From Sphingomonas sp. LT1P40 (GTDB lineage: Bacteria > Pseudomonadota > Alphaproteobacteria > Sphingomonadales > Sphingomonadaceae): a stretch of DNA of 64,000 nt. The position numbers were made by a program, and so were the translations under genes. The stretch lies in NCBI RefSeq assembly GCF_036663835.1, contig NZ_JAXOJT010000002.1, positions 682,001 through 746,000 of the forward strand. The letters run 5' to 3'. Shown one piece after another: positions 1 through 64,000 of the stretch. The notes below the pieces were generated by a model that did not search any database, had not been told where the DNA came from, and saw only the letters and a list, made by a program, of their open reading frames with translations. Numbering within the stretch: position 1 is the first letter of the stretch; the number at the start of each line of letters is the position of its first letter.

Positions 1-1134
<1,134 letters not shown>

Positions 1135-1166
1135 ACAGCTTTAAGCGGGGGGATCGGGCTTGTCTA

Positions 1167-2135
1167 TCATTCGGGCTCCGATGCCTCACTGGGCAGGATG
1201 CGATAGCCCAACCGGTCGGGGCTCAACGCGGCCCAGGGCACGAAGCGTCCGCTGGCACGCAAGTACCATGCGCCATCGACTTGCGCGACGGTCACGGTAA
1301 TCCCGTCCATCGTCACCCGCTCGCCATCACGCAGCGGCAGTTCGACCGTTTGCCTGGAATCGGAAACCATGGGCGTGGTCATCCCGCGTGGCAGACTGTG
1401 CAAACGCGAGGCAAGCGTAACGTGCCGCGCATCGATCGACTTGACCCGGAGCTGCCGTGTCAGGACGAATCCCAGCGAGCGCGGGTCGGTTGATCGTGCG
1501 GATAGCGGCGTCCACGCCACCGGCCGACCGATCGTCTGGCTGATAACGGGGTTTTCGGGTCGATACGGTTCGGCCTTGATGCTATCGGGCGACCCGTCCT
1601 TGTCGCTGTCGAACAGACAAAGCGACGGGTAGATCGTCCGCCGCTCATCGACAAAGGGTTCGAATGCCTTCCCCGGTTCGCGTTCGATGCAGTAAAGTTC
1701 TTGCCCGCCGGCATCCCTGATTTCGCGGACGAGGATCGTTCCTGCCGGAACCTCGCCACGCAGGGGCTTGCCGAGCTTGATCGGCGCGTCGAGCTGCCAT
1801 GCTTCCGGCGTCAAGCCGAGCCGTTCCCACGCGATGATCGCATCGATCGTGGCGGGAACATCGGCCGCAGTTTCCGTCGCCAGGCTTTCGAGCGCGCGGA
1901 AATAGCGTTTGGCGGATGGCAATCGCCGAAGCGTTTGAACGGGTAAATCCTTGACCGTAGCGCCGGGCGGAAGGCCGAAATGTTTGCGGACAGCCTCAGG
2001 GAGCGGCGCGTCGCCGCCCACGGTGAACTCCTCCCGCCGAATGACGCCATCGGTGGACGCCGGTGGGTCCTGCAGCGTGGCATGTGCCACGCCCGCCGAG
2101 ACGAGGAGCAAGAAGACGCTGATCGCCGCCGCCAA
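1167..2135 (-). CDS. Hypothetical secreted protein
   Basis: About 322 residues from a TTG start at 2135, with a hydrophobic N-terminal stretch (ISVFLLLVSAGVAHA) that reads as a Sec signal peptide. Codons upstream of the TTG are open back to a stop at 2178-2180 and add a basic n-region, so the true start may lie upstream at a weak codon. The mature part contains a short acidic, calcium-loop-like LFDSDKDGSPDSIKA segment around residue 175. It lies just behind a 114-aa gene on the same strand. I do not recognise the family. Confidence 0.7.
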   Translation of the reverse strand: MAAAISVFLLLVSAGVAHATLQDPPASTDGVIRREEFTVGGDAPLPEAVRKHFGLPPGATVKDLPVQTLRRLPSAKRYFRALESLATETAADVPATIDAIIAWERLGLTPEAWQLDAPIKLGKPLRGEVPAGTILVREIRDAGGQELYCIEREPGKAFEPFVDERRTIYPSLCLFDSDKDGSPDSIKAEPYRPENPVISQTIGRPVAWTPLSARSTDPRSLGFVLTRQLRVKSIDARHVTLASRLHSLPRGMTTPMVSDSRQTVELPLRDGERVTMDGITVTVAQVDGAWYLRASGRFVPWAALSPDRLGYRILPSEASEPE

Positions 2136-2177
2136 TTTTCTACGCGGAATCGCCTGTCTCCACCTTTTGCGGGAAGG

Positions 2178-2522
2178 CTAGGGGGCTCGCTCATCCTTGT
2201 CGAGCGCCGCGTACCAGGTCGCATAAGGCGTGTTCTTTGCGAGGTGGCGGTTCCAGTCGGGCGCGCCGTCGTCCCACCACACCGGGCCACGCTCGCCCAG
2301 CGAGCGCTTGGCCGCATCCACCCGTGCGCGAGCGTCGAGTTCGCGCGCCCCAACTGCGCGGCGGGCGGACATGAGTTCGGCGACGAGGCGCTCGCGTTGT
2401 TCCGGGGACAGCGCTGGATTGCTGGTCCGCCACAAGCGGCCACGCACGACGAAATAACGTCCGTCGGGCGTGACGGGGTGGTCGCTCAGAACGTCAGCGC
2501 CAGCCCTGCGCCCACGGTCCAC
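2178..2522 (-). CDS. Conserved hypothetical protein (about 105-114 aa)
   Basis: Small charged, tryptophan-containing soluble protein with no membrane segment. Blocks such as GRYFVVRGRLWR, ELMSARRAVG and WWDDGAPDWNRH look like a conserved alphaproteobacterial family of unknown role that I recall only as hypothetical. The 5' end overlaps the stop of the upstream MipA/OmpV gene; a start at or near the SDHPVTPDG segment, just after that stop, would be more natural. It is probably cotranscribed with its neighbours. Confidence 0.65.
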   Translation of the reverse strand: MDRGRRAGADVLSDHPVTPDGRYFVVRGRLWRTSNPALSPEQRERLVAELMSARRAVGARELDARARVDAAKRSLGERGPVWWDDGAPDWNRHLAKNTPYATWYAALDKDERAP

Positions 2523-3391
2523 TGGTGCCGCGTGCCCGCGATGCTGACCAGCGGCGAGTCCGCGAAATCGCCGAGCAGCTTGCTGTAGTTGAAGCCGGTG
2601 ACCAGCGCCAAGCCCTTGGTCAGGTCACCGGTCAGCGCATAGGTGAACAGGCCGCCATAGCTGATATTCTTCTGCCCGCCCTTTGGCGTGAACACCGGCA
2701 GGCCGCTGGCGACGCTGCCCGTTGGCGTCACGCCGAAATAGGTGCGGGCATAGCGATCCTCGACGATCTCGGCCGACGCGAAGAAGCCGACCAGCGCCTT
2801 GGTGCTGAGCGGCGTCGTGTAGTTCACCGAGGGGGTGAAAATGCCGCTCTTGTGGATCTTGGTCACGTCGTGGCGGTAGGACAGGCTGAGCGACAGCGTG
2901 TCGTAATCGCTGGTGATGAGGCCGGTCTTGCCGATGCCGATATAGCCGCCGACCTCGACCGCCGTGTCGATCTCACCCAGTGCGCGGACGCGCGGATCCT
3001 CGATCGCGTCGCGGTTGGTGCGGTTGAAGTTGATGACGGCGGTCGGACCGAGCTGGAAGTTCCAGCCGGGTCCGGCGATGTCGGGGATCACGTCGAGGCT
3101 GGCGCGGTTGCCGAGCACGGTGAAGCTCATTCCCGCAATCGTGCCGTTGGCGGCGGGCAGCGGGGTGAAGCGCTTGTCGTCCGAGCCCTCATAATCGGGA
3201 AGCCACGCCGCGCCAGCGCCGATGCTGAGGCGCGCCGCGCCCTCCTGTGCCGCCGCCGCCTGTTCCGGGGTGGCGTCGGTCGGCTCGGCCGCCGCGCCGG
3301 ACGGGTTCACCGATTCAGCTGGCGGCGCGTCCTGCGCGAAAGCGGGAGCGGTGAACGCAGTAGCGGCGAGGAGGGCAAAAGCGAGACGCAT
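2486..3391 (-). CDS. MipA/OmpV family outer-membrane protein
   Basis: Predicted outer-membrane beta-barrel of the MipA (MltA-interacting) / OmpV family, about 301 residues. The start at 3391 gives the signal peptide MRLAFALLAATAFTAPAFAQ. Family features are the early LSIGAGAAWLPDYEGSDD segment followed by PLPAA, alternating aromatic strands, and a C-terminal strand ending in TF as expected for BAM-dependent insertion. A low-complexity Ala/Pro/Glu linker follows the signal. An upstream in-frame ATG at 3451 would bury the signal peptide and is less likely. Confidence 0.88.
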   Translation of the reverse strand: MRLAFALLAATAFTAPAFAQDAPPAESVNPSGAAAEPTDATPEQAAAAQEGAARLSIGAGAAWLPDYEGSDDKRFTPLPAANGTIAGMSFTVLGNRASLDVIPDIAGPGWNFQLGPTAVINFNRTNRDAIEDPRVRALGEIDTAVEVGGYIGIGKTGLITSDYDTLSLSLSYRHDVTKIHKSGIFTPSVNYTTPLSTKALVGFFASAEIVEDRYARTYFGVTPTGSVASGLPVFTPKGGQKNISYGGLFTYALTGDLTKGLALVTGFNYSKLLGDFADSPLVSIAGTRHQWTVGAGLALTF

Positions 3392-3469
3392 ACGGGCAAC
3401 TTCCTGAAATTGTTTCAGGTTCGCAACGCCGCATCGCACAAATGGATGCAAGCGCTTTTGTTATTGTTC

Positions 3470-3550
3470 GGCACCGGCCCGCTCCCCCACCCCGGCCACC
3501 CATTCGATTATACGCTGTGGGTGGCAAGGGTGGGGGAGCGGGCCGGTGCC
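3470..3550. repeat. Long inverted repeat / hairpin
   Basis: Positions 3470-3492 and 3528-3550 are perfect 23-bp inverted copies. A second 8-bp stem (3495-3502 with 3518-3525) sits inside, leaving a small AT-rich loop. It fills most of the gap between two minus-strand genes. There is no T-run, so it is a REP-like extragenic palindrome rather than a standard terminator. Confidence 0.85.
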
Positions 3551-3556
3551 GCAACC

Positions 3557-3973
3557 CTAGAGCAGATACCGCATCCGCACTCGTTGTGGCTTTGCGGCAT
3601 CATCGAGCGGAAAGCGCGCGGCGGCGAATTTGGGGGGGCCGAAACCGATCGCCGGGTTGCGGCTGAAGCCGAAACCTTCGCGCGGAATGCCCATCAGCGT
3701 GTCGAGCTTTTTGTTGCCATTCTCGTCATGGATGATCGCGGCGGCGTAATTGCCGGTCGCCAGCCCCTCGATCCGCACCTGCGGCTGGCTGGCGGGAACG
3801 CTGCGCGAAACGGCGCGCGGATCGTCCTTGCAATCGGGAAAGCTTTCGGGCCGCGCGGTCAGGCAGATGCGCAGCACGCCCCTGGTCGAACGCAGCTTCT
3901 GAACGTCGAGTTCAAGCGTCGCCACCGGCGACGTTGCGGGGAGCAGCAACGCGGCCAATCCCAGCGCGAGCAT
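3557..3973 (-). CDS. DUF2141 domain protein, exported
   Basis: About 138 residues from the ATG at 3973, where a short signal-like segment (MLALGLAALLLPATSPVA) begins. The body matches the DUF2141 pattern: ICLTARPESFPDC, then GNYAAAIIHDENGNKKLD and GIPREGFGFSRNP. DUF2141 proteins are small periplasmic or secreted beta-rich proteins of unknown role, often next to lipid or carotenoid genes. The start lies inside the 3' end of the upstream sterol-desaturase-like gene (62-nt overlap), so the two are probably coupled. Confidence 0.85.
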   Translation of the reverse strand: MLALGLAALLLPATSPVATLELDVQKLRSTRGVLRICLTARPESFPDCKDDPRAVSRSVPASQPQVRIEGLATGNYAAAIIHDENGNKKLDTLMGIPREGFGFSRNPAIGFGPPKFAAARFPLDDAAKPQRVRMRYLL

Positions 3974-4703
3974 GCGTTTTGGCAAAGTCTCCAACCCCGC
4001 GGTCCGTGCCGCACAGGCGATCCCAGAAGCGAAAATAGAGCCCATAATTGCACCCATATTGCTCATGGTGGCGCTGATGATGACTCGCGGTGATGAGCCA
4101 TGCCCCCAATGGCCCCCGCCACATGAACCGGGGGAAAATCTCCCACCCCATGTGATTGGTCACTCCCATAACGGTCATGGTGGCGAGGACAAAGCCCAAT
4201 GCGCCGACATGGATCGGAATCGCAAAGACCAGTGCCGGAATTGCCACAGCGCCGGTGATCGCCTCGATCGGATGAAAGCTCATCGCGGCCCAGGCGGTTG
4301 GCGGGCGGCTGGCATGATGAACGGCGTGGGCGATGCGAAACGGCCGGGGCCGGTGCATCCAGCGGTGCGTCCAGTAGAACCATGTGTCGTGGGCGAAGAG
4401 ATAGAGAAGGATCGAGAGCGGCAAATACCAGAGCGGGTATGCAGAGACATCAGTGTAAACCTGCGTCCAGCCGCGACTCTGCCACCCCCAGGCGACGACC
4501 CCGGCGGGGATGCCATAGATCGCGGCGCTGGCGAGGCTCCACACGACTTCGCGCCGCATCTGGGCGTCGAGGCCGCGGTACAGGCCGGGGTGGCGGACGC
4601 GTGTTGCCCAGGCGAACGCGCCCGAGACGATGAGATAGCGCACGCCAACGATGAGGGTCATCGCGAGTGCGGAGAGGAGGATGGCGAGGGTCAGTCCAGC
4701 CAT
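3912..4703 (-). CDS. Sterol desaturase / fatty-acid hydroxylase family membrane protein
   Basis: Integral-membrane di-iron oxygenase-type protein, 263 residues, with four or five hydrophobic segments. All three histidine clusters are present: HDTWFYWTHRWMH near residue 105, HAVHH near 128, and HHQRHH near 210. These bind the di-iron centre in the fatty-acid hydroxylase superfamily, which also includes carotenoid hydroxylases. The substrate cannot be assigned. The crt operon lies 2.7 kb away, but this protein is longer than typical CrtZ. The start overlaps the parE stop by 13 nt. Confidence 0.88.
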   Translation of the reverse strand: MAGLTLAILLSALAMTLIVGVRYLIVSGAFAWATRVRHPGLYRGLDAQMRREVVWSLASAAIYGIPAGVVAWGWQSRGWTQVYTDVSAYPLWYLPLSILLYLFAHDTWFYWTHRWMHRPRPFRIAHAVHHASRPPTAWAAMSFHPIEAITGAVAIPALVFAIPIHVGALGFVLATMTVMGVTNHMGWEIFPRFMWRGPLGAWLITASHHQRHHEQYGCNYGLYFRFWDRLCGTDRGVGDFAKTHARAGIGRVAAPRNVAGGDA

Positions 4704-4984
4704 CGTTTGGCGTCCATAGCCTTGTGAAGCACTCTCACGACCGAGATATGCTGCTCAGCAAGACGATAATATATTCGATGCTCGCGGCAGGGCAGGCTTC
4801 GCAGCCCTTTGCCGAAGTCCGGGCGGGTTTCGCCAATTTCCGGATATTCACGCAGCCGCTCCATTGTCTTGTCGATCGCCTCTACATAAGCGATTGCGAC
4901 CTCCTCGCCGTAGTTGACGCTACCATATTCGAGGATGCTTCGGAGGTCGGCGACCGCGCCCGCACGCAGGCGGAGCGTGAACAT
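4691..4984 (-). CDS. parE: ParE/RelE-family toxin
   Basis: 97-residue toxin of a type II toxin-antitoxin pair. Visible family features are an N-terminal LRAGAVADLRSILEYG helix pair, the YPEIGETRPDFGKGLRSL loop, and a C-terminal YRLAEQHISVVRVLH strand. ParE toxins poison DNA gyrase; related RelE proteins cleave mRNA, so the exact target is inferred. The start codon overlaps the antitoxin stop (ATGA), which gives translational coupling. Confidence 0.9.
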   Translation of the reverse strand: MFTLRLRAGAVADLRSILEYGSVNYGEEVAIAYVEAIDKTMERLREYPEIGETRPDFGKGLRSLPCREHRIYYRLAEQHISVVRVLHKAMDAKRWLD

Positions 4985-5211
4985 CAGCGTGCGCGAAATT
5001 CAGAGATGATATCCTGCACAGTGGTGTTCGTTTCCGGATTCGCCAGACCCTCTTCGATCGCCGCATGGAGCGCGCGCCATTTCTCGTTTTCCTGATCGCG
5101 ACGGATCAGGTCGCGGACATAGTCGCTGGTGCTGCTGTAACGGCTCTCGGCAACGCGGGACTCGGCCCATGCCTTGAGTCCGTCGGGGAGGGAAACGTTC
5201 ATCTGTGCCAT
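4984..5211 (-). CDS. parD: ParD-like antitoxin (ribbon-helix-helix)
   Basis: 75 residues from the ATG at 5211; a second ATG at 5202 (MNVSLPDGLKAW) is also plausible. The N-terminal beta strand and helices MNVSLPD...SYSSTSDYVRDLIRRDQ form an RHH DNA-binding fold that probably represses its own operon. The acidic C-terminus should wrap the toxin. It is located directly before parE with a 1-nt overlap. Confidence 0.88.
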   Translation of the reverse strand: MAQMNVSLPDGLKAWAESRVAESRYSSTSDYVRDLIRRDQENEKWRALHAAIEEGLANPETNTTVQDIISEFRAR

Positions 5212-5248
5212 ACGCAACTTATACAATTCTGCGCTAAGATTGGCAAGA

Positions 5249-5842
5249 TCAGAGCAGCCCGCCCGCCGCCTGCCATGTGCGGATCGCATCGACCGGCCAC
5301 ACCAGCATCAGCACGTTGAGCGTGAGATTGTCGCGGATCAGCAGCAGCGTCATCAGTTCAAATGCGACCGCAAGGACCGCCGTCACCGCGACCGGCAGTC
5401 GCATCGCCAGCCAGAAACCCGCCGCCATCCAGCCGATATCGGCGACCGAATTGACGATGCTGTCGCCCGAATAGCCGAACGCCATCGTCGCTTCACGATA
5501 GCGGTCGATGATGATCGGGGAATTTTCGAGCAGCTCCCATGCCCCCTCGATTACCACCGCCAGCGGCAGCGCCCAGTTTCGCGCGTGACTGCGCAACGCG
5601 AAATGCGCGGCGGCGTAGAACAGGAAGCCGTGGATGATGTGACTGAAGCTGTACCAGTCGGCGAGATGCTGGCTGTTCTCGCTGGAATTGACCACGCCAT
5701 GCCACAATTTGACGCTGCCGCACGGGCACATTGGCGGGCGCTGCATTGCCAGCAGGATCAGCGCGGCGACGGCGACCAGTGCGAGTGCCGCGAACAACGC
5801 AGGACGGGTGATACGGAGTTGGGGGCGAATCATTGCCGGCAC
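5249..5842 (-). CDS. UPF0314 / DUF2585 membrane protein
   Basis: 197-residue inner-membrane protein with about four transmembrane segments. It has the family signature [11 protein letters not shown] near residue 40, [20 protein letters not shown], and [19 protein letters not shown] in the middle. These match the UPF0314 (DUF2585) family of alphaproteobacteria, whose function is unknown. It lies directly downstream of the HWE kinase gene on the same strand with a 2-nt gap, so the two are probably cotranscribed. Confidence 0.85.
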
Positions 5843-5844
5843 GC

Positions 5845-7338
5845 CTAGTCCGCCATCGCGGCGGCGCGGGCACGCATCCTCACGGTCAGCCCTTCCGGTA
5901 AATAGTCGGTTTCGACCCCACCACCGCCGGTCAAGCCGCGCCGGATGAGGTTGGAGCCAAAGCCCTTGCGCGTTGGTTGCTCGGCCGGTGGTCCGCCGCG
6001 TTCGATCCAGTCCAGCGCGAGATCATCGCCTTCGAACCGCCACTGCATTGCGATGCGCCCGCCCAGCGCCGACATCGCGCCATATTTCATCGCGTTGGTG
6101 ACGAGTTCATGGACCAGCAACGACACCATGGTCGCCGTGTTCGGCCCCAACCGCACCGACGGGCCGTCGAAATCGGCAACGTGGCGCACGCCAAGCGTGT
6201 CGAACACCTTGTTCGCGATCTGCTCGAGCGTCGCACCCTCAACCTGCTGGGCCAGCAGCACATCGTGCGCACCGGACAATGCGCGCAGGCGTTGGTCGAA
6301 CTGCTCAATCGGACCGCGATCGGACAAGGTGCCAAAGGTCATGCGCGCGATCGCCTGAACCAGTGACAGCGTGTTCTTCAGCCGGTGCGCCATCTCCGCG
6401 TTCATAAGCCAGCGCGTGGTGACGTCGCGGACGGTGCCGAGCATGCGAACCGGGCGTCCGTCGTCATCGTGCAGGAAGCGCGCCGCGCGGCTGATCCAGC
6501 GCAGTTGGCCGTCGCTGGCGCGTTTGATGCGATATTCGACCGCCGGTTGCGCGGTGCCGGTGCGACGCGTGTCGTCGTTCGAGTGAATCATGCGGTCTTC
6601 GGGCAGGACCAGCATTTCGATGTCTGACGCGGCAAAACTCGCCTGAACCGGCAGTCCGAACAGCTCGCAGAACATCGGTGAGACCAGCAACTCGCCGGTA
6701 TCGACATCGACTTCGAAGCTGCCAACGCGCCCGGCTTCCTGGGCCATGCGCAGACGCTGTTCATGTGCCTCGAGCTGGCGCAAATGGCGGCGCAATTCGA
6801 GCTGGCCGACAACCTGCGCGGCCAGTGCGACGAGCATCTCCGCCTGGTCCGTCGTCAGACCGGCGGGGCGCGGGACCGTGTCGATGACGCAGAGCATCCC
6901 GATAACCTGCCCCGAGGGAGTCACCAGTGGTGCACCCGCGTAAAACCGGATGTTTGGCTCATCCGTTACCAGCGTATTGCTGGCGGTACGCGGATCAAGC
7001 GTCAGGTCGGGGATGATCAGCGGGTCGGTTCGCGACAGCCCATGCGCACAGACCGATTGGTTGATCGACGTCTCGCACGCGTCGATCCCCACCCGCGCCT
7101 TGAACCATTGCCGGTCCTGTTCGACCAGGCTGACCAGCGCGATCGGTGTGGCGCAGATATACGAGGCGATCCGAACGATCCCGTCAAAATCGGCCTCTGC
7201 CGGGGTATCGAGGATCTGATATGCCGCGAGCGCGGCAAGGCGCTCGGGCGACGAAACCGGGTTCAAGCGAGCGCATCCGGACAAAATTGAAATCGATTCA
7301 CCCCACCATATTACCGCAATTTGCCGAGCAGACGCCAT
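5845..7338 (-). CDS. GAF-PAS sensor histidine kinase, HWE family
   Basis: About 497 residues. A GAF domain covers roughly 30-195 ([38 protein letters not shown]), followed by a PAS domain near 205-320 ([16 protein letters not shown]). The C-terminal HWE kinase core shows the phospho-acceptor histidine in [14 protein letters not shown], the N-box [11 protein letters not shown] and the WIE block LDWIERGGP. No transmembrane segment is seen, so it is a cytosolic sensor. The GAF start resembles those after [20 protein letters not shown]; a TTG at the LNPVSS segment is an alternative start. Divergent from the crt operon. Confidence 0.92.
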
Positions 7339-7433
7339 AGGGCGCGATCAAATACGCCGGACGCCTGAGAAAGCATCGGATTCGCCCTCCACAGGGGTTT
7401 AACCCCGCAGGTCAATCCGCTAGTCGCCGCACC

Positions 7434-8597
7434 ATGCCGGCCATCATCCATTGCGACGTCGCCATTGTCGGTGGCGGGCTTGCGGGCGGATTGATCGCGC
7501 TCGCGCTCAGGAAGAAGCGCCCCGATCTCGATGTGCGGATCGTCGAGGGCGGGCCGGTGCTGGGCGGCAATCATTTGTGGTCGTTCTTTGCCAGCGATGT
7601 GGCGGCGAGCGACCGCTGGCTGGTCGCGCCGCTGATCTCCTATGGCTGGACCAGCTATGACGTCGCCTTTCCCGATCATGCCCGCACGCTGACGGCGCCC
7701 TATTATTCGATCGAGTCCGAGCGGTTCAACGCGGTGGTGCGCGCGGCGATGCCGGAGGGCGCGGTGATGACACGGCGCAAGGTTCTGGGGGCCAGCGCGA
7801 AAGCCGTCGTGCTGGCCGATGGCGACCGGGTCGAGGCGGGGGGCGTGATCGATTGCCGGGGGGCGGGGGACCTGAAGAAACTCGATCTGGGCTGGCAGAA
7901 GTTTCTGGGCCGCGAAGTTGCGCTGGCCGAGCCGCATGCGGTGCAGCGCCCGATCATCATGGATGCGACGGTGACGCAGCATGACGGCTATCGCTTCGTC
8001 TATGCGCTGCCGTTCGCGGCGACCCGGCTGTTCGTCGAGGATACTTATTACAGCGACACGCCCGACATCGACCGCGCGGCGCTGAGCGCGCGGATCGACG
8101 CCTGGATGCAGGCGCACGACATCGCGGTCGAGGCAGTGACGCGCGAGGAGGCAGGGTCGCTGCCCGTGGTGATGGGCGGCGATTTCGAGGAATATTGGCG
8201 CAGCGGCGGCAACCGCGTGGCCAAGGGCGGGGTGCGTGCGGGGCTGTTTCATCCGCTGACCAGTTACTCGCTGCCCGATGCGGTGCGGCTGGCGAGCATG
8301 ATCGCGGGAGCGAGCGACCTGTCGGGCGCGGGGCTGCATGAGCTGACCCAAGGCTATGCGCGGCGACAGTGGAAGCGGCGCGGCTTCTATCGCATGCTCT
8401 CGGCGATGCTGTTCCGGGCGGCAGAACCGGCGGAACGTTACCGCATTCTCGAACGCTTCTATCGGCTGGACGCGGGGTTGATCGCACGTTTTTATGCCGG
8501 GCAATCGAGCCTGTTGGACCGGGCGCGCATCCTGACCGGCAAGCCACCCGTACCTGTCGGACGGGCAATCAACGCAATCAGAGGAAAAGCGGGATGA
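7434..8597 (+). CDS. crtY: Lycopene beta-cyclase
   Basis: 387-residue flavoprotein that cyclises the ends of lycopene to beta-carotene. It has the N-terminal dinucleotide motif DVAIVGGGLAGGLIALAL, then GNHLWSFF, HAVQRPIIMDATV, YRFVYALPF and a C-terminal GLFHPLTSYSLPDAVRLA block, all typical of bacterial CrtY. First gene of the carotenoid operon; its stop overlaps the crtI start by 4 nt. Confidence 0.95.
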   Translation: MPAIIHCDVAIVGGGLAGGLIALALRKKRPDLDVRIVEGGPVLGGNHLWSFFASDVAASDRWLVAPLISYGWTSYDVAFPDHARTLTAPYYSIESERFNAVVRAAMPEGAVMTRRKVLGASAKAVVLADGDRVEAGGVIDCRGAGDLKKLDLGWQKFLGREVALAEPHAVQRPIIMDATVTQHDGYRFVYALPFAATRLFVEDTYYSDTPDIDRAALSARIDAWMQAHDIAVEAVTREEAGSLPVVMGGDFEEYWRSGGNRVAKGGVRAGLFHPLTSYSLPDAVRLASMIAGASDLSGAGLHELTQGYARRQWKRRGFYRMLSAMLFRAAEPAERYRILERFYRLDAGLIARFYAGQSSLLDRARILTGKPPVPVGRAINAIRGKAG

Positions 8598-10072
8598 AGC
8601 GGGCAGTCGTTATCGGCGCAGGGTTCGGCGGACTGGCGCTGGCCATCCGCCTGCAATCGGCGGGCGTGGACACGACCATCGTCGAGGCGCGCGACAAGCC
8701 CGGCGGGCGCGCCTATTATTGGGAGAAGGATGGGTTCACCTTCGACGCAGGCCCCACCGTCATCACCGCACCCGAAGCGCTGGAGGAATTATGGGCGCTG
8801 TCCGGCCACCGCATGGCCGACGACGTCACGCTGGCGCCGATCAGTCCGTTCTATCGGCTAAACTGGCCCGACGGGACCAATTTCGACTACACCAATGACG
8901 ATGCGCTGCTGACGAGCGAGATCGCCAAGCTCGATCCGGGCGACATCGCCGGATATCGCCGGTTCCTGGAATATTCGGCGGGGGTGTATCACGAGGGGTA
9001 TGAGAAGCTGGGGACGGTCGCGTTCCTCGACTTCACGTCGATGATCAAGGCGGCCCCGGCGCTGGCAAAATACCAGGCGTGGCGCAGCGTATATTCGATG
9101 GTCTCGACCTTTGTGAAGAACGAGAAATTGCGTGAGGCTTTGTCGTTCCACACCTTGCTCGTCGGCGGTAATCCGATGACGACCAGTGCGATTTATGCGC
9201 TGATCCACAAGCTGGAGCGCGATGGCGGCGTGTGGTTCGCGATGGGCGGCACCAACCGGCTGATCGCGGGGCTGGTGCGCCAGTTCGAGCGGCTGGGTGG
9301 GGTGCTGAAGCTGGACGATCCGGTCGCGGAGATCGAGACGCTGGGCGAGCGTGCGACGGCGGTCGTGACGAAGTCCGGTGCGCGCTATGAAGCGGATATG
9401 GTCGCCAGCAATGCCGATATCGTCCACAGTTATCGTGACTTGCTCAAAGGCTCACGCAGTGCGCAACGGACCGCGACGAAGCTTGAGAAGAAGCGCTACT
9501 CCCCATCGCTGTTCGTCGTGCATTTCGGGGTGAAGGGCAGCTGGCCTGGCATTCCGCACCACATGATCCTGTTCGGGCCGCGCTACAAAGGGCTGCTGTC
9601 GGACATTTACGACACCGGCGTGCTGAGCGAGGATTTCTCGCTGTATCTGCATCACCCGACCGTCACCGATCCGTCGATGGCGCCGGAGGGTTGCTCGACC
9701 TTTTATGCGCTGTGCCCGGTGCCGCACATGGGCAAGTTCCCGGTCGACTGGACCGAGATCGCGCCGATCCTGGAAAAGCGCATCCTCGACGAAGTCGGGC
9801 GGCGCCTGATCCCCGACATCCACGACCGGATCGTCACCAAATTCAGCTATGCCCCGAACGATTTCCAGAACGACCTCGCCGCGCATCTGGGCAGCGCGTT
9901 CAGCCTGGAGCCGATCTTGACGCAAAGCGCCTATTTCCGCGCGCACAACCGCGACGATTCGATTGCCAACATGTATTTCGTGGGCGCGGGCACGCATCCG
10001 GGCGCGGGGATTCCCGGCGTGGTCGGCAGCGCCAAGGCGACGGCGGCGCTGATGCTGGAGCAGGGGGAGTGA
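8594..10072 (+). CDS. crtI: Phytoene desaturase
   Basis: 492 residues from the ATG at 8594. Desaturates phytoene to lycopene using FAD. The N-terminal FAD motif is AVVIGAGFGGLALAIRL followed by KPGGRAYYWEKDGFTFDAGP. The C-terminal carotenoid-dehydrogenase signature is FVGAGTHPGAGIPGVVGSAK. Length fits the bacterial CrtI family. Overlaps crtY by 4 nt at its start and the following DUF1851 gene by 4 nt at its end. Confidence 0.97.
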   Translation: MKRAVVIGAGFGGLALAIRLQSAGVDTTIVEARDKPGGRAYYWEKDGFTFDAGPTVITAPEALEELWALSGHRMADDVTLAPISPFYRLNWPDGTNFDYTNDDALLTSEIAKLDPGDIAGYRRFLEYSAGVYHEGYEKLGTVAFLDFTSMIKAAPALAKYQAWRSVYSMVSTFVKNEKLREALSFHTLLVGGNPMTTSAIYALIHKLERDGGVWFAMGGTNRLIAGLVRQFERLGGVLKLDDPVAEIETLGERATAVVTKSGARYEADMVASNADIVHSYRDLLKGSRSAQRTATKLEKKRYSPSLFVVHFGVKGSWPGIPHHMILFGPRYKGLLSDIYDTGVLSEDFSLYLHHPTVTDPSMAPEGCSTFYALCPVPHMGKFPVDWTEIAPILEKRILDEVGRRLIPDIHDRIVTKFSYAPNDFQNDLAAHLGSAFSLEPILTQSAYFRAHNRDDSIANMYFVGAGTHPGAGIPGVVGSAKATAALMLEQGE

Positions 10073-10515
10073 CCAGCGCGGCGTTGGTGGAAGCTATTCG
10101 TGAAGGCTGGGGCTGGAAGGGCATTGAACCTGATGCGGTGACGGCGATCAGCCCGTTCGGCCATCTCATCGTTCGCGATGCCAAGAAGGCTTTCTGGTAT
10201 CTCGACCCCGAGTTGCGGACGCTGGAACAGGTCGCCACCGATGAGGCGGGCCTGTTCACGCACATGCGCGAGCCCGATGTTCGTGAAGTCTGGGAAGCCC
10301 GGGCGTTGGTCGATGCGGCGCATGCGCGGCTCGGCGATCCGGCAACTGGGCGATGCTATACGCTCAACACGTTGGCGCTGCTAAGGGGCGACTATGGCCA
10401 TGACAATCTTTGCACGATGCCAGTCGAAGAACTGATCCTGTTCACAGGCGATTTCGAACGGCAAACTCATGAATTGCCCGAGGGCGCGCAGGTGCAATTG
10501 AAAGTGGTAGAATGA
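10069..10515 (+). CDS. DUF1851 domain protein
   Basis: 148 residues starting at a GTG that overlaps the crtI stop. The C-terminal half shows the DUF1851 pattern: TLNTLALLRGDYGHDNLC, then EELILFTGDFERQTHELP. DUF1851 is annotated in databases as T6SS immunity-like (Tdi1 C-terminal), but this protein sits in a carotenoid operon with 4-nt overlaps on both sides, so a role as a toxin immunity protein is doubtful. Cytosolic; function unknown. Confidence 0.82.
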   Translation: MTSAALVEAIREGWGWKGIEPDAVTAISPFGHLIVRDAKKAFWYLDPELRTLEQVATDEAGLFTHMREPDVREVWEARALVDAAHARLGDPATGRCYTLNTLALLRGDYGHDNLCTMPVEELILFTGDFERQTHELPEGAQVQLKVVE

Positions 10516-11093
10516 AACGCCTTGCCATCTATTGCGGGTCCGCGAGCCCGTCCGACCCGGCCTATGTCGAGAATGCCCGCTTCGTCGGTCGCACGCTGGC
10601 GGAACGTGGCATCGGTGTCGTTTATGGCGGTGGACGGCTGGGGCTGATGGGCGCGATCGCGGACTCCGCGCTGGAAGCGGGGGGCGAGGTCATCGGGGTG
10701 ATCCCACAGGCGCTGGTCGATGCCGAAGTCGCGCATCGTGGCTGTACCGAATTGCACATCGTGCGCACGATGCATGAGCGTAAACAGGCGTTCACCGACC
10801 TGTCCGATGGCTTCGTCACCCTGCCCGGCGGGACCGGCACGATGGACGAATTGTGGGAGGCGATGAGCTGGGCGCAGATCGGCTATCACGCCAAACCGGT
10901 CGGGCTGCTCAATGTCGCCGGCTATTATGACGGGTTGATCGAATTCGTGGCGAAGATGGGTGAGGTCGGGTTTCTGCGGCCGCAGCATCAGTCGATCCTG
11001 CTGATCGATGACCGGCTGGAGGGGCTGCTGGCGAAAATGGCTGCGCATGTTCCGACCACGACCATCGGCCAGATCGGCAGCAAGGACCTGTGA
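10512..11093 (+). CDS. LOG family protein (nucleotide 5'-monophosphate phosphoribohydrolase)
   Basis: 193 residues. Contains the two LOG signatures, GGGRLGLMGAIADSAL and LPGGTGTMDELWEAM (the PGGxGTxxE motif with catalytic Arg and Glu nearby). The family removes ribose-5-phosphate from cytokinin nucleotides or AMP. The bacterial substrate in this context is unknown. It lies inside the crt operon, coupled to the DUF1851 gene before it and crtB after it by 4-nt overlaps. Confidence 0.9.
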   Translation: MKRLAIYCGSASPSDPAYVENARFVGRTLAERGIGVVYGGGRLGLMGAIADSALEAGGEVIGVIPQALVDAEVAHRGCTELHIVRTMHERKQAFTDLSDGFVTLPGGTGTMDELWEAMSWAQIGYHAKPVGLLNVAGYYDGLIEFVAKMGEVGFLRPQHQSILLIDDRLEGLLAKMAAHVPTTTIGQIGSKDL

Positions 11094-12034
11094 CGGCGGA
11101 ACCGACCCGCGCAGCCGTCGTCGCGGCGGCGCGGGAGAGCATTTCAAAGGGCTCGAAAAGTTTCGCGGCGGCGAGCAAAGTGTTCGACCGCGAAACGCGT
11201 GAGCGGGCATGGTTGCTCTACGCGTGGTGCCGCGAATGCGACGATCTGGCGGACGGTCAAACGTCGGGCCATGACGCACAGCCGGTGACCGACCCCGCCG
11301 CGCGGCTCGACCGTATCCGCACGCTGACCGACAAGGCGCTGGCGGGGGAATGGACCGGCGACCCGGCATTCGATGCGCTGAAGATCGTGGCGGAGGAAAC
11401 GCGCATGCCGCCCCGGTTCGCGCATGACGTGATCGCCGGGTTCGCGCTCGATGCAAAGGGGTGGGGGCCGCGCAGCGAGCATGATTTGATGCAATATTGC
11501 TATCATGTCGCGGGCGCGGTTGGGTGCATGATGGCTGTGGTGATGGGCGTGGACCCCAACGATGACGCCACGCTCGACCGGGCATGCGACCTCGGCCTCG
11601 CCTTTCAACTGGCCAATATCGCCCGCGATATCGAGGCGGATGACCGCATCGGGCGCTGTTATTTGCCGATGGAATGGCTGGTCGAAATGGACATGCCGCC
11701 GGGCCAGCACATGAAGCCCCATCTCCGCCCGCGTCTGGTCGTCATCGCCAAATGGCTGGGCGAAATGGCACAGGCGCATGAAGCAAGCGCAAGGATCGGT
11801 ACGCCGGCTCTGGGCTTTCGATCGGCTTGGGCGGTGCTGGCAGCAGCTGGGATTTACGGGGATATCGCGCGCGAAGTCGTGGCGCGGGGTGACCACGCAT
11901 GGGATCACCGTGCGGGGACCAGCGGCATCCAGAAATTGCGCTGGATTGCGCGCGCATGGGCGCAATCGGTCGGACGGAAGCGGCTATACCCCCCGACGCC
12001 ACGCCCTGCTGAATTATGGACGCGTCCGCGTTAA
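11090..12034 (+). CDS. crtB: Phytoene synthase
   Basis: 314 residues from a GTG overlapping the LOG gene stop. Condenses two geranylgeranyl-PP to phytoene. It has FAAASKVFDRETRERAWLLY, the first Asp-rich motif in CRECDDLADG, GFALDAKGWGPRSEHDL, YCYHVAGAVGCMMAVVMG, and the second Asp-rich block LANIARDIEADDRIGRCYLP. All are normal for CrtB. Last gene of the carotenoid operon seen here. Confidence 0.96.
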   Translation: MTAEPTRAAVVAAARESISKGSKSFAAASKVFDRETRERAWLLYAWCRECDDLADGQTSGHDAQPVTDPAARLDRIRTLTDKALAGEWTGDPAFDALKIVAEETRMPPRFAHDVIAGFALDAKGWGPRSEHDLMQYCYHVAGAVGCMMAVVMGVDPNDDATLDRACDLGLAFQLANIARDIEADDRIGRCYLPMEWLVEMDMPPGQHMKPHLRPRLVVIAKWLGEMAQAHEASARIGTPALGFRSAWAVLAAAGIYGDIAREVVARGDHAWDHRAGTSGIQKLRWIARAWAQSVGRKRLYPPTPRPAELWTRPR

Positions 12035-12082
12035 CCGTTTGTCGTAAGAAGTGGTAAAGCCGCGCGGCGCACAGGTTGTGCC

Positions 12083-12280
12083 ATGACCGCGCTTTCACTT
12101 CATCTGTCGCGCGCATTGGCCAAGGGTCGAGTGAAGCCGGCACCACCCGCCAGCCGTGCCGATTTGCTGCTCACGCTGCTGCGCAAGCGCGCGGCCGCGC
12201 ATAATGCCGGCGCGCCGGAGCTTGAATCATTGTTGCGGAATCAAATTCGCTGGGCGTTGCCCATTCAGAACCACTCCTAA
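12083..12280 (+). CDS. Small hypothetical protein
   Basis: 65-residue basic protein (LLLTLLRKRAAAHNAGAPEL core) starting 49 nt after crtB. It is predicted mostly alpha-helical with no signal or membrane segment. Coding likelihood rests only on position and amphipathic composition; no family is recognised. Confidence 0.4.
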   Translation: MTALSLHLSRALAKGRVKPAPPASRADLLLTLLRKRAAAHNAGAPELESLLRNQIRWALPIQNHS

Positions 12281-12292
12281 CCCGTCGCGCAA

Positions 12293-12523
12293 TCAGCCGC
12301 GCGGGGGACGCGCTTCGTTGCGAGCGGTCTGCTGCCCCTTGCGCTGGCAAGCGGCGGCGACGGTGGGATAGGACAGATCCATGTGGCGCGGCAACACGGT
12401 CGACATCGCAGCCTGACACTGTGCCGCGCTCTCGTAACGGACTGGCTCGACACGGGCTTCGCGGCATTGATCTTGCCCGTCAACGCAGCCAAGGATCGCC
12501 ATCACGTAAAAAACCGGTTCCAT
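12293..12523 (-). CDS. Small conserved hypothetical protein
   Basis: 76 residues from the ATG at 12523, with a good GGAGG ribosome site 8 nt before it. Four cysteines are spaced through the protein (GCVDGQDQC, AAQCQAAM, AAACQRKG), suggesting two disulfides and an exported protein. The N-terminus MEPVFYVMAILGC is only a weak signal. The convergent neighbour is a 65-aa ORF. I recall similar short proteins in sphingomonads without a function. Confidence 0.68.
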   Translation of the reverse strand: MEPVFYVMAILGCVDGQDQCREARVEPVRYESAAQCQAAMSTVLPRHMDLSYPTVAAACQRKGQQTARNEARPPRG

Positions 12524-12607
12524 GTCGTCCTCCTCGCAAGTGTTAACGAGCGAAGCGAAAAGCTGTTCCGTTTGCATCGTGCGCGCCGCGCCCCCAGATA
12601 GCGCGCA

Positions 12608-14437
12608 ATGCCCCCCGATACCGCCACCACCCAGCCCCCTGGCACGCCCGAACGCCCGCTGATCCCGACCATGCGGCGCTTTCTGCCGTATCTGTGGCCA
12701 AAGGATGCTCCGGGGTTGAAGGCGCGCATCGTCGGCGCGCTGGTTCTGGTGGTGCTGTCGAAGGTCGTGCAGGTTTATGGTGCGGCCTATGCGCTGAAGG
12801 CGGCGGTGGATGCGATGGCGCTGGGCGATCGCGGTGCCGCGACATTCGTTGTGCTGATGGTCGTGGGCTATGCCGCCGCACGGCTGTCCACCACGGTGTT
12901 CGACAATCTGCGCAACACCGTGTTCGAGAAAGTGGGGCAGGATGCGACGCGGCGGCTGGCGATCGTTACCTTTGGCCATCTCCATCAATTGTCGCTGCGC
13001 TTTCACCTGGAACGCCGCACCGGGGCAGTGACCAAGGTGGTCGAGCGCGGGACGAAAAGCATCGATTCGATGCTGTATTTCCTGCTGTTCAACATCGCGC
13101 CGACGATCCTGGAACTCGCGCTGGTGCTACAGATCTTCAAAAGCGAATTCGGCTGGTGGCTGGTTGCGTCGACGATGACGATGGTGGTGATCTACATCGC
13201 TTTCACCCGCTGGGTTACCGACTGGCGGTCGAAACTGCGCGAGCAGATGAACGACCTCGACACCGGCGCGGTCGCGCATGCGGTGGACTCGCTGCTGAAC
13301 TTCGAGACGGTAAAATATTTCAACGCCGAAAAGCGTGAGGCGGATCGCTACTCGGCGGCGGTCGATTCCTATGCCAAGGCCGCAGTGAAGAGCGAGAATT
13401 CGCTGGCCTGGCTCAATATGGGCCAGTCGATCATCACCAATATCATGCTGGGTGCCGGCATGGCGATTGTCGCATGGGGTTGGTCCACCGGCGAGTTCAC
13501 CGCAGGCGATGTGGTAATGGTTTCCACCCTACTCAGCCAGCTGTTCCGCCCGCTCGATATGCTCGGCTGGGTCTATCGCACGATCCGGCAGGGCGTGATC
13601 GACATGGGCGCGATGTTCGACCTGATCGACACCGATGCCGAGGTGAAGGATGTGACGGGCGCCGTGCCGCTGGTCGTCGGGCGGGGCGAAGTGCGGTTCG
13701 AGGATGTCCGCTTTGGATACGACCGCGACCGTGACATCCTGAAGGGCATCGATCTGGTGATCCGGCCCGGCCAGACCGTCGCCGTGGTCGGCCCGTCGGG
13801 CGCGGGCAAGTCCACGCTCGCCCGCATCCTCTATCGCTTCTACGATTTGAACGGCGGGCGCGTGACGATCGACGGACAGGATATTTCGCAGGTGACGCAG
13901 GCGTCGTTGCGCGCCGCGATCGGCATCGTGCCGCAGGATACCGTGCTGTTCAACGACACCGTCGGCTACAACATCGCCTATGGCCGCGAAGGTGCAGGGG
14001 CGGACGAAGTCGCACAGGCGGCGCGAGGGGCGGCGATTGCCGGATTCATCGAATCGATGCCCGATGGCTATGACACGCGCGTCGGCGAGCGCGGCCTGAA
14101 GCTGTCGGGCGGCGAGAAGCAGCGCGTCGCCATCGCGCGGACGTTGTTGAAAGACCCACCGATCCTGATTCTCGATGAGGCGACCAGCGCGCTCGATTCG
14201 CGGACTGAGAGCGAGATTCTCGACACGCTGGAAGCGATCGAGCGCGGCCGCACGACGATCGTCATCGCGCACCGGCTGTCCACGGTGGTCAATGCCGACC
14301 GGATCGTGGTGCTGGAAGCCGGTGAGATCGCGGAGAGCGGCACGCACGCCGAGCTGCTGGAACTACGCGGCGTCTATGCCGACATGTGGGCGCGACAGCA
14401 GGCGGAGCGGGAGGCGGTGGCTGAGGCGGCGGAGTGA
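12608..14437 (+). CDS. ABC transporter, Atm1/HMT1-like, permease-ATPase fusion
   Basis: 609-residue half-transporter with about six N-terminal transmembrane helices (35-330) and a C-terminal ATPase. Motifs are Walker A GPSGAGKST, Q-loop GIVPQDTVLFNDTV, signature LKLSGGEKQR, Walker B ILILDEATSALD and the switch IAHRLST. The region NLRNTVFEKVGQDATRRLA and the linker LERRTGAVTKVVERGTKSID match the Atm1 class, which exports glutathione-linked sulfur compounds for Fe-S assembly or heavy-metal resistance. Orphan gene with its own promoter region. Confidence 0.93.
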   Translation: MPPDTATTQPPGTPERPLIPTMRRFLPYLWPKDAPGLKARIVGALVLVVLSKVVQVYGAAYALKAAVDAMALGDRGAATFVVLMVVGYAAARLSTTVFDNLRNTVFEKVGQDATRRLAIVTFGHLHQLSLRFHLERRTGAVTKVVERGTKSIDSMLYFLLFNIAPTILELALVLQIFKSEFGWWLVASTMTMVVIYIAFTRWVTDWRSKLREQMNDLDTGAVAHAVDSLLNFETVKYFNAEKREADRYSAAVDSYAKAAVKSENSLAWLNMGQSIITNIMLGAGMAIVAWGWSTGEFTAGDVVMVSTLLSQLFRPLDMLGWVYRTIRQGVIDMGAMFDLIDTDAEVKDVTGAVPLVVGRGEVRFEDVRFGYDRDRDILKGIDLVIRPGQTVAVVGPSGAGKSTLARILYRFYDLNGGRVTIDGQDISQVTQASLRAAIGIVPQDTVLFNDTVGYNIAYGREGAGADEVAQAARGAAIAGFIESMPDGYDTRVGERGLKLSGGEKQRVAIARTLLKDPPILILDEATSALDSRTESEILDTLEAIERGRTTIVIAHRLSTVVNADRIVVLEAGEIAESGTHAELLELRGVYADMWARQQAEREAVAEAAE

Positions 14438-14438
14438 T

Positions 14439-14828
14439 TCAAGGCGCGGCGCTTCGAGTCGTTGCACTGGGACCGATGATAGCGACGACAGCATCCATCG
14501 GCCGTTCGTTTGACAACGCCGCGTCGCACATACCGTCTTCTCGTATCCATTTCTTGTGCAGACCTTGCGCGACAAGCGAGCTGCGCATTTTTTTGCGCCA
14601 GCGCTGTTCGCTACCTGATCGAGACGGTGTTGAGCACAAATGGATTGGCGCACTGGGCAGTGAACGCCATACCGACATGACGACCCGTGTGACCTCGGCT
14701 CTGTCCGACGAACTCGAACCGTCCCCAAACCGGACATAGAATGGGCCGGGCGTGACAACTGTCACTGCTCTGGTGTTAGCCACGGCGACAAAGCTGGCGG
14801 CGCAAATTAAGAAAAGCCGAACTCGCAA
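14439..14828 (-). CDS. Possible secreted protein with degenerate OmpA-like segment
   Basis: 129-residue frame beginning at a TTG 1 nt after the pyrC stop, with a signal-like hydrophobic start (LFLICAASFVAVANTRA). The region FYVRFGDGSSSSDRAEVTRV followed by a polar stretch ending KKMRSSLVAQGLHKKWIRED has the layout of an OmpA C-terminal domain but lacks its hallmark residues. Without this gene, 14438-14829 would be a 390-nt gap. Coding status is uncertain; position directly behind pyrC favours it. Confidence 0.42.
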   Translation of the reverse strand: MRVRLFLICAASFVAVANTRAVTVVTPGPFYVRFGDGSSSSDRAEVTRVVMSVWRSLPSAPIHLCSTPSRSGSEQRWRKKMRSSLVAQGLHKKWIREDGMCDAALSNERPMDAVVAIIGPSATTRSAAP

Positions 14829-14829
14829 A

Positions 14830-16155
14830 TCACCCGAACTCCACCGCCTCGAACCGCACCGGCCGCCCGTGCGCCGCATTCGCCAACTGCCCGTCCCACA
14901 TCACTCGCCGCCCGCGAATGATCGTCCCCATCGGTTTTCCAGTCAGCCGATCCCCCGTGAACGGCGACCAGCCACAGCGCGACGCGAGCCAGCTTTCCTC
15001 GACCGTCCACTGCGCCTTCAGATCGACCACGGTGAAATCGGCGTCATAGCCTGCCGCGATCCGCCCCTTGCCGACCAGTCCGAACACCCGCTGTGGCCCC
15101 GCGCTGGTCAGGTCGATCAGCCGCTGCAGCGTCATGCGCCCCTTCGCCACATGGTCGAGCAGGAGCGGGAGTAACGTCTGCACCCCCGGCATCCCGCTGG
15201 GCGAGTCGGGGTAGGGTTTCGCCTTTTCCTCGATCGTGTGGGGGGCGTGGTCCGATCCCAGCACGTCCGGCACGCCCTGATTGAGCCAGTGCCACAGCCC
15301 GTCGCGGTGCGCGGCGGAGCGGATCGGCGGGTTCATCTGTGCATAGCTGCCAAGGCGCGGATAGGCGTCCTCACCCGCCAGCGTCAGATGCTGTGGCGTG
15401 ACCTCGCACGTCGCAATGTCCTTGTGCTGGCTCAGCAATTCCAGCTCGGCCGGCGTCGTCACGTGCAGCACGTGGATGCGCCGCTTCGCCTCCCGCGCCA
15501 GTTTCAGGATGCGGCGCGTCGCCAGAATCGCCGACTCATCGTCGCGCCAAACCGGATGCGATGACGGATCGCCCTCGACCCGCTTGTCCAGCCGGTCGTT
15601 CATGCGAAACTCGTCCTCGGCATGGATCGCGACGCGGCGATGCCCCGACGCCAGCACCCGCGCGAGGTTGGCGTCGTCGGACACCAGCAGGTCGCCGGTC
15701 GATGCGCCCATGAAGATCTTGACCCCCGCCGTCCCCGGCATCCGCTCCAGCTCGGCAAGGTCGGCGGCGTTGTGATTGGTCGCGCCGACATAGAAAGCGT
15801 GGTCGCACCACATCCGGTTCTTCGCCCGCGACAGCTTGTCGTTCACCGCGTCGGCGGTGTCGGTATTGGGTTTGGTGTTCGGCATCTCGAACACCGCCGT
15901 CACCCCGCCGAGCACAGCAGCACGGCTGCCCGATTCAAGGTCTTCCTTGGCCTCCAGCCCCGGCTCGCGGAAATGCACTTGCGTGTCGATCACGCCGGGC
16001 AGGATGTCGAGGCCGGAGCAGTCGATCGTCTCGCCCGCGTCGCCAGTCGCACCGATCGCGACGACCTTTCCGTCACGCACCCCGACATCGACCTGCGCCG
16101 GTCCGGAGGGCAGATGCACCGTGCCACCGGTGAGCTTCAGATCGAACGTCGCCAT
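14830..16155 (-). CDS. pyrC: Dihydroorotase, alphaproteobacterial type
   Basis: 441 residues from the ATG at 16155. Amidohydrolase that closes carbamoyl-aspartate to dihydroorotate in pyrimidine synthesis. Blocks are LPGVIDTQVHFREPG near residue 60, GVKIFMGASTGDLLV (carbamylated Lys), HVLHVTTPAELELLSQHK, CEVTPQHLTL and DVLGSDHAPHT. The first metal motif reads QVH instead of HVH, and CPHH is TPQH. I recall these substitutions as shared by a common alphaproteobacterial branch, so it is probably active. The gene is divergent from ygfZ. Confidence 0.9.
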   Translation of the reverse strand: MATFDLKLTGGTVHLPSGPAQVDVGVRDGKVVAIGATGDAGETIDCSGLDILPGVIDTQVHFREPGLEAKEDLESGSRAAVLGGVTAVFEMPNTKPNTDTADAVNDKLSRAKNRMWCDHAFYVGATNHNAADLAELERMPGTAGVKIFMGASTGDLLVSDDANLARVLASGHRRVAIHAEDEFRMNDRLDKRVEGDPSSHPVWRDDESAILATRRILKLAREAKRRIHVLHVTTPAELELLSQHKDIATCEVTPQHLTLAGEDAYPRLGSYAQMNPPIRSAAHRDGLWHWLNQGVPDVLGSDHAPHTIEEKAKPYPDSPSGMPGVQTLLPLLLDHVAKGRMTLQRLIDLTSAGPQRVFGLVGKGRIAAGYDADFTVVDLKAQWTVEESWLASRCGWSPFTGDRLTGKPMGTIIRGRRVMWDGQLANAAHGRPVRFEAVEFG

Positions 16156-16199
16156 CTCAGCCTCTTTCGCTTGCCTGCCCCGCGTCCTACCTGTTCGCC

Positions 16200-16940
16200 A
16201 TGAGTGATTCCAGTACTGAGCGGGCCACCCTGCTCGCTGACCGCGCCCTAATCCGTATCGCGGGGGAGGATGTTCGCGGCTTTCTGCATGGGCTGGTGAC
16301 GCAGGATGTCGCGCTGGTCCAGCCCGACGCACCCTTATGGGCCGGACTGCTCTCGCCACAGGGCAAGGCGCTGTTCGACTTCATCCTGTGGGCCGATGGC
16401 GAAGATATCCTGATCGATTGCGAAGCGGAGCAGCGCGATGCGCTGATCCGTCGCCTTTCGATCTATCGCCTGCGCCGTGCGATCACGATCGAGGCGATCA
16501 AGGGCGGCGTGCATTGGTCGCTCGTGGCAGGGGAGGGGGTTGCCGACCCCCGTCTGCCCGACCTCGGCCAGCGCTGGCTCGGTGAAGTATCCGGCGACCC
16601 TGCAACTGGCTGGCGCGAACATCGCCTCCGCCTCGGCGTCACCGAAGGCTTCGCGGAGCTGGGTCAGGACAAAACCCTCTGGCTCGAATGCAACGCCGCC
16701 GAACTGAACGGCGTGAGCTTTACCAAGGGGTGCTATGTCGGCCAGGAAAACACCGCGCGGATGAACTACCGGTCAAAGGTCAACCGGCGGCTGGTCGTCG
16801 TACCGCTCGGTGAAGCCACCGATCGCACCCGCGCCGTGTACCCGGACCTCGGTCTCGCGGTGGAGCATCGCCGTGTGGAGGCGCTGAGCGATGCGATCAT
16901 GCCCGGCTGGCTCGCGGACGCGCTCGCGTCACAGCCCTGA
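16200..16940 (+). CDS. ygfZ: CAF17-like 4Fe-4S cluster assembly factor YgfZ
   Basis: 246 residues. Folate-binding, glycine-cleavage-T-like protein that helps mature 4Fe-4S enzymes such as MiaB. The family signature KGCYVGQENTARM is present near residue 180, with the conserved Cys. N-terminal RIAGEDVRGFLHGLVTQDV and LSPQGKALFDFIL are also typical. Shorter than E. coli YgfZ but normal for alphaproteobacteria. The 3' end overlaps a convergent gene by 12 nt. Confidence 0.93.
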   Translation: MSDSSTERATLLADRALIRIAGEDVRGFLHGLVTQDVALVQPDAPLWAGLLSPQGKALFDFILWADGEDILIDCEAEQRDALIRRLSIYRLRRAITIEAIKGGVHWSLVAGEGVADPRLPDLGQRWLGEVSGDPATGWREHRLRLGVTEGFAELGQDKTLWLECNAAELNGVSFTKGCYVGQENTARMNYRSKVNRRLVVVPLGEATDRTRAVYPDLGLAVEHRRVEALSDAIMPGWLADALASQP

Positions 16941-17624
16941 CCAGATAAGCCCGCCGGGCAGGTCGAACGCGGCATAATCGACCTGTAACACGCGGCGTCG
17001 CGCCGGTTCGCGCGCGGCCTCGGACGCATGCAGGATCGGCGTCGAATAGACCCAGATATCGCCCGCCATGGCCAGGCACATATCGACCCCGCACCGCGCG
17101 ACCACCGCGTCGATCGCGTATTCGCGCACCATGCCCAGCCGGTGCGATCCCGGTGCGATCAGCAGTGGCGCATTGGTCGCAGGTACATCGTCGAGATGGA
17201 TGCGGATCGTCACCATCCGCTTTAGCACGTCAATCGGCGGCGCGACGTGATGCATGCCCGCCTTGATCGTCCACGGCCCGAAACCAGTGACCTCGCGCCG
17301 TTCATAAACGCAGATGGTCCGATCCTGATGCCAGCCGAGCGACCAGTTCGTCGTTTGCGTCTTGTCGAACAGGATTGCACGCACCGGTCGCGCCTCCGCG
17401 CCGATAAATGGGGCTGCGGCGATGCCGCCCGCGCCATCCTTACCGATCAGCTGCCCAAGCGCGGGGCTGCCCGCAAGCCTGATGCCGGCGCGGTCGGGCG
17501 CGAATGTCGCGGCGATGTCGCGCAGGGCCGGAAGCAGCGAGGCTACGGCACCGGTCAGCCGTAGGGCACCGTCCCGCGCGAACTGCATCTTGTCGGTCGC
17601 TAGAATTTGCTCGGTCGCGCGCAT
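16929..17624 (-). CDS. Phytanoyl-CoA dioxygenase (PhyH) family oxygenase
   Basis: 231 residues. Fe(II)/2-oxoglutarate dioxygenase fold: the facial triad appears as WHQDRT near residue 99 and the histidine in TPILHASEAA, with the co-substrate arginine in RRRVLQVDYA. The segment TIRIHLDDVPATNAPLLIAPGSH is typical of PhyH enzymes acting on small molecules. Substrate unknown. Convergent with and overlapping ygfZ. Confidence 0.86.
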   Translation of the reverse strand: MRATEQILATDKMQFARDGALRLTGAVASLLPALRDIAATFAPDRAGIRLAGSPALGQLIGKDGAGGIAAAPFIGAEARPVRAILFDKTQTTNWSLGWHQDRTICVYERREVTGFGPWTIKAGMHHVAPPIDVLKRMVTIRIHLDDVPATNAPLLIAPGSHRLGMVREYAIDAVVARCGVDMCLAMAGDIWVYSTPILHASEAAREPARRRVLQVDYAAFDLPGGLIWSGL

Positions 17625-17747
17625 CGTCGGCTGGCGTAGCGCGCAGCCTTAAGCCATGCAAATGCGCGGCCTGCCCGACGCAGATTTCACTCGATTATGT
17701 CCGGAGAGGGCTTCGCCGTACCCAACGAACAGGACCGGTGCCGCACA

Positions 17748-17780
17748 AAGAAAAAGGGAGGCCGGTGTCCCGACCTCCCC
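17748..17780 (-). terminator. Rho-independent terminator after the ompA-like gene
   Basis: On the minus strand a 10-bp stem, GGGAGGTCGG paired with CCGGCCTCCC (one G-U pair) around a GACA loop, is followed by TTTTTCTTTG. It lies about 35 nt after the stop of the OmpA-family gene. Confidence 0.9.
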
Positions 17781-17814
17781 AAATCTTGTCGATCTGCAAT
17801 GCAGACCGTGTGGC

Positions 17815-18933
17815 TTACATGCCCGAGCCAGGCCCGTACATGATTTCCACGCGGCGGTTCTGCAGTTCGCGGACGCCGTCGGCGGTTTCGACACGCGGAC
17901 GGCTTTCGCCGAACGCTTCCGAGGCAATGACGCCATCGGGGATGCCGCGACCGCTGAGGTAGCTGCGAACCGAGTCGGCGCGACGCTGCGACAGACCCAC
18001 GTTGTAGCTTGCCGCACCCGACTTATCGGCGTGACCTGCCAGCATGACCTGCGCATTACCGCAGCTCTGATATGCCGAGATCGCGTTGTCGAGAATACCG
18101 GCTGCCTCGGGCGTGATGTCCGACTTGTCCCACTCGAAGAACACGATGTACGGCCCTGGGGTGCAAACCTCAGGCGCAGGCGGCGGTGGTGGAACCGGCG
18201 CAGGCGGCGGCGGAGGCGTTGGCTCCGGCGGCGGTGGCGGCGGAGTCGGTGCGCCGAAGTTGAAGGTGATGCCGCCCAGCAGGCTGTGCGAACGCATCCG
18301 GCCTTCGTTCGTGCGACCGGTCACGTCGATCAGGCGAACATCGTCAGCGTTGAAGAAGCGATACTTCAGCGTGACGTCGACATTCTCGCTGATCGGCTGA
18401 CGCAGACCTGCAACGGCCTGCCACGCGAACACAGTGTCCGAATCGTCAAGCCAGTCGCCATTGCCGTTCAGGGTATACTGGCTCTTGACGCGGGCAACGC
18501 CCACACCGCCGCCGATGAAACCCTGCACGCCATCGTCTTCACCGAAGTCGAGCAAGCCGTTGATCATGAAGGCCAGCGCCGAGGTCTTGCCACCAGCCGT
18601 GTAGCTGCCGGCACCGACGTTATAGAGCACGCCGCCGTTGGAATAGGCCGGGGTCGTGATTGTCGCGCTGTAGCCGTCCACGGTGGCGCGGCGATAGCTG
18701 ACGTCGGCCTCGATGCGGAACCCGCCGAGGTCGTAACCGATGACGCCACCGACGTCCCAGCCATAGTTGTGATCGACGCGGCCCGCGTTGGTCACGGCAC
18801 CGATATCGAAATTAATGTCTTCGACGATCATCGCGCCGCCTTCGACGCCCACGTACCACGCATCGTCGCGGGCGAGAGCGGGCGTGGCGAGCGCGGTCGA
18901 AGCGAGTGCCAGAGTTACGGCAAGCTTCCGCAT
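17815..18933 (-). CDS. OmpA-family outer-membrane protein
   Basis: 372 residues: signal peptide ending ATPALA, an eight-strand OmpA-like barrel (to about 235), a Pro-rich linker of PPPPPPEPTPPPPPAP type, and an OmpA C-terminal domain. The latter has YIVFFEWDKSDIT, AGHADKSGAASYNVGLSQRR and RVEIMYGPG, which bind peptidoglycan in the periplasm. Leader AAAGGGGATT before the ATG is a good ribosome site. A strong terminator follows. Probably an abundant structural porin. Confidence 0.95.
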   Translation of the reverse strand: MRKLAVTLALASTALATPALARDDAWYVGVEGGAMIVEDINFDIGAVTNAGRVDHNYGWDVGGVIGYDLGGFRIEADVSYRRATVDGYSATITTPAYSNGGVLYNVGAGSYTAGGKTSALAFMINGLLDFGEDDGVQGFIGGGVGVARVKSQYTLNGNGDWLDDSDTVFAWQAVAGLRQPISENVDVTLKYRFFNADDVRLIDVTGRTNEGRMRSHSLLGGITFNFGAPTPPPPPPEPTPPPPPAPVPPPPPAPEVCTPGPYIVFFEWDKSDITPEAAGILDNAISAYQSCGNAQVMLAGHADKSGAASYNVGLSQRRADSVRSYLSGRGIPDGVIASEAFGESRPRVETADGVRELQNRRVEIMYGPGSGM

Positions 18934-19041
18934 AGTAATCCCCTTTCTTGTTTGTCACATCGGACAGCGCTAACTTCCTACCGTGTGGAAAGTTTCCGCG
19001 CAAGCGAACAAAATCCGGGGACTGTTGCCGTTACGTCACAG

Positions 19042-19542
19042 TCAGGCGGTATCGATCAATCCGTGCGATCGCAGGGCATCCAGAATGGCCGTGATCGCCA
19101 CCCGTGCCTCGATATCGGTCACGCCACCGCCATCGGGGTCCTCGATCGCCGTCTCGCGTCCACCGACGACTTGCTCGCCGTCGATCATTACGCTCGCAAC
19201 GGGGGTGATGCCCAGTTGCCATGCGCCGCCGGTATGGCGCGCACACAGGCTTTCTTGCGCCACCCACACCGCCATTCCTTCGCGCGGCGCAACAAACCGC
19301 CACCCGCCCGACGTCCACAACGCCAGCGAATCGGCTTCGCCGTCCCACTCATCCTCGGGCGAGGTCCCCACGATCCAGCTTTGTCCGGGCACCGGATCGG
19401 CCGGCGGCACATTGTTGCCGATCGATTCGACGCATGACTGCACCAGCGTATCGATCAGTGTCAGTGCCTCATTATGCGACACTTCCTTCTGCGCCTGTCC
19501 CGCAGAAAGCAGGGGAAATCCGAATCGCGCACTCACGCTCAT
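19042..19542 (-). CDS. DUF2793 domain protein (GTA/phage tail-associated)
   Basis: 166 residues from the ATG at 19542. The pattern ARFGFPLLSAGQAQKEVSHN then ALTLIDTLVQSCVES is the DUF2793 signature found in phage and GTA tail-fibre-type proteins. GGWRFVAPREGMAVWV is also typical. It follows the tail-tip gene by 5 nt, so it is the last gene of the GTA operon here. The C-terminal domain is short, without an obvious receptor-binding module. Confidence 0.88.
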   Translation of the reverse strand: MSVSARFGFPLLSAGQAQKEVSHNEALTLIDTLVQSCVESIGNNVPPADPVPGQSWIVGTSPEDEWDGEADSLALWTSGGWRFVAPREGMAVWVAQESLCARHTGGAWQLGITPVASVMIDGEQVVGGRETAIEDPDGGGVTDIEARVAITAILDALRSHGLIDTA

Positions 19543-19547
19543 GGCAA

Positions 19548-21707
19548 TCACTCCTCGATCGTTGAAAGAACCAGCCGCGCGGGCGCAGACAGGCCGTGGT
19601 CGCCCGCCTGACGCACTTCGATGACTACCGGTCCCGCCGCCACGATTTCCGGCCCCAGCAACAGCTCGGGCGTTTCCGTCGTCGCGGTCTGTTCGGGCAT
19701 CGTGCCGGGTGTGATTCGCAGCTGATAGCGTTCGGCTTCTTCGGCCAGCGGCGCATCCACCCCGTCGATCCAGCGCCACCCGGCGCGGCTGCGTCGCGTC
19801 CAGCGCAGCAGCGCCGCGCCATCCGCCTGCATCTCGGCCCGCAAATTGACGGGGCAGGGCGGCACCACCGACGCGCCGGTCAACGGCGCATCGGCCTCCA
19901 CCCCATCGGGATCGCCCACCCCGGTTGCCAGCACCGACACCGTCGCGCCGACGCTGCCCACCGCATCCCGTACCGCCAGCGTCGCTGCGTCGATCAGCAC
20001 GAAACGGTCCCCGGCCACAGCTTCGCCAATCGCCGCTTCGGTCCCGCGCCGCCCGCGCCACAATCGCGTCAGCCGCCAGCGATTGTCGCCCAGCGATTCG
20101 GCCTCGCCGAACTGCAACAGCTCGTCGCCGACCAGCGCCAGGTTCAGCCCTGCATCCAGTCCAACATCATCGGCATCGCTCAGCACCATCCCGTCATGCG
20201 CCAGCTCGACCACCAGTCCGCCGTTCCGGTCCTCGATCGCCGCGTCCGCCGCGCCCCCCGGCGTCTCAACCACCCCGATCACCGCCGGTGCAGCGGTCAC
20301 GCCGGCGGATTCCCAGCGGACGCCGCCATCGACGCTCAGCGCCAGCGCCGCGCGCCGCCATGCCGGCTCGGTCCCGCACGCCGCAATCATCAGCCGTGGC
20401 GAGGCGAGCAGTCCCTCGCCCAGATGCGGCAGCTCGAACGCATGCACGATCGTCTCGCCCTGCACATCGTCCGGCGCACCCAGCACCCGCCCCGGCGACG
20501 CGCTGGCGGGGAGTGCTGCGGGCGCTATCCGGATCAGCTCCAGCGTCACCGCCATCGCCTCAAGGCTCCAGCTCGCCACGCGCCACTGCCCCGGCTCGCC
20601 CGCGATCTCGACCCGCCCGCCCGGTGGAATCGTCAGCGCGTCCCAGCCGGTCGTCACCGTCCGCCGCTCGCGCTCGACATCCGCCCGCGCCAGCGCTGCC
20701 TCGGCCAGTTGCTTCGCCTCGCTTGCGGACAGGACCGCAGGCAGCTCGATCGCCGCCTCACGATGCCCCGCCCCCGGCCGGACGGCGGATTGCAGCCCCG
20801 CCTGATAATCGCGCGCGGGATCATAATGGCTCAGCGTCACGCGGCGTGGCGCGCGGTCGGCGGCGGCGATGGCGCGATTGCCCGTGCCAGCACCCCGCAT
20901 CCCGTTATCCGTGACGGTGACGACCTCACCGCCACCGGCGGCGAGTACCAGCTCGCTTCCGTTCGTCTGTGGCCACGCACCGGTCGCCTGCACCAGCGGT
21001 TCAATCACCCCGCGCTGCGACCCGCCATAGGCCGAAAAGCCCCCGATCGCCGTCACCGCCTCGCCGCCCGCCACCGCGCCGCCGGATACCGAGGCGACGA
21101 TCGCTCCCGCACTCACCGCCCCTGTATCCGCCGTCACCTCGAACGTCAGCGACGGGATGCGATTGCCGAAATCGGCCAGCTCCAGATTCTCGAACACGGC
21201 ATAGGCCATGCCGCGGTGCGCCGGTGCGGATCCCGTCCCTTCTGCCGACGCGATCAACGGGTCCGCCGCCTGATCCTCACCGCCCAGGTGCAGCCGAAAG
21301 CCGGTATTGGCCTTCCAGTCCCCCGCCGCCCCGCGCAACAATTTCCCGTCCGCCCAGATCCGCCCCACCGACAGGATCGGTCGCGCCGACAGCGCCACCG
21401 CGAACGACGCGGTATAGCTGTAACTGGTCACGGTCGGCCGCCCCTTGCCACCCTCACGGTGGCGATGTTCGATCAGGTCGGTTGCCCAGATCACCGATCC
21501 CGCCACGCGTAACGTCCCGAACAATTTTGGGATCGGCGTCCCGTAACTCGACGTTTGCAGCGCCAGTTCAGTCAGTCGCGGCCCCTCGCGCCCCTTGGGT
21601 TTGAACAGCAATTCGCGGTCCACGCTCTGCCCGATAATCCCGCCCAGCATCGCCCCGATCGGCCCGCCAATCGCGCCGCCGATCGTCGTCAGAATCAGTG
21701 TCGCCAT
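19548..21707 (-). CDS. GTA tail tip / host specificity protein (gp15-like, short form)
   Basis: 719 residues from the ATG at 21707. The N-terminus has a glycine-rich hydrophobic segment (IGGAIGGPIGAMLGGIIGQS) followed by YGTPIPKLFGTLRVAGSVIWATDL and SYSYTASFAVAL, typical of phage tail proteins of the gp15/Phage-tail_3 type. The Rhodobacter gp15 is about 1300 residues and has a TIM-barrel N-terminal half. That half is absent here. The C-terminal third holds beta-rich repeats and an FN3-like segment (LRITPG...VVIEVRQAGDHG). Confidence 0.86.
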   Translation of the reverse strand: MATLILTTIGGAIGGPIGAMLGGIIGQSVDRELLFKPKGREGPRLTELALQTSSYGTPIPKLFGTLRVAGSVIWATDLIEHRHREGGKGRPTVTSYSYTASFAVALSARPILSVGRIWADGKLLRGAAGDWKANTGFRLHLGGEDQAADPLIASAEGTGSAPAHRGMAYAVFENLELADFGNRIPSLTFEVTADTGAVSAGAIVASVSGGAVAGGEAVTAIGGFSAYGGSQRGVIEPLVQATGAWPQTNGSELVLAAGGGEVVTVTDNGMRGAGTGNRAIAAADRAPRRVTLSHYDPARDYQAGLQSAVRPGAGHREAAIELPAVLSASEAKQLAEAALARADVERERRTVTTGWDALTIPPGGRVEIAGEPGQWRVASWSLEAMAVTLELIRIAPAALPASASPGRVLGAPDDVQGETIVHAFELPHLGEGLLASPRLMIAACGTEPAWRRAALALSVDGGVRWESAGVTAAPAVIGVVETPGGAADAAIEDRNGGLVVELAHDGMVLSDADDVGLDAGLNLALVGDELLQFGEAESLGDNRWRLTRLWRGRRGTEAAIGEAVAGDRFVLIDAATLAVRDAVGSVGATVSVLATGVGDPDGVEADAPLTGASVVPPCPVNLRAEMQADGAALLRWTRRSRAGWRWIDGVDAPLAEEAERYQLRITPGTMPEQTATTETPELLLGPEIVAAGPVVIEVRQAGDHGLSAPARLVLSTIEE

Positions 21708-21708
21708 C

Positions 21709-22089
21709 TTATCTCTCCCGCCCCAGAGTCCGCCAGCGCGCGATTTCCGGCCACGGTGCCACCCCCGGCCGCTCGACCACGCGCCTGAGCGACGCATCCG
21801 CATGAATCACGCCGCCCTCGCTCTGAATGCCCAGATGCAGCTGCCCCGGCCCCGCCCGAAACAGAATGAGGTCGCCAGCTCGCCGGTCGCTCACCGGTAC
21901 CAGCCCGGCATCCGCCACGCCCGCCAGTATCGCCCGCTCATCCCCCGATCGCAGCGAATAGCCGCGCGGCACCTTCGCCCCAAAAGCCAGCCCCGCCAGC
22001 CCGATACAATCCAGTCCGTTCTCGACCGTCCGCCCGTGCAACCGAAACCGCGCGCCCAGCGCTGCCCGCGCCACTTCCAGCGACCTCAT
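21709..22089 (-). CDS. NlpC/P60-family peptidase (GTA gp14)
   Basis: 126 residues from the ATG at 22089, whose ATGA overlaps the stop of the DUF2163 gene. The catalytic Cys is in ENGLDCIGLAGLAF near residue 28 and the His in GQLHLGIQSEGGVIHAD. It cuts peptidoglycan cross-link peptides during tail penetration in GTA/phage tails (family knowledge). Length is normal for gp14. Confidence 0.9.
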   Translation of the reverse strand: MRSLEVARAALGARFRLHGRTVENGLDCIGLAGLAFGAKVPRGYSLRSGDERAILAGVADAGLVPVSDRRAGDLILFRAGPGQLHLGIQSEGGVIHADASLRRVVERPGVAPWPEIARWRTLGRER

Positions 22090-22883
22090 GCGCCGGGATA
22101 GCGCGTCAGCAAATCGATCCCCGGCAGATACGGTTCCCCGCGAAAATTCGCCGCATTCCCGAACCGTCCCGCGCAAGTTGCGATCGACTTGTCGCACCCC
22201 TCGCTGACCTCGACCATCGCGCCGACAGCATCGAACCGAGGCACCCGCCGCAACGTCACCGTCGCGCCGCTCGACGCACCAACCGCATCCTCCAGCCCCG
22301 AATTACCGCCCGTAAACCAGCGTACCCGCCCGCCCGCACAGTCGCCCGGCATCGCATCCAGCGTCAGCACCGCCCCCGCCGCCGAAACCACGCGGGCAAA
22401 GCGCCGCCGCCCCGCCATCGCCACGCGGCACCGTTTGTCGCCCAGCTCCGCCCGACATTCCGGCGACGTCGCCTCGACCACCGGCCCCTCCAGCGCCGCC
22501 GCCACCCCGCGCAACTCCGCCGTCAGCACGCCATCCTTCGTCTCGACCGCCCCGATCGTACCCTCGCCCAGCGCCACCGTCTCACCGGGCTCGGTCCAGT
22601 CCACCGCAAACACCACCACCCGCGCTCCGTCCCAGCGCCCCGCGAGCAGATCGCGTTCCGCTATCGCCGCCCCGGTCAGCGCCCCGGTTACATCCATGCT
22701 GTCCGCATCGAACCCCGCGCTGCGCTTGACCGCGGACGGCGTCATCCCCGGCGCCGCGCGATAGACAAAGCCATCGACGCTCAAATCCCGGTCATGCGCC
22801 GTCAAACCAATCGCCACCCCATCCCGCCGCTCGATCCGCCAGCACAGCGCAATCGTGGCAAGGGGTTCCTGTAGCCAGGTCAT
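22086..22883 (-). CDS. DUF2163 baseplate hub protein (GTA gp13)
   Basis: 265 residues. DUF2163/BR0599-type features: LCWRIERRDGVAIGLTAHDRD at the start, and cysteine pairs in SPECRAELGDKRCRVAM and CDKSIATCAGRF followed by NFRGEPYLPG, which in RcGTA bind an iron-sulfur cluster in the hub. It precedes gp14 with a 4-nt overlap. Its upstream partner gp12 is separated from it by a plus-strand cargo gene. Confidence 0.9.
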   Translation of the reverse strand: MTWLQEPLATIALCWRIERRDGVAIGLTAHDRDLSVDGFVYRAAPGMTPSAVKRSAGFDADSMDVTGALTGAAIAERDLLAGRWDGARVVVFAVDWTEPGETVALGEGTIGAVETKDGVLTAELRGVAAALEGPVVEATSPECRAELGDKRCRVAMAGRRRFARVVSAAGAVLTLDAMPGDCAGGRVRWFTGGNSGLEDAVGASSGATVTLRRVPRFDAVGAMVEVSEGCDKSIATCAGRFGNAANFRGEPYLPGIDLLTRYPGA

Positions 22884-22900
22884 AAATGTCTCCAGAGAAT

Positions 22901-22944
22901 CCTCCCCGGCACGGGGAGCGGGGACGTCCGCAGGACGGTGGAGG
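22901..22944. repeat. REP-like palindrome, family CCTCCCCGGCACGGGGAG
   Basis: Contains the stem CTCCCCGG-CA-CGGGGAG, a second small hairpin CGTCCGCAGGACG, and outer CCTCC/GGAGG ends. It lies between the gp13 start and the lipoprotein cargo gene. A second copy with the same left half is at 27478-27520. Confidence 0.75.
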
Positions 22945-23005
22945 CGGCGGGCCGCGAGCGAAACGCTGCAATTGTCCCGTCAACCTAACGCAGTTACGAA
23001 GCGCT

Positions 23006-23413
23006 ATGAGACGCAGCCTCTGTTCCGCCTTGCTGCTAAGCACACTCGCCATAAGCTGCGCGCCCGCAGAACCGGAATACGCTTGCACGCCGCCCCGCGT
23101 CTCTTGGGGCGAGCCTCATCCCCACGGGCTTATCGCGGCATCTGTCGTCGTATCGCTTGATCGGAACGATAAAACTTACTGGATGGGGCGTCCGACCTCA
23201 CTTGAAGTCATCACAAAATACCTGCGCACCGCGTCGGGCCTTTCGCCGCAACCGCCTGTTCGGTTCGAAGCGGAAATGGGTGCATCCTGCACAAAGCTGG
23301 AAGACCTCCGGACGCTTATCGAACGCGAATATAGCTGCGGTAAAGAAGGTCATTGTGACGAGGGCAGCCGCACAATCGGCAATCAACTCCCATTCAAAGG
23401 GCCGATACCCTAA
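23006..23413 (+). CDS. ExbD-like lipoprotein, cargo gene in the GTA cluster
   Basis: 135 residues on the strand opposite to all GTA genes, between gp12 and gp13. The start at 23006 gives a lipoprotein signal with lipobox LAISC around residue 17. The mature part (IAASVVVSLDRNDKTYWMG, TSLEVITKYLRTASG, then PVRFEAEMGASCTKLEDLRT) has the strand-helix layout of the ExbD/TolR periplasmic domain, without the transmembrane helix. Four extra cysteines follow. It is predicted periplasmic; its last 4 nt overlap the gp12 stop codon region. Confidence 0.72.
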   Translation: MRRSLCSALLLSTLAISCAPAEPEYACTPPRVSWGEPHPHGLIAASVVVSLDRNDKTYWMGRPTSLEVITKYLRTASGLSPQPPVRFEAEMGASCTKLEDLRTLIEREYSCGKEGHCDEGSRTIGNQLPFKGPIP

Positions 23414-25689
23414 CCCTCTCGCACCTCCACCAACGGCACACTCGGCGCCGCCCCAGCCATAAACGTCGCCCGGTTCACGCTCAGCGAATCCTCGGCGAAC
23501 CGCACGGTGACATCGAACCGATACCCGGCGGTCACCACCGCGCCCTCTTCCGGCGGATCGTCCAGCACCACAGCACCGCCGTCCAGCTCGAACGCCGCCG
23601 TCTCGACGCCATCTACCGCGACCCGCACGCTCCCGGCAACCGGCCGGAATATCCGCCGCGCCACCTCGCCATAATGCTTCACCAGTGGAAACGACTGGAC
23701 CTCGCCATCCCCTTCGCCGACCATCTGATCGAGCGCCCCCGGATCGCCCTCGTCGTTCGAGCAATCGTCGAACGGATCGCGCAGCCGGAACGCCCGCGCC
23801 GGTCCCATTCGCGCCCGGTAAAACGCCAGTAACTCCCGGATATCCGCCTCGCTGCGCACCCCCGGCCCGACATCGTAGCGCGTCCGCGCCTCCGCCCAGG
23901 CGGCATTGCGCGCCTCATGCCCGCCCGCGCTGGTCAGGATCGCGGTCGAAACCTCGGGTGCCACCTCCGCCTCGCGCCCCAGCGCGATCGGGAACAGCAC
24001 ATCGTCAAATGCCTGCACATCATCCTCCTGATCGAATGTCACGAATCCCTCCCGGATCACCTGCGGCAATGCCCAGACAAACGTCGCCGCCACCCCCCGC
24101 CGCCGCGCCGCATCCGCCGCATCGGATATCCCGCGCCATTGTGCGGCGTCCTCAGCGTTCAGCACGAAGCCGCTGAAATAATGCTGCTTGTCCACCGGAT
24201 AGCCCAGCCGCGCCTCCGCCAGCGCCACCCCGCGAGCGCTCGCCACGGCATTGCCCGCCGCCGCCCAGTCATAATCCTCCAGCTGCAACACATCGAAGGC
24301 GGGCCACGCCCAACCCACCGGCAAATTCGCCCGCATCGCTTCCGGCGCTTCCCGGTCCAGCACGGTCGGCAGATAGGCGAGCAGCAACAACGTCGCCCCC
24401 GCCGCTTCCTCGCGCACCGCATCCCCCAAAGCCGCCGTCGAAGCCGCCAGCAACGCCCCCGCCGCATCCAGCACCGCAGTATCGGGATCGTGCCGCACAT
24501 TCTGCTCGCCCGGATCGCCCAAAGCCGCCTTCGCCGCATCGTCATGGATGCACAGCCGCCCGTCGGCCATAACCCACCACCACGGCTCGCCCACCTGAAA
24601 CTTCACCGCCACCCCGGCACCTTGTGCGATCCACACGAACGCCCGTGCCACAGCCTGCAAATAGCCCATCGCCCCGCCATGCGCGGGCGACAGCAACGCC
24701 GATGGCGGCACCCATCCGGTCTGCGCGGGCGACCCGTCAAACGCCCGCTGCTTCCAGTCATTCCAGGTATGCTGATCCAGCAATTCATATGACAGCGACC
24801 AGATCACGCCATAGCCCAGCGCCTTCGCCCGCGCCGCAAAATCCGCATGCCACGCCGCGCACGGTGCGTTCAGCGCCCCGCCCGTCAGGCTGGCATAATG
24901 GCCCCCCGAAGCCGCCTCCAGCCGGAAATAATGGCTCATCCCCACATAATGGACGATGTCCCCGCGATACCCCAGCTGCAGCGCATTCCGCAGCAACCGC
25001 TCGGGCGTTACATGATAGCTGTCGTCATAGCCCGAGCAGATCGACAGCCCATGCTCCGGCACCACCACATCGCCAATGCTCAGCACCGCGCCCGGCCCCG
25101 ACACCGCGATCTCGCTCAGCTCGACCCAGCCCTCGACCGGCACGCTCAGCGCCGCATCGTCCCCGGTAAACCCCTCCGGCACCAGGCTCACGAACATCCG
25201 GTCGACATCGCCCGCCCATACCGGATCGGCCTCACCCGGCAGCATGAAGCCACCGTCAACGCTCGCGAAATCAAGGCTGACGACGCAATCCTCCGGTGTG
25301 CCCACCGCATAATTCCACAGTCGCACATACCAGGCGCGCGGCTCGCCCGCCGCGTCTCGCCCCTCGATCGTCAGCACCGGGCCGTTGACGGCATCCAGCG
25401 CCAGCACTCCCGCCGACCGCCACCGAAACGCCAACCGACACCCGCGAAAATCCCGTGACGTCTCATACGCCAGCAACGGATGGTCATGCCGATCCTCACT
25501 TTCCCAGATCAGCCCCGCCAGATCATCCTGCCGGTAAAACACCGCATCCACTCGCAATGCGTCGGGCGCGGTGGTCACGACCGAAGCCATCATCGGCCGC
25601 GGAAAATTCACCGTCCAATATGCGGGGTCAAAGCGCGAGATCACGCCCTCCACCTGCACTGTTCGTTCGGACGCCAGCCAATAAGCCAT
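23410..25689 (-). CDS. GTA distal tail protein: long N-terminal domain fused to DUF2460 (gp12)
   Basis: 759 residues. The last 200 or so (RSEADIRELLAFYRARMGPA, FRLRDPFDDCSNDEGDPG, GEVQSFPLVKHYG, VTVRFAEDSLSVNR) are a clear DUF2460 distal-tail domain, which alone is the usual gp12. The first 550 residues form a separate module with a barrel-like, glycosidase-style layout (YRGDIVHYVGMSHYFRLE, YGVIWSLSYELLDQHTWNDW, QVGEPWWWVMADG, PAFDVLQLEDYDW). Similar long proteins in sphingomonads are, as I recall, named non-contractile tail sheath proteins. Confidence 0.85.
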   Translation of the reverse strand: MAYWLASERTVQVEGVISRFDPAYWTVNFPRPMMASVVTTAPDALRVDAVFYRQDDLAGLIWESEDRHDHPLLAYETSRDFRGCRLAFRWRSAGVLALDAVNGPVLTIEGRDAAGEPRAWYVRLWNYAVGTPEDCVVSLDFASVDGGFMLPGEADPVWAGDVDRMFVSLVPEGFTGDDAALSVPVEGWVELSEIAVSGPGAVLSIGDVVVPEHGLSICSGYDDSYHVTPERLLRNALQLGYRGDIVHYVGMSHYFRLEAASGGHYASLTGGALNAPCAAWHADFAARAKALGYGVIWSLSYELLDQHTWNDWKQRAFDGSPAQTGWVPPSALLSPAHGGAMGYLQAVARAFVWIAQGAGVAVKFQVGEPWWWVMADGRLCIHDDAAKAALGDPGEQNVRHDPDTAVLDAAGALLAASTAALGDAVREEAAGATLLLLAYLPTVLDREAPEAMRANLPVGWAWPAFDVLQLEDYDWAAAGNAVASARGVALAEARLGYPVDKQHYFSGFVLNAEDAAQWRGISDAADAARRRGVAATFVWALPQVIREGFVTFDQEDDVQAFDDVLFPIALGREAEVAPEVSTAILTSAGGHEARNAAWAEARTRYDVGPGVRSEADIRELLAFYRARMGPARAFRLRDPFDDCSNDEGDPGALDQMVGEGDGEVQSFPLVKHYGEVARRIFRPVAGSVRVAVDGVETAAFELDGGAVVLDDPPEEGAVVTAGYRFDVTVRFAEDSLSVNRATFMAGAAPSVPLVEVREG

Positions 25690-25724
25690 TGCCTACCCCC
25701 TCAAAACTGCTGCAAATTCGGAAT

Positions 25725-25948
25725 ATGAACCCGATTGATCAGGCCTCCAGAGTACGCCCCGACGGTTTGCGCCGTGTCGTTTTCGACATGAACGACCAAG
25801 GTCTGTTTCGTTTCTCGGAAGATTGTTGGGTCGTGTTCGACGCGCCCGTCGACCCTGCATGGAGCATTGGCGAACCATCCTTTACGAATCCCTCAGTGCC
25901 GCCGTTGACGGTGCGAAGGCTGCAATTCCCTGGTTTGCTAACGCCTAA
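25725..25948 (+). pseudogene. Decayed or frameshifted cargo ORF
   Basis: The 255-nt gap between tape measure and gp12 carries plus-strand, lower-GC sequence. One frame from the ATG at 25725 reads protein-like (RRVVFDMNDQGLFRFSED, WVVFDAPVD). A second frame from the ATG at 25859 ends at a TAA at 25948 with WRTILYESLSAAVDGAKAAI. The two would join by one frameshift into a roughly 74-residue protein. Could also be two random frames; the distinct base composition argues for an insertion. Confidence 0.35.
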
Positions 25949-26502
25949 TCCAAGCCGCTCAACGCCGCCTTCACCGCCCGCGCCACCTGCCGACTCGATT
26001 GCCGCAACGCCCCCGCGCTTTCGCCACCGGTCGCGTTGATCGTAATCGCCACCCGCACATCGCGCCCGCCGCCAGCCGACGGCACATCCACCCGCCCGCT
26101 CGCGGTCGGCACGAACAGCTCCGGCCCGCGCTCACCCACGACATAGGCCCGTCCCGACGACACCGGTCCGCCCGTCGCCCGCCCCGGCAGCCCCAACAGT
26201 CCCCCAAGCAACCCGCCGATCCCGCCGCCAGCACCACCGCCAAAGATCGAAGCCAGCCCACCCCGCACCGCTTCGGCGGCAATCTCCGCCAGCACCTGCG
26301 ACGCCACCCGCTTCAGATCCTCGAACCCCAGCTTGCCGGTCCGCACCGCGCGCAACAGCGCACTCTCGACCGCGCGCCCCGCGCGATCCGCACCAGCCTG
26401 CAACGGCCCGTCGATATTCCCGCGCATCTCCGCCACGTCGCGCGCAAATCCCTGCGTGTCCGCCCGCACGCTGACCACCAGCCGCTCGATTTCCTCATCC
26501 AT
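25945..26502 (-). CDS. GTA tail tape measure protein (gp11)
   Basis: 185 residues. Short tape measure: N-terminal LVVSVRADTQGFARDVAEM, a helical middle (LGFEDLKRVASQVLAEIAA), a glycine-rich hydrophobic stretch (IFGGGAGGGIGGLLGGLLG), then GRAYVVGERGPELFVP, which is the conserved C-terminal motif of GTA and phage tape measures. The length sets tail length in phages; here it predicts a short tail. It overlaps the tail chaperone gene by 8 nt. Confidence 0.9.
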   Translation of the reverse strand: MDEEIERLVVSVRADTQGFARDVAEMRGNIDGPLQAGADRAGRAVESALLRAVRTGKLGFEDLKRVASQVLAEIAAEAVRGGLASIFGGGAGGGIGGLLGGLLGLPGRATGGPVSSGRAYVVGERGPELFVPTASGRVDVPSAGGGRDVRVAITINATGGESAGALRQSSRQVARAVKAALSGLD

Positions 26503-26689
26503 CCGGAAACGCCTCCCTCATCCGCGCCAGCGTCGCCGCATCCGGCGGCGCAACCTCGTCGCCCGCCAGCACCGTCACCAAAGCCAGCAATTCCGCCGGC
26601 GTCGCGGCCCAGAACACGTCCGGCATCCACCCGAACACCACCCCCGCCTGCCCCGCGAGCCGCGTGGCGGCCTCCGCGAAGCAACTCAT
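26495..26689 (-). CDS. Phage tail assembly chaperone (GTA gp10.1)
   Basis: 64 residues from the ATG at 26689. The pattern FAEAATRLAGQAGVVFGW, MPDVFWAATPAELLALV is the small tail chaperone (rcc01693.1-type, TAC family) found between gp10 and the tape measure. The start overlaps the gp10 stop (ATGA) and the end overlaps the tape measure gene, so all three are translationally coupled. Confidence 0.88.
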   Translation of the reverse strand: MSCFAEAATRLAGQAGVVFGWMPDVFWAATPAELLALVTVLAGDEVAPPDAATLARMREAFPDG

Positions 26690-26979
26690 CGACCCGCCAG
26701 AATCTGCCCGAGCAGCACCTTCAGCGCAGGTGTTGCCGCCGCGAGTCCCCCCGCCGCAACCCCCTCGCCAAACGCCTGGCGCGTCAGTCCCTCGGGCACG
26801 TCGCGCAGGCAATGCCAGAATAGCCCGACCATCTCACCCAGCCCCAGCCGCCCGTCCGCCGCCCGTTCGACCAGCGCAAATAACGGCCCCAATTCCTCCT
26901 CCGCCGACACCAAAGCCGCGAACGAAGGCCGCAACACCAGCGCCACGCCGCCCACGCGAAGCGAAGCCTCCCCCCGCAC
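26686..26979 (-). CDS. GTA gp10 family protein
   Basis: 97 residues from the GTG at 26979. The core EASLRVGGVALVLRPSFAAL, then ELGPLFALVERAADGRL and FWHCLRDVPEGLTRQAFGE, matches the gene-transfer-agent gp10 family (tail assembly). An in-frame GTG at 27051 that overlaps the gp9 stop would add about 24 residues, several of them encoded by a REP palindrome at 26990-27021. The shorter form fits the family start better. Confidence 0.86.
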   Translation of the reverse strand: MRGEASLRVGGVALVLRPSFAALVSAEEELGPLFALVERAADGRLGLGEMVGLFWHCLRDVPEGLTRQAFGEGVAAGGLAAATPALKVLLGQILAGR

Positions 26980-26989
26980 GCCATTTGCG

Positions 26990-27021
26990 CTCCCCTCCCT
27001 GAAAGGGAGGGGCCGGGGGTG
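26990..27021. repeat. REP-like palindrome at the 5' end of gp10
   Basis: Perfect 9-bp stem CCCCTCCCT / AGGGAGGGG around GAA, followed by GCCGGGGGTGGG. A near-identical unit is at 34765-34800. It sits between the gp9 stop and the preferred gp10 start. Confidence 0.8.
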
Positions 27022-27047
27022 GGTCGATGTCTCACCGATCCCCCCAC

Positions 27048-27455
27048 TCACGCCGAAACCACCACGCCGCTGCTCTCCAGCGACAACGTATAAGACCGCT
27101 CCCCATTGAAATCCCCGGCATAGTCCAACCGCGTGACCAGAAACCGCCCGGTCATCGTCTCGCCACTCTCGAAGCTCAGCCGGTAATCGTCCAACACGCC
27201 CGACAGCGCATTGCCCTTGACCCGGACCTCCGCCGCCGAGCCTGTGAACACCCCCGCGCCCGAAACGCTGACCGACCGCACCCCGGCTCCCGACAGCAAC
27301 TCGCGCCACCCGCCCGAATCCTTCGACGTGATCGCCACCGCCTCGCCATTGACGCTCAACTGCGTCGTGCGCAGCCCCGCCACGGTGGCATAGACCACCG
27401 GCGTCGCTCCGTTCCCAACCTTCAACAGAAACGCGCTTCCCTTTTCCGCCGCCAT
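27048..27455 (-). CDS. Major tail tube protein (GTA gp9)
   Basis: 135 residues. TIGR02126-type phage tail tube protein: EKGSAFLLKVGNGATPVVYA, VAGLRTTQLSVNGEAVAITS, SGGWRELLSGAGVRS and GRFLVTRLDYAGDFNGE are all conserved. It should polymerise into the tail tube. A REP-like element follows the upstream gene gp8. High confidence from the near-complete match to the family pattern. Confidence 0.93.
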   Translation of the reverse strand: MAAEKGSAFLLKVGNGATPVVYATVAGLRTTQLSVNGEAVAITSKDSGGWRELLSGAGVRSVSVSGAGVFTGSAAEVRVKGNALSGVLDDYRLSFESGETMTGRFLVTRLDYAGDFNGERSYTLSLESSGVVVSA

Positions 27456-27477
27456 TTGACTTCTCCTTCTTCTAAAT

Positions 27478-27520
27478 CCTCCCCGGCACGGGGAGGGGGA
27501 CCAGCGAAGCTGGTGGAGGG
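27478..27520. repeat. REP-like palindrome between gp8 and gp9
   Basis: Same left half as the 22901 copy (CCTCCCCGGCACGGGGAG), followed by ACCAGCGAAGCTGGT, a second hairpin, and closing GGAGG. Two stacked stems in about 43 bp. Confidence 0.8.
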
Positions 27521-27557
27521 GCCGCCGCGCAGATGGCGGAACCCCGCGGGTCAGGAC

Positions 27558-27947
27558 CTAATTCTCCCGCAACATCCGCACCCGAAACTCGCTCATCGCC
27601 ATCCAACCGGAATCACGTGCCCGCACGATCCGGCTGCGCACCAGCCCGATCGTCACGATCCGCCACCCTTCGCCCAAAACAGGCTCGATTCCCTCGACCG
27701 CATCCTCGGCCAGCCCGACCAGCGCGCGCAGCCGCACCGGCCGTTCGCCCGCATCGAACAGCTGCACCGCGACCCGCCCCTCACGTCCGGCAATATCCTT
27801 GGTCGACCAGTCGATCAGCAGCGGCTCCTCGACCACCGCATGCGGCATCGGCCCGCGCAATGGCGGTGCGTCGAACACGGCGACCCCGTCCAGCGCCTCG
27901 CTCAGCGCAGCGCAGACCCCCGCCTGCAACATTTCGCGGGCGCTCAT
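27558..27947 (-). CDS. DUF3168 tail terminator-like protein (GTA gp8)
   Basis: 129 residues from the ATG at 27947. DUF3168 pattern: LQAGVCAALSEALDGVAVFD, VEEPLLIDWSTKDIAGREG, then RALVGLAEDAVEGI and WRIVTIGLVRSRIVRARDSG. The family closes the neck or tail end. The ATGA start overlaps the stop of the upstream small gp7 gene. Confidence 0.9.
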   Translation of the reverse strand: MSAREMLQAGVCAALSEALDGVAVFDAPPLRGPMPHAVVEEPLLIDWSTKDIAGREGRVAVQLFDAGERPVRLRALVGLAEDAVEGIEPVLGEGWRIVTIGLVRSRIVRARDSGWMAMSEFRVRMLREN

Positions 27948-28144
27948 CGAATCAGCCCCGCGATCCAGCGCAGCGCCGGATCGCTCAGCCACCGCCGCGC
28001 AACCCCGCGCGCCTCGATCACTACACCGTCAGCATCCTCGCGCACGGCGTCACCGAACCGTTCCCGCAGCGCCACAGCAACCCGCGCACGCACCCTTGCC
28101 GCCGCCCGCTCGCCCATCCGCTTTGCCCAAGCCGAGCCGCTCAC
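27944..28144 (-). CDS. Small head-tail joining protein (GTA gp7 position)
   Basis: 66 residues starting at a GTG that overlaps the gp6 stop. Basic N-terminal helix (AWAKRMGERAAARVRARV) and a C-terminal VARRWLSDPALRWIAGLI. Shorter than the Rhodobacter head-closure protein gp7; position between gp6 and gp8 with 4-nt overlaps on both sides suggests it takes that place. Function inferred from order only. Confidence 0.72.
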   Translation of the reverse strand: MSGSAWAKRMGERAAARVRARVAVALRERFGDAVREDADGVVIEARGVARRWLSDPALRWIAGLIR

Positions 28145-28683
28145 GCCGCCCGCTCCGCACTCAGCCGCACCCGCCGCCACGGTCGCCACAGCGCCGTCAC
28201 CGCCGCCGGCGGCTCGCTCGTCGCCCCGGCAAACAGATGCGCCGCCAGCAACACGACGCCCTGCGCGATCGGCGCGGGCAGCCCCGCCCAATCCGCCGCC
28301 AGCCCCGCCTGATAGGTCACCCGCGCCCGCCCCGCCGCACCCGGCGACAGCACGCGAACCCACCCCTCGCCATTGGCATCGATATCAACGGCATAGGCAT
28401 CCGCCGCGAAGGCGAACGAAGCTCCCTCGGCGGGCAGCCCCTCCACGGTCGTGATCGCCACCACCGGTGCCATCGCCAGCCGCCGCCAGCCGCTCCCGGC
28501 GGACACGATCGCAACATGCGTCCGCACGATCGTCGCCTGCCCGGTAAACGCCTCGCACAATGCCAGCGCACTCACCGCATGTTGCGAAATCAGCGCATCC
28601 TCGCCATCGCCCACGCTGCGCAAATGCGTCTTCACCGCATCGCGCGCAGCCGCGACCACGTCCGCCGGAAAGCCAGCGTCCAT
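28141..28683 (-). CDS. Head-tail connector protein (GTA gp6)
   Basis: 180 residues. Adaptor-type head-tail connector: an N-terminal helical part (VAAARDAVKTHLRSVGDGED, LISQHAVSALALCEAFTGQ) and a beta-rich middle (VTYQAGLAADWAGLPAPIAQ) followed by LLAAHLFAGA. This pattern (YxAGxAxxW..LPxxLxxGxxxLAAH) is typical of DUF3168-adjacent gp6 proteins. It makes the adaptor ring under the portal. Confidence 0.88.
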   Translation of the reverse strand: MDAGFPADVVAAARDAVKTHLRSVGDGEDALISQHAVSALALCEAFTGQATIVRTHVAIVSAGSGWRRLAMAPVVAITTVEGLPAEGASFAFAADAYAVDIDANGEGWVRVLSPGAAGRARVTYQAGLAADWAGLPAPIAQGVVLLAAHLFAGATSEPPAAVTALWRPWRRVRLSAERAA

Positions 28684-28710
28684 CTCATTTCTCCCGATTT
28701 ATCTGAGAAG

Positions 28711-29643
28711 TCAGGCCAACCGCACACTCAAGATGCGCCGCCGGTTCAGCGTGTCCGGCACCACCGCCACCCCGCCCGCAACACTCATCACCACATCCTG
28801 CGTGCTGCCGTCATCGAACCCATATCGCACTGTCACGCTGCCATCGGGCACGCCATGCATCGCCCAGTTCAGCGTCAGCACGTCGGCGGCTCGCGTTCCC
28901 GCAGCCGCCCCGCTCGGCACATAGCTCGACGGCGTCGATCGCGCTTCCAGCTGCACGCCGAACAGCGTCACGCTCCCCGTCACCGCCGCGCCCGAACTCG
29001 CCAGCACCATCGCGCCCGCGCCCCAGGCCGGATACAGCACCGTGCCGCTCACGCTCGTCGAGGTCGCGATCCACGGCCGCCACCATGCGCCGCAATCCTC
29101 GATTCCGACGCCCGCCGCCGTGCCCCGGATATCCACCACCTCGCCGGTCGCGGTATCCAGCCCCAGGTCGATATTGGTCCCCAGCCGCAACACCATGAAC
29201 CGGCTCGCCTTGCCCACCGCATCCTTGCGGACATAGGCGGACAGACAGATCGTCCCGCTGGTCGCGGCAATGCTCTGCGTCAGCTGCCCGAAACTCGCCC
29301 CGCCATCATTGGCCAGCGTCGCGCCCGTGCCGCCATCGGGCGCAGGCTGCCCGCCGGTGAGTGTCGCTCCCGGCGCACTCCACGGCGACACGGCCAGTTC
29401 GCCCGACCGCAACAATGCATTGGTCTGTGCCGCCTCGATCAATAGGCCGCGCGGGGCCAGCGTCAGCGGATGATAATCGAACCGCGCGACATCCGCCGCC
29501 TCGCTCGCCAGCACCCCGGCGCTCGACCAGCGCGTGGCCAAGGATGCACGCGCGAAACTCGCCCCCGGCGGCAACGTACCAGTCGAAAAGTCGAATCCGG
29601 CGACCCCGCGCCGCTGGCGCAGCTCCAGCCCGATCACGCCCAT
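28711..29643 (-). CDS. Head spike fibre protein (GhsB-like)
   Basis: 310 residues from the ATG at 29643. FDFSTGTLPPGASFARASLA, YHPLTLAPRGLLIEAAQTN, then YVRKDAVGKASRFMVLRLG and a jelly-roll-like C-terminal half (LFGVQLEARSTPSSYVPSG). This matches carbohydrate-binding phage head-spike fibre proteins; Rhodobacter GTAs carry an equivalent (GhsB) on capsid vertices for polysaccharide binding. TGATG overlap with the spike base gene. Confidence 0.82.
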   Translation of the reverse strand: MGVIGLELRQRRGVAGFDFSTGTLPPGASFARASLATRWSSAGVLASEAADVARFDYHPLTLAPRGLLIEAAQTNALLRSGELAVSPWSAPGATLTGGQPAPDGGTGATLANDGGASFGQLTQSIAATSGTICLSAYVRKDAVGKASRFMVLRLGTNIDLGLDTATGEVVDIRGTAAGVGIEDCGAWWRPWIATSTSVSGTVLYPAWGAGAMVLASSGAAVTGSVTLFGVQLEARSTPSSYVPSGAAAGTRAADVLTLNWAMHGVPDGSVTVRYGFDDGSTQDVVMSVAGGVAVVPDTLNRRRILSVRLA

Positions 29644-29909
29644 CAGTACAGCGCCAGCATATCGGCCGCCGTCGTTCCGGTCGCCCGGACATAGCGCGCA
29701 CGAAACGGCAGCACCGTTCCGGCGGGCACATTCTTCCACAGCGAATCAGCGGTGCCGTTCACCCCGCGCATCGTGATGTTGCCGCCCGTGCCCACAAACA
29801 GCGCCTTGGGAATATCGCTCAGCGCATTGCTGTCATGCGGCACCACCGCCACCGCCCGCGTCGCCGGTGCCGATACCTGATCGGCATGATTCTGGAATTG
29901 GTCGCTCAT
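29643..29909 (-). CDS. Head spike base protein (Rcc01079/GhsA-like)
   Basis: 88 residues from the ATG at 29909. The pattern VPHDSNALSDIPKALFVGTG, NITMRG, VPAGTVLPFRARYVRATGTT is shared by the small spike-base family known from RcGTA rcc01079. It anchors the fibre to the capsid (family knowledge). Located directly after the capsid gene and its terminator. Confidence 0.88.
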   Translation of the reverse strand: MSDQFQNHADQVSAPATRAVAVVPHDSNALSDIPKALFVGTGGNITMRGVNGTADSLWKNVPAGTVLPFRARYVRATGTTAADMLALY

Positions 29910-29920
29910 AAATCCTCCCC

Positions 29921-29956
29921 GAAAACGAAGAAGGGGCACCGCTCGCACGATGCCCC
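29921..29956 (-). terminator. Terminator after the major capsid gene
   Basis: Minus strand: 9-bp stem GGGGCATCG / CGGTGCCCC (one G-U pair) with a 6-nt loop, then TTCTTCGTTTTC. Located between the capsid stop (29985) and the spike base start (29909). Probably a partial terminator that lowers expression of downstream genes. Confidence 0.75.
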
Positions 29957-29984
29957 TCCCGATAATCATGCGTGTCGAGCAGGC

Positions 29985-31040
29985 TCAGCTTACGCTGAAC
30001 TTCAGCAGCTTGATCGCCTCGCTGTTCGTCACCGCCCCGCCCACGCGCTTGGTTGCGTAAAAGTGGACGAACGGCTTGTTGCTGTACGGATCGCGCAGCA
30101 CCTGCGTCTCGCCGCGCTCGGCGATCAGATACCCCGCCTTGAAATTGCCGAACGCCACCGACAGCGAGTTCGCCGCGATATCCGGCATGTCCTCGGCCTC
30201 GACCACCGGATAGCCCAGCAACGTCGCCGGCTGCCCCGCCGCGATGCCCGGCACCCACAGGAACGCGCCATCGCTCGTCTTGAACTTGCGAATTCGCGCC
30301 AGCGTCGACGAATTCATCACGAACACCGCGCCCTGCCGGTATGGCGGCCGCAATGCCTGAACCAGGTCGATCAGTCTCTCTTCCGGGTTGGCCGAAAACG
30401 CCCCCGAAGTGCCGCTAGCGACATGCTGCAATGTCCCGAACGCGCGGCTCGTGTCCGGCGTCGCGGCGGTGGAATAGGCCAGAAAGCCCTTGGGCTTGTT
30501 GGTCCCGTTGCCGCTCACATAAGCAGCCCCTTCCGCACGGGCGAACTCACGGGCGATCTCGTCGGCCAGCCACGCCTCGACGTCGAATGCCGCATCGTCC
30601 AGCATCGTCTGGCTCGCGGCGGGGTTGGCGAACAGATCGCCCATCGGCGGCGCGATCTCGTTGAACACCGCCGTCGCGGTCTCGGCCCGCGCGCCGGTCT
30701 CCGCCGCCCAACCCGACGGCGTGCCACCCGACGCCACCAGCTTGCGATACCCGGCCGAACCCACCGTCACCACATTGGCGATCGCGCGAATGGGCGAAAT
30801 GCTCGCCAAAGTCGCATCGACCAGCGCATCGATCTCACGCGGGATGGCGTAGCCCCCCGCGCCGTCGGACGCCCCCGACATCGCCTTCATCTCCAGCGAC
30901 CCGGTGCCTGCCCGCAGGAACCCCTCGAACGCCGCACCATTCGGCGCCCGCGCGCCCGCCAGCATCGGTCGCGCCGCCGGCACGCCAGCAGTCTCTAGTC
31001 CCTCGAACGATTGTTCGAGTGCATCCGCCTTGATTTCCAT
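29985..31040 (-). CDS. Major capsid protein, HK97 fold (GTA gp5)
   Basis: 351 residues from the ATG at 31040, with GGAGGA upstream. HK97-family features: an N-terminal delta-like helical segment (1-45), GYAIPREIDALVDATLASIS, FANPAASQTMLDDAAFDVEAWLADEI, YVSGNGTNKPKGFL, then VMNSSTLARIRKFKTSDG, ATLLGYPVVEAEDMPD and GYLIAERGETQVLRDPYS. It is flanked by hairpin-T-run terminators on both sides. Confidence 0.96.
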   Translation of the reverse strand: MEIKADALEQSFEGLETAGVPAARPMLAGARAPNGAAFEGFLRAGTGSLEMKAMSGASDGAGGYAIPREIDALVDATLASISPIRAIANVVTVGSAGYRKLVASGGTPSGWAAETGARAETATAVFNEIAPPMGDLFANPAASQTMLDDAAFDVEAWLADEIAREFARAEGAAYVSGNGTNKPKGFLAYSTAATPDTSRAFGTLQHVASGTSGAFSANPEERLIDLVQALRPPYRQGAVFVMNSSTLARIRKFKTSDGAFLWVPGIAAGQPATLLGYPVVEAEDMPDIAANSLSVAFGNFKAGYLIAERGETQVLRDPYSNKPFVHFYATKRVGGAVTNSEAIKLLKFSVS

Positions 31041-31058
31041 TCCATTTCCTCCGCTTGC

Positions 31059-31091
31059 AAAACAAAAAAAGGCCCCGCCATCGGCGAAGCC
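31059..31091 (-). terminator. Terminator-like hairpin just upstream of the capsid gene
   Basis: Minus strand: GGCTTCGCC / GGCGGGGCC 9-bp stem (two G-U pairs), GAT loop, followed by TTTTTTTGTTTT. It ends only 19 nt before the capsid ATG, so it lies in the capsid leader, downstream of the plus-strand membrane-protein insertion. Confidence 0.78.
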
Positions 31092-31095
31092 ACTG

Positions 31096-31123
31096 TTGCT
31101 CAAACAAAATCCGTCCTTAAGCT
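31096..31123 (+). promoter_or_regulatory. Possible promoter of the three membrane-protein genes
   Basis: TTGCTC at 31096 and TAAGCT at 31118 with a 16-nt AT-rich spacer, about 22 nt before the first gene. Weak match; listed because the cassette is oriented against the GTA operon and needs its own start. Confidence 0.3.
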
Positions 31124-31144
31124 GCGCCCTCAGGGGGAGCGGCC

Positions 31145-31753
31145 ATGAGCCAGTTCGAATTCTTCATGGCCTTTTACGGCCTGTTGCTCGGTCTTGCCGT
31201 GGCTGAACTGCTCGGCGGATTCGCCAATCTGCTGCGTGAACGCGCCCAGCCCAAATGGGGCGTCCTGCTCCCGCTCGTCGCGCTGCTCATCCTGGTCGAG
31301 ATCAGCGCCACCTTTATCGACACCTGGGTCAAGCTCCAGGGCATCAACATCAACCTGGTCGAATTCGGCCTGCCCGCGCTTATCGGCATCTTCTATTTCA
31401 TCGCCGCAGTGATTGCGTTCCCGCGGCATCTTGAGGACTGGCCGTCGCTCACCGACTATTTCCTCGCACGCCGCTACTGGATCGTCGGCCTACTCATCGC
31501 CGCCAATCTCGGCCATTTCATCACCGAAATCCCGTTCGTTCAAAAGGCCGCTGCCGAGGGGAATCCCGGTTTGATCGGCTATATCTTGCGCAACCTGCTG
31601 CTCTTTGCGACCTATATCGTCCTGATGGTCAGCCGCCGCGTCGCGGTCAGTATCGCCGCACTCGCGGTCCTGCTCGGGTTCTTCGCCTATATCTATGGCG
31701 TGCAGGCGATGCTCGCGGGCGGCTGGACCATCGCAGGAAGCCCCGCCGGATGA
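31145..31753 (+). CDS. Six-TM membrane protein, tandem paralogue 1
   Basis: 202 residues with six predicted transmembrane segments at about 10-30, 37-60, 72-94, 108-130, 145-163 and 167-190. N-terminus is MSQFEFFMAFYGLLLGLAVA. A cytosolic or periplasmic loop carries FPRHLEDWPSLTDYFLARR, conserved in the two following genes. GGGGGAG precedes the ATG. It is the first of three paralogues on the strand opposite to GTA genes, between protease and capsid. No known family recognised. Confidence 0.88.
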   Translation: MSQFEFFMAFYGLLLGLAVAELLGGFANLLRERAQPKWGVLLPLVALLILVEISATFIDTWVKLQGININLVEFGLPALIGIFYFIAAVIAFPRHLEDWPSLTDYFLARRYWIVGLLIAANLGHFITEIPFVQKAAAEGNPGLIGYILRNLLLFATYIVLMVSRRVAVSIAALAVLLGFFAYIYGVQAMLAGGWTIAGSPAG

Positions 31754-32355
31754 CCCAGTTCGAATTCTTCATGACCTTTTACGGTCTGCTGCTCGGCCTT
31801 GCCGTGGCGGAACTGCTGCTCGGCTTCGGCAACATCCTGCGCCATCGCGCGCGGCCGAAGCTTGGCCTGCTCACGCCATTGCTTGGCTTGCTCGTCTTCA
31901 TCATGCTGATGTCGACCTTCATGGACGCCTGGGGACGGCTTCAGGACGTCCGCATCACGATGGATTCGCTCGCACTGCCCACTGCGATCGGCGTCCTCAT
32001 GTTCTTCGTTGCGATTATCGTCGTGCCCCGCCAGCCCGACGAATGGACTGACCTTGACGAGTATTTCTTCGCCAACCGGCGCTGGAGCCTTGGACTGATC
32101 CTGGTCGTGGATGTGCTGATCTACATCTACGAAGCGCCTTTCGTCGGCATCCTGATTGAACGACAGCTCTGGGATCGGTTCATTCCCTATCTCGTCGTCA
32201 ACGCCGCGCTCATCGGACTGACGGTTGTAGCGCTGTTCGCCAGACCTCGCCGCATCGTCGCCGCCGCGCTTGCGGCCCTGATGCTGATCCTCGCATGGCT
32301 GTACAGCGATCTCGGCATGCCGATCTTCGCTGGCCTGCCGGAGGTAACGCGATGA
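31750..32355 (+). CDS. Six-TM membrane protein, tandem paralogue 2
   Basis: 201 residues, same six-TM layout. Starts MTQFEFFMTFYGLLLGLAVA and carries the loop VPRQPDEWTDLDEYFFANRR. The start overlaps the stop of paralogue 1 by 4 nt and its stop overlaps paralogue 3 in the same way. The first 90 nt are strongly conserved among all three genes, which points to tandem duplication or tight constraint on the N-terminus. Confidence 0.88.
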   Translation: MTQFEFFMTFYGLLLGLAVAELLLGFGNILRHRARPKLGLLTPLLGLLVFIMLMSTFMDAWGRLQDVRITMDSLALPTAIGVLMFFVAIIVVPRQPDEWTDLDEYFFANRRWSLGLILVVDVLIYIYEAPFVGILIERQLWDRFIPYLVVNAALIGLTVVALFARPRRIVAAALAALMLILAWLYSDLGMPIFAGLPEVTR

Positions 32356-32936
32356 GCCAGTTCGAATTCTTCATGACCTTCTACAGTCTGCTCGTCGGCC
32401 TTGCCGTGGCAGAGCTGCTGCTCGGCTTCATGAACCTGCTGCGCCACCGCCAGCGTCCCCGGCTGGGTCTGCTGACCCCGCTGCTCGGGGCACTCGTGTT
32501 CCTGCAATTGATGGCGTTGTTCATCGACGCGTGGATGAGTCTCAAGTCAGTCGAAATTTCGATGATGGGGCTGGCGGTACCCACGCTGATCGGCGTTGCC
32601 ACCTTCGCCGCCAGCGTGCTGGTCGTGCCACGCGATATCGAGGAATGGCCCGATCTCGACGATTATTTCTATCGCAACCGCCGCATCGTGCTGGGTCTGC
32701 TTTTTGCCGTGAACCTGCTCATCCTCGTCCACGAATCTCCGAAGGTTCCTTCCAACGGGTTGCCCGCCTATCTGCTGGTCAACCTGACCGGGTTCAGCCT
32801 GATGACTGCAGCGATATTCCTGCGTCACCGCATTGCCATCGCTGCCAGCCTCGTCGCGCTCATCTGCCTCTATCTCAGCGTTTACAGTGGCACGCGCTTC
32901 TCGCTGTTTCGCTTCTTTAGCTATATGGTGTCGTGA
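32352..32936 (+). CDS. Six-TM membrane protein, tandem paralogue 3
   Basis: 194 residues from the ATG at 32352. N-terminus MSQFEFFMTFYSLLVGLAVA and loop VPRDIEEWPDLDDYFYRNRR. The C-terminal TM region differs most from its paralogues and ends RFSLFRFFSYMVS. The stop lies inside the 3' end of the convergent prohead protease gene (16-nt overlap). Confidence 0.87.
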   Translation: MSQFEFFMTFYSLLVGLAVAELLLGFMNLLRHRQRPRLGLLTPLLGALVFLQLMALFIDAWMSLKSVEISMMGLAVPTLIGVATFAASVLVVPRDIEEWPDLDDYFYRNRRIVLGLLFAVNLLILVHESPKVPSNGLPAYLLVNLTGFSLMTAAIFLRHRIAIAASLVALICLYLSVYSGTRFSLFRFFSYMVS

Positions 32937-33328
32937 CCCGGCTGCACATCGCCGTTCAAAGCCTCGACCGCATGCACCCGCGCGAGCTTTTGCATCGGTC
33001 GCGCCACCAGACTGACTTCGCACAGCTCCACCCGCCGCAACTCGCGCCACCGCCCATGCCGCGCCGTCACCGTGCGATATCCGAAACTCAGCCCCGCAAC
33101 CGCCCCTTTCGCCACCAGCGCCGCCAGTTCCGGCGCATCGACCCGCCCGGTCACCCGCAGTCCCCGCGCATCCTCGCCAATCGCCTCGATGACCCCGACC
33201 GGTAGCCCACGATGCTGCCACAGCAACGGCACCCGCCGCACCCGCGCCCCGAACGCCCCCGCTCGAATGACATCGCCCCCGCGATCCGGCGCATCGAACA
33301 CGGCGGCATAGCCAGCGAACCGGATCAT
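32921..33328 (-). CDS. HK97-family prohead protease (GTA gp4)
   Basis: 135 residues from the ATG at 33328. FAGYAAVFDAPDRGGDVIRAGAF, PLLWQHRGLPVGVIEAI, the catalytic histidine in LLWQH, and VAGLSFGYRTVTARH, then RRVELCEVSLVARPMQ with the serine, match the prohead protease family. The protein is short, and its last residues overlap the inserted membrane-protein gene; the C-terminus may have been trimmed by that insertion. Starts with an ATGA overlap. Confidence 0.92.
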   Translation of the reverse strand: MIRFAGYAAVFDAPDRGGDVIRAGAFGARVRRVPLLWQHRGLPVGVIEAIGEDARGLRVTGRVDAPELAALVAKGAVAGLSFGYRTVTARHGRWRELRRVELCEVSLVARPMQKLARVHAVEALNGDVQPGHDTI

Positions 33329-33630
33329 CGACCCAGCCCCCAGAACCCCAATTTCACCGCCACCCCGATCATCACCAGCGCAAGGCCCATCCGCACGATC
33401 CACCCGATTGCCGCCTTCACCGCAGACCGCTTCGCATCACGCCACGCCCCCAGCAGTTCGCGCAACTCCGCCATGTCCTTCGCAGCGCGCGGATCATCCA
33501 GCCCCAGCCGCACCAGCGCCCGGCTCGCCGCCAATTCCCCTGCCTCCTCGGCCACCGCGCGCAGCGTCGCCACATCCGCACCCTCGGCGGCTCCCTGCGC
33601 CATCAACTGCGCGAGCAAACCGCCGTTCAC
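33325..33630 (-). CDS. Small GTA-cluster protein (gp3.5 position, DUF6127-like)
   Basis: 101 residues from a GTG overlapping the portal stop. Helical N-terminus (LAQLMAQGAAEGADVATLRAV, VRLGLDDPRAAKDMAELREL) and one C-terminal transmembrane helix (IVRMGLALVMIGVAVKLGFW). I recall this layout as DUF6127, a sphingomonad family between portal and protease. Function unknown; it may anchor assembly at the membrane. Confidence 0.8.
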   Translation of the reverse strand: MNGGLLAQLMAQGAAEGADVATLRAVAEEAGELAASRALVRLGLDDPRAAKDMAELRELLGAWRDAKRSAVKAAIGWIVRMGLALVMIGVAVKLGFWGLGR

Positions 33631-34739
33631 TGCCCGATCCCCAACATCGCGCGCTTCTCCTCGCTCGTCAGGAAATCCGCCCCGCTCACGCTGCGCCACA
33701 GCCGCTCGCGGTCCTCCGCCATCGCCGGCACTTTGTCGAGCTCGACGCGCAGCCACGCATCGGCGAACCACCCGCGCAGCCCCTGCGCCAGCTCGGTCAG
33801 GATCTTGTCCGCCAGCGGCAATATGGTCATCCGCCACACCGCCTTGTTCGCCTCGCGGTAATTGGCATAGCTGTTGTCGCCGGGCAGCCCGATCAGCATC
33901 GGCGGCACCCCGAACGCCAGCGCAATCTCCCGCGCCGCCGCCGCCTTCAGCCCGACGAAATCCATGTCGGCCGGCGTCATGCTCATCGCCTGCCACTTCA
34001 ACCCGCCCTCCAGCAACATCGGCCGCCCGGCATTGGCGGCCCCCGCAAACCCCGCCTCCATCTCGCTCTTCAACCGGTCGAACTGCGCCGGTGCCAGCGC
34101 CGACCCGTCACCCGGATCATAGACCAAAGCCCCAGAAGGCCGCGCCGCATTGTCGAGCAGCGCCTTGTTCCACCGCGTCGCCGCATTGTGGATCGCCACC
34201 GCCCCCGATGCCGCGCCCAGGCACCCCAGCCCGTAATGGTCGTCGACCGGGTTGAACGCCTTCAGATGCAGCACCTGCTGCCTGCCCGCCGCATCCTCCG
34301 CCGCGATCCGCGTCACGCTGCCGCCAATGCGATAACGATAGGCGAGGGGCCACCCGCCCGCATCGGTCTCGACCGAAACCCGTTCGGGCCGCAACGCGAA
34401 CAGCTCGCCCACACCGCCCGCACCATCGCCCAGCAGCTGCACATAGGCATTGCCGTGCAACAACAACTGCGCCGCCAGCGTCTCGACCAGCATCTGTCCC
34501 TGCGACCGCGCCGTCGCCAGCGCCAACAATGCCGGATCGGACGCCACCAGCGGCGCACTCGCCACGCCCTCGGCGACAATCTTCACCGCGCGCTGCGCCA
34601 CCGGATTCCCCGCATAGCCCTCGCGCACCTGCGCCTCGTAGCTTTGCGGCCATTCGCCCAGCGGGGCGGTCATACCGCTCCCACGCGCCAACACCGGACG
34701 CGAAACATCGCGCCCGGACTTCCGTCCGAACCAGTTCAT
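33627..34739 (-). CDS. Portal protein (GTA gp3), HK97 type
   Basis: 370 residues. Phage portal family: NPVAQRAVKIVAEGVASAPL, LLLHGNAYVQLLGDG, HLKAFNPVDDHYGLGCLGAA, then RWNKALLDNAARPSGALVYD and AFGVPPMLIGLPGDNSYANYREA near residue 280. It forms the dodecameric ring for DNA entry. The leader carries a REP-like palindrome. Confidence 0.95.
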   Translation of the reverse strand: MNWFGRKSGRDVSRPVLARGSGMTAPLGEWPQSYEAQVREGYAGNPVAQRAVKIVAEGVASAPLVASDPALLALATARSQGQMLVETLAAQLLLHGNAYVQLLGDGAGGVGELFALRPERVSVETDAGGWPLAYRYRIGGSVTRIAAEDAAGRQQVLHLKAFNPVDDHYGLGCLGAASGAVAIHNAATRWNKALLDNAARPSGALVYDPGDGSALAPAQFDRLKSEMEAGFAGAANAGRPMLLEGGLKWQAMSMTPADMDFVGLKAAAAREIALAFGVPPMLIGLPGDNSYANYREANKAVWRMTILPLADKILTELAQGLRGWFADAWLRVELDKVPAMAEDRERLWRSVSGADFLTSEEKRAMLGIGQ

Positions 34740-34764
34740 GATGATCTCCTAATGCCCCCTCAAA

Positions 34765-34800
34765 CTCCCCTCCCTGCAAGGGAGGGGCGGGGGGTGGGTG
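34765..34800. repeat. REP-like palindrome upstream of portal
   Basis: CCCCTCCCT / AGGGAGGGG stem around GCA, followed by CGGGGGGTGGG; same family as the 26990 copy. Confidence 0.8.
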
Positions 34801-34828
34801 CGCGCGTCTGCGCGCCTAAAGAATCGAA

Positions 34829-35500
34829 CTACCGCTTGGTCCCAAACCAGATCACGTGCTTCGGCCCCTTGCCGTTCGACCGAGCCCGCACAGCCACTTC
34901 TTCCACCGCAAACCCGGCATCGCCCATGCGCCGCTTGAACTTCACGTCCGGCCCCGCCGACCACACCGCCAGCACGCCCCCCGGCTTCAACGCCAGCCGC
35001 GCCTTTTCCAGCCCGCGCGCGGTATACAGCCGGTCATTCTCCAGCCGCGTCAGCCCGTCCGGCCCATTATCCACGTCCAGCAGGATCGCATCATAACTCG
35101 CCCGCGCGTCCGCAATTACCACCCCGACATCGTCCATCACCACGGTCACGCGGGGATCGTCCAGACACCCCGCCGCCAGTTCCGCCATCGGGCCCCGCGC
35201 CCACTCCACGATCTTCGGCACCAGCTCGGCCACGTCGCAGCGTCCGTCCGCCCCCATCAACGCCAGCGCCGCGCGCAACGTAAACCCCATGCCATAGCCA
35301 CCGATCAGCACCCGCGCCGAAGCAGGCGTTGCCAGCCGCTCCAGCGTCATCACTGCCAAAGCCTCTTCCGACCCACTCATCCGGCTCGACATCAACTCGT
35401 TGCGATCCAGCACGATCATGAAATCGCCCCCACGCCGGAACAGCCGCAGCGGCTCGCCCCCGGGGACTTCGGCAATGTCGATCAATTCACGTGGCGTCAT
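34829..35500 (-). CDS. Spermidine-synthase-like methyltransferase-fold protein
   Basis: 223 residues. Rossmann-fold protein with RVLIGGYGMGFTLRAALAL (nucleotide-binding loop, near residue 65), CDVAELVPKIVEWARGPM, DARASYDAILLDVDNGPDGL and ARLALKPGGVLAVWSA, typical of bacterial spermine/spermidine synthase-like proteins. Catalytic specificity cannot be read. It lies with the next gene in the terminase-portal gap, on the GTA strand, so it could be cotranscribed cargo or a host gene. Confidence 0.85.
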   Translation of the reverse strand: MTPRELIDIAEVPGGEPLRLFRRGGDFMIVLDRNELMSSRMSGSEEALAVMTLERLATPASARVLIGGYGMGFTLRAALALMGADGRCDVAELVPKIVEWARGPMAELAAGCLDDPRVTVVMDDVGVVIADARASYDAILLDVDNGPDGLTRLENDRLYTARGLEKARLALKPGGVLAVWSAGPDVKFKRRMGDAGFAVEEVAVRARSNGKGPKHVIWFGTKR

Positions 35501-35520
35501 CGCCGCTCTCTACGCGAACC

Positions 35521-35877
35521 TCACTGATGATGCAGCAGCTTCTCGAACCCGCTGTTCGTCTTGGTCATCTTGATGACCTTGCGCAGATACGCCCGCACCT
35601 CACGCTCGAACCGCCGCTCGTCATGCACCCCCGCCGCGACATACTCGTCCCGGTCGAGCAGCCCCTTCAGCTTCTCCCCGAACCGCGCCTGATCGCCGAC
35701 GACATCGCCGCGCATCACCGCCCGGCACACAAACTCCTCGGCCAGCGCCTTGTCATAGTCGTCTTCATGCGCCCGCCCCAGCCGATCCGCTCGATCCTGA
35801 TCGGTCCGCGACGCCGCAAACCGACTCTCCAGCCATGTGCGGACGACCGCGCCATCCCAAATTTTCTGCTCGCTCAT
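35521..35877 (-). CDS. Hypothetical protein
   Basis: 118 residues, highly charged and helical (RADRLGRAHEDDYDKALAEEF, RFEREVRAYLRKVIKMTKTN). No signal or membrane segment. A sphingomonad-conserved look but no family known to me. Separated from the spermidine-synthase-like gene by 20 nt on the same strand. Confidence 0.7.
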   Translation of the reverse strand: MSEQKIWDGAVVRTWLESRFAASRTDQDRADRLGRAHEDDYDKALAEEFVCRAVMRGDVVGDQARFGEKLKGLLDRDEYVAAGVHDERRFEREVRAYLRKVIKMTKTNSGFEKLLHHQ

Positions 35878-35930
35878 TGACGGCCCTTAAATCGCATTTC
35901 GCCCGAAATCTCGAGGAAGTTGCCTTCTTA

Positions 35931-36030
35931 GCCCTCTCCCGTTCTTCACGGGCGCATCGGGTCGGTCATGCCCCCGGCATGACCTGAACAGCGCGGGGCG
36001 CTGTTCACCCGATGCGGGTTGGGTGAGGGC
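35931..36030. repeat. Mosaic four-stem palindromic repeat
   Basis: Nested stems: outer 35931-35940 with 36021-36030 (one mismatch), middle 35954-35962 with 36007-36015 (9 bp perfect), and two inner hairpins, 35964-35984 (9-bp stem, CCC loop) and 35985-36007 (10-bp stem, GGG loop). This gives a cruciform or cloverleaf. The rest of the 35878-36221 gap holds a further hairpin at 36106-36129 and no gene. Confidence 0.85.
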
Positions 36031-36105
36031 CTTCTTCTTTTGCCTGTCCTAACCAGCCCCCATCAAATCAGCCCGCAACCTGACGACAGAAGAAGACCCT
36101 CCCAA

Positions 36106-36129
36106 CCCCTCCCGCGAAGGCGGGTGGGG
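36106..36129. repeat. Short hairpin repeat
   Basis: CCCC-T-CCCGC / GCGGG-T-GGGG around GAAG, a REP-like unit just before the plus-strand zinc-ribbon gene. Confidence 0.6.
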
Positions 36130-36221
36130 CTAGAAAATCCGCGACTGTGCAGCTTGGGTCCGGCTGCTTTGGGTGGGGAACGACCGTTGCTACGCCTAAC
36201 AGAATATTCAATAACGGGCTG

Positions 36222-36524
36222 ATGTCGCTATATAAGAAATCTTGGTGGTTTGTTGCTTGGACGCTGGTTGTTTTCGTTACATTCCCTTTATGGATATCGG
36301 TACTCTGGGCGCGTTTTGGCGAAGCTGGAGTTATCGCTGGCGGTGTCTTTTGGCTAAGCCACGGTGCGGTGATGATGTTTGTGTTTCGTTGCCCTCAATG
36401 CGGGTTATCTCTGTTTCAAACCCGTAAAGGTTTCTTCGCATGGTCAACGCCGTGGCCGCGTAAAATCTGCGGCCATTGCGGCCACGACCACAGAACGGAC
36501 AGGTCGCATCAGCTTGATAATTAG
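36222..36524 (+). CDS. Membrane protein with C-terminal zinc ribbon, cargo gene
   Basis: 100 residues on the strand opposite to the GTA genes, in visibly AT-richer sequence. Two transmembrane helices (WWFVAWTLVVFVTFPLWISV and VIAGGVFWLSHGAVMMFVF) are followed by a four-cysteine zinc ribbon: CPQC, then CGHC 32 residues later, ending HDH. The start at 36222 is chosen because it gives a short basic N-terminus (MSLYKKSWW). No function recognised; probably recently acquired. Confidence 0.72.
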   Translation: MSLYKKSWWFVAWTLVVFVTFPLWISVLWARFGEAGVIAGGVFWLSHGAVMMFVFRCPQCGLSLFQTRKGFFAWSTPWPRKICGHCGHDHRTDRSHQLDN

Positions 36525-36572
36525 CCGAACGTCCGCAACTGGGTCGTAACCTGCCATTCCGCTTACGCCGCC

Positions 36573-37883
36573 CTACAACCCCCGCACCCCAACCTCGCCC
36601 TTCGGCCCCAGCATCAGCGCCCACACCGCCCACACCAGCGCATCCGCCCGATCCGGCGACCGCCCCGGCCCCTCATAGGCACCGCCGACGACCAGCCCGC
36701 ACAACTCATCCTCCAGCTCACGAAACACGCCCGCATGGCGCACGCGGCCTTTCTCGTACAACGCCGCCACCGGCTCGGCCCGTGTCACCTTGCCGCGCGA
36801 CGCATGTACCAAAGTCAGCGACATGGTCGCATTCACCGCCCGCAATACGCTCTCGACCATATCGCCGCCCTGATTCTTCTCCGCGATCACCCGGTCGGCC
36901 CCGACTTCCTTCGCGCACTGCGCCACCGCCCGCGCCCAGCCCTCGGGCGACAATCCCGCCACGCTCGCATCCGCCACCACATGCGCCACACCCTCGCTGT
37001 CCAGCGCCACCGCCACGATGCCGCACGCATCGCCGCCGGCGCTGGCGGGCGGATCGACCCCCACCACCACGCGCACGACATCCACCGGCTTCGCCCCCCG
37101 ACAGCGCTCGATCATCGCCCGCGTCCACAATGCGCCCGCGACATCCTCGATCAGCTCGCCGTCCAGCTCCTGCCGCCCCAGTAACGTCGCGCCATATTCG
37201 CCAATCATCGCGCTCACGAAACTGGCGGGCAAATGCGGGTTGTCCCGCGTCCGCCCCCGTGTCTCGACGCAATCGGGCAACGCCATCACCCGCTTCATCA
37301 GCTTCACCGGGCGCGGCGTCGTCGTCACCACGATGCGCGGTCGCTCGCCGATCCGCATGCCCATCATAAGGTTATCCCAGGTCGCATCGCCGCGCCGCCA
37401 TTTGGCCAGCTCGTCGCACCACGCCGCATCATGTTCAGGCCCGCGCAACTTCTCCGGCGTCTCCGACGAATAGACAAAGCCCTTCGCACCCGATGCAAAG
37501 CGCACCTCGCCCACGCTCGCCCGCCATCTGATCGCCTCGCCCGCCCGCGCCACCGCGATCAGCCCGCTTGGCCCCTCGATCATCACCTTGGCGACATCGT
37601 CCGCCGTCGCCCCGATCAGTGCGATCCGGGCCTTCTTGTCGCGCCGCGCCCATTCGCTCACCCACTCGCTGCCAGCGCGCGTCTTGCCAAAACCGCGTCC
37701 GGCGCGGATCAGCCACACTCGCCAGTTGCCCGGCGGTTCCCGCTGCCCATCATGTGCCCACGCGTACCAGCGTTCGCGCAACTCGATCTGTTGCGGGCGA
37801 GTCAAACGCGCAAGAATCCCCTGACGCCGCACCGGCGACAATTGCGCCAGCCGCTCGATCGGTGGCGTATCGTCCTCGCTCAC
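36573..37883 (-). CDS. Terminase large subunit (GTA gp2)
   Basis: 436 residues. DNA-packaging ATPase and nuclease: Walker A LIRAGRGFGKTRAGSEWVSE near residue 57, Walker B-type region HDAAWCDELAKWRRGD, coupling motif VVTTTPRP, and nuclease acidic residues in VVGVDPPASAGGDACG, VIAEKNQGGDMVESVL and SPDRADALVWAVWAL. It overlaps the small terminase-like gene by 4 nt. Confidence 0.95.
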   Translation of the reverse strand: MSEDDTPPIERLAQLSPVRRQGILARLTRPQQIELRERWYAWAHDGQREPPGNWRVWLIRAGRGFGKTRAGSEWVSEWARRDKKARIALIGATADDVAKVMIEGPSGLIAVARAGEAIRWRASVGEVRFASGAKGFVYSSETPEKLRGPEHDAAWCDELAKWRRGDATWDNLMMGMRIGERPRIVVTTTPRPVKLMKRVMALPDCVETRGRTRDNPHLPASFVSAMIGEYGATLLGRQELDGELIEDVAGALWTRAMIERCRGAKPVDVVRVVVGVDPPASAGGDACGIVAVALDSEGVAHVVADASVAGLSPEGWARAVAQCAKEVGADRVIAEKNQGGDMVESVLRAVNATMSLTLVHASRGKVTRAEPVAALYEKGRVRHAGVFRELEDELCGLVVGGAYEGPGRSPDRADALVWAVWALMLGPKGEVGVRGL

Positions 37884-38440
37884 GCATTACCCTTGGGCGC
37901 ATTGTCTTCGGGTTTGCCCTTGTTCAGTTTGCTCGCCAGCGCATCGAGCTGCTTGTTCAACGCCGCATCGGTTTCTTCCGGGGTCGCGCGTTTGCCACGG
38001 ATCGCGATGGCCCGGCCATCCACCGATTGCCGATGGCGGCTCAGCAATGACATGGCCAGCTGAACGGTGGCGGGTGTCAGCGCCCGCGCGCTAACCCCGC
38101 TGCCCGGCACGATCTTTGTGCCGTCCACCGGTTCGGCATCCAGAACGTCGCCCATGTTGATCGCGTTGACCCCGATCAATGCATGTTCGAGCAGCGCATT
38201 CTCCAGCCGTTCATAGCCCGCCTCCAGCGCTTCGGCCCACAAATCGGCGAATGCAGGATCGCGCCGGCGCAGCTGATAGACCCCGTTCGCGGTCATCCCC
38301 GCCGCCGCCGCCGCCCGCTTGACGTTGCAGCTGTCGGCCAGCACCGACAGAAACAGCACGCGTTTCGCCTTGGTCCAACCTCGCGCTGCAACCCGTTTTT
38401 GAACGGGTCGCCGATCGCCGGATGTAATCCTGTCCTCCAT
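37880..38440 (-). CDS. Small terminase-like / GTA gp1 protein
   Basis: 186 residues from the ATG at 38440. The helix-turn-helix region (KAKRVLFLSVLADSCNVKRA then GMTANGVYQLRRRDPAFADL) near residues 22-65 is typical of small terminases. A coiled and basic C-terminus follows (LNKQLDALASKLNKGK). An in-frame ATG at 38656 would add 72 residues of low-complexity, Arg-rich sequence containing a DNA repeat and is less likely to be the true start. Confidence 0.82.
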   Translation of the reverse strand: MEDRITSGDRRPVQKRVAARGWTKAKRVLFLSVLADSCNVKRAAAAAGMTANGVYQLRRRDPAFADLWAEALEAGYERLENALLEHALIGVNAINMGDVLDAEPVDGTKIVPGSGVSARALTPATVQLAMSLLSRHRQSVDGRAIAIRGKRATPEETDAALNKQLDALASKLNKGKPEDNAPKGNA

Positions 38441-38502
38441 TGCCGCTCCCCCAAAAGCAATCGGGCCGGAAAGCGTTTCCGCCCCGGCCCGGTTCAGGGC
38501 CA

Positions 38503-38654
38503 CCGCCCCGACTCGCAATTCTTCCGCCAAGGCGGCCATGCCGAGCGTGAGCACGAAATGGACTCGCCGCCCGCGCGGCCGGCGGGTCGGCGTGATGCCG
38601 AACCCGTCCGACGGCGTGGCTTTGCCACGTCGCCGCCCCGACTCGCAATTCTTC
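38503..38654. repeat. 22-bp direct repeat pair in the GTA leader
   Basis: CCGCCCCGACTCGCAATTCT plus TC occurs at 38503-38524 and again at 38633-38654, 130 bp apart. The two copies fall in different frames relative to the small terminase frame, so the duplication is at DNA level. Both lie between the promoter and the preferred start. Confidence 0.85.
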
Positions 38655-38665
38655 ATCGTTCCTGA

Positions 38666-38694
38666 TTTGTACCCAATCAGCGTGACGATGTCAA
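38666..38694 (-). promoter_or_regulatory. Sigma-70-like promoter of the GTA cluster
   Basis: Minus strand TTGACA (38689-38694) and TACAAA (38666-38671) with a 17-nt spacer, in AT-rich sequence upstream of the first GTA gene. Predicted start near 38659, which gives a leader of about 220 nt to the ATG at 38440. Confidence 0.75.
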
Positions 38695-38811
38695 GCGAAA
38701 TGTTCCTATTTGGTTATTCATTACCCCAAACTCTCTTCTGCTTGCGGGAGAGGGGGGAGCAACAGGCCGTCGGAAGGGTGAGGGCCTGTCGATAACCATA
38801 GGGACGAAGCT

Positions 38812-39750
38812 CTAACCGACCACCCCCGCCCATGCTGCAACCTCGTCGTCGCGTCGTCGCGTCACACGAACCGCTCCGGCAATCCCCGTCGCCGGATCGA
38901 TCTCAACCACGCCCTCCCACTCGAACGTCGCATTGCCTTCGATCGTCACCCGATCGCCCCCGCTTGGCCCCTCGGCCCGTACCCGCACGCGCCCGCCAGG
39001 ATTGAACACCGTCATCATGCCACCAAACGACACCCGCCCGGTCAGCCCCGCCGCGTGCGCCGACGCCCCCATCGCCGTGCCGCAAGCTTCGGTCAGCCCG
39101 ACGCCGCGCTCATAGGTCTGCACGAACAGATCCTGTCCCCGCACCTCGACGAAACTCACATTCGCCCTATCCACCAGCAAATCGGGCCGCGCCTCGCACC
39201 AGTCGCCCAGCGCGACCAGCTCGGCCACGTCCACTTTGTCCGCGAACGCGATCAAATGCGGGTTCGGCATCGCCACCCCGGTGAACGCCCGTCCGTTCGG
39301 CAATCCCGGCACCCCCGAATCGATCACCGGTGCCGCCACGCGCAGCCCCACATCCACCGGGTCTAACGACACCGGCCCCACCGTCGTCCGCACGGTATAA
39401 ACGCCCGCGCTCAGTTCATCCGCCAGCGCCACCTCGGCACTGCTCGTCTTCAGCTTCACCCGCGCCGCGCTCAGCCCCAGCGCCTCAAACCCCGCCCGCG
39501 CCACGCACCGCAGGCCGTTCAGGCACGTCTCCGGCTCCGACCCGTCGGCATTGATAACGCGCATTCCGAAATCATGGGCGGCATCACCCGCGACCAGCAA
39601 CAACACCCCGTCCGCGCCAACCGGCCCGGACCGGTCGCACAATGTCCGCGCAATCCGCGACCACTCCGCATCCGACAGCGTCAGCGCGCGGGCGTCGACC
39701 AACGCGAAATCATTCCCCGACCCGTGGCATTTGGTGAAAGCGATCTCCAT
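38812..39750 (-). CDS. dapF: Diaminopimelate epimerase
   Basis: 312 residues from the ATG at 39750 (MEIAFTKCHGSGNDF, the family start); an ATG three codons upstream is possible. Converts LL- to meso-diaminopimelate for lysine and peptidoglycan. The two catalytic cysteines are in CLNGLRCVARAG near residue 80 and TEACGTAMGASAHA near 220. Somewhat longer than E. coli DapF (274). Lies outside the GTA operon but on the same strand. Confidence 0.95.
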   Translation of the reverse strand: MEIAFTKCHGSGNDFALVDARALTLSDAEWSRIARTLCDRSGPVGADGVLLLVAGDAAHDFGMRVINADGSEPETCLNGLRCVARAGFEALGLSAARVKLKTSSAEVALADELSAGVYTVRTTVGPVSLDPVDVGLRVAAPVIDSGVPGLPNGRAFTGVAMPNPHLIAFADKVDVAELVALGDWCEARPDLLVDRANVSFVEVRGQDLFVQTYERGVGLTEACGTAMGASAHAAGLTGRVSFGGMMTVFNPGGRVRVRAEGPSGGDRVTIEGNATFEWEGVVEIDPATGIAGAVRVTRRRDDEVAAWAGVVG

Positions 39751-39853
39751 GCCCCGCATCTAGACCCGCCATCGTCGCACGCAACCGCAGTTCGCCTGGG
39801 CCCCCGCAAACCCGTACTGGCGCTCGCCTTCCCAAGCTGCAACAAGGTCGGCG

Positions 39854-42349
39854 ATGGACGGCATTCTGTTTCTCGCCCTCGTGGTTCTCGGCGTCGTTGC
39901 CGCAGCACAGGCTCAGAAGCTGAAGCAGCTGACACGCCGCCTCGACCAGCTCGAACGCACCCGCCCCGCGCCGGTCGAGTTCATCGCCGCGGAAGCGGCA
40001 CCACGTGTGGAACCCGAACCGGAAGCCGCCCCGCTCGAAACGGCCACGGTCTGGACTGCGTCCCCTGCACCGCCCGAACCGGTCGAAGCCGAACCGGAGT
40101 CGGCGTTCGTCGCTGAACCCACCGCTCGCCCCGGCCTCGAATCGCTTATCGGCGCACGCCTGCCCGTCTGGATCGGCGCCATCGCCCTCGTCGCGGCGGG
40201 ATTTTTCCTGGTAAGATACTCCATAGAAACCGGCCTCCTCGGCCCCGCCGTCCGCACCACGCTTGCCGCACTCTTCGCCGTCGCGCTGGTCGCTGCCAGC
40301 GAGGTCGCCCGCCGCCTCCCCGCCACCAGCGACGATCCGCGCATCGCCCAGGCACTGGCCGGGGCAGGCATCGCCAGTGCCTACGGGACATTATATATGG
40401 CGGCCGCGCTCTACCATCTGATCGCGCCGCTTCCGGCCTTCATCCTGATGCTCGGCGTCACCGCGATCGGCCTGTTCCTGGCGCTGCGCCACGGCCCGCC
40501 CACCGCCATCCTCGCGCTTGTCGGCGGCTTCGTCGCACCGCTCGTCGCCGGATATGACGCCGCCGGGATCGCGCCACTGCTGGTCTATCTCGCACTGTTC
40601 ACCGGCGCATTATTCGGTCTGGCAATACAGCGCGGCTGGGCCTGGCTCGCCATCGCCGCCACCGTCGCCGGGTTCGGCTGGATCAACTTCCTGCTGTTCG
40701 CGCTCGGCGGAAACGATCTCGCCGCCCCGGCAGGATTCGCCGTTCTTCTGGCCATAGCCGCCAGCCTCGCGCTCCCCCGCGCCGGTGTGGAATCCGCGTG
40801 GCTCCGGCTCGCGCCGCTCGTCGCCGGCCTCGTCCAGCTGCTCGCCTTCGCCCCTGCGCTCGACTTCAGCCCGCTCGGCTGGGGCCTATATTTGACCCTC
40901 GCCGCCGCCGCGCTGATCCTGGCGTGGCGCGACGACCGCTACCTGCCCGGCCTGCTCGCGGCGTTGGGCCTTACGCTCGTCCTCATCACCATCGGCCTGA
41001 CCATGTCGCAACCCGGCATCACACTCACCGCGACGATCGTCGCCGCCATCCTGTTCGCCGCGCCCGGCCTATGGCTCCTTCATAGGGCTCGCAGTTGGGC
41101 GATTGTCGCGCTCGGTGGCATCGCCGCGCCGGTCATGCTGGCCAATCTCCTCGTGTCCAACCGCCTCACCGACTGGCGATGGGCCACGCTCGAACTCATC
41201 GCTGCCGCCCTCGCCTTATGGGTCAGCTTCCGCCGCCGCGCACAGATTGACACCCGCGATCCCGGCCTCGTCGGCGGCGCGCTCACCGCCGCAATCCTTG
41301 CCGCCGCCGCGCTCGGCCAACTCGCCGGGTTCGACTGGCTCGCCCTGCCGCTCACCGCCATCGCGCTGGCGCTCGGCTGGTGGGCGCGCGAGACCAAAGA
41401 CGCCACGCTGTTCCAGCTCCCCACGCTCGCCATCGCCGCAACCCTCATCGCGGGCATCATGCCGCTCGGCACCTATGTCGAGCTCATTGCCACCTCCGCC
41501 AGCGGCGAACACCTTACCTACAATCTGCTCCCCAATCTCGGTGAAGCCTTCCGTCATATCCTCCCGCCGCTCGTCGCCACTGCAATCCTGCTCGCCGACC
41601 GCCGTCAATTCGCCCGCGCCCGCCCCGCCGCGCTGATCGCCGCGATCGTGATCGGCCTGCTCCTTCTCTATCACCTCGCCAAGCTCCCGTTCGCCATCGC
41701 CGATGAACCCGCTTTCATCGCATGGGGCTTTGTCGAGCGGGCACTCATCACCCAGGCGCTGTTCGCCGCTGGCTGGCTGCTCCTGCGCCGCCCCGGTCTC
41801 GGCACGGCGGGCATCTATCTGTTCGGCCTCGCGCTCGTCCGCTTCGCCTGGTTCGACCTCATGTTTCTCAACCCTGCGCTGGTCGCACAGCAGGTTGGCG
41901 GTATTCCCCTCCTCAACGCTGCCGTCCTTCACGCCGCGCTCGCCGCCGCCTGGTGCTGGACCTTTGCGATCGACCGTCCGTGGCGCAATCTCGGCATGGC
42001 CTTCACCCTCGTCGCCGTCGCCATCGGCATCCGTCAGGCCGCGCACGGCACCCTCCTGACAGGCCCGCTGGGGACCGGAGAGACTTACGGCTATTCCGCC
42101 GCCTTCATGCTGCTCGCACTCGGCTGGCTGGCGCTTGGTATCCGCAGCGGCGCACGCGACCTGCGTTTCGCCGGCCTCGGTCTGCTCACCGCCGTCACGA
42201 TCAAGGTTTTCCTCGTCGATGCCTCGGCCCTTGACGGACTTCTCCGCGTGGTCTCCTTCCTCGGCCTAGGTATTGCGCTCATTGCACTCGGCTGGGTCTA
42301 CACCCGCTTCCTCGCAACTCGACCGAAAGCGTCAGTAGAACCAACCTGA
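39854..42349 (+). CDS. DUF2339 large membrane protein
   Basis: 831 residues with a short N-terminal helix, a coiled and acidic linker (KLKQLTRRLDQLER, Pro/Glu-rich to about 90) and then more than 20 transmembrane segments. Conserved DUF2339 blocks are LESLIGARLPVWIGAIALVA, ARRLPATSDDPRIAQALAGA and GIASAYGTLYMAAALYHL. Envelope protein of unknown function. Confidence 0.9.
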   Translation: MDGILFLALVVLGVVAAAQAQKLKQLTRRLDQLERTRPAPVEFIAAEAAPRVEPEPEAAPLETATVWTASPAPPEPVEAEPESAFVAEPTARPGLESLIGARLPVWIGAIALVAAGFFLVRYSIETGLLGPAVRTTLAALFAVALVAASEVARRLPATSDDPRIAQALAGAGIASAYGTLYMAAALYHLIAPLPAFILMLGVTAIGLFLALRHGPPTAILALVGGFVAPLVAGYDAAGIAPLLVYLALFTGALFGLAIQRGWAWLAIAATVAGFGWINFLLFALGGNDLAAPAGFAVLLAIAASLALPRAGVESAWLRLAPLVAGLVQLLAFAPALDFSPLGWGLYLTLAAAALILAWRDDRYLPGLLAALGLTLVLITIGLTMSQPGITLTATIVAAILFAAPGLWLLHRARSWAIVALGGIAAPVMLANLLVSNRLTDWRWATLELIAAALALWVSFRRRAQIDTRDPGLVGGALTAAILAAAALGQLAGFDWLALPLTAIALALGWWARETKDATLFQLPTLAIAATLIAGIMPLGTYVELIATSASGEHLTYNLLPNLGEAFRHILPPLVATAILLADRRQFARARPAALIAAIVIGLLLLYHLAKLPFAIADEPAFIAWGFVERALITQALFAAGWLLLRRPGLGTAGIYLFGLALVRFAWFDLMFLNPALVAQQVGGIPLLNAAVLHAALAAAWCWTFAIDRPWRNLGMAFTLVAVAIGIRQAAHGTLLTGPLGTGETYGYSAAFMLLALGWLALGIRSGARDLRFAGLGLLTAVTIKVFLVDASALDGLLRVVSFLGLGIALIALGWVYTRFLATRPKASVEPT

Positions 42350-42393
42350 CCCGATCAGGCATCTCGGCCTCACACCAACAGGGAGTGAGACCA

Positions 42394-42822
42394 ATGACCC
42401 GCACTGTGCGCATCGCCGATCCTGCCGAGCTCGCCGCCGCCGAGACCCTCGGCCTCGCCGCCGAACTCGCCGGCTATGCCCGCGCCGCGCGCGATGCCGT
42501 CGCAATGATCGAGGCGGCCCGCCTCCTCGCCACACTCCCGCGCGAAGCCTTCGCCCCCGGTGCCGCAACCCCGCCCGCCTTGTTCGCCGAGGCACGCCTG
42601 CTGGCCAATGGCGATCGTGCATTGCTGAGCGAGATCAACGCCGTGCAATATGGCTACACCCGCCCGATCGCTGGTTGCTACGTCGCCGATAGTTGGGTCG
42701 TCGCCTATCGGGGCAACGGCATCGGTCTCACCGCCACCCAGCCTGCCAATTTGCGCTTTCGCATCGGCGAACCGGTCTGGAATGGTCCGATGACGATTGC
42801 CCACAACGCCGACGCCGCCTGA
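42394..42822 (+). CDS. Hypothetical protein sharing a motif with its neighbour
   Basis: 142 residues from the ATG at 42394, preceded by GGGAGTGAG. Soluble. It carries LFAEARLLANGDRALLSEIN near residue 70, similar to AEARAMAAGNPALLDEI in the next gene. C-terminal YVADSWVVAYRGNGIGLTAT is beta-rich. It begins 44 nt after the DUF2339 gene. Family unknown. Confidence 0.7.
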   Translation: MTRTVRIADPAELAAAETLGLAAELAGYARAARDAVAMIEAARLLATLPREAFAPGAATPPALFAEARLLANGDRALLSEINAVQYGYTRPIAGCYVADSWVVAYRGNGIGLTATQPANLRFRIGEPVWNGPMTIAHNADAA

Positions 42823-42825
42823 GCG

Positions 42826-43290
42826 ATGGCCATCGCGCGTCTCCTCGCTGCCCTCGCCTTGGTCGCCAGCCCGGCGGCAGGTGCCGAGGAACCCCGTCCC
42901 GTCACCGGTGCCGAAATGCGGGCAGAGGCGCGCGCGATGGCAGCGGGCAACCCCGCGCTTCTCGACGAGATTGCTGCCGCCGACGCGGATGCCGCACGCG
43001 GCGTTCTCGGTAACGGCCCGACCTCGATCCGTCAGACTGTTCCCGGCGGCGGCAACTGGGCGATCGCACTTACCCGCCGCCCCGGCGAGCCGCTCATGGT
43101 CGCGCTCCGTCGCATCGGCCCGGCCCCGGTCACGCTCGCCGTCGTCGACGGGGAGGGGAGACAAGTCTGCGCCGACACCAGCCGTGCCGCACTGCTCAGT
43201 TGCCGCATCGCCCCCGGCTCCGGCAAACTCATCGCCCGCATATCCAACCCCGGTGCGGCTAAGACGGACGTGCTGCTGATGACGAACTAG
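42826..43290 (+). CDS. Hypothetical secreted protein
   Basis: 154 residues with a signal peptide (ARLLAALALVASPAAGA). The mature part has AEMRAEARAMAAGNPALLDE and later VALRRIGPAPVTLAVVDGEG with two cysteines (VCADTSRAALLSCRIA) that may form a disulfide. It follows the previous gene by 3 nt and shares a 17-residue motif with it. The gene pair may act together. Family unknown. Confidence 0.72.
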   Translation: MAIARLLAALALVASPAAGAEEPRPVTGAEMRAEARAMAAGNPALLDEIAAADADAARGVLGNGPTSIRQTVPGGGNWAIALTRRPGEPLMVALRRIGPAPVTLAVVDGEGRQVCADTSRAALLSCRIAPGSGKLIARISNPGAAKTDVLLMTN

Positions 43291-43294
43291 CGCT

Positions 43295-43792
43295 TCATTT
43301 CAATCCGTAATGATCCGCCAGGCGATCCAGCGCCAGCGTCAACACCAGCCGCCCGGCTCGCGCGGGCCAGCCCAGCGCCTTCTCCGCATCCGGCATGGCC
43401 TCGCCCGCGCACACTACCCGCCACAGAATGTCAGACAGCCCCGGCCCCGCCGCCGCGACCGCCGCGTCGAACCGCCGCTTCGCGGAAATCTGCGACAGTG
43501 TCGGGTCCAGCCCTCCGCCCGGCACCCCGCCGCGTCGTGCCGTGGGTGCCGCGTCCCAGCTCATCGTAACGCGCGGCCCCAATGCAGCCATCTCGTAATC
43601 GCCGCGCAACCGCTCCCCCGCCTCAAACTGGCGGGAATTGACCAGCCCGCGTGACCGCAACCAGCCCAGCGGCGATTCGGCCAGATTGACCGTAACTCGC
43701 CGACCGGCTCGGCGTGCCGCCACGCCCGTAACCACGCGCCCGTCCTCGATCGACCGTTCTACCAGCTCGCGCATGCACCTCTCCCGCAACAA
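43295..43792 (-). CDS. DUF6456 domain protein
   Basis: 165 residues. ESPLGWLRSRGLVNSRQFEAGE then RLRGDYEMAALGPRVTMSWD, and RFDAAVAAAGPGLSDILWRV, follow the DUF6456 pattern, a family of DNA-related proteins near HTH regulators in alphaproteobacteria. Convergent with the upstream plus-strand pair (4-nt gap) and divergent from the XRE gene at 43866. Confidence 0.85.
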   Translation of the reverse strand: MLRERCMRELVERSIEDGRVVTGVAARRAGRRVTVNLAESPLGWLRSRGLVNSRQFEAGERLRGDYEMAALGPRVTMSWDAAPTARRGGVPGGGLDPTLSQISAKRRFDAAVAAAGPGLSDILWRVVCAGEAMPDAEKALGWPARAGRLVLTLALDRLADHYGLK

Positions 43793-43865
43793 CGAATCAC
43801 CCTTGCCATATCGTCACGCTTGTAGGAAAGTGATTTAACCACATAGGTTCTATCAAGGCCGCCAG

Positions 43866-44435
43866 ATGATCACCGCCATCCGCGAAGTCCGCCGTGCCAA
43901 GGGGTTGACCCTCGAAGATGTCGCCACACGCTGCGATCCACCCACTACCGCGCAGACGATCGGGCGGCTTGAGACCGGCACGCGTACCGTCTCGGTCGGC
44001 TGGCTCAACCGTATTGCCGCAGCACTTGGGGTCGATGCCGCCGATCTCGTCAAGCTGCCCGACCGCCCCGACATCCCCGTTGCCGCGATGCTCGACGCCT
44101 CGGGGGCACAGGCACCGCGGCGCACCGCCACCGTCACGCCCCCGCATGCAGAACCCGACCTGATAGCGATTACCGTATCCGGCGGCATCGGCGATTATCG
44201 CGCGGGCGACGCCATCTGGTGCCGCCGCCTCGCGCCGGGTTCGTTCGCGCCGGCGCTCAACCGCGACGTGCTGATCCCGCGTCCCGCCGGTCGCTTCCTG
44301 TTCGGCCGCCTGATCGCGCATGAAGGGGAAGGGGGGCGACTCAACATCCTCCCGCTCGGCCCCGGCGCGCGGCAACAGATCGTCACCGACCCGCCGTGGA
44401 TCGCCTGCGCGGTGCAGCTCATTCGTCAGCTCTAA
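43866..44435 (+). CDS. XRE-family transcriptional regulator
   Basis: 189 residues. N-terminal Cro/C1-type HTH (REVRRAKGLTLEDVATRC, TTAQTIGRLETGTRTVSVGW, LNRIAAALGVDAADLV) at residues 5-70. The C-terminal half (AITVSGGIGDYRAGDAIWCR, VLIPRPAGRFLFGRLIAHEG) is beta-rich and resembles an S24/LexA-type sensor without a visible catalytic Ser-Lys pair. Divergent from the DUF6456 gene. Target genes unknown. Confidence 0.88.
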   Translation: MITAIREVRRAKGLTLEDVATRCDPPTTAQTIGRLETGTRTVSVGWLNRIAAALGVDAADLVKLPDRPDIPVAAMLDASGAQAPRRTATVTPPHAEPDLIAITVSGGIGDYRAGDAIWCRRLAPGSFAPALNRDVLIPRPAGRFLFGRLIAHEGEGGRLNILPLGPGARQQIVTDPPWIACAVQLIRQL

Positions 44436-44495
44436 CCCCTATCTTGCGCGCCGCCCCACACAGGCGCATGCTGGCATCATTCCTTTAGGGGAGGA

Positions 44496-44864
44496 ATGCA
44501 CATGCGAATGACAACAGGCCTGATCGTGCTCACGCTCGCGGCGACGCCCGCCTTGGCGGAAGAGTGGGATTTCATGCTGACCAACGATGCGGGCAAGCCG
44601 ATCAAGACGATCGAACTGGCACCGTCGGGCAGCACCGAGTTTAAGCCGCAACTGCTCGATGAGGGGCAAAAGCGCGAACCCGTTATCAAGGTGAAGGCAA
44701 AGACCACCGTCCGCTTCGACAAGGCGGCGAAGCAATGTCGCTACGATATCAAGGCGACGTTCGAAGACACCACCAGCCAGGTGTGGAGCGGCGTGAACAT
44801 TTGCGACAACAGCTATATCACGCTGAAACTCGCGGGCGGCAGGGCAACCGTAAGCGCCAACTAA
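44496..44864 (+). CDS. Hypothetical periplasmic protein
   Basis: 122 residues with a signal peptide ending TPALA. Good GGGGAGGA ribosome site; ATGs at 44496, 44502 and 44508 are all possible. The mature part is beta-rich: WDFMLTNDAGKPIKTIELAP, then VRFDKAAKQCRYDIKATFED and VNICDNSYITLKL, with two cysteines. I recall similar small sphingomonad proteins of unknown function. Confidence 0.75.
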   Translation: MHMRMTTGLIVLTLAATPALAEEWDFMLTNDAGKPIKTIELAPSGSTEFKPQLLDEGQKREPVIKVKAKTTVRFDKAAKQCRYDIKATFEDTTSQVWSGVNICDNSYITLKLAGGRATVSAN

Positions 44865-44878
44865 ATCATTTTGAGGCG

Positions 44879-45023
44879 GCGGGTTGGGGCGATATTAGTC
44901 CAGGTGGAGCCGAGAAGGATGAATTTTGAGCACCGGAGCGCAGCGTACTTTCGGTACGTGGGCACCGGAGCGCAAAAATTCGCGCTTCGCAGGCCCGCTT
45001 GGGCTGATATAGCTCCAACCCGC
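44879..45023. repeat. Imperfect 145-bp palindromic element at the tRNA-Val 3' end
   Basis: The left end GCGGGTTGGGGCGATATTAG and the right end (GCGGGTTGGAGCTATATCAG on the other strand) match, and similarity continues inward for about 50 bp each side. Two direct copies of GCACCGGAGCGCA flank a central small hairpin around 44950. The element abuts the tRNA CCA end at 45025. This fills the 160-nt gap before the tRNA. Confidence 0.7.
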
Positions 45024-45024
45024 A

Positions 45025-45100
45025 TGGTGGGCGCTGACGGGCTCGAACCGCCGACCCTCTCGGTGTAAACGAGATGCTCTACCAACTGAGCTAAGCGCCC
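45025..45100 (-). tRNA. tRNA-Val (anticodon TAC)
   Basis: 76 nt with encoded CCA. The acceptor stem is GGGCGCT / AGCGCCC; D-arm GCTCAGTTGGTAGAGC; anticodon stem TCTCG / CGAGA with loop TTTACAC, anticodon TAC; T-arm with GGTTCGAGCCC. All arms pair properly. Confidence 0.97.
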
Positions 45101-45175
45101 CTCTCGGGATTTCGCCGCTTTTAGGGGGATTCGCAGGACGGTCAACGGTCGCCGACACGCAATATGCCATTGCGG

Positions 45176-46195
45176 TCAGGCCGCCCGCTTCTCCAGCGCG
45201 TGCGCCGCCTCGGCCATCAGCTGCGCGATGATCTCGGCGACCGGCTCTTCCTGTTTCACCATGCCGACCGACTGGCCCGCCATCAGCGACCCGTTGTCGA
45301 TATCGCCGTCGATCACCGCACGGCGCAGCGCGCCTGCCCAGTAATGCTCGATCTGCAGCTGCGCCTCCATCATCTCGACCTTGCCCTCGTCGAGCAATGC
45401 CGCAACTTCGCGCTGCTTGGCGGTGAACAGTTCCGACGATGCGTTCTTCAACGCGCGTACCGGAATCACCGGCAAACGCGGGTCGATCTGCACGCTGGAA
45501 ATGGCGTCGCGCGCGGAGGCGCGGAAGAACGCCTTCTTGAAATTGGGGTGGGCGATGCTCTCGGTCGCACAGGCAAAGCGCGTGCCCAGCTGCACCCCGG
45601 CCGCGCCCATATCCAGATAGCCCGCAATCGCCTCGCCGCGCCCGATCCCGCCCGCAACGAACACCGGCACCTGTTCGGCCACCTCGGGTAGGATCTCCTG
45701 CGCCAGCACGCTGGTCGACACCGGGCCGATATGGCCGCCGGCCTCCATTCCCTCGACCACCAGCGCATCGACGCCCGAGCGGATCAGCTTCTTGGCCAGC
45801 GACAAGGCAGGCGCAAAGCAGATCAGCTTGGCCCCGTTCGTCTTGATCGCATCCAGCGAACCCGTCGGCGGCAGCCCCCCGGCCAGCACGATATGCGTGA
45901 CATCATGCTTCGCGCACACCGCGATCAGGTCGAACAGCATCGGGTGCATCGTGATGAGGTTCACCCCGAACGGCTTGTCCGTCAGCGCCTTCGTGCCCGC
46001 AATCTCGGCATCCAGCAGCTCGGGCGTCATCGCCCCGCACGCGATCAGCCCGAATCCGCCCGCGTTGGAAATCGCGGAGACGAGATTACGCTCGCTAACC
46101 CACGACATCGCCCCGCACAGGATCGCGGTCTCGCTGCCCAGAAACTCGACGCCGCGCGCCATGCGGCGTTGCAGCCGCTCTTCACCAATGCTCAT
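45176..46195 (-). CDS. NAD(P)H-dependent flavin oxidoreductase (nitronate monooxygenase-like)
   Basis: 339 residues. FMN-dependent TIM barrel: LCGAMSWVSERNLVSAISNAGGFG at the start, KPFGVNLITMHP near 75, VEGMEAGGHIGPVST near 150, VPVFVAGGIGRGEAIAGYL and GAAGVQLGTRFACATES. These are the flavin and phosphate-binding blocks of the 2-nitropropane dioxygenase family; substrate may also be an enoyl compound. Single gene between tRNA-Val and lysC. Confidence 0.9.
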   Translation of the reverse strand: MSIGEERLQRRMARGVEFLGSETAILCGAMSWVSERNLVSAISNAGGFGLIACGAMTPELLDAEIAGTKALTDKPFGVNLITMHPMLFDLIAVCAKHDVTHIVLAGGLPPTGSLDAIKTNGAKLICFAPALSLAKKLIRSGVDALVVEGMEAGGHIGPVSTSVLAQEILPEVAEQVPVFVAGGIGRGEAIAGYLDMGAAGVQLGTRFACATESIAHPNFKKAFFRASARDAISSVQIDPRLPVIPVRALKNASSELFTAKQREVAALLDEGKVEMMEAQLQIEHYWAGALRRAVIDGDIDNGSLMAGQSVGMVKQEEPVAEIIAQLMAEAAHALEKRAA

Positions 46196-46238
46196 GGCGC
46201 GGACCTAGCCGGGGCGGGCGGGGTCAGGCAAGCCTTGC

Positions 46239-47498
46239 CTACGCCGCCTCATCCTCCGGCGCGTCCAGCCCATAGGCCGTGTGCAGCACGCGCACCGCCA
46301 GCTCGGTATAATCCTCCTCGATCAGCACGCTGACCTTGATCTCGGACGTGGTGATGGCGAGGATGTTGATGCGGCGTTCGCCCAGCGTTTCGAACATCTG
46401 TGCGGCGACACCAGCGTGGCTGCGCATGCCGACGCCGACGACACTGATCTTGGCGACCTTGGGATCGTGGATCAGCGCGTCGTAACCGATCGGCGCCTTC
46501 GCCTTTTCCAGCACGTCGAGCGCGCGAGTCAGTTCGGCGCGTGGCACTGTGAACGTGACGTCGGTCGATCCGGTCGCATGCGCGATATTCTGGATGATCA
46601 TGTCGACGTTGATCCCCGCCTCCGCCAGCGGCGTGAAGATATGGCCGACGGCACCGGGACGGTCGGGGACGTTGGTCAGCGTCACCTTCGCTTCGTTTTT
46701 GTCATGCGCGATACCGGTGATGAGCTGGCGTTCCACGTCGTCAATCTCCTCTTCGCCGACGATCAGCGTGCCGCGATGGCCGTCATCGTCATGTGTGTCT
46801 TCGAAAGAAGAAAGCACGCGCACGCGCACCCCCTCCTTCATCGCCAGCCCGACCGAGCGCGTCTGGAGCACTTTCGCGCCCACGCTCGCCAGTTCCAGCA
46901 TTTCTTCATAGGTAACCTTGGACAGTTTGCGCGCACGCGGCACGATCCGGGGGTCGGTCGTGTAAACGCCGTCCACGTCCGTATAGATATCGCAGCGGTC
47001 GGCCTTCATCGCGGCTGCCACCGCCACCGCCGATGTGTCCGATCCGCCCCGGCCCAACGTTGTGACGCGATTCTCCGCCGTCAGACCCTGAAACCCCGGC
47101 ACCACCGCGACATGGCCGTCGGCGAGGCTGGCGTTGAGGGCGTCGGTGTCGATGCCCTCGATCCGCGCCGAGCTGTGCGCGCCGTTGGTGTGGACCGGCA
47201 GCTGCCAGCCCATCCATGATCGCGCGGGCACACCGATCGCCTGCAAGGCGATGGCGAGCAACCCGCTGGTCACCTGTTCACCGGCGGAGACGACGACGTC
47301 ATATTCTCGCAAATCGTAAAGCGCGCTCGCCTCGCGGCAGAACCCCACCAGCCGGTCGGTTTCGCCCGACATGGCGGAGACGACGACGGCGACCTGATTG
47401 CCTGCTTCCCATTCGCGCTTCACGCGCGCGGCGACGTTGCGAATCCGCTCGATGCCCGCCATCGACGTGCCACCGAACTTCATCACGATGCGTGCCAT
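46239..47498 (-). CDS. lysC: Aspartate kinase
   Basis: 419 residues from the ATG at 47498. First step of the lysine/threonine/methionine pathway. N-terminal VMKFGGTSMAGIERIRNVA, GRGGSDTSAVAVAAAMKAD and DVDGVYTTDPRIVPRA form the kinase domain; two ACT domains follow after about residue 265 (ISVVGVGMRSHAGVAAQMFE, INILAITTSEIKVSVLI), suggesting feedback inhibition. Divergent from ubiG. Confidence 0.96.
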   Translation of the reverse strand: MARIVMKFGGTSMAGIERIRNVAARVKREWEAGNQVAVVVSAMSGETDRLVGFCREASALYDLREYDVVVSAGEQVTSGLLAIALQAIGVPARSWMGWQLPVHTNGAHSSARIEGIDTDALNASLADGHVAVVPGFQGLTAENRVTTLGRGGSDTSAVAVAAAMKADRCDIYTDVDGVYTTDPRIVPRARKLSKVTYEEMLELASVGAKVLQTRSVGLAMKEGVRVRVLSSFEDTHDDDGHRGTLIVGEEEIDDVERQLITGIAHDKNEAKVTLTNVPDRPGAVGHIFTPLAEAGINVDMIIQNIAHATGSTDVTFTVPRAELTRALDVLEKAKAPIGYDALIHDPKVAKISVVGVGMRSHAGVAAQMFETLGERRINILAITTSEIKVSVLIEEDYTELAVRVLHTAYGLDAPEDEAA

Positions 47499-47560
47499 GA
47501 GTCTTCTGCCCCCTGAACCAAATGCTTGGGTCGTTGCGGAGGCGCTGATAGGAGGGGGGG

Positions 47561-48310
47561 ATGGCGATGACAAGCAAAGCAACCATTGACCCGCGTGAAG
47601 CTGAGCATTTCGGCAAGCTGGCGGCGGACTGGTGGAATCCCAAGGGCTCGTCGGCGATGCTGCACCGGCTGAACCCGGTGCGGCTACGCTATATCCGGGA
47701 GGCAGTGGATGCGCATTGGCATGGCGACGCCCACGGTTTCACGCCGCTGACGGGCAAGGCTGCCGTTGATGTCGGCTGTGGCGCGGGCTTGCTGACCGAA
47801 CCGCTTGCCCGGCTGGGCGCGCGCGTCACCGGGGTCGATGCCGCGCCCGAGAATATCGGTGCGGCACAGGCCCATGCCGGTGCCTCCGGCCTGGAAATCA
47901 AATATCTGGCGGGCGAGTTCGAGGGCGTCGCGGCGGGCCGGACCTTCGATCTGGTCGTCTCGATGGAGGTCATCGAACATGTCACCGATCCCGCCGCGTT
48001 CGTGCGCGGTCTCGCTGCCGCCCTTGCCCCGGGCGGCCTCATGATCCTCTCAACCCCCAACCGCACGCCGCTGTCACGGCTGGCGATGATTACGGTCGGC
48101 GAAGGGCTGGGCATGATCCCGAAGGGCACGCACGACCATGACAAGTTCATCACGCCCGGCGAATTGACCAAGCTGCTCGCCGCCGCCGGGCTGGACGTCG
48201 CCGATCTGCGCGGCCTGTCCTTCTCGCCCGGCGCGGGCTTTCACCTGTCGGACGACACCAGCCTCAACTATCTGCTGACCGCGCGGTGGTCGGTCGAGCG
48301 GGCGGCATAA
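47561..48310 (+). CDS. ubiG: Ubiquinone biosynthesis O-methyltransferase
   Basis: 249 residues. SAM-dependent methyltransferase of both O-methylations in ubiquinone synthesis. HFGKLAADWWNPKGSSAMLH at the N-terminus is the UbiG signature, then the SAM loop AVDVGCGAGLLTEPLARLGA, VVSMEVIEHVTDP, and LFISTPNRT-like LMILSTPNRTPLS. Amphipathic membrane-contact segment in the C-terminal half. Single gene. Confidence 0.96.
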   Translation: MAMTSKATIDPREAEHFGKLAADWWNPKGSSAMLHRLNPVRLRYIREAVDAHWHGDAHGFTPLTGKAAVDVGCGAGLLTEPLARLGARVTGVDAAPENIGAAQAHAGASGLEIKYLAGEFEGVAAGRTFDLVVSMEVIEHVTDPAAFVRGLAAALAPGGLMILSTPNRTPLSRLAMITVGEGLGMIPKGTHDHDKFITPGELTKLLAAAGLDVADLRGLSFSPGAGFHLSDDTSLNYLLTARWSVERAA

Positions 48311-48408
48311 CGATCCGGAATGCGCGGCGATCGGTGGATGCGGTCGAAGATCGTTGCCGCCCGCTCGCACGCCTGTTTCAAGCGCTCTGCCTCCCGCTCG
48401 CCGTTCAT
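48268..48408 (-). CDS. Possible small protein behind the membrane gene
   Basis: 46 residues from an ATG at 48408 whose ATGA overlaps the stop of the upstream membrane protein. Charged, helical (NGEREAERLKQACERAATIF). Overlaps the 3' end of ubiG on the other strand by 43 nt. The overlap type supports coupling; sequence alone does not prove it is coding. Confidence 0.35.
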   Translation of the reverse strand: MNGEREAERLKQACERAATIFDRIHRSPRIPDRYAARSTDHRAVSR

Positions 48409-48971
48409 GTTTCTTTCGCCGACATACGGAATAGCGTCGCCGCGACCAGCCACAGGCCCGTGAAGAACCCGCTCAGTACGATCACATCGCGCGGCCATGC
48501 CCTGCCATCGGTTCCCAAGTCACCGATCAACGCGATTGCGCCAACCACCACTTGCGATACCGCTGCGGCGATCAGCGTCCAGCCCATTCCCTCGGCGCGG
48601 AAATGCGCGATGCACGCCCCGCCGGTGATGACCGCGATCACCCCCGCGAACATCAAATTGGCGTCGTTATTCTCGCTGCCGATGATGCCCACCGCCAGAT
48701 TGAGCCAGATCAACAGGAACACGCCCAGCACGGTCACCCCGGCGGCGACGCGATAGGCCATCGCGTTCGACCGGCTCGACAGCCATTCATACGCCCCCAG
48801 AATGATCGCGAGCAGCCCGCCCATCACGATGAAGTCGCTCGCGGTCCACTGCACCTCTTCGGTAAACTGCATTGCGATCGCCGGAATTGTCAGCAGCCCT
48901 GCCGCCGCGCTCCACCGCGCGATCCGCCACAGGTTGCGCCCGCCGCCATGCTTGTCCGTTATCGCCGCCAT
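48405..48971 (-). CDS. Hypothetical membrane protein
   Basis: 188 residues from the ATG at 48971 (a ribosome-like GGCGGG precedes it). About five or six transmembrane helices: GLLTIPAIAMQFTEEVQWTA, FIVMGGLLAIILGAYEWL, AAGVTVLGVFLLIWLNLAVG, LMFAGVIAVITGGACIAH, and LIAAAVSQVVVGAIALIG. Similar sphingomonad proteins are of unknown function. The 48972-49277 gap upstream has no gene I can support. Confidence 0.78.
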   Translation of the reverse strand: MAAITDKHGGGRNLWRIARWSAAAGLLTIPAIAMQFTEEVQWTASDFIVMGGLLAIILGAYEWLSSRSNAMAYRVAAGVTVLGVFLLIWLNLAVGIIGSENNDANLMFAGVIAVITGGACIAHFRAEGMGWTLIAAAVSQVVVGAIALIGDLGTDGRAWPRDVIVLSGFFTGLWLVAATLFRMSAKET

Positions 48972-49277
48972 CTGCCCGCCTTTTTGTTTCGATTGAGGGA
49001 GCGGCATCGTCTGTCCGAAGGGTGAGCGTCATGAGCAAAGCATGATGTTTCGCTGAAATCGGCGGAATAGCATTTTCCTACAGACCCGGCTTCGCGATAT
49101 ATGGTCCGTCCGATGACCGACCGGGACGCTTTCATTCAATCAGCCGCATGCGGCACCCCAGAGAGCGCGCGCGCATGCGCGAGGCAGTGTGACTTTTGGG
49201 ACTTTTCACGGTTCGGCGTGGCACTCACCACGCGCCTGACAACCCGTCGATTGTGTCAACTGCGTCAACTTGTCGCG
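48972..49277. other. 306-nt gene-free gap
   Basis: Between the membrane protein start and the csaA stop. Short frames exist but none has coding signals. A short repeated GTCAACT/GCGTCAACT stretch occurs near 49255-49270. Probably holds the promoter of the membrane gene. Confidence 0.5.
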
Positions 49278-49649
49278 TCAGAACAGCCGTCCGCCATTCG
49301 GCACCGGAACGCTGGGATGAAACAGCACGACCTGCCCGTCCGCATCGGGGAAGCCCAGCGTCAGCACTTCCGACATCATGGGGCCGATCTGGCGCGGTGG
49401 GAAATTGACCACCGCCGCGACCTGCAATCCGGGCAGGTCGGCCAGCGCGTGATGTTCGGTAATCTGCGCCGACGATCGCTTCACGCCGATCACGGGTCCG
49501 AAATCGATGGTCAGCTTGAACGCGGGCTTGCGCGCTTCCGGAAACGGTTCGGCGGCGATGATCGTGCCGACGCGAATATCGACCGCGAGGAACTGGTCGA
49601 ACACGATCTCGGGCGCTGCGGGCGCTGTGGCTTGGTGGGAAATATGCAT
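49278..49649 (-). CDS. csaA: tRNA-binding protein, CsaA type
   Basis: 123 residues from the ATG at 49649, with GGAGTC upstream. OB-fold tRNA-binding domain: [40 protein letters not shown], then [20 protein letters not shown] and [20 protein letters not shown]. This is the CsaA/Trbp111 pattern; the protein acts as a dimeric chaperone or tRNA binder. Divergent from ung. Confidence 0.93.
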
Positions 49650-49709
49650 AAGGCGACTCCTTTTGCCGCCCGATTGACAGACCCGGGCGGTTTCGCCCAG
49701 TCCCGCACA

Positions 49710-50396
49710 ATGAGCGTGAAGCTGCACCCCGACTGGCTCGACCCGTTACAGGCGGAGTTCGACAGCGATTACATGGCGTCGCTGCGCGCCTTTTTGCTCG
49801 CGGAAAAGGCGGCCGGAAAACGCATCTTCCCAAACAGTGCCGACTGGTTTCGCGCGCTCGACCTTACCCCGCCGCAAGATGCTCGGGTCGTCATTCTCGG
49901 GCAGGATCCCTATCATGGCGCGGGACAGGCGCACGGCCTATGTTTTTCGGTCCAGCCGGGCGTCCGCGTGCCGCCCAGTCTGGTCAACATCTATAAGGAA
50001 TTGAACACTGATCTTGGGATCGTCCCGGCGCGGCACGGTTTTCTGGAGCATTGGGCGAAGCAGGGTGTCCTGCTGCTCAACAATGTCCTGACGGTTGAGA
50101 TGGGTGTGGCCGCGTCGCACAAGGGGCGCGGCTGGGAGCGGTTCACCGATGCAGTCGTCGCGCACGTCAATGCGCAACCGCAGCCGGTAGTGTTCATGCT
50201 GTGGGGTAGCCATGCGCAGAAAAAGGCGGCGTCGGTCGATTCGCGGCATCTTGTGCTCCGCGCACCGCACCCGTCGCCGCTGTCTGCGCATACCGGCTTC
50301 CTCGGATGCCGCCATTTTTCACAGGCGAACAGCTTTCTCAAGGCGCACGGGCGGGGGGCGATCGACTGGGCATTGCCGCCGATTGCAAGTGTTTGA
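49710..50396 (+). CDS. ung: Uracil-DNA glycosylase
   Basis: 228 residues from the ATG at 49710. Removes uracil from DNA. Active-site blocks are [22 protein letters not shown] near residue 65, [35 protein letters not shown], and the C-terminal leucine loop [20 protein letters not shown]. Length fits family 1 UDG. Confidence 0.97.
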
Positions 50397-50422
50397 CTTT
50401 CGTTATTTTCGATGCCTAGACA
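50393..50422 (+). promoter_or_regulatory. Possible promoter for the 50-aa ORF
   Basis: TTGACT at 50393 and TAGACA at 50417 with an 18-nt AT-rich spacer, overlapping the ung stop. Places a start site about 25 nt before the small ORF at 50453. Confidence 0.45.
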
Positions 50423-50452
50423 AGGGCATCAAAACTTGGGGTGGGGGCCGGG

Positions 50453-50605
50453 ATGGCTGACAAGATTCGGAACCATAGCGTAGCCGCCGATCAGCGTGCC
50501 GCTCGTCAATCCTGGGTGCGCCCGACGGTTCGCCGACTCGCTGCGAGCGCGGCCGAAATCGGCACCCGTCCTGACAATACGGACGGTGCCTTCTCCTTTT
50601 CGTGA
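50453..50605 (+). CDS. Small peptide, RiPP-precursor-like
   Basis: 50 residues with leader-like WVRPTVRRLAASAAEIG and a tail NTDGAFSFS rich in Gly, Ser, Asp and Phe. The W-x-x-P-x-v-r-r-L-x-A-x-x-AE-x-G pattern resembles short sphingomonad precursor-type peptides that I recall from lasso or other RiPP contexts. A promoter and a G-rich ribosome site precede it. No maturation enzyme is seen beside it, so it would be an orphan. Coding status moderate, function speculative. Confidence 0.45.
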   Translation: MADKIRNHSVAADQRAARQSWVRPTVRRLAASAAEIGTRPDNTDGAFSFS

Positions 50606-50620
50606 GGTGCCATGCGCGGA

Positions 50621-52783
50621 TCAGAAACTGATTCGCGCCGCCACCCGGATGTCGCGCCCTGCCAGCGGGACAAAATCCTTGGTAAAGGATGCATGGCGGC
50701 GGGCGTCGACATCGAAGATATTGTTGGCTGACAAGATCAGCGCGGTTTCGCGCTTCTCACCAAACGGGTGCCAGGTGAGCGACGCATTGACCAGCGTGAA
50801 AGCCGCCGTTCCGGTCTCGAACGCGGCGATGCGCGATTGCTTCGTCACGTGCTCCACCTCGACCCGTCCGCCGAAATCGCCTTGGTTGACGTCGATGCCG
50901 CCCAGGATGCGCAGCGGCGGGATGCGCGGCACCGGGCTGCCATCCTCCAGCGTGGCGCGGACATAATCGGCGACGATGTTGCCGCCGACCGTAAACTCGC
51001 CCTTGTGCAGCAGGGTCGCCGAGACTTCACCCTCGACGCCGATGTAGCGCGCATCGGACTGGCGGTACTGAAACACGGGTAGTTCATCGATTTCGAGGCC
51101 GGTTTCGGTCTCGTAAATATAGTCGCTGAACCAGTTGGCATAGCCCGCGACCTGAAACTTCAGGCTGCCGATCGCGCCGCGGGCGTAAATCTCGCCGCCC
51201 CAGCTTTTCTCGGTACGGAAATCGGGGTTGCCGACCTCATAGGCCTGAGTCGCAACGTGCGGCCCGTTGGAGAACAGCTCCTCACCCGACGGCGCACGGA
51301 CGGCGCGTGAGGCGTTGACGCCGACCTTGACCCGCGGCCCGACCGCATAGGACAGGCCCACTGCGCCCGAAAAGGCGTTGAAGGTCCGATCTACACCGCC
51401 GATCGGCGAATCCTCGTCCAGTCCGAACTTCACCGCGTTCGAGCTGACGTTGGTGTGCTCGTAGCGAAGCGCGCCCTCCAGCCCGAGGTCGCCCAATTTC
51501 ACTTCCTGCAACGCGAACACGCCATATTGATCGGTGGTGTTTGGCGGCACGAAGGCTTCGGCACCGATCGCCGAGAAATCGCGGGTGAAACCCTGAAAAC
51601 CCACCACGCCGCGCCAGCCGCCGCGATCCGCCTGAACAAGTTCCAGCCGTCCCTCGAACCCGTCGGAAGCGAACACCGTGCCGACCTCGTCGCCCTCGAA
51701 CTCGGTATGTTCATAGGTCGAATAGCCGGCGCGCACGCGGATTTTGTCGAGAAGGCCGCCATTGAGGTTGACCTCGCCGCGCAGGTCGGCGCGCAGCTGG
51801 TTCAGCGCGATGGTGACCGGTGCTTCGCCATGCTCTTCGTCCTCCGGCTCACCGTTCTCATGATGGTGTTCGGCACCCGGGCGCGAAGGGACGCCGTACT
51901 TCGTGTCGTAATAGCCGACCGAAAAGCCGAGACTGCCACCGTCGTTGATGAGCGCCAGCCCGCCACCCAGCGTATAGGTGCGGGTGCCGCTATTGGGCAG
52001 GCGGCCGCGCTGGTTGGCGACTTCAAGCGCCTCCGCTGCCTCGTCGGCATGGCCTTCTTCGGCTTCTTCGGCGGCGATTTCGAGCTGTTCGGCGCGCAGC
52101 GACGGGCTGAGTACGAAGCCTCCGATACGGACATCGTCGGACTTGCGATAACTGCCGTCGAAATGGAGGACGATCTGTTTCGTCAGTGCGACATCGACCG
52201 CAGCACCCCCGCTGCGCTCGTCGGCCGCGGATCCATAGGTCCCCATCGCATCGACGTGAAAACCATTCTCCGGCACGGCGCGTGGAATGCGGCGGTCGAG
52301 CACGTTGACCGCGCCGCCGATCGCCTGACTGCCGAACAGCAGCACGGCGGGGCCGCGCAGCACTTCGATTCGCTCGGCGGTCAGCGGGTCGATCGATACG
52401 GCATGGTCGGTTGAGGTGTTGGAGACGTCGAGCGTGCCGAGTCCGTCGGACAGCACGCGAACGCGCTCACCCTGAAACCCGCGCAGGATCGGGCGCGACG
52501 CACCAGGGCTGAACGACGTGGCGGAGACGCCCGGCACACGAGTCAGTGTGTCGCCGATCTGGCCGCGAATATCGCGCACCAGCTCATCGCCGGTCACCAC
52601 CGAACTGCCCGCGAGCAAGTCGAGGTCGGCCACGAACGGCGCGGTGATGACGACATCGTCGGCTGGCTCGCCGTGCACGATGCTGCGGCCGTCGCTGTCG
52701 CGCTCCTGATGCTCGGCGGTCTGGGCGAGCGCCGGAAAGGCGAGGAAACTGGTGGCGAACAGGGCAATGGCGCTACGCTTCAT
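50621..52783 (-). CDS. TonB-dependent outer-membrane receptor, ZnuD-like
   Basis: 720 residues from the ATG at 52783 (signal MKRSAIALFATSFLAFPALAQ). The plug domain (about 45-160) has PGVSATSFSPGASRPILRGF and IDPLTAERIEVLRGPAVLLF, as in ZnuD. Two acidic/His-rich extracellular loops stand out: around residues 230-250 (EEAEEGHADEAAEALE) and 300-320 (EHHHENGEPEDEEHGEAP), good for metal capture. The barrel ends in RVAARISF. Candidate Zur box upstream. Zinc as substrate is inferred. Confidence 0.9.
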   Translation of the reverse strand: MKRSAIALFATSFLAFPALAQTAEHQERDSDGRSIVHGEPADDVVITAPFVADLDLLAGSSVVTGDELVRDIRGQIGDTLTRVPGVSATSFSPGASRPILRGFQGERVRVLSDGLGTLDVSNTSTDHAVSIDPLTAERIEVLRGPAVLLFGSQAIGGAVNVLDRRIPRAVPENGFHVDAMGTYGSAADERSGGAAVDVALTKQIVLHFDGSYRKSDDVRIGGFVLSPSLRAEQLEIAAEEAEEGHADEAAEALEVANQRGRLPNSGTRTYTLGGGLALINDGGSLGFSVGYYDTKYGVPSRPGAEHHHENGEPEDEEHGEAPVTIALNQLRADLRGEVNLNGGLLDKIRVRAGYSTYEHTEFEGDEVGTVFASDGFEGRLELVQADRGGWRGVVGFQGFTRDFSAIGAEAFVPPNTTDQYGVFALQEVKLGDLGLEGALRYEHTNVSSNAVKFGLDEDSPIGGVDRTFNAFSGAVGLSYAVGPRVKVGVNASRAVRAPSGEELFSNGPHVATQAYEVGNPDFRTEKSWGGEIYARGAIGSLKFQVAGYANWFSDYIYETETGLEIDELPVFQYRQSDARYIGVEGEVSATLLHKGEFTVGGNIVADYVRATLEDGSPVPRIPPLRILGGIDVNQGDFGGRVEVEHVTKQSRIAAFETGTAAFTLVNASLTWHPFGEKRETALILSANNIFDVDARRHASFTKDFVPLAGRDIRVAARISF

Positions 52784-52826
52784 GGGAATACGCGATCCTC
52801 GGCTGAAAGAACGCGGCTCCTTTAAG

Positions 52827-52846
52827 AGCAATGTTACAACATCACA
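52827..52846. promoter_or_regulatory. Candidate Zur operator
   Basis: GCAATGTTACAACATCAC contains the palindrome ATGTT-AC-AACAT at 52831-52842. This is close to the alphaproteobacterial Zur/Fur-type consensus and lies about 50 nt before the receptor start, in the promoter region. Confidence 0.6.
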
Positions 52847-52894
52847 AGCGCCAGCTTACGAAAATCGGACGGGGCCAGTCGCTGGTGCGGCGAA

Positions 52895-53767
52895 TTAGAG
52901 GTTTTCGTCGAGCGCAATGCCTGCATTGCGGTGCGCAGCGACCAGCGCATTGCGCAGCAAACAGGCGATGGTCATCGGGCCGACGCCGCCCGGAACCGGG
53001 GTAATCGCGCCCGCGACCGAGGCGGCGCTGTCGAACTCGACATCGCCGACGAGGGCACCGTCGACGCGGTTGATGCCGACATCGATCACGGTCGCGCCGG
53101 GCTTTAGCCACGCGCCCTTGACGAAATGGGGGCGCGCGACCGCGGCGACGACGATGTCGGCGCGGGCAACGTGACCGGGCAGGTCTTTGGTGCGCGAATG
53201 GGCAAGGGTGACGGTGCAGCTGGCTGCCGTCAGCAACGCGGCCATCGGCTTTCCGACGAGGATTGAGCGGCCGATGACGATAGCGTCCTTGCCGGAAAGG
53301 TCGCCCAACTGGTCCTGCAACAGCATCAGGCTGCCAAGCGGGGTGCAAGGCACCAGCCCGTCAATGCCCAGCGCCAGCCGACCGGCATTGACCGGGGTGA
53401 GGCCATCGACATCCTTCGCCGGATCGATCGCCGCAACCACCGCCTGTTCGTCGAGATGGCGGGGCAGGGGCAGCTGGACGAGGATGCCGTCCACCGCTGC
53501 GTCGGCGTTGAGCTGGCGGACCAGCGCTATCAACATGTCCTGCGTCGTGTCGGCGGGCAAGCGATGCTCGAAGCTCACCATGTTGGCGGCGATGGTCGCC
53601 TTGCCCTTGCTGCGGACGTAAACGGCGGAGGCGGGATCATCGCCGACCAGCACGACCGCAAGGCCCGCCTTGCGGCCCGCCGCCGCCTCGAATGCTGCCG
53701 CCGCAACGCCGACACGCTCGCGGAGTCGCAAGGCAAATGCCTTGCCGTCGATGATTTCAGCCGTCAT
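52895..53767 (-). CDS. folD: Bifunctional methylene-THF dehydrogenase/cyclohydrolase
   Basis: 290 residues from the ATG at 53767; an in-frame ATG at 53779 is an alternative. Catalytic lysine in [14 protein letters not shown], then [29 protein letters not shown], the Rossmann block [25 protein letters not shown] and the C-terminal [18 protein letters not shown]. One-carbon metabolism. Followed on the same strand by the ZnuD-like gene. Confidence 0.96.
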
Positions 53768-53811
53768 GCGCCGCGCCATAAAGGCTCGCGGCAATCATCG
53801 CCAGTGCCGGA

Positions 53812-54126
53812 TTAGATACCGTTGCTCGCCAGCGCCGCACCCAGATTGGGGATGATCGCATAGTTGATGATCGCAATCAGGATCAGCACCACGAACGGCG
53901 CGAAATCCATCGGCCCGGTGTCGGGCAGGATGCGGCGAATCGGTCGATAGATCGGCTCGGTCAGCGTGTTCAGACCCTTCCACAGCGAGCTGACGAAATC
54001 ATTATACGTGTTGATAACGTTGAACGCGATCAATACCGACAGGATCGCCTGAACGACGATGATCCACCACAGCACGTTCAAGAGGATCTGGACGATGTCG
54101 AAAATGATCGCGATTGTCGTGCCCAA
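53812..54126 (-). CDS. YggT family membrane protein
   Basis: 104 residues from a TTG with GGAGG 6 nt before it. Two hydrophobic regions (IFDIVQILLNVLWWIIVVQAI and FAPFVVLILIAIINYAI) around the family block LNTLTEPIYRPIRRILPDTG. YggT proteins are small inner-membrane proteins linked to osmotic or division phenotypes. Between argB and folD on the same strand. Confidence 0.92.
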   Translation of the reverse strand: MGTTIAIIFDIVQILLNVLWWIIVVQAILSVLIAFNVINTYNDFVSSLWKGLNTLTEPIYRPIRRILPDTGPMDFAPFVVLILIAIINYAIIPNLGAALASNGI

Positions 54127-54202
54127 CTGGACCTCCTGGATTTACTCGTCTGTACCTGAACGCGGCGCGTTTCGGCAAGCTGTGTTGCCTAGATAGGACG
54201 CC

Positions 54203-55102
54203 TCAGCGGTGAACCAAGGTGCCCGCACCTTGCGTCGTGAAGATTTCCAACAGCATCGAATGCGGAATACGTCCGTCGAGGATGACGGCGGCGTCCACCC
54301 CGGCATCGACCGCGGCGACGCAGGTCTCGACCTTCGGGATCATCCCGCCCGAAATCGTGCCGTCTGCCTTCAGCGCGAGGATGCGACCGGGGTCGAGATC
54401 GGTGAGCAGGTCGCCGGATTTGTCGAGCACCCCCGGCACGTCGGTCAACAGGAAGAAACGTGAGGCCCCCAGCGCAGCGGCGATCGCGCCCGCCATGGTA
54501 TCGGCGTTGATATTATAGGTATGCCCGTCCGCGCCCAGCGCGATCGGCGCGATCACCGGGATGAAGCCCTGATTCGACAGGGTGGTCAGCACCGATGCAT
54601 CGACCGAAACAGGTTCGCCGACGAAGCCCAGATCGACATGACGCTCAATACCTTGCAGCGCATCCGCCTCGCTGCGCTGGACTTTGCGCGCGGTGACCAG
54701 ACCCGAATCCTTGCCGGAAATGCCCAGCGCGCGACCACCCGCAGCCCCGATCCACGACACGATTTCCTTGTTGATCGATCCCGCCAGCACCATTTCGGCG
54801 ATCCGCGCGGTTTCGGCATCGGTCACGCGCAGACCGCCGACAAAGCTCGATTCGACGCCCAGCCGTTTGAGCATCGATCCGATCTGCGGCCCGCCGCCAT
54901 GCACCACCACCGGGTTGATGCCGACCGCCTTGAGCAGCACCACATCCTCGGCAAAATCGCGTGCCAGTTCCGGGTCGCCCATCGCATGGCCACCATATTT
55001 CACGACGAATGTCTTGCCTTTGTAACGCTGCATATAGGGCAGCGCATCGGTCAGCGTTTCCGCCTTGGCGAGCATGGCCGGATCGGGTGCGTGTTGGGTC
55101 AT
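54203..55102 (-). CDS. argB: Acetylglutamate kinase
   Basis: 299 residues. Arginine biosynthesis. [17 protein letters not shown] near residue 30, [40 protein letters not shown], then [17 protein letters not shown] and [20 protein letters not shown]. The N-terminal helix is present as in the arginine-sensitive hexameric enzymes. Confidence 0.96.
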
Positions 55103-55111
55103 GCCGCGCCT

Positions 55112-55768
55112 TTAGGCGGCGGGAGCGCTCCGGTCCAGATGGCGACCCAGCGCAACGAAGCCGTAGATCAGCAGCGGCACCAGCACGATCGACAAGGTAA
55201 CCTTGGCCAGCATCTGGCCCGCCAGCAGGTTGGTGATGTCGAAGAGCCCGTAAAAGGCGACGAACACGAATACCAATGTATCGACGATCTGGCTGAGCAC
55301 GCCCGCCACCGCCGAGCGGAACCACAGCATGCGCGATCCTTCCCGCCCCTTGAGCGCGGCGAAGATGGTGACGTTCAGCGTCTGCGAAATGCCATAAGCG
55401 ATGATCCCGCCGATCCAGATGCGCCAAGTGCTGAACAGGATCAGCTGGATCGCCTTCAGCCCGTCGGCGCGTTGCTCGATCATTTCCGCCGATGGCGGAA
55501 GCGCGAACACCAGCAGTGATAGCAGCAGCGACGCGATCAACGGCACGAAGCCGAACAGCACCAGTTTGTTGGCGACACTGCGCCCGTGCAGTTCCGCAAC
55601 GGCGCTCGACACCGCGACCAGCAGCAGAAAGGCGAAGATGCCCGCCTCGACCGCCAATGGCCCCAATGCAACCTGCTTATTGCCCAGCACGCCCGCGATG
55701 CAGACCATGCCCCCATAGAAGATCGAGAGGAAGAAGAGCGAGCGCGTCAGCGGAACAGGTGTCGTCAT
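55112..55768 (-). CDS. Queuosine precursor transporter (YhhQ/VUT family)
   Basis: 218 residues, six TM helices. NKQVALGPLAVEAGIFAFLL, VSSAVAELHGRSVANKLVLF, and WIGGIIAYGISQTLNVTIFA then LSQIVDTLVFVFVAFYGL form the ECF-like VUT family pattern that imports preQ0/preQ1. Followed by argB 9 nt later, so probably cotranscribed. Confidence 0.9.
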   Translation of the reverse strand: MTTPVPLTRSLFFLSIFYGGMVCIAGVLGNKQVALGPLAVEAGIFAFLLLVAVSSAVAELHGRSVANKLVLFGFVPLIASLLLSLLVFALPPSAEMIEQRADGLKAIQLILFSTWRIWIGGIIAYGISQTLNVTIFAALKGREGSRMLWFRSAVAGVLSQIVDTLVFVFVAFYGLFDITNLLAGQMLAKVTLSIVLVPLLIYGFVALGRHLDRSAPAA

Positions 55769-55856
55769 GGCGCACGCTAACCCGGTTTCACGCGATACGG
55801 AAGCACCTAGCGATATGGAAATCGCGCGCTAAGGTACCCCTTATGCCGCGCGCCAG

Positions 55857-57143
55857 ATGCGGTTCACAGGGGCAGACCATTTGACTAATTTCCCGATCGG
55901 CATTTTCGGTATCATCGCGATCCTCGCCATCGCGGTCCTGTTGTCGTCGAACCGTCGCGCGATCCGGCTGCGTGTCGTCGGCGCGGCGTTCGCGCTTCAG
56001 GCGGGGATCGCGTTTATTGTGCTGTACGTGCCGGTCGGCCAAACGGTGATTGCGCGCATGGCGAATGGGGTGACCGCGCTGCTCGGCTATGCGCAGGAGG
56101 GGACCAACTTCATTTTCGGCCCGCTGGCGCAGCCCAATCTTGGCGGCGCGAGCTTTGCGATCGCGGCGCTGCCGGTGATCATCTTCTTCGCCAGCCTCGT
56201 CTCGATCCTCTACCATCTGGGCATCATGCAGTTCGTGATCCGCTGGGTCGGCGGCGGGATCGAACGGGTGACCGGCGTGTCGAAAGTCGAATCGCTGTGT
56301 TCGGCGGCGAACATCTTCGTCGGGCAGAGCGAGTCGCCGCTGGTCATCCGCCCCTATCTCGCCAAGCTTACCCCGCCGCAGCTGTTCGCGGTGATGACCG
56401 TCGGCATGGCGGGCGTCGCGGGCACGATCCTCGCGCTCTATGCCAGCTTCCTCAAACCCGAGGCGCTGCCGTATCTGCTGGCCGCGTCGTTCATGGCGGC
56501 ACCAGGCGGGTTGCTGATGGCCAAGATCATGATGCCCGACGTGCCGCCGGTCGAGGAGGAACTGCCACTGGGCGACGATCCGGAGGATGTCGTGATCCGC
56601 GTGGTCGAGCATGAAATCGAGGAAGAAAAAGCCGCCAACATCATCATGGCGGCGGCGAGCGGCGCGCAAACCGGCGTGCGGATCGCGGTAGCGGTGGGTG
56701 CGATGGTGTTAGCATTCGTCGCGCTGGTCGCGCTCGCCAATGGCCTGTTGAGCGGTGTCGGCAGTTGGTTCGGCTATCCGCAGTTGAGTTTCCAGATGCT
56801 GCTCGGTTATGTGTTTCAGCCGATGATGTTCCTGATCGGCATCCCGTGGCACGAAGCGGGTGCGGCGGGCGGATTGTTCGGCACCAAGATGGTACTCAAC
56901 GAGGTCGTCGGTTTCGTCGAGCTCGCCAAGCTGACTGAGCTCAGCCCGCGCAGCGTCGCGATCATCACCTTTTCGCTGTGCGGTTTCGCCAATTTCAGCT
57001 CGATTGCGATCCAGATGGCCGCGACCGGCAGCCTCGCGCCGAACCAGCGCCCGATGATCGCCAAGCTGGGGATTAAGGCGCTGATCGCTGGCAGTCTGGC
57101 GAATTTGATGAGTGCGGCACTGGCGGGGTTGATGCTGCCGTGA
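55857..57143 (+). CDS. Concentrative nucleoside transporter (NupC family)
   Basis: 428 residues, about nine TM helices. N-terminal gate block, then ALPVIIFFASLVSILYHLGI, SAANIFVGQSESPLVIRPYL (nucleoside-binding) and FLIGIPWHEAGAAGGLFGTK, GFANFSSIAIQMAATGSLAP near the end. Sodium- or proton-driven uptake of nucleosides. An acidic cytosolic loop (VEEELPLGDDPEDVV) sits mid-protein. Overlaps the following gene by 4 nt. Confidence 0.94.
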   Translation: MRFTGADHLTNFPIGIFGIIAILAIAVLLSSNRRAIRLRVVGAAFALQAGIAFIVLYVPVGQTVIARMANGVTALLGYAQEGTNFIFGPLAQPNLGGASFAIAALPVIIFFASLVSILYHLGIMQFVIRWVGGGIERVTGVSKVESLCSAANIFVGQSESPLVIRPYLAKLTPPQLFAVMTVGMAGVAGTILALYASFLKPEALPYLLAASFMAAPGGLLMAKIMMPDVPPVEEELPLGDDPEDVVIRVVEHEIEEEKAANIIMAAASGAQTGVRIAVAVGAMVLAFVALVALANGLLSGVGSWFGYPQLSFQMLLGYVFQPMMFLIGIPWHEAGAAGGLFGTKMVLNEVVGFVELAKLTELSPRSVAIITFSLCGFANFSSIAIQMAATGSLAPNQRPMIAKLGIKALIAGSLANLMSAALAGLMLP

Positions 57144-57688
57144 GCGAGCGGCTCGTCGCGCATGTATCGAAGACCAGGATGCTGATTCTGATATTTATTG
57201 GAGGGGCATTTTTGGCGGCGGGGTTCTGGATTGTCATCAATGCCGACGAACTTGCGTACCAGAAAGGCTTCGATAGTTCTGCGCCCATCTTGTTCATTGG
57301 CGCTGTCGCGATTCTGGTTTTCGGCGGACTTACGATCGTGGGTGTACGCCAGCTATTTCGCAACGGGCCAGTAATGGAAATCGACACGCGCGGTATCCTT
57401 TGGCGGCGCTGGTTGGACCAGATCATTCCATGGAGCGCGATCGTTCGCACGGAGCAGCGCGCAATCTATAACCAAACGTTCCTGTGCGTATGGCTCGATG
57501 CGCCGGAGCACTACCCTGCTCAATCGACTCTCGGTAGGCTGTCAGGCCTGAACAAAGGCATGGGTTTCGGCGATCTCGCATTGACAATGCAGGGCACCGA
57601 TCAGAGCTTCGACCGACTGACCGAAGTAATCCATACTCATCTCGGTGCCCACAATCATCGCGTTGGCACCGGCTCCGGTCCCGAATAG
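57140..57688 (+). CDS. STM3941-like membrane protein
   Basis: 182 residues from a GTG overlapping the nupC stop. Two TM helices near the N-terminus ([38 protein letters not shown]), then a PH-like part with [20 protein letters not shown] and [20 protein letters not shown]. Pattern fits the STM3941 family of unknown role. The 3' end overlaps the convergent dehydrogenase gene by 34 nt. Confidence 0.8.
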
Positions 57689-58524
57689 TCGTAAAAGCCG
57701 CGCCCGGTCTTCCGCCCGTACCAGCCGGCTTCGACATATTTGATCAGCAACGGCGCGGGGCGGAATTTGGGGTCACCGGTCCCTTCGAACAGAACGCGGC
57801 TGATCTCAAGGCAGGTGTCGAGGCCGATGAAGTCGGCGAGCGTGAATGGACCCATCGGGTGGTTCAGGCCCAGCTGGATCGCGGCGTCGATATCAGGAAT
57901 CGTTGCGACCCCCTCTCCAAGGGCAAAGCACGCCTCATTGACGAACGGCATCAGCACGCGGTTGACGATGAAGCCCGGGGCGTCATTGGCGTGGACGATG
58001 CGCTTGCCCAAGGTCTCGCCGTAAGCCTCGACCGCAGTGACGGTCGCGTCGCTGGTGGCGAGGCCGCGGATCAGCTCGATCAGGCCCATCACCGGCACCG
58101 GGTTGAAGAAATGCACGCCCACGAAGCGCGCCGGATTGGGCGAGGCCTGCGCCAGCCGCGTGATCGGGATCGAGGAGGTGTTGCTCGCAAGGATTGCGTC
58201 CGGCCCCAGCACCTTGCCGACGCTCTCAAAGATCTGGCGCTTGATCGCCTCCCGCTCGGTCGCGGCCTCGATCACCAGATCGCAGACGGCAAACGCGTCG
58301 GTGCCACCGACGCATTCGATGTTGGTCAATGCGGCATCGAGCGCTTCGGCGGTGATCTTTTCCTTCTCCACCGCGCGCGCGAGTTGCTTGGCGATCCCGG
58401 CCTTGCCCTTTTCGGCGCGCTCGGCGTCGACATCGGACAACAGCACGCGATAGCCCGCCTGCGCCGAAACCTGAGCGATGCCTGCTCCCATTTGTCCCGC
58501 GCCGATTACGCCGATCGTCTTCAT
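57655..58524 (-). CDS. 3-hydroxybutyryl-CoA dehydrogenase
   Basis: 289 residues. NAD-binding [20 protein letters not shown] at the N-terminus, [15 protein letters not shown], then the catalytic histidine-containing [20 protein letters not shown] and [19 protein letters not shown]. Single-domain HBDH/PaaH-type enzyme of fatty-acid, butyrate or PHB metabolism. Divergent from the DUF1176 gene by about 60 nt. Confidence 0.95.
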
Positions 58525-58583
58525 GCTTGCCTCCGATATCGAATATGGCAGCCTCCTACCGACTCGTTTCGCAAACAGCTAGG

Positions 58584-59621
58584 ATGCTGGCCATGCTGAC
58601 CCTCGCGCTTGTCTTTGCCGTTCAGGTATCTGCCCCGCAGTTGGGGCCGATCAAGGTGTTCGGCGATTGGGTGGTCGCGTGCGACAATATCAAGCAGTGC
58701 GAGATGACCTCGCTCTGGCCCGGCGAGGCGCAGCCGGACGACAGATCACCCTACGACCAGGTGTCGGTTTCAGTCGAGCGCGCGCCGGGACCGACGGGTG
58801 GGTTCACTGTCGAAGTGCAGTTGCCCGCCAATGCCGGAAATGATTCGCTGCGGGTGACGACCGAGCGCGGGCTGGACGTGCGCGCGATGCCGCGAAAGGA
58901 TTTTCTGCGCATTACCGGTACCGATGCCGCCAAGGTTGTCGCGGGGATGATCGATGGCGCGGACCTGCGAATCGGCGATGAAACGTCGGTGATGGGTATG
59001 GCATCGCTCAAGGGATCGTCGGCCGCCCTGCGTTTCATCGATGCCGAGCAGGGACGCGTAGGAACGGTCACCGCAACAGTTGCTAAAGGCACCAAGCCGG
59101 TGAGCGCGGTCCCGGCACCGCCGGCAATGCCTAAGGTGAGTTACGTGCGGCCGACGGGCGTGGCGGCATCGTTCACCCCGGCAATGCGCGCCGCGCTCGA
59201 CAAGGCGAGCGAGTGCGGCAGCGTCTATGAGGGCGGCGAGGGGGAATTGCCCAAGGCCGAAACCGCCGCGCTGGGCGGGGGCAGGACGCTGTTGATGCTA
59301 CCATGCGGGAGCGGCGCGTATAACTACTCGACGGAGCCTTATATTCTCGCCGCCGGTGCCAGGCCTGTGCTGGCGAAATTCGATGTCGCGCCGGGCATGG
59401 CGAGCGAAGGACCGCCGAACCTCGTCAACGCGACCTTCGATGCGAAGACGGGGCGGTTGGCGAGCTATTCCAAGGGACGCGGGATCGGCGATTGCGGGTC
59501 GGCCGAAACCTATGTCTGGGACGGGACGATGTTCCGGTTGATCGAAGCGCGGTCGATGATCGAATGTCGCGGTTCGGTGAACTGGCTGACGGTGTGGCGT
59601 GCCGAGCCAGTGGCGCGTTAA
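58584..59621 (+). CDS. DUF1176 domain periplasmic protein
   Basis: About 345 residues from the ATG at 58584, which opens a signal segment (MLAMLTLALVFAVQVSA). GPIKVFGDWVVACDNIKQCE then the C-terminal MLPCGSGAYNYSTEPYIL and GRGIGDCGSAETYVWDG blocks match DUF1176. Several cysteine pairs suggest disulfides. Upstream ATGs at 58527 and 58545 would hide the signal. Function unknown. Confidence 0.84.
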   Translation: MLAMLTLALVFAVQVSAPQLGPIKVFGDWVVACDNIKQCEMTSLWPGEAQPDDRSPYDQVSVSVERAPGPTGGFTVEVQLPANAGNDSLRVTTERGLDVRAMPRKDFLRITGTDAAKVVAGMIDGADLRIGDETSVMGMASLKGSSAALRFIDAEQGRVGTVTATVAKGTKPVSAVPAPPAMPKVSYVRPTGVAASFTPAMRAALDKASECGSVYEGGEGELPKAETAALGGGRTLLMLPCGSGAYNYSTEPYILAAGARPVLAKFDVAPGMASEGPPNLVNATFDAKTGRLASYSKGRGIGDCGSAETYVWDGTMFRLIEARSMIECRGSVNWLTVWRAEPVAR

Positions 59622-60439
59622 GGCAAGGCGATCTCGAACAGCTTCGGCCAGCGCTTGCCGGTGACGTAGAGTTTCCCGGCCTTCGCGTCATAGGCGATGC
59701 CGTTGAGCACCGATTCGCTATCGCGCACCACTACTGTCGCGGTCACCGCCGACAGATCGATGAAGCCCTTGATGACGCCGCTCGCCGGATCGATTCGCGC
59801 GATCAGGTCGGTGTGCCAGATATTCGCCAGCACCTCGCCGCGCACGAACTCCAGCTCATTCAGCTGATCGACCGGCTGACCGTTCCAGGTGACGCGGATG
59901 CGCCGCCGTTCGGCCATTGTTTCAGGGTTCAGAAAACGCAATTCGGCGGTGCCGTCGCTCAGGATCAGGCTGCTGCCATCGTGCGTGAGCCCCCAACCTT
60001 CGCCGGTGTAGCGGAAGGTGCCGGTCTGGCGGAATGTCTTACGATCCCAGCGGAACCCAATGCCGTGCCGCCAGGTCAGGCTGACGATGGTGCCGCGCCA
60101 GCCGGTGCTGCCCTCACCAAAATATTGCGCGGGCAGCCGCGCTTCGCGCTTTACCTTGCCGGTGGCGAGATCGACTTCGCGGATCGCCGATTCGCCGCGC
60201 TGACCGGTGCTCTCGAACAGGTGACCTTCGCTGAAGAACAGGCCTTGGGTAAATGCCGCCGGATCATGCGGATGAATGGCCAGAATCGTCGCCGTCTCGA
60301 TCGGCGAACCGGCTGGCGTTTCGGCGCGTGTCTCCGACTGGCTTGTCTGGGGCGCCGAAACGACAGGGGCCGCCCCGGCCAGCATGGCCAGGGCGACCCC
60401 GATTATCGTCCCGCGCCCGACCTGGATCAGTCGGTGCAT
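59618..60439 (-). CDS. Glutaminyl-peptide cyclotransferase
   Basis: 273 residues with an N-terminal signal (GTIIGVALAMLAGAAPVVSA). Plant-type glutamine cyclotransferase beta-propeller: HPHDPAAFTQGLFFSEGHLF then ESTGQRGESAIREVD, YTGEGWGLTHDGSSLILSDG, LNELEFVRGEVLANIWHTDL and YVTGKRWPKLFEI. Forms N-terminal pyroglutamate on exported proteins. Convergent with the DUF1176 gene (4-nt overlap). Confidence 0.94.
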   Translation of the reverse strand: MHRLIQVGRGTIIGVALAMLAGAAPVVSAPQTSQSETRAETPAGSPIETATILAIHPHDPAAFTQGLFFSEGHLFESTGQRGESAIREVDLATGKVKREARLPAQYFGEGSTGWRGTIVSLTWRHGIGFRWDRKTFRQTGTFRYTGEGWGLTHDGSSLILSDGTAELRFLNPETMAERRRIRVTWNGQPVDQLNELEFVRGEVLANIWHTDLIARIDPASGVIKGFIDLSAVTATVVVRDSESVLNGIAYDAKAGKLYVTGKRWPKLFEIALP

Positions 60440-60459
60440 GGATTTCCGTACCTTCGACG

Positions 60460-61311
60460 TCAGTCCTGCGACGGCGACAGATTCACCGCAGCATATTTGC
60501 CGCGACGATCGACTTCGAGCTCGAACTCGAGCTTGTCGCCTTCGTTGAGCGTCGGCATGCCTGCACGCTCGACCGCCGAGATGTGCACGAACGCATCCGG
60601 CTGACCGTCATCGCGCTGAATGAAGCCGAAGCCCTTCATCGCGTTGAAGAACTTGACCGTACCGGTCGCCTTCTCACCCGTCAGCTGACGCTGCGGGCCA
60701 CCGGCACCGCCGCCAGCACCGCCGCGAGGGGCACCCGGACCAGCATCGCGGTCACGCGGCGGACCGCGATCTTCGACTGGCATCGGTTCGCCGTCGATCT
60801 TCAGATCGGTTGCGCTGATGCGGCCGCCGCGATCAACCAGCGTGAAACCCAAAGGCTGCCCTTCGGCCAGACCGGTCAGACCGGCTTGTTCGACCGCGCT
60901 GATATGCACGAAAACATCTTCACCGCCATCGTCGCGGACGACGAAGCCAAAGCCCTTCTGGCCATTGAAAAATTTGACCACGCCGGTGCCTTCGCCAACG
61001 ACCTGGGGGGGCATGCCGCCACCACCGCCGCCGCCGCGATTTCCGCCGCCGAAGCCGCCGCCACCACCGCCGCCAAAGCCACCACCGCCGCCGCCGCGAT
61101 AACCACCTCCGCCGCCGCCGCCGCCGAAGCGGTCACCGCCGCCGAAGCCGCCACCACCGCCGCGATCGCCAAAACCACCGCCGCCGCCGCCGAAGCGATC
61201 GCCGCCGCCACCAAAGCTGCTGCCGCCGCCAAATTCATCGCCGCCGAAACCGTCGCGCTTGTCTCTGCCACGCCCGCCGCGATCCCCGCGGCGCCCTCGA
61301 TCAAAACTCAT
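60460..61311 (-). CDS. Double cold-shock-domain protein with long Gly/Arg-rich N-terminus
   Basis: 283 residues from the ATG at 61311. Residues 1-100 are RGG/GGG-repeat, almost only Gly, Arg, Phe, Asp. CSD1 spans about 105-170 (GVVKFFNGQKGFGFVVRDDG, DVFVHIS) and CSD2 about 213-280 (GTVKFFNAMKGFGFIQRDDG, DAFVHIS). RNP-1/RNP-2-type motifs are intact in both, so it binds RNA or ssDNA. The Gly-rich tail is longer than in usual alphaproteobacterial double-CSD proteins. Confidence 0.92.
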   Translation of the reverse strand: MSFDRGRRGDRGGRGRDKRDGFGGDEFGGGSSFGGGGDRFGGGGGGFGDRGGGGGFGGGDRFGGGGGGGGYRGGGGGGFGGGGGGGFGGGNRGGGGGGGMPPQVVGEGTGVVKFFNGQKGFGFVVRDDGGEDVFVHISAVEQAGLTGLAEGQPLGFTLVDRGGRISATDLKIDGEPMPVEDRGPPRDRDAGPGAPRGGAGGGAGGPQRQLTGEKATGTVKFFNAMKGFGFIQRDDGQPDAFVHISAVERAGMPTLNEGDKLEFELEVDRRGKYAAVNLSPSQD

Positions 61312-61515
61312 TGCCCTGTTCGTCTTCCCGGTCGCCCAACTTCGATGCGAAAACCATACGCTGGACGAAGGCGCAGGCATTCCGGCGCTCCTGAGACACG
61401 CCTATGGAATCAGGTCATAGCGAACTACGACACGCCGTGCGAACGATTTCGTCTAATTTGAACACCATTTCAACCGAACCTTGCGCACCTGCGTCCCAGA
61501 AGGCACAGGGCGGGG

Positions 61516-62325
61516 ATGACCGATATTTCTGTATTGCTGGCCGACCCGGCCGCCTGGGCCGCCCTGATCACCCTCGTCATCATGGAAGTGGTGCTGGGAA
61601 TCGACAATCTCATCTTCATTTCGATTCTGTCGAACAAACTGCCGGAGCATCAGCGGCAAAAGGCGCGCCGCATCGGTATCGGGCTGGCGCTCGTCATGCG
61701 GCTGGCGCTGCTGTCGATGATCGCATGGATCGTCGGGCTGACCGCGACCGTGTTCGATCTGGGCCTGACCGGACCGGTCGGAGCGAATGGCGAGCCGAGC
61801 TTCGAGACGCTGTTTTCATGGCGCGACCTGATCCTGATCGCGGGCGGCCTGTTCCTGTTGTGGAAGGCGACCAAGGAGATCCACCACACGCTGGATCCGG
61901 TGCCCAGCGACCATGCGGTGCTCGACAAGAAGCAGGTCGCGGGCCTGAACTTCGGATCGGCCATTTTTCAGATCATTCTGCTCGACATGGTGTTCTCGAT
62001 CGATTCGATCCTGACCGCGGTCGGCATGACCGAGCATGTGCAGATCATGTATGTCGCCGTCATCGTCGCGGTGATCGTGATGCTGGTCGCCGCCGATCCG
62101 CTGGCCAACTTCATCGACAAGAACCCGACGGTGGTGATGCTGGCGCTGGGCTTCCTGCTGATGATCGGTGCCGTGCTGATCGCCGACGGCTTTGGCGTGC
62201 ATGTGCCAAAGGGGTATATTTATGCCGCGATGGCATTCTCCGCGCTGGTCGAGGCGCTCAATATCTTCTCTCGCCGGGCAAAGGCGAAGAAGGGCGGGCC
62301 GCAAGAACCACCCGCTAGCCCCTAA
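61516..62325 (+). CDS. TerC family integral membrane protein
   Basis: 269 residues, seven TM helices. Signature acidic membrane motifs are [20 protein letters not shown] near residue 25 and [20 protein letters not shown] near 155, with [13 protein letters not shown] between. These are the TerC/YkoY-type motifs thought to move Mn or other metals. Not next to tellurite genes, so a Mn role is more likely (inference). Confidence 0.93.
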
Positions 62326-62368
62326 GCTGGCCATTGAGCGTTCAGAGATAAGCGGCTAGTCGCACGCG

Positions 62369-62989
62369 ATGGCCGTTTACCTGCACGAAGAAGATTTGCC
62401 CGCCGACGTGTTCGCACCGGGCGTCGATATCGCCGTCGATACCGAGACGATGGGGCTGCTGACGCCGCGCGACCGGCTGTGCCTGGTCCAGCTGTCGGAC
62501 GGCGGCGCGGACGAACATCTGGTGCGGTTTTCGCCGGGCAGCGACTATGCCGCGCCGAATTTGAAGGCAGTGCTGGCCGATCCTGCGCGGGTGAAGCTGT
62601 ATCACTTCGCGCGGTTCGATCTGGCGGCGGTCAGCCATTATCTGGGCGTGACCGCCGGGCCGGTCTATTGCACCAAGATCGCCTCAAGGCTGGTGCGCAC
62701 CTATACCGACCGGCACGGCCTGAAGGATCTGGTGCGCGAGTTGCTGGGGCAGGAAATCTCAAAGCAGCAGCAATCGTCCGACTGGGGCGGGCCGGTGCTG
62801 AGCGAGCCGCAAAAGGAATATGCCGCGTCGGACGTGCGCTATCTGCACGCGATGCGTGAGGAGCTCGACCGGCGGCTGGCGCGCGAGGGCCGGACGGCGC
62901 TGGCACAGGCTTGTTTCGAGTTTCTGCCGCATCGTGCGGAGCTTGATCTGGCGGGCTGGCCCGAAACCGATATCTTCGCGCATGTCTGA
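62369..62989 (+). CDS. rnd: Ribonuclease D (short form)
   Basis: 206 residues: a DEDD 3'-5' exonuclease domain only. Acidic residues lie in IAVDTETMGLL, HFARFDLAAV and YAASDVRYLHAM (DEDDy). The C-terminal HRDC domains of E. coli RNase D are absent, which is normal for the short alphaproteobacterial form. Its last 8 nt overlap lptC, so they form an operon. Confidence 0.93.
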   Translation: MAVYLHEEDLPADVFAPGVDIAVDTETMGLLTPRDRLCLVQLSDGGADEHLVRFSPGSDYAAPNLKAVLADPARVKLYHFARFDLAAVSHYLGVTAGPVYCTKIASRLVRTYTDRHGLKDLVRELLGQEISKQQQSSDWGGPVLSEPQKEYAASDVRYLHAMREELDRRLAREGRTALAQACFEFLPHRAELDLAGWPETDIFAHV

Positions 62990-63623
62990 AATTGCCCTTC
63001 AGGAACGCTCACGGCGCAAACGCTGGGCGCGGCCGGGCAGCAGCCACGATTATATCGTGCGCACGCTGCTGATGGTGCTGCCCGCCGGGATCGGTGTGCT
63101 CGGCGCGTTTCTGGTGATGGCACCGCTGTTCATGGGCGGCGAAATGTCGTTCCTGCTCGACAAGAACAAGGTCGATGTCGCCAGCGAGCGGTTGCGTATC
63201 CAGTCGGCGCGCTATCGCGGTGCCGATGCGAAGGGGCAGGCGTTCGTGCTGCGCGCAGGATCGGCGGTGCAGAAGAGTTCGGCGCAGCCTGTGGTGCAAC
63301 TCAACGATCTGGCCGCCGGGATTCAGTTGTCCGACGGTCCGGCCGAGGTGAAGGCGCAGCGCGGACGCTATGACATGGAGAGCGAGCAGGTCGCGGTCGA
63401 TGGCCCGATCCAGTTTCGCACCTCCGATGGCTATCGTCTCGACACGCGCGATTCGACGATCGATCTGAAGACGCGACAGCTGACAGGGACTGGCGCGGTC
63501 GATGGCAGCACCCCGCTCGGCAAGTTCAGCGGGAACAAGATGACGGCAGACCTCGACAAGCGCACCGTAAAAATACAAGGGAATGCCCGCTTGCGGATCG
63601 ACCCCAAGCGCGCAAATAGGTGA
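62982..63623 (+). CDS. lptC: LPS export protein LptC
   Basis: 213 residues from the ATG at 62982. One N-terminal TM helix (LLMVLPAGIGVLGAFLVMAP), then a jellyroll repeat region (YDMESEQVAVDGPIQFRTSD, GYRLDTRDSTIDLKTRQL, KMTADLDKRTVKIQGNARLR). Links the LptFG inner complex to LptA. Followed by lptA 2 nt later. Confidence 0.93.
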   Translation: MSEIALQERSRRKRWARPGSSHDYIVRTLLMVLPAGIGVLGAFLVMAPLFMGGEMSFLLDKNKVDVASERLRIQSARYRGADAKGQAFVLRAGSAVQKSSAQPVVQLNDLAAGIQLSDGPAEVKAQRGRYDMESEQVAVDGPIQFRTSDGYRLDTRDSTIDLKTRQLTGTGAVDGSTPLGKFSGNKMTADLDKRTVKIQGNARLRIDPKRANR

Positions 63624-63625
63624 CC

Positions 63626-64000
63626 ATGTCCCGTCCCCTCCTCATCGCGGCAATCGCGGCAATCGCTACCTCCGCCGCAATCGGTACCGCGGCGCTGGGT
63701 CAGACCCGCCACGATTCCAACGCGCCCATTGATTTCGCCGCGCAGAATATCGAGCTTCAAGACCGCGCCAACCGCGCGATCCTGTCGGGCGGGGTGCGGA
63801 TCACACAGGCGAACATGACGCTGACCGCGGCGCGCGTCACCGTCGTCTATACCGGCCAGGTGATCGACGGCTCGCCGTCGGTTTCGCGTTTCGATGCATC
63901 TGGCGGGGTCACGGTGACGAGGCCGGACCAGACCGCCAAGGCCCAGTACGGCGTTTACGACATCAACCGTCGCGTCATCACCATGCTGGGCGCGGTGACG
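63626..64000 (+). CDS. lptA: LPS export periplasmic protein LptA (5' part)
   Basis: Open from the ATG at 63626 to the window edge (125 codons). Signal peptide (AAIAAIATSAAIGTAALGQ), then the OstA-like repeat pattern (NAPIDFAAQNIELQDRANRA, ILSGGVRITQANMTLTAARV). It forms the periplasmic bridge for LPS. The gene continues outside the window; lptB is expected next. Confidence 0.93.
   Translation, partial: MSRPLLIAAIAAIATSAAIGTAALGQTRHDSNAPIDFAAQNIELQDRANRAILSGGVRITQANMTLTAARVTVVYTGQVIDGSPSVSRFDASGGVTVTRPDQTAKAQYGVYDINRRVITMLGAVT

Follow-up and report, generated by a model that had tools for sequence, protein, structure and literature searches.

Our study identified a cassette of three tandem genes that lies, on the opposite strand, between the prohead protease and major capsid genes of a GTA cluster in the window (the whole 64,000-nucleotide stretch of Sphingomonas sp. 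LT1P40 DNA that was analysed). Its products belong to an unnamed, apparently host-derived alphaproteobacterial family of six-TM proteins, whose predicted shape is channel-like and whose corresponding function is putative, and the copies found at this junction in different genomes form a single clade. The explanation that we favour, tentatively and at somewhat less than an even chance, is a tandem array grown from one founder in a GTA slot, whose proteins would form an oligomeric channel-like or pore-like complex with a separately expressed cell function. These results mark out a membrane-protein family with more than 1,000 members in a database clustered at 90%, together with a testable structural hypothesis, and they identify an accessory slot where the protease and capsid genes of sphingomonad GTAs meet. 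Should the clade resident in GTAs influence their release or uptake, it would add to the structural genes a GTA-linked function in the membrane; if it has no such effect, it would be an example of domesticated phage clusters collecting host genes.

The three-gene cassette and its proteins

The initial annotation had described three coupled genes with 4-nt overlaps on the opposite strand, and this arrangement is confirmed by the ORF calls and by the Pfam matches of both flanking genes (Table 1). The overlaps joining genes 1/2 and 2/3 are both ATGA, and the tails of gene 3 and of the protease gene overlap convergently by 16 nt. Gene 3 starts at the ATG at 32352; a longer ORF from 32295 was rejected as a mechanical ORF call. 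The host is an RcGTA-type head-tail cluster, in which Pfam matches place terminase, portal, protease, HK97-type capsid, tail tube and NCTSP/DUF2460 genes in order. The cassette is not among the known GTA genes, and most of the examined relatives have clusters that lack it. A consensus scan of the 104-bp divergent region upstream of gene 1 found no sigma-70-like site.

Table 1. Features of the cassette and its flanks (positions in the window).
Feature	Position	Strand	Basis
GTA major capsid gene (flank)	29985..31040	-	Phage_capsid PF05065
Divergent capsid/gene 1 intergenic region; cassette promoter presumed	31041..31144	.	promoter inferred
Hairpin resembling an intrinsic terminator (9-bp stem, T-run), GTA direction, immediately before capsid	31071..31091	-	terminator scan
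Gene 1, 202-aa six-TM family protein (lineage 1, which also includes L127 copy b and L199 copy a)	31145..31753	+	ORF call, tree
5' DNA of gene 1, conserved (first 30 codons, TM1); genes 2 and 3 begin likewise	31145..31234	+	
Gene 2, 201-aa six-TM family protein	31750..32355	+	ORF call, tree, AlphaFold model
Gene 3, 194-aa six-TM family protein (lineage 3)	32352..32936	+	ORF call, tree
GTA prohead protease gene (flank)	32921..33331	-	Peptidase_S78 PF04586

The pairwise identities of the three proteins are 41-42%, 41% and 52%. All of them share the N-terminus M-(S/T)-QFEFFM and the loop PR..(E/D)(E/D)W..L..YF, as had been noted, but the double arginine given as the end of that loop is looser in gene 1 (ARRY). 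The AlphaFold model of protein 2 (pLDDT 94.3) contains six long helices, which agrees with the six TM segments first proposed. Across the family, TM1 is the most conserved segment (F4 E5 F6 F7 F10 Y11 L13 L14 L15 G16 L17 V19 A20 E21 G25). No family had been recognised by the first reading, and our searches of Pfam, NCBIfam, PHROGs and PADLOC likewise gave no credible model match for the cassette proteins. A profile search of a 90%-clustered database scored 7,996 candidates, of which 1,191 are relatives at E<=1e-3; no Pfam domain is present in any of the 120 relatives listed, and none among the matches listed has a named function. The best-ranked matches by title and abstract in the open-licence literature contain nothing on the cassette or the family, which is not proof of absence.

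The cassette is real: we do not regard it as a chance arrangement, because orthologs occupy the same junction elsewhere and dN/dS (NG86) is 0.13-0.37 in ten ortholog pairs, drawn from lineages 3 and 4 together with the L018/L126a pair. Four lineage-3 orthologs give 0.13-0.27 among themselves, and 0.21-0.37 was obtained for a further four pairs (gene 3/L127a, gene 3/L199b, L018/L126a and L020/L199c). Constraint is weaker for gene 1 against its own lineage (0.47 and 0.70; dS 0.64-1.23, near saturation). Conservation of the first 30 codons exceeds what the protein sequence accounts for. When the window copies are compared over codons 2-30, 53 of the 72 codon pairs that encode the same residue are identical, where 36.2 would be expected (z 4.2); downstream, the observed count is 45 of 87 and the expected one 42.7 (z 0.5). 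The same holds between genomes, with z values of 7.7 and 3.5 for the first 30 and the downstream codons of lineage-3 orthologs, and in tandem paralogs of Caulobacterales (5.8 and 2.3); all these z values are inflated because the pairs are not independent. The strong constraint on the first 30 residues that the initial annotation had proposed is thus borne out at both the protein and the codon level.

A single clade at an insertion-tolerant junction

A check of the same junction in relatives, as first recommended, showed that the cassette recurs: nine distinct loci have copies between protease and capsid, opposite to the GTA genes. Three copies occur in the window and in genome G099; two in each of the IMG/VR contigs L126 and L127; and one in L018, L019, L020, genome G205 and the IMG/VR contig L128, where L018, L019 and L020 presumably correspond to genomes G096, G316 (S. 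turrisvirgatae) and G015, respectively. The protease match of L018 is partial and lies about 1.5 kb past the cassette. In L020 (Sphingomonas sp. 32-66-10; 4200-6000), only 26 capsid residues match beside the cassette before other sequence begins, so that either the capsid gene has apparently been shortened or rearranged, or the assembly contains an error.

The junction proteins form one clade (94/92 and 92/97) in a tree built from 70 selected proteins, comprising all 15 GTA-junction proteins and 55 from 35 chosen loci; the clade stays intact in a quick tree to which a high-scoring non-GTA copy of G096 was added (SH-aLRT 97). A profile built from 14 junction proteins gave matches at E<=1e-40 in 6 of 295 genus genomes, with 10 genes in total, all at the junction; in a draw of 397 genomes from the taxonomic family it matched only the window's own genome. 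Within the clade, separate lineages recur in different genomes; copy 3 clusters with the S. turrisvirgatae protein, L126b, L128, L127a and L199b, and it is 79% identical to its S. turrisvirgatae ortholog but at most 52% to its neighbouring copies. For both of these reasons the recent expansion that had been suggested for the triplication is not supported, and the array would predate the split of these species unless whole lineages have moved between them.

The carriers are scattered among GTAs. Family members were found at the junction in 5 of 201 genus genomes, against a capsid match in 161 of 201. A capsid tree was built from 35 rows, of which 8 are carriers and 27 non-carriers, L020 being omitted because of its 26-residue match. 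Carriage requires at least six changes on the best tree, and well-supported branches force two; a count as low was reached in 58 of 500 shuffles. A single founding event was thus probably followed by losses, exchanges or both. One member of the family would have founded the array by landing at the protease-capsid junction of a sphingomonad GTA; its copies would have multiplied and diverged in place before being lost or exchanged in many genomes.

The junction itself tolerates insertions. We surveyed 90 loci (the 30 best capsid matches and 60 picked further down the capsid list), in three of which, all carriers, no protease lies in range. The junction measures at most 200 bp in 52 of 87 non-carrier genomes and is longer in 35, the lengths being approximate as they run between tblastn match ends. 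Unrelated inserts found in other genomes include ones that are HEAT-like (HEAT_2 at 22.1 bits, below the 27.7 cut-off) or, as named by sequence reading, lgt-like, csp-like and transposase-like. Two kinds of insert recur at the junctions of L132-L135 and of L147 and L151-L153: an opposite-strand protein of roughly 95 aa that has no Pfam match, and the HEAT-like protein, on the GTA strand.

In our own scan, terminator-like signals also occur at this place: 49 of 87 non-carrier loci have one within 150 bp of the capsid gene, compared with 1.2 per set in mononucleotide shuffles, and 4 of 8 carriers have one within 220 bp. An excerpt of a Caulobacter study (PMC11150451) describes how GafZ lets RNA polymerase pass a terminator inside the GTA cluster, after its first gene. 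By analogy, similar control is possible in the window's GTA, and the hairpin in Table 1 could be an internal terminator bypassed by anti-termination.

Phage morons, or accessory genes, are as a kind extra genes between structural genes. The cassette resembles them in its insertion between head genes, its orientation against the late operon and its patchy distribution; it differs in residing in a GTA and in being kin to a bacterial chromosomal family, it has no phage relative in the search with cassette protein P0002, and its own promoter is only presumed. The cassette may be a passive passenger, that is, a functional host family that landed in an insertion-tolerant slot and whose work, which might still be that of a channel, is unrelated to GTAs. 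The unrelated inserts in the same slot and the patchy carriers on the capsid tree favour this reading, as do the paralogs outside the GTA: the window's genome has nine family matches, three in the cassette and six elsewhere (one of the six doubtful), and the five clear non-GTA copies occupy assorted places. Against it, the GTA copies are one clade that stays at the junction, where all ten profile matches lie. We consider the passenger reading quite possible, short of probable, and no less likely than a GTA-linked function of any kind.

Family members away from GTAs

Most family loci that we found are away from GTAs. The initial annotation had named, as a result that would count against it, the presence of these genes in many genomes away from GTA loci with an assigned housekeeping function; the wide presence is confirmed (65 of 201 genus genomes have a member at E<=1e-5), but no such function is named among the relatives listed. 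A search of genome contigs returned 108 loci encoding a relative, by title mostly from Brevundimonas, Caulobacter and other Caulobacterales, and 80 of these were kept for neighbourhood analysis. In 60 of the 80, an M14 carboxypeptidase gene lies directly downstream of the family gene or genes. Locus L040 has the order UbiD, family gene, M14, MAPEG, PmbA/TldD, inositol phosphatase and DUF4170, where some of these names rest on Pfam scans of the corresponding genes in other loci. Family genes stand in tandem, two to seven in a run, in 18 of the 80 loci, as counted by a simple gene caller that undercounts.

These neighbours raise the alternative that the proteins are an enzyme or transporter rather than a channel, their likeness to TMEM175 (see below) reflecting a common helical arrangement. 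The M14 gene and, where read, the MAPEG, PmbA/TldD and inositol phosphatase genes beside Caulobacterales members are consistent with it, as are the weak Foldseek E-values and the missing profile match. However, 18 of the 80 loci have no M14 match, including GTA and Blastomonas loci, some of them short contigs, and the synteny may reflect descent since the loci come mostly from one bacterial group. We regard this alternative as rather unlikely.

Two loci deserve a separate mention. In a Brevundimonas MAG (L077, 3661-7309), seven called family ORFs, the last of only 65 aa, stand in a row between a long ORF and an M14 carboxypeptidase gene, with an eighth copy on the other strand. In genus genome G096, which has a stated contamination of 6%, contig 7 has a Caulobacterales-type family locus (L304, 714-9704) whose genes appear by eye to be UbiD-like, family, M14-like, PmbA-like, inositol-phosphatase-like and DUF4170-like; this contig may be a contaminant.

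Likeness to TMEM175 and candidate functions

The predicted fold superposes on TMEM175 (e.g. 5vre_A) over 170-172 residues, with weak Foldseek E-values. TMEM175 K+ channels (PF06736, former DUF1211; single-repeat in bacteria) have, like this family, six-TM subunits of about 200 residues in which helix 1 is the most conserved, the later helices are poorly conserved and helix 2 has a conserved Trp. The structure prediction supports a six-helix TMEM175-like shape, and the family may work like TMEM175. It is important to note that the PF06736 profile is absent from the matches of the three proteins (E<=10) and of 31 family members (E<=1), and that hhalign of the family against 18 TMEM175 rows from related genomes gave 0.9% and 0.6%, with no profile-profile signal. 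The family also lacks the FSD motif, described for the start of TMEM175 helix 1 in an excerpt of PMC7176437, and the conserved Thr of that helix, and its members often form tandem paralog arrays; in the 18 rows, D and T never vary, and F-S/T-D is the usual but not the universal form. The positive loops of the family are 1-2, 3-4 and 5-6 (mean K+R 3.68, 3.78 and 2.45; loop 3-4 also has 4.54 D+E), whereas the positive regions of the TMEM175 rows are the N-terminus, loops 2-3 and 4-5, and the C-terminus. TMEM175 termini are cytosolic; by the charge rule, not by experiment, the family is predicted to be N-out/C-out, as opposed to N-in/C-in. The missing profile signal, the missing motif and Thr and the opposite charge pattern led us not to class the family as TMEM175. 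One ordinary PF06736 match exists elsewhere in the window's genome.

Under the tandem-array explanation that we prefer, the proteins would most likely oligomerise in the inner membrane around the conserved first helix, as TMEM175 subunits do. The fold, the conservation profile and the overlapping genes point to a channel-like or pore-like complex, perhaps of mixed subunits, and a three-subunit complex is possible. The orientation against the GTA operon and the divergent upstream region make it probable that the cassette is expressed separately and serves the cell instead of forming part of the particle.

GTA-linked immunity or exclusion, in which a membrane complex would keep the DNA of GTAs or phages from crossing the inner membrane of carrier cells or would protect siblings, fits a predicted membrane protein on the opposite strand that is kept at nine GTA junctions under purifying selection. 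Nevertheless, family loci lie mostly away from GTAs, the GTA clade is as rare among the genus genomes as given above, PADLOC returned 0 families for all three proteins and tblastn of P0002 against a phage collection gave no match; the defence or exclusion role first suggested thus gains no support from PADLOC, and we judge it unlikely. It is more improbable still that the family is a new oligomeric channel class, with an upside-down TMEM175-like fold and tandem paralogous subunits, of which one clade became a resident sphingomonad GTA accessory tuning membrane state during GTA release or DNA uptake. A lysis or release helper, acting as a holin-like pore that depolarises the membrane, would suit small multi-TM proteins with a channel-like fold match within a GTA cluster, but it is the least credible reading, as the opposite strand means that the cassette is not co-transcribed with the structural operon and junction copies are few beside capsid matches.

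A spermidine-synthase-like gene (PF01564; 34829-35500, minus strand) lies between the terminase and portal genes of the same cluster, and it is matched in L019 and L020 as well.
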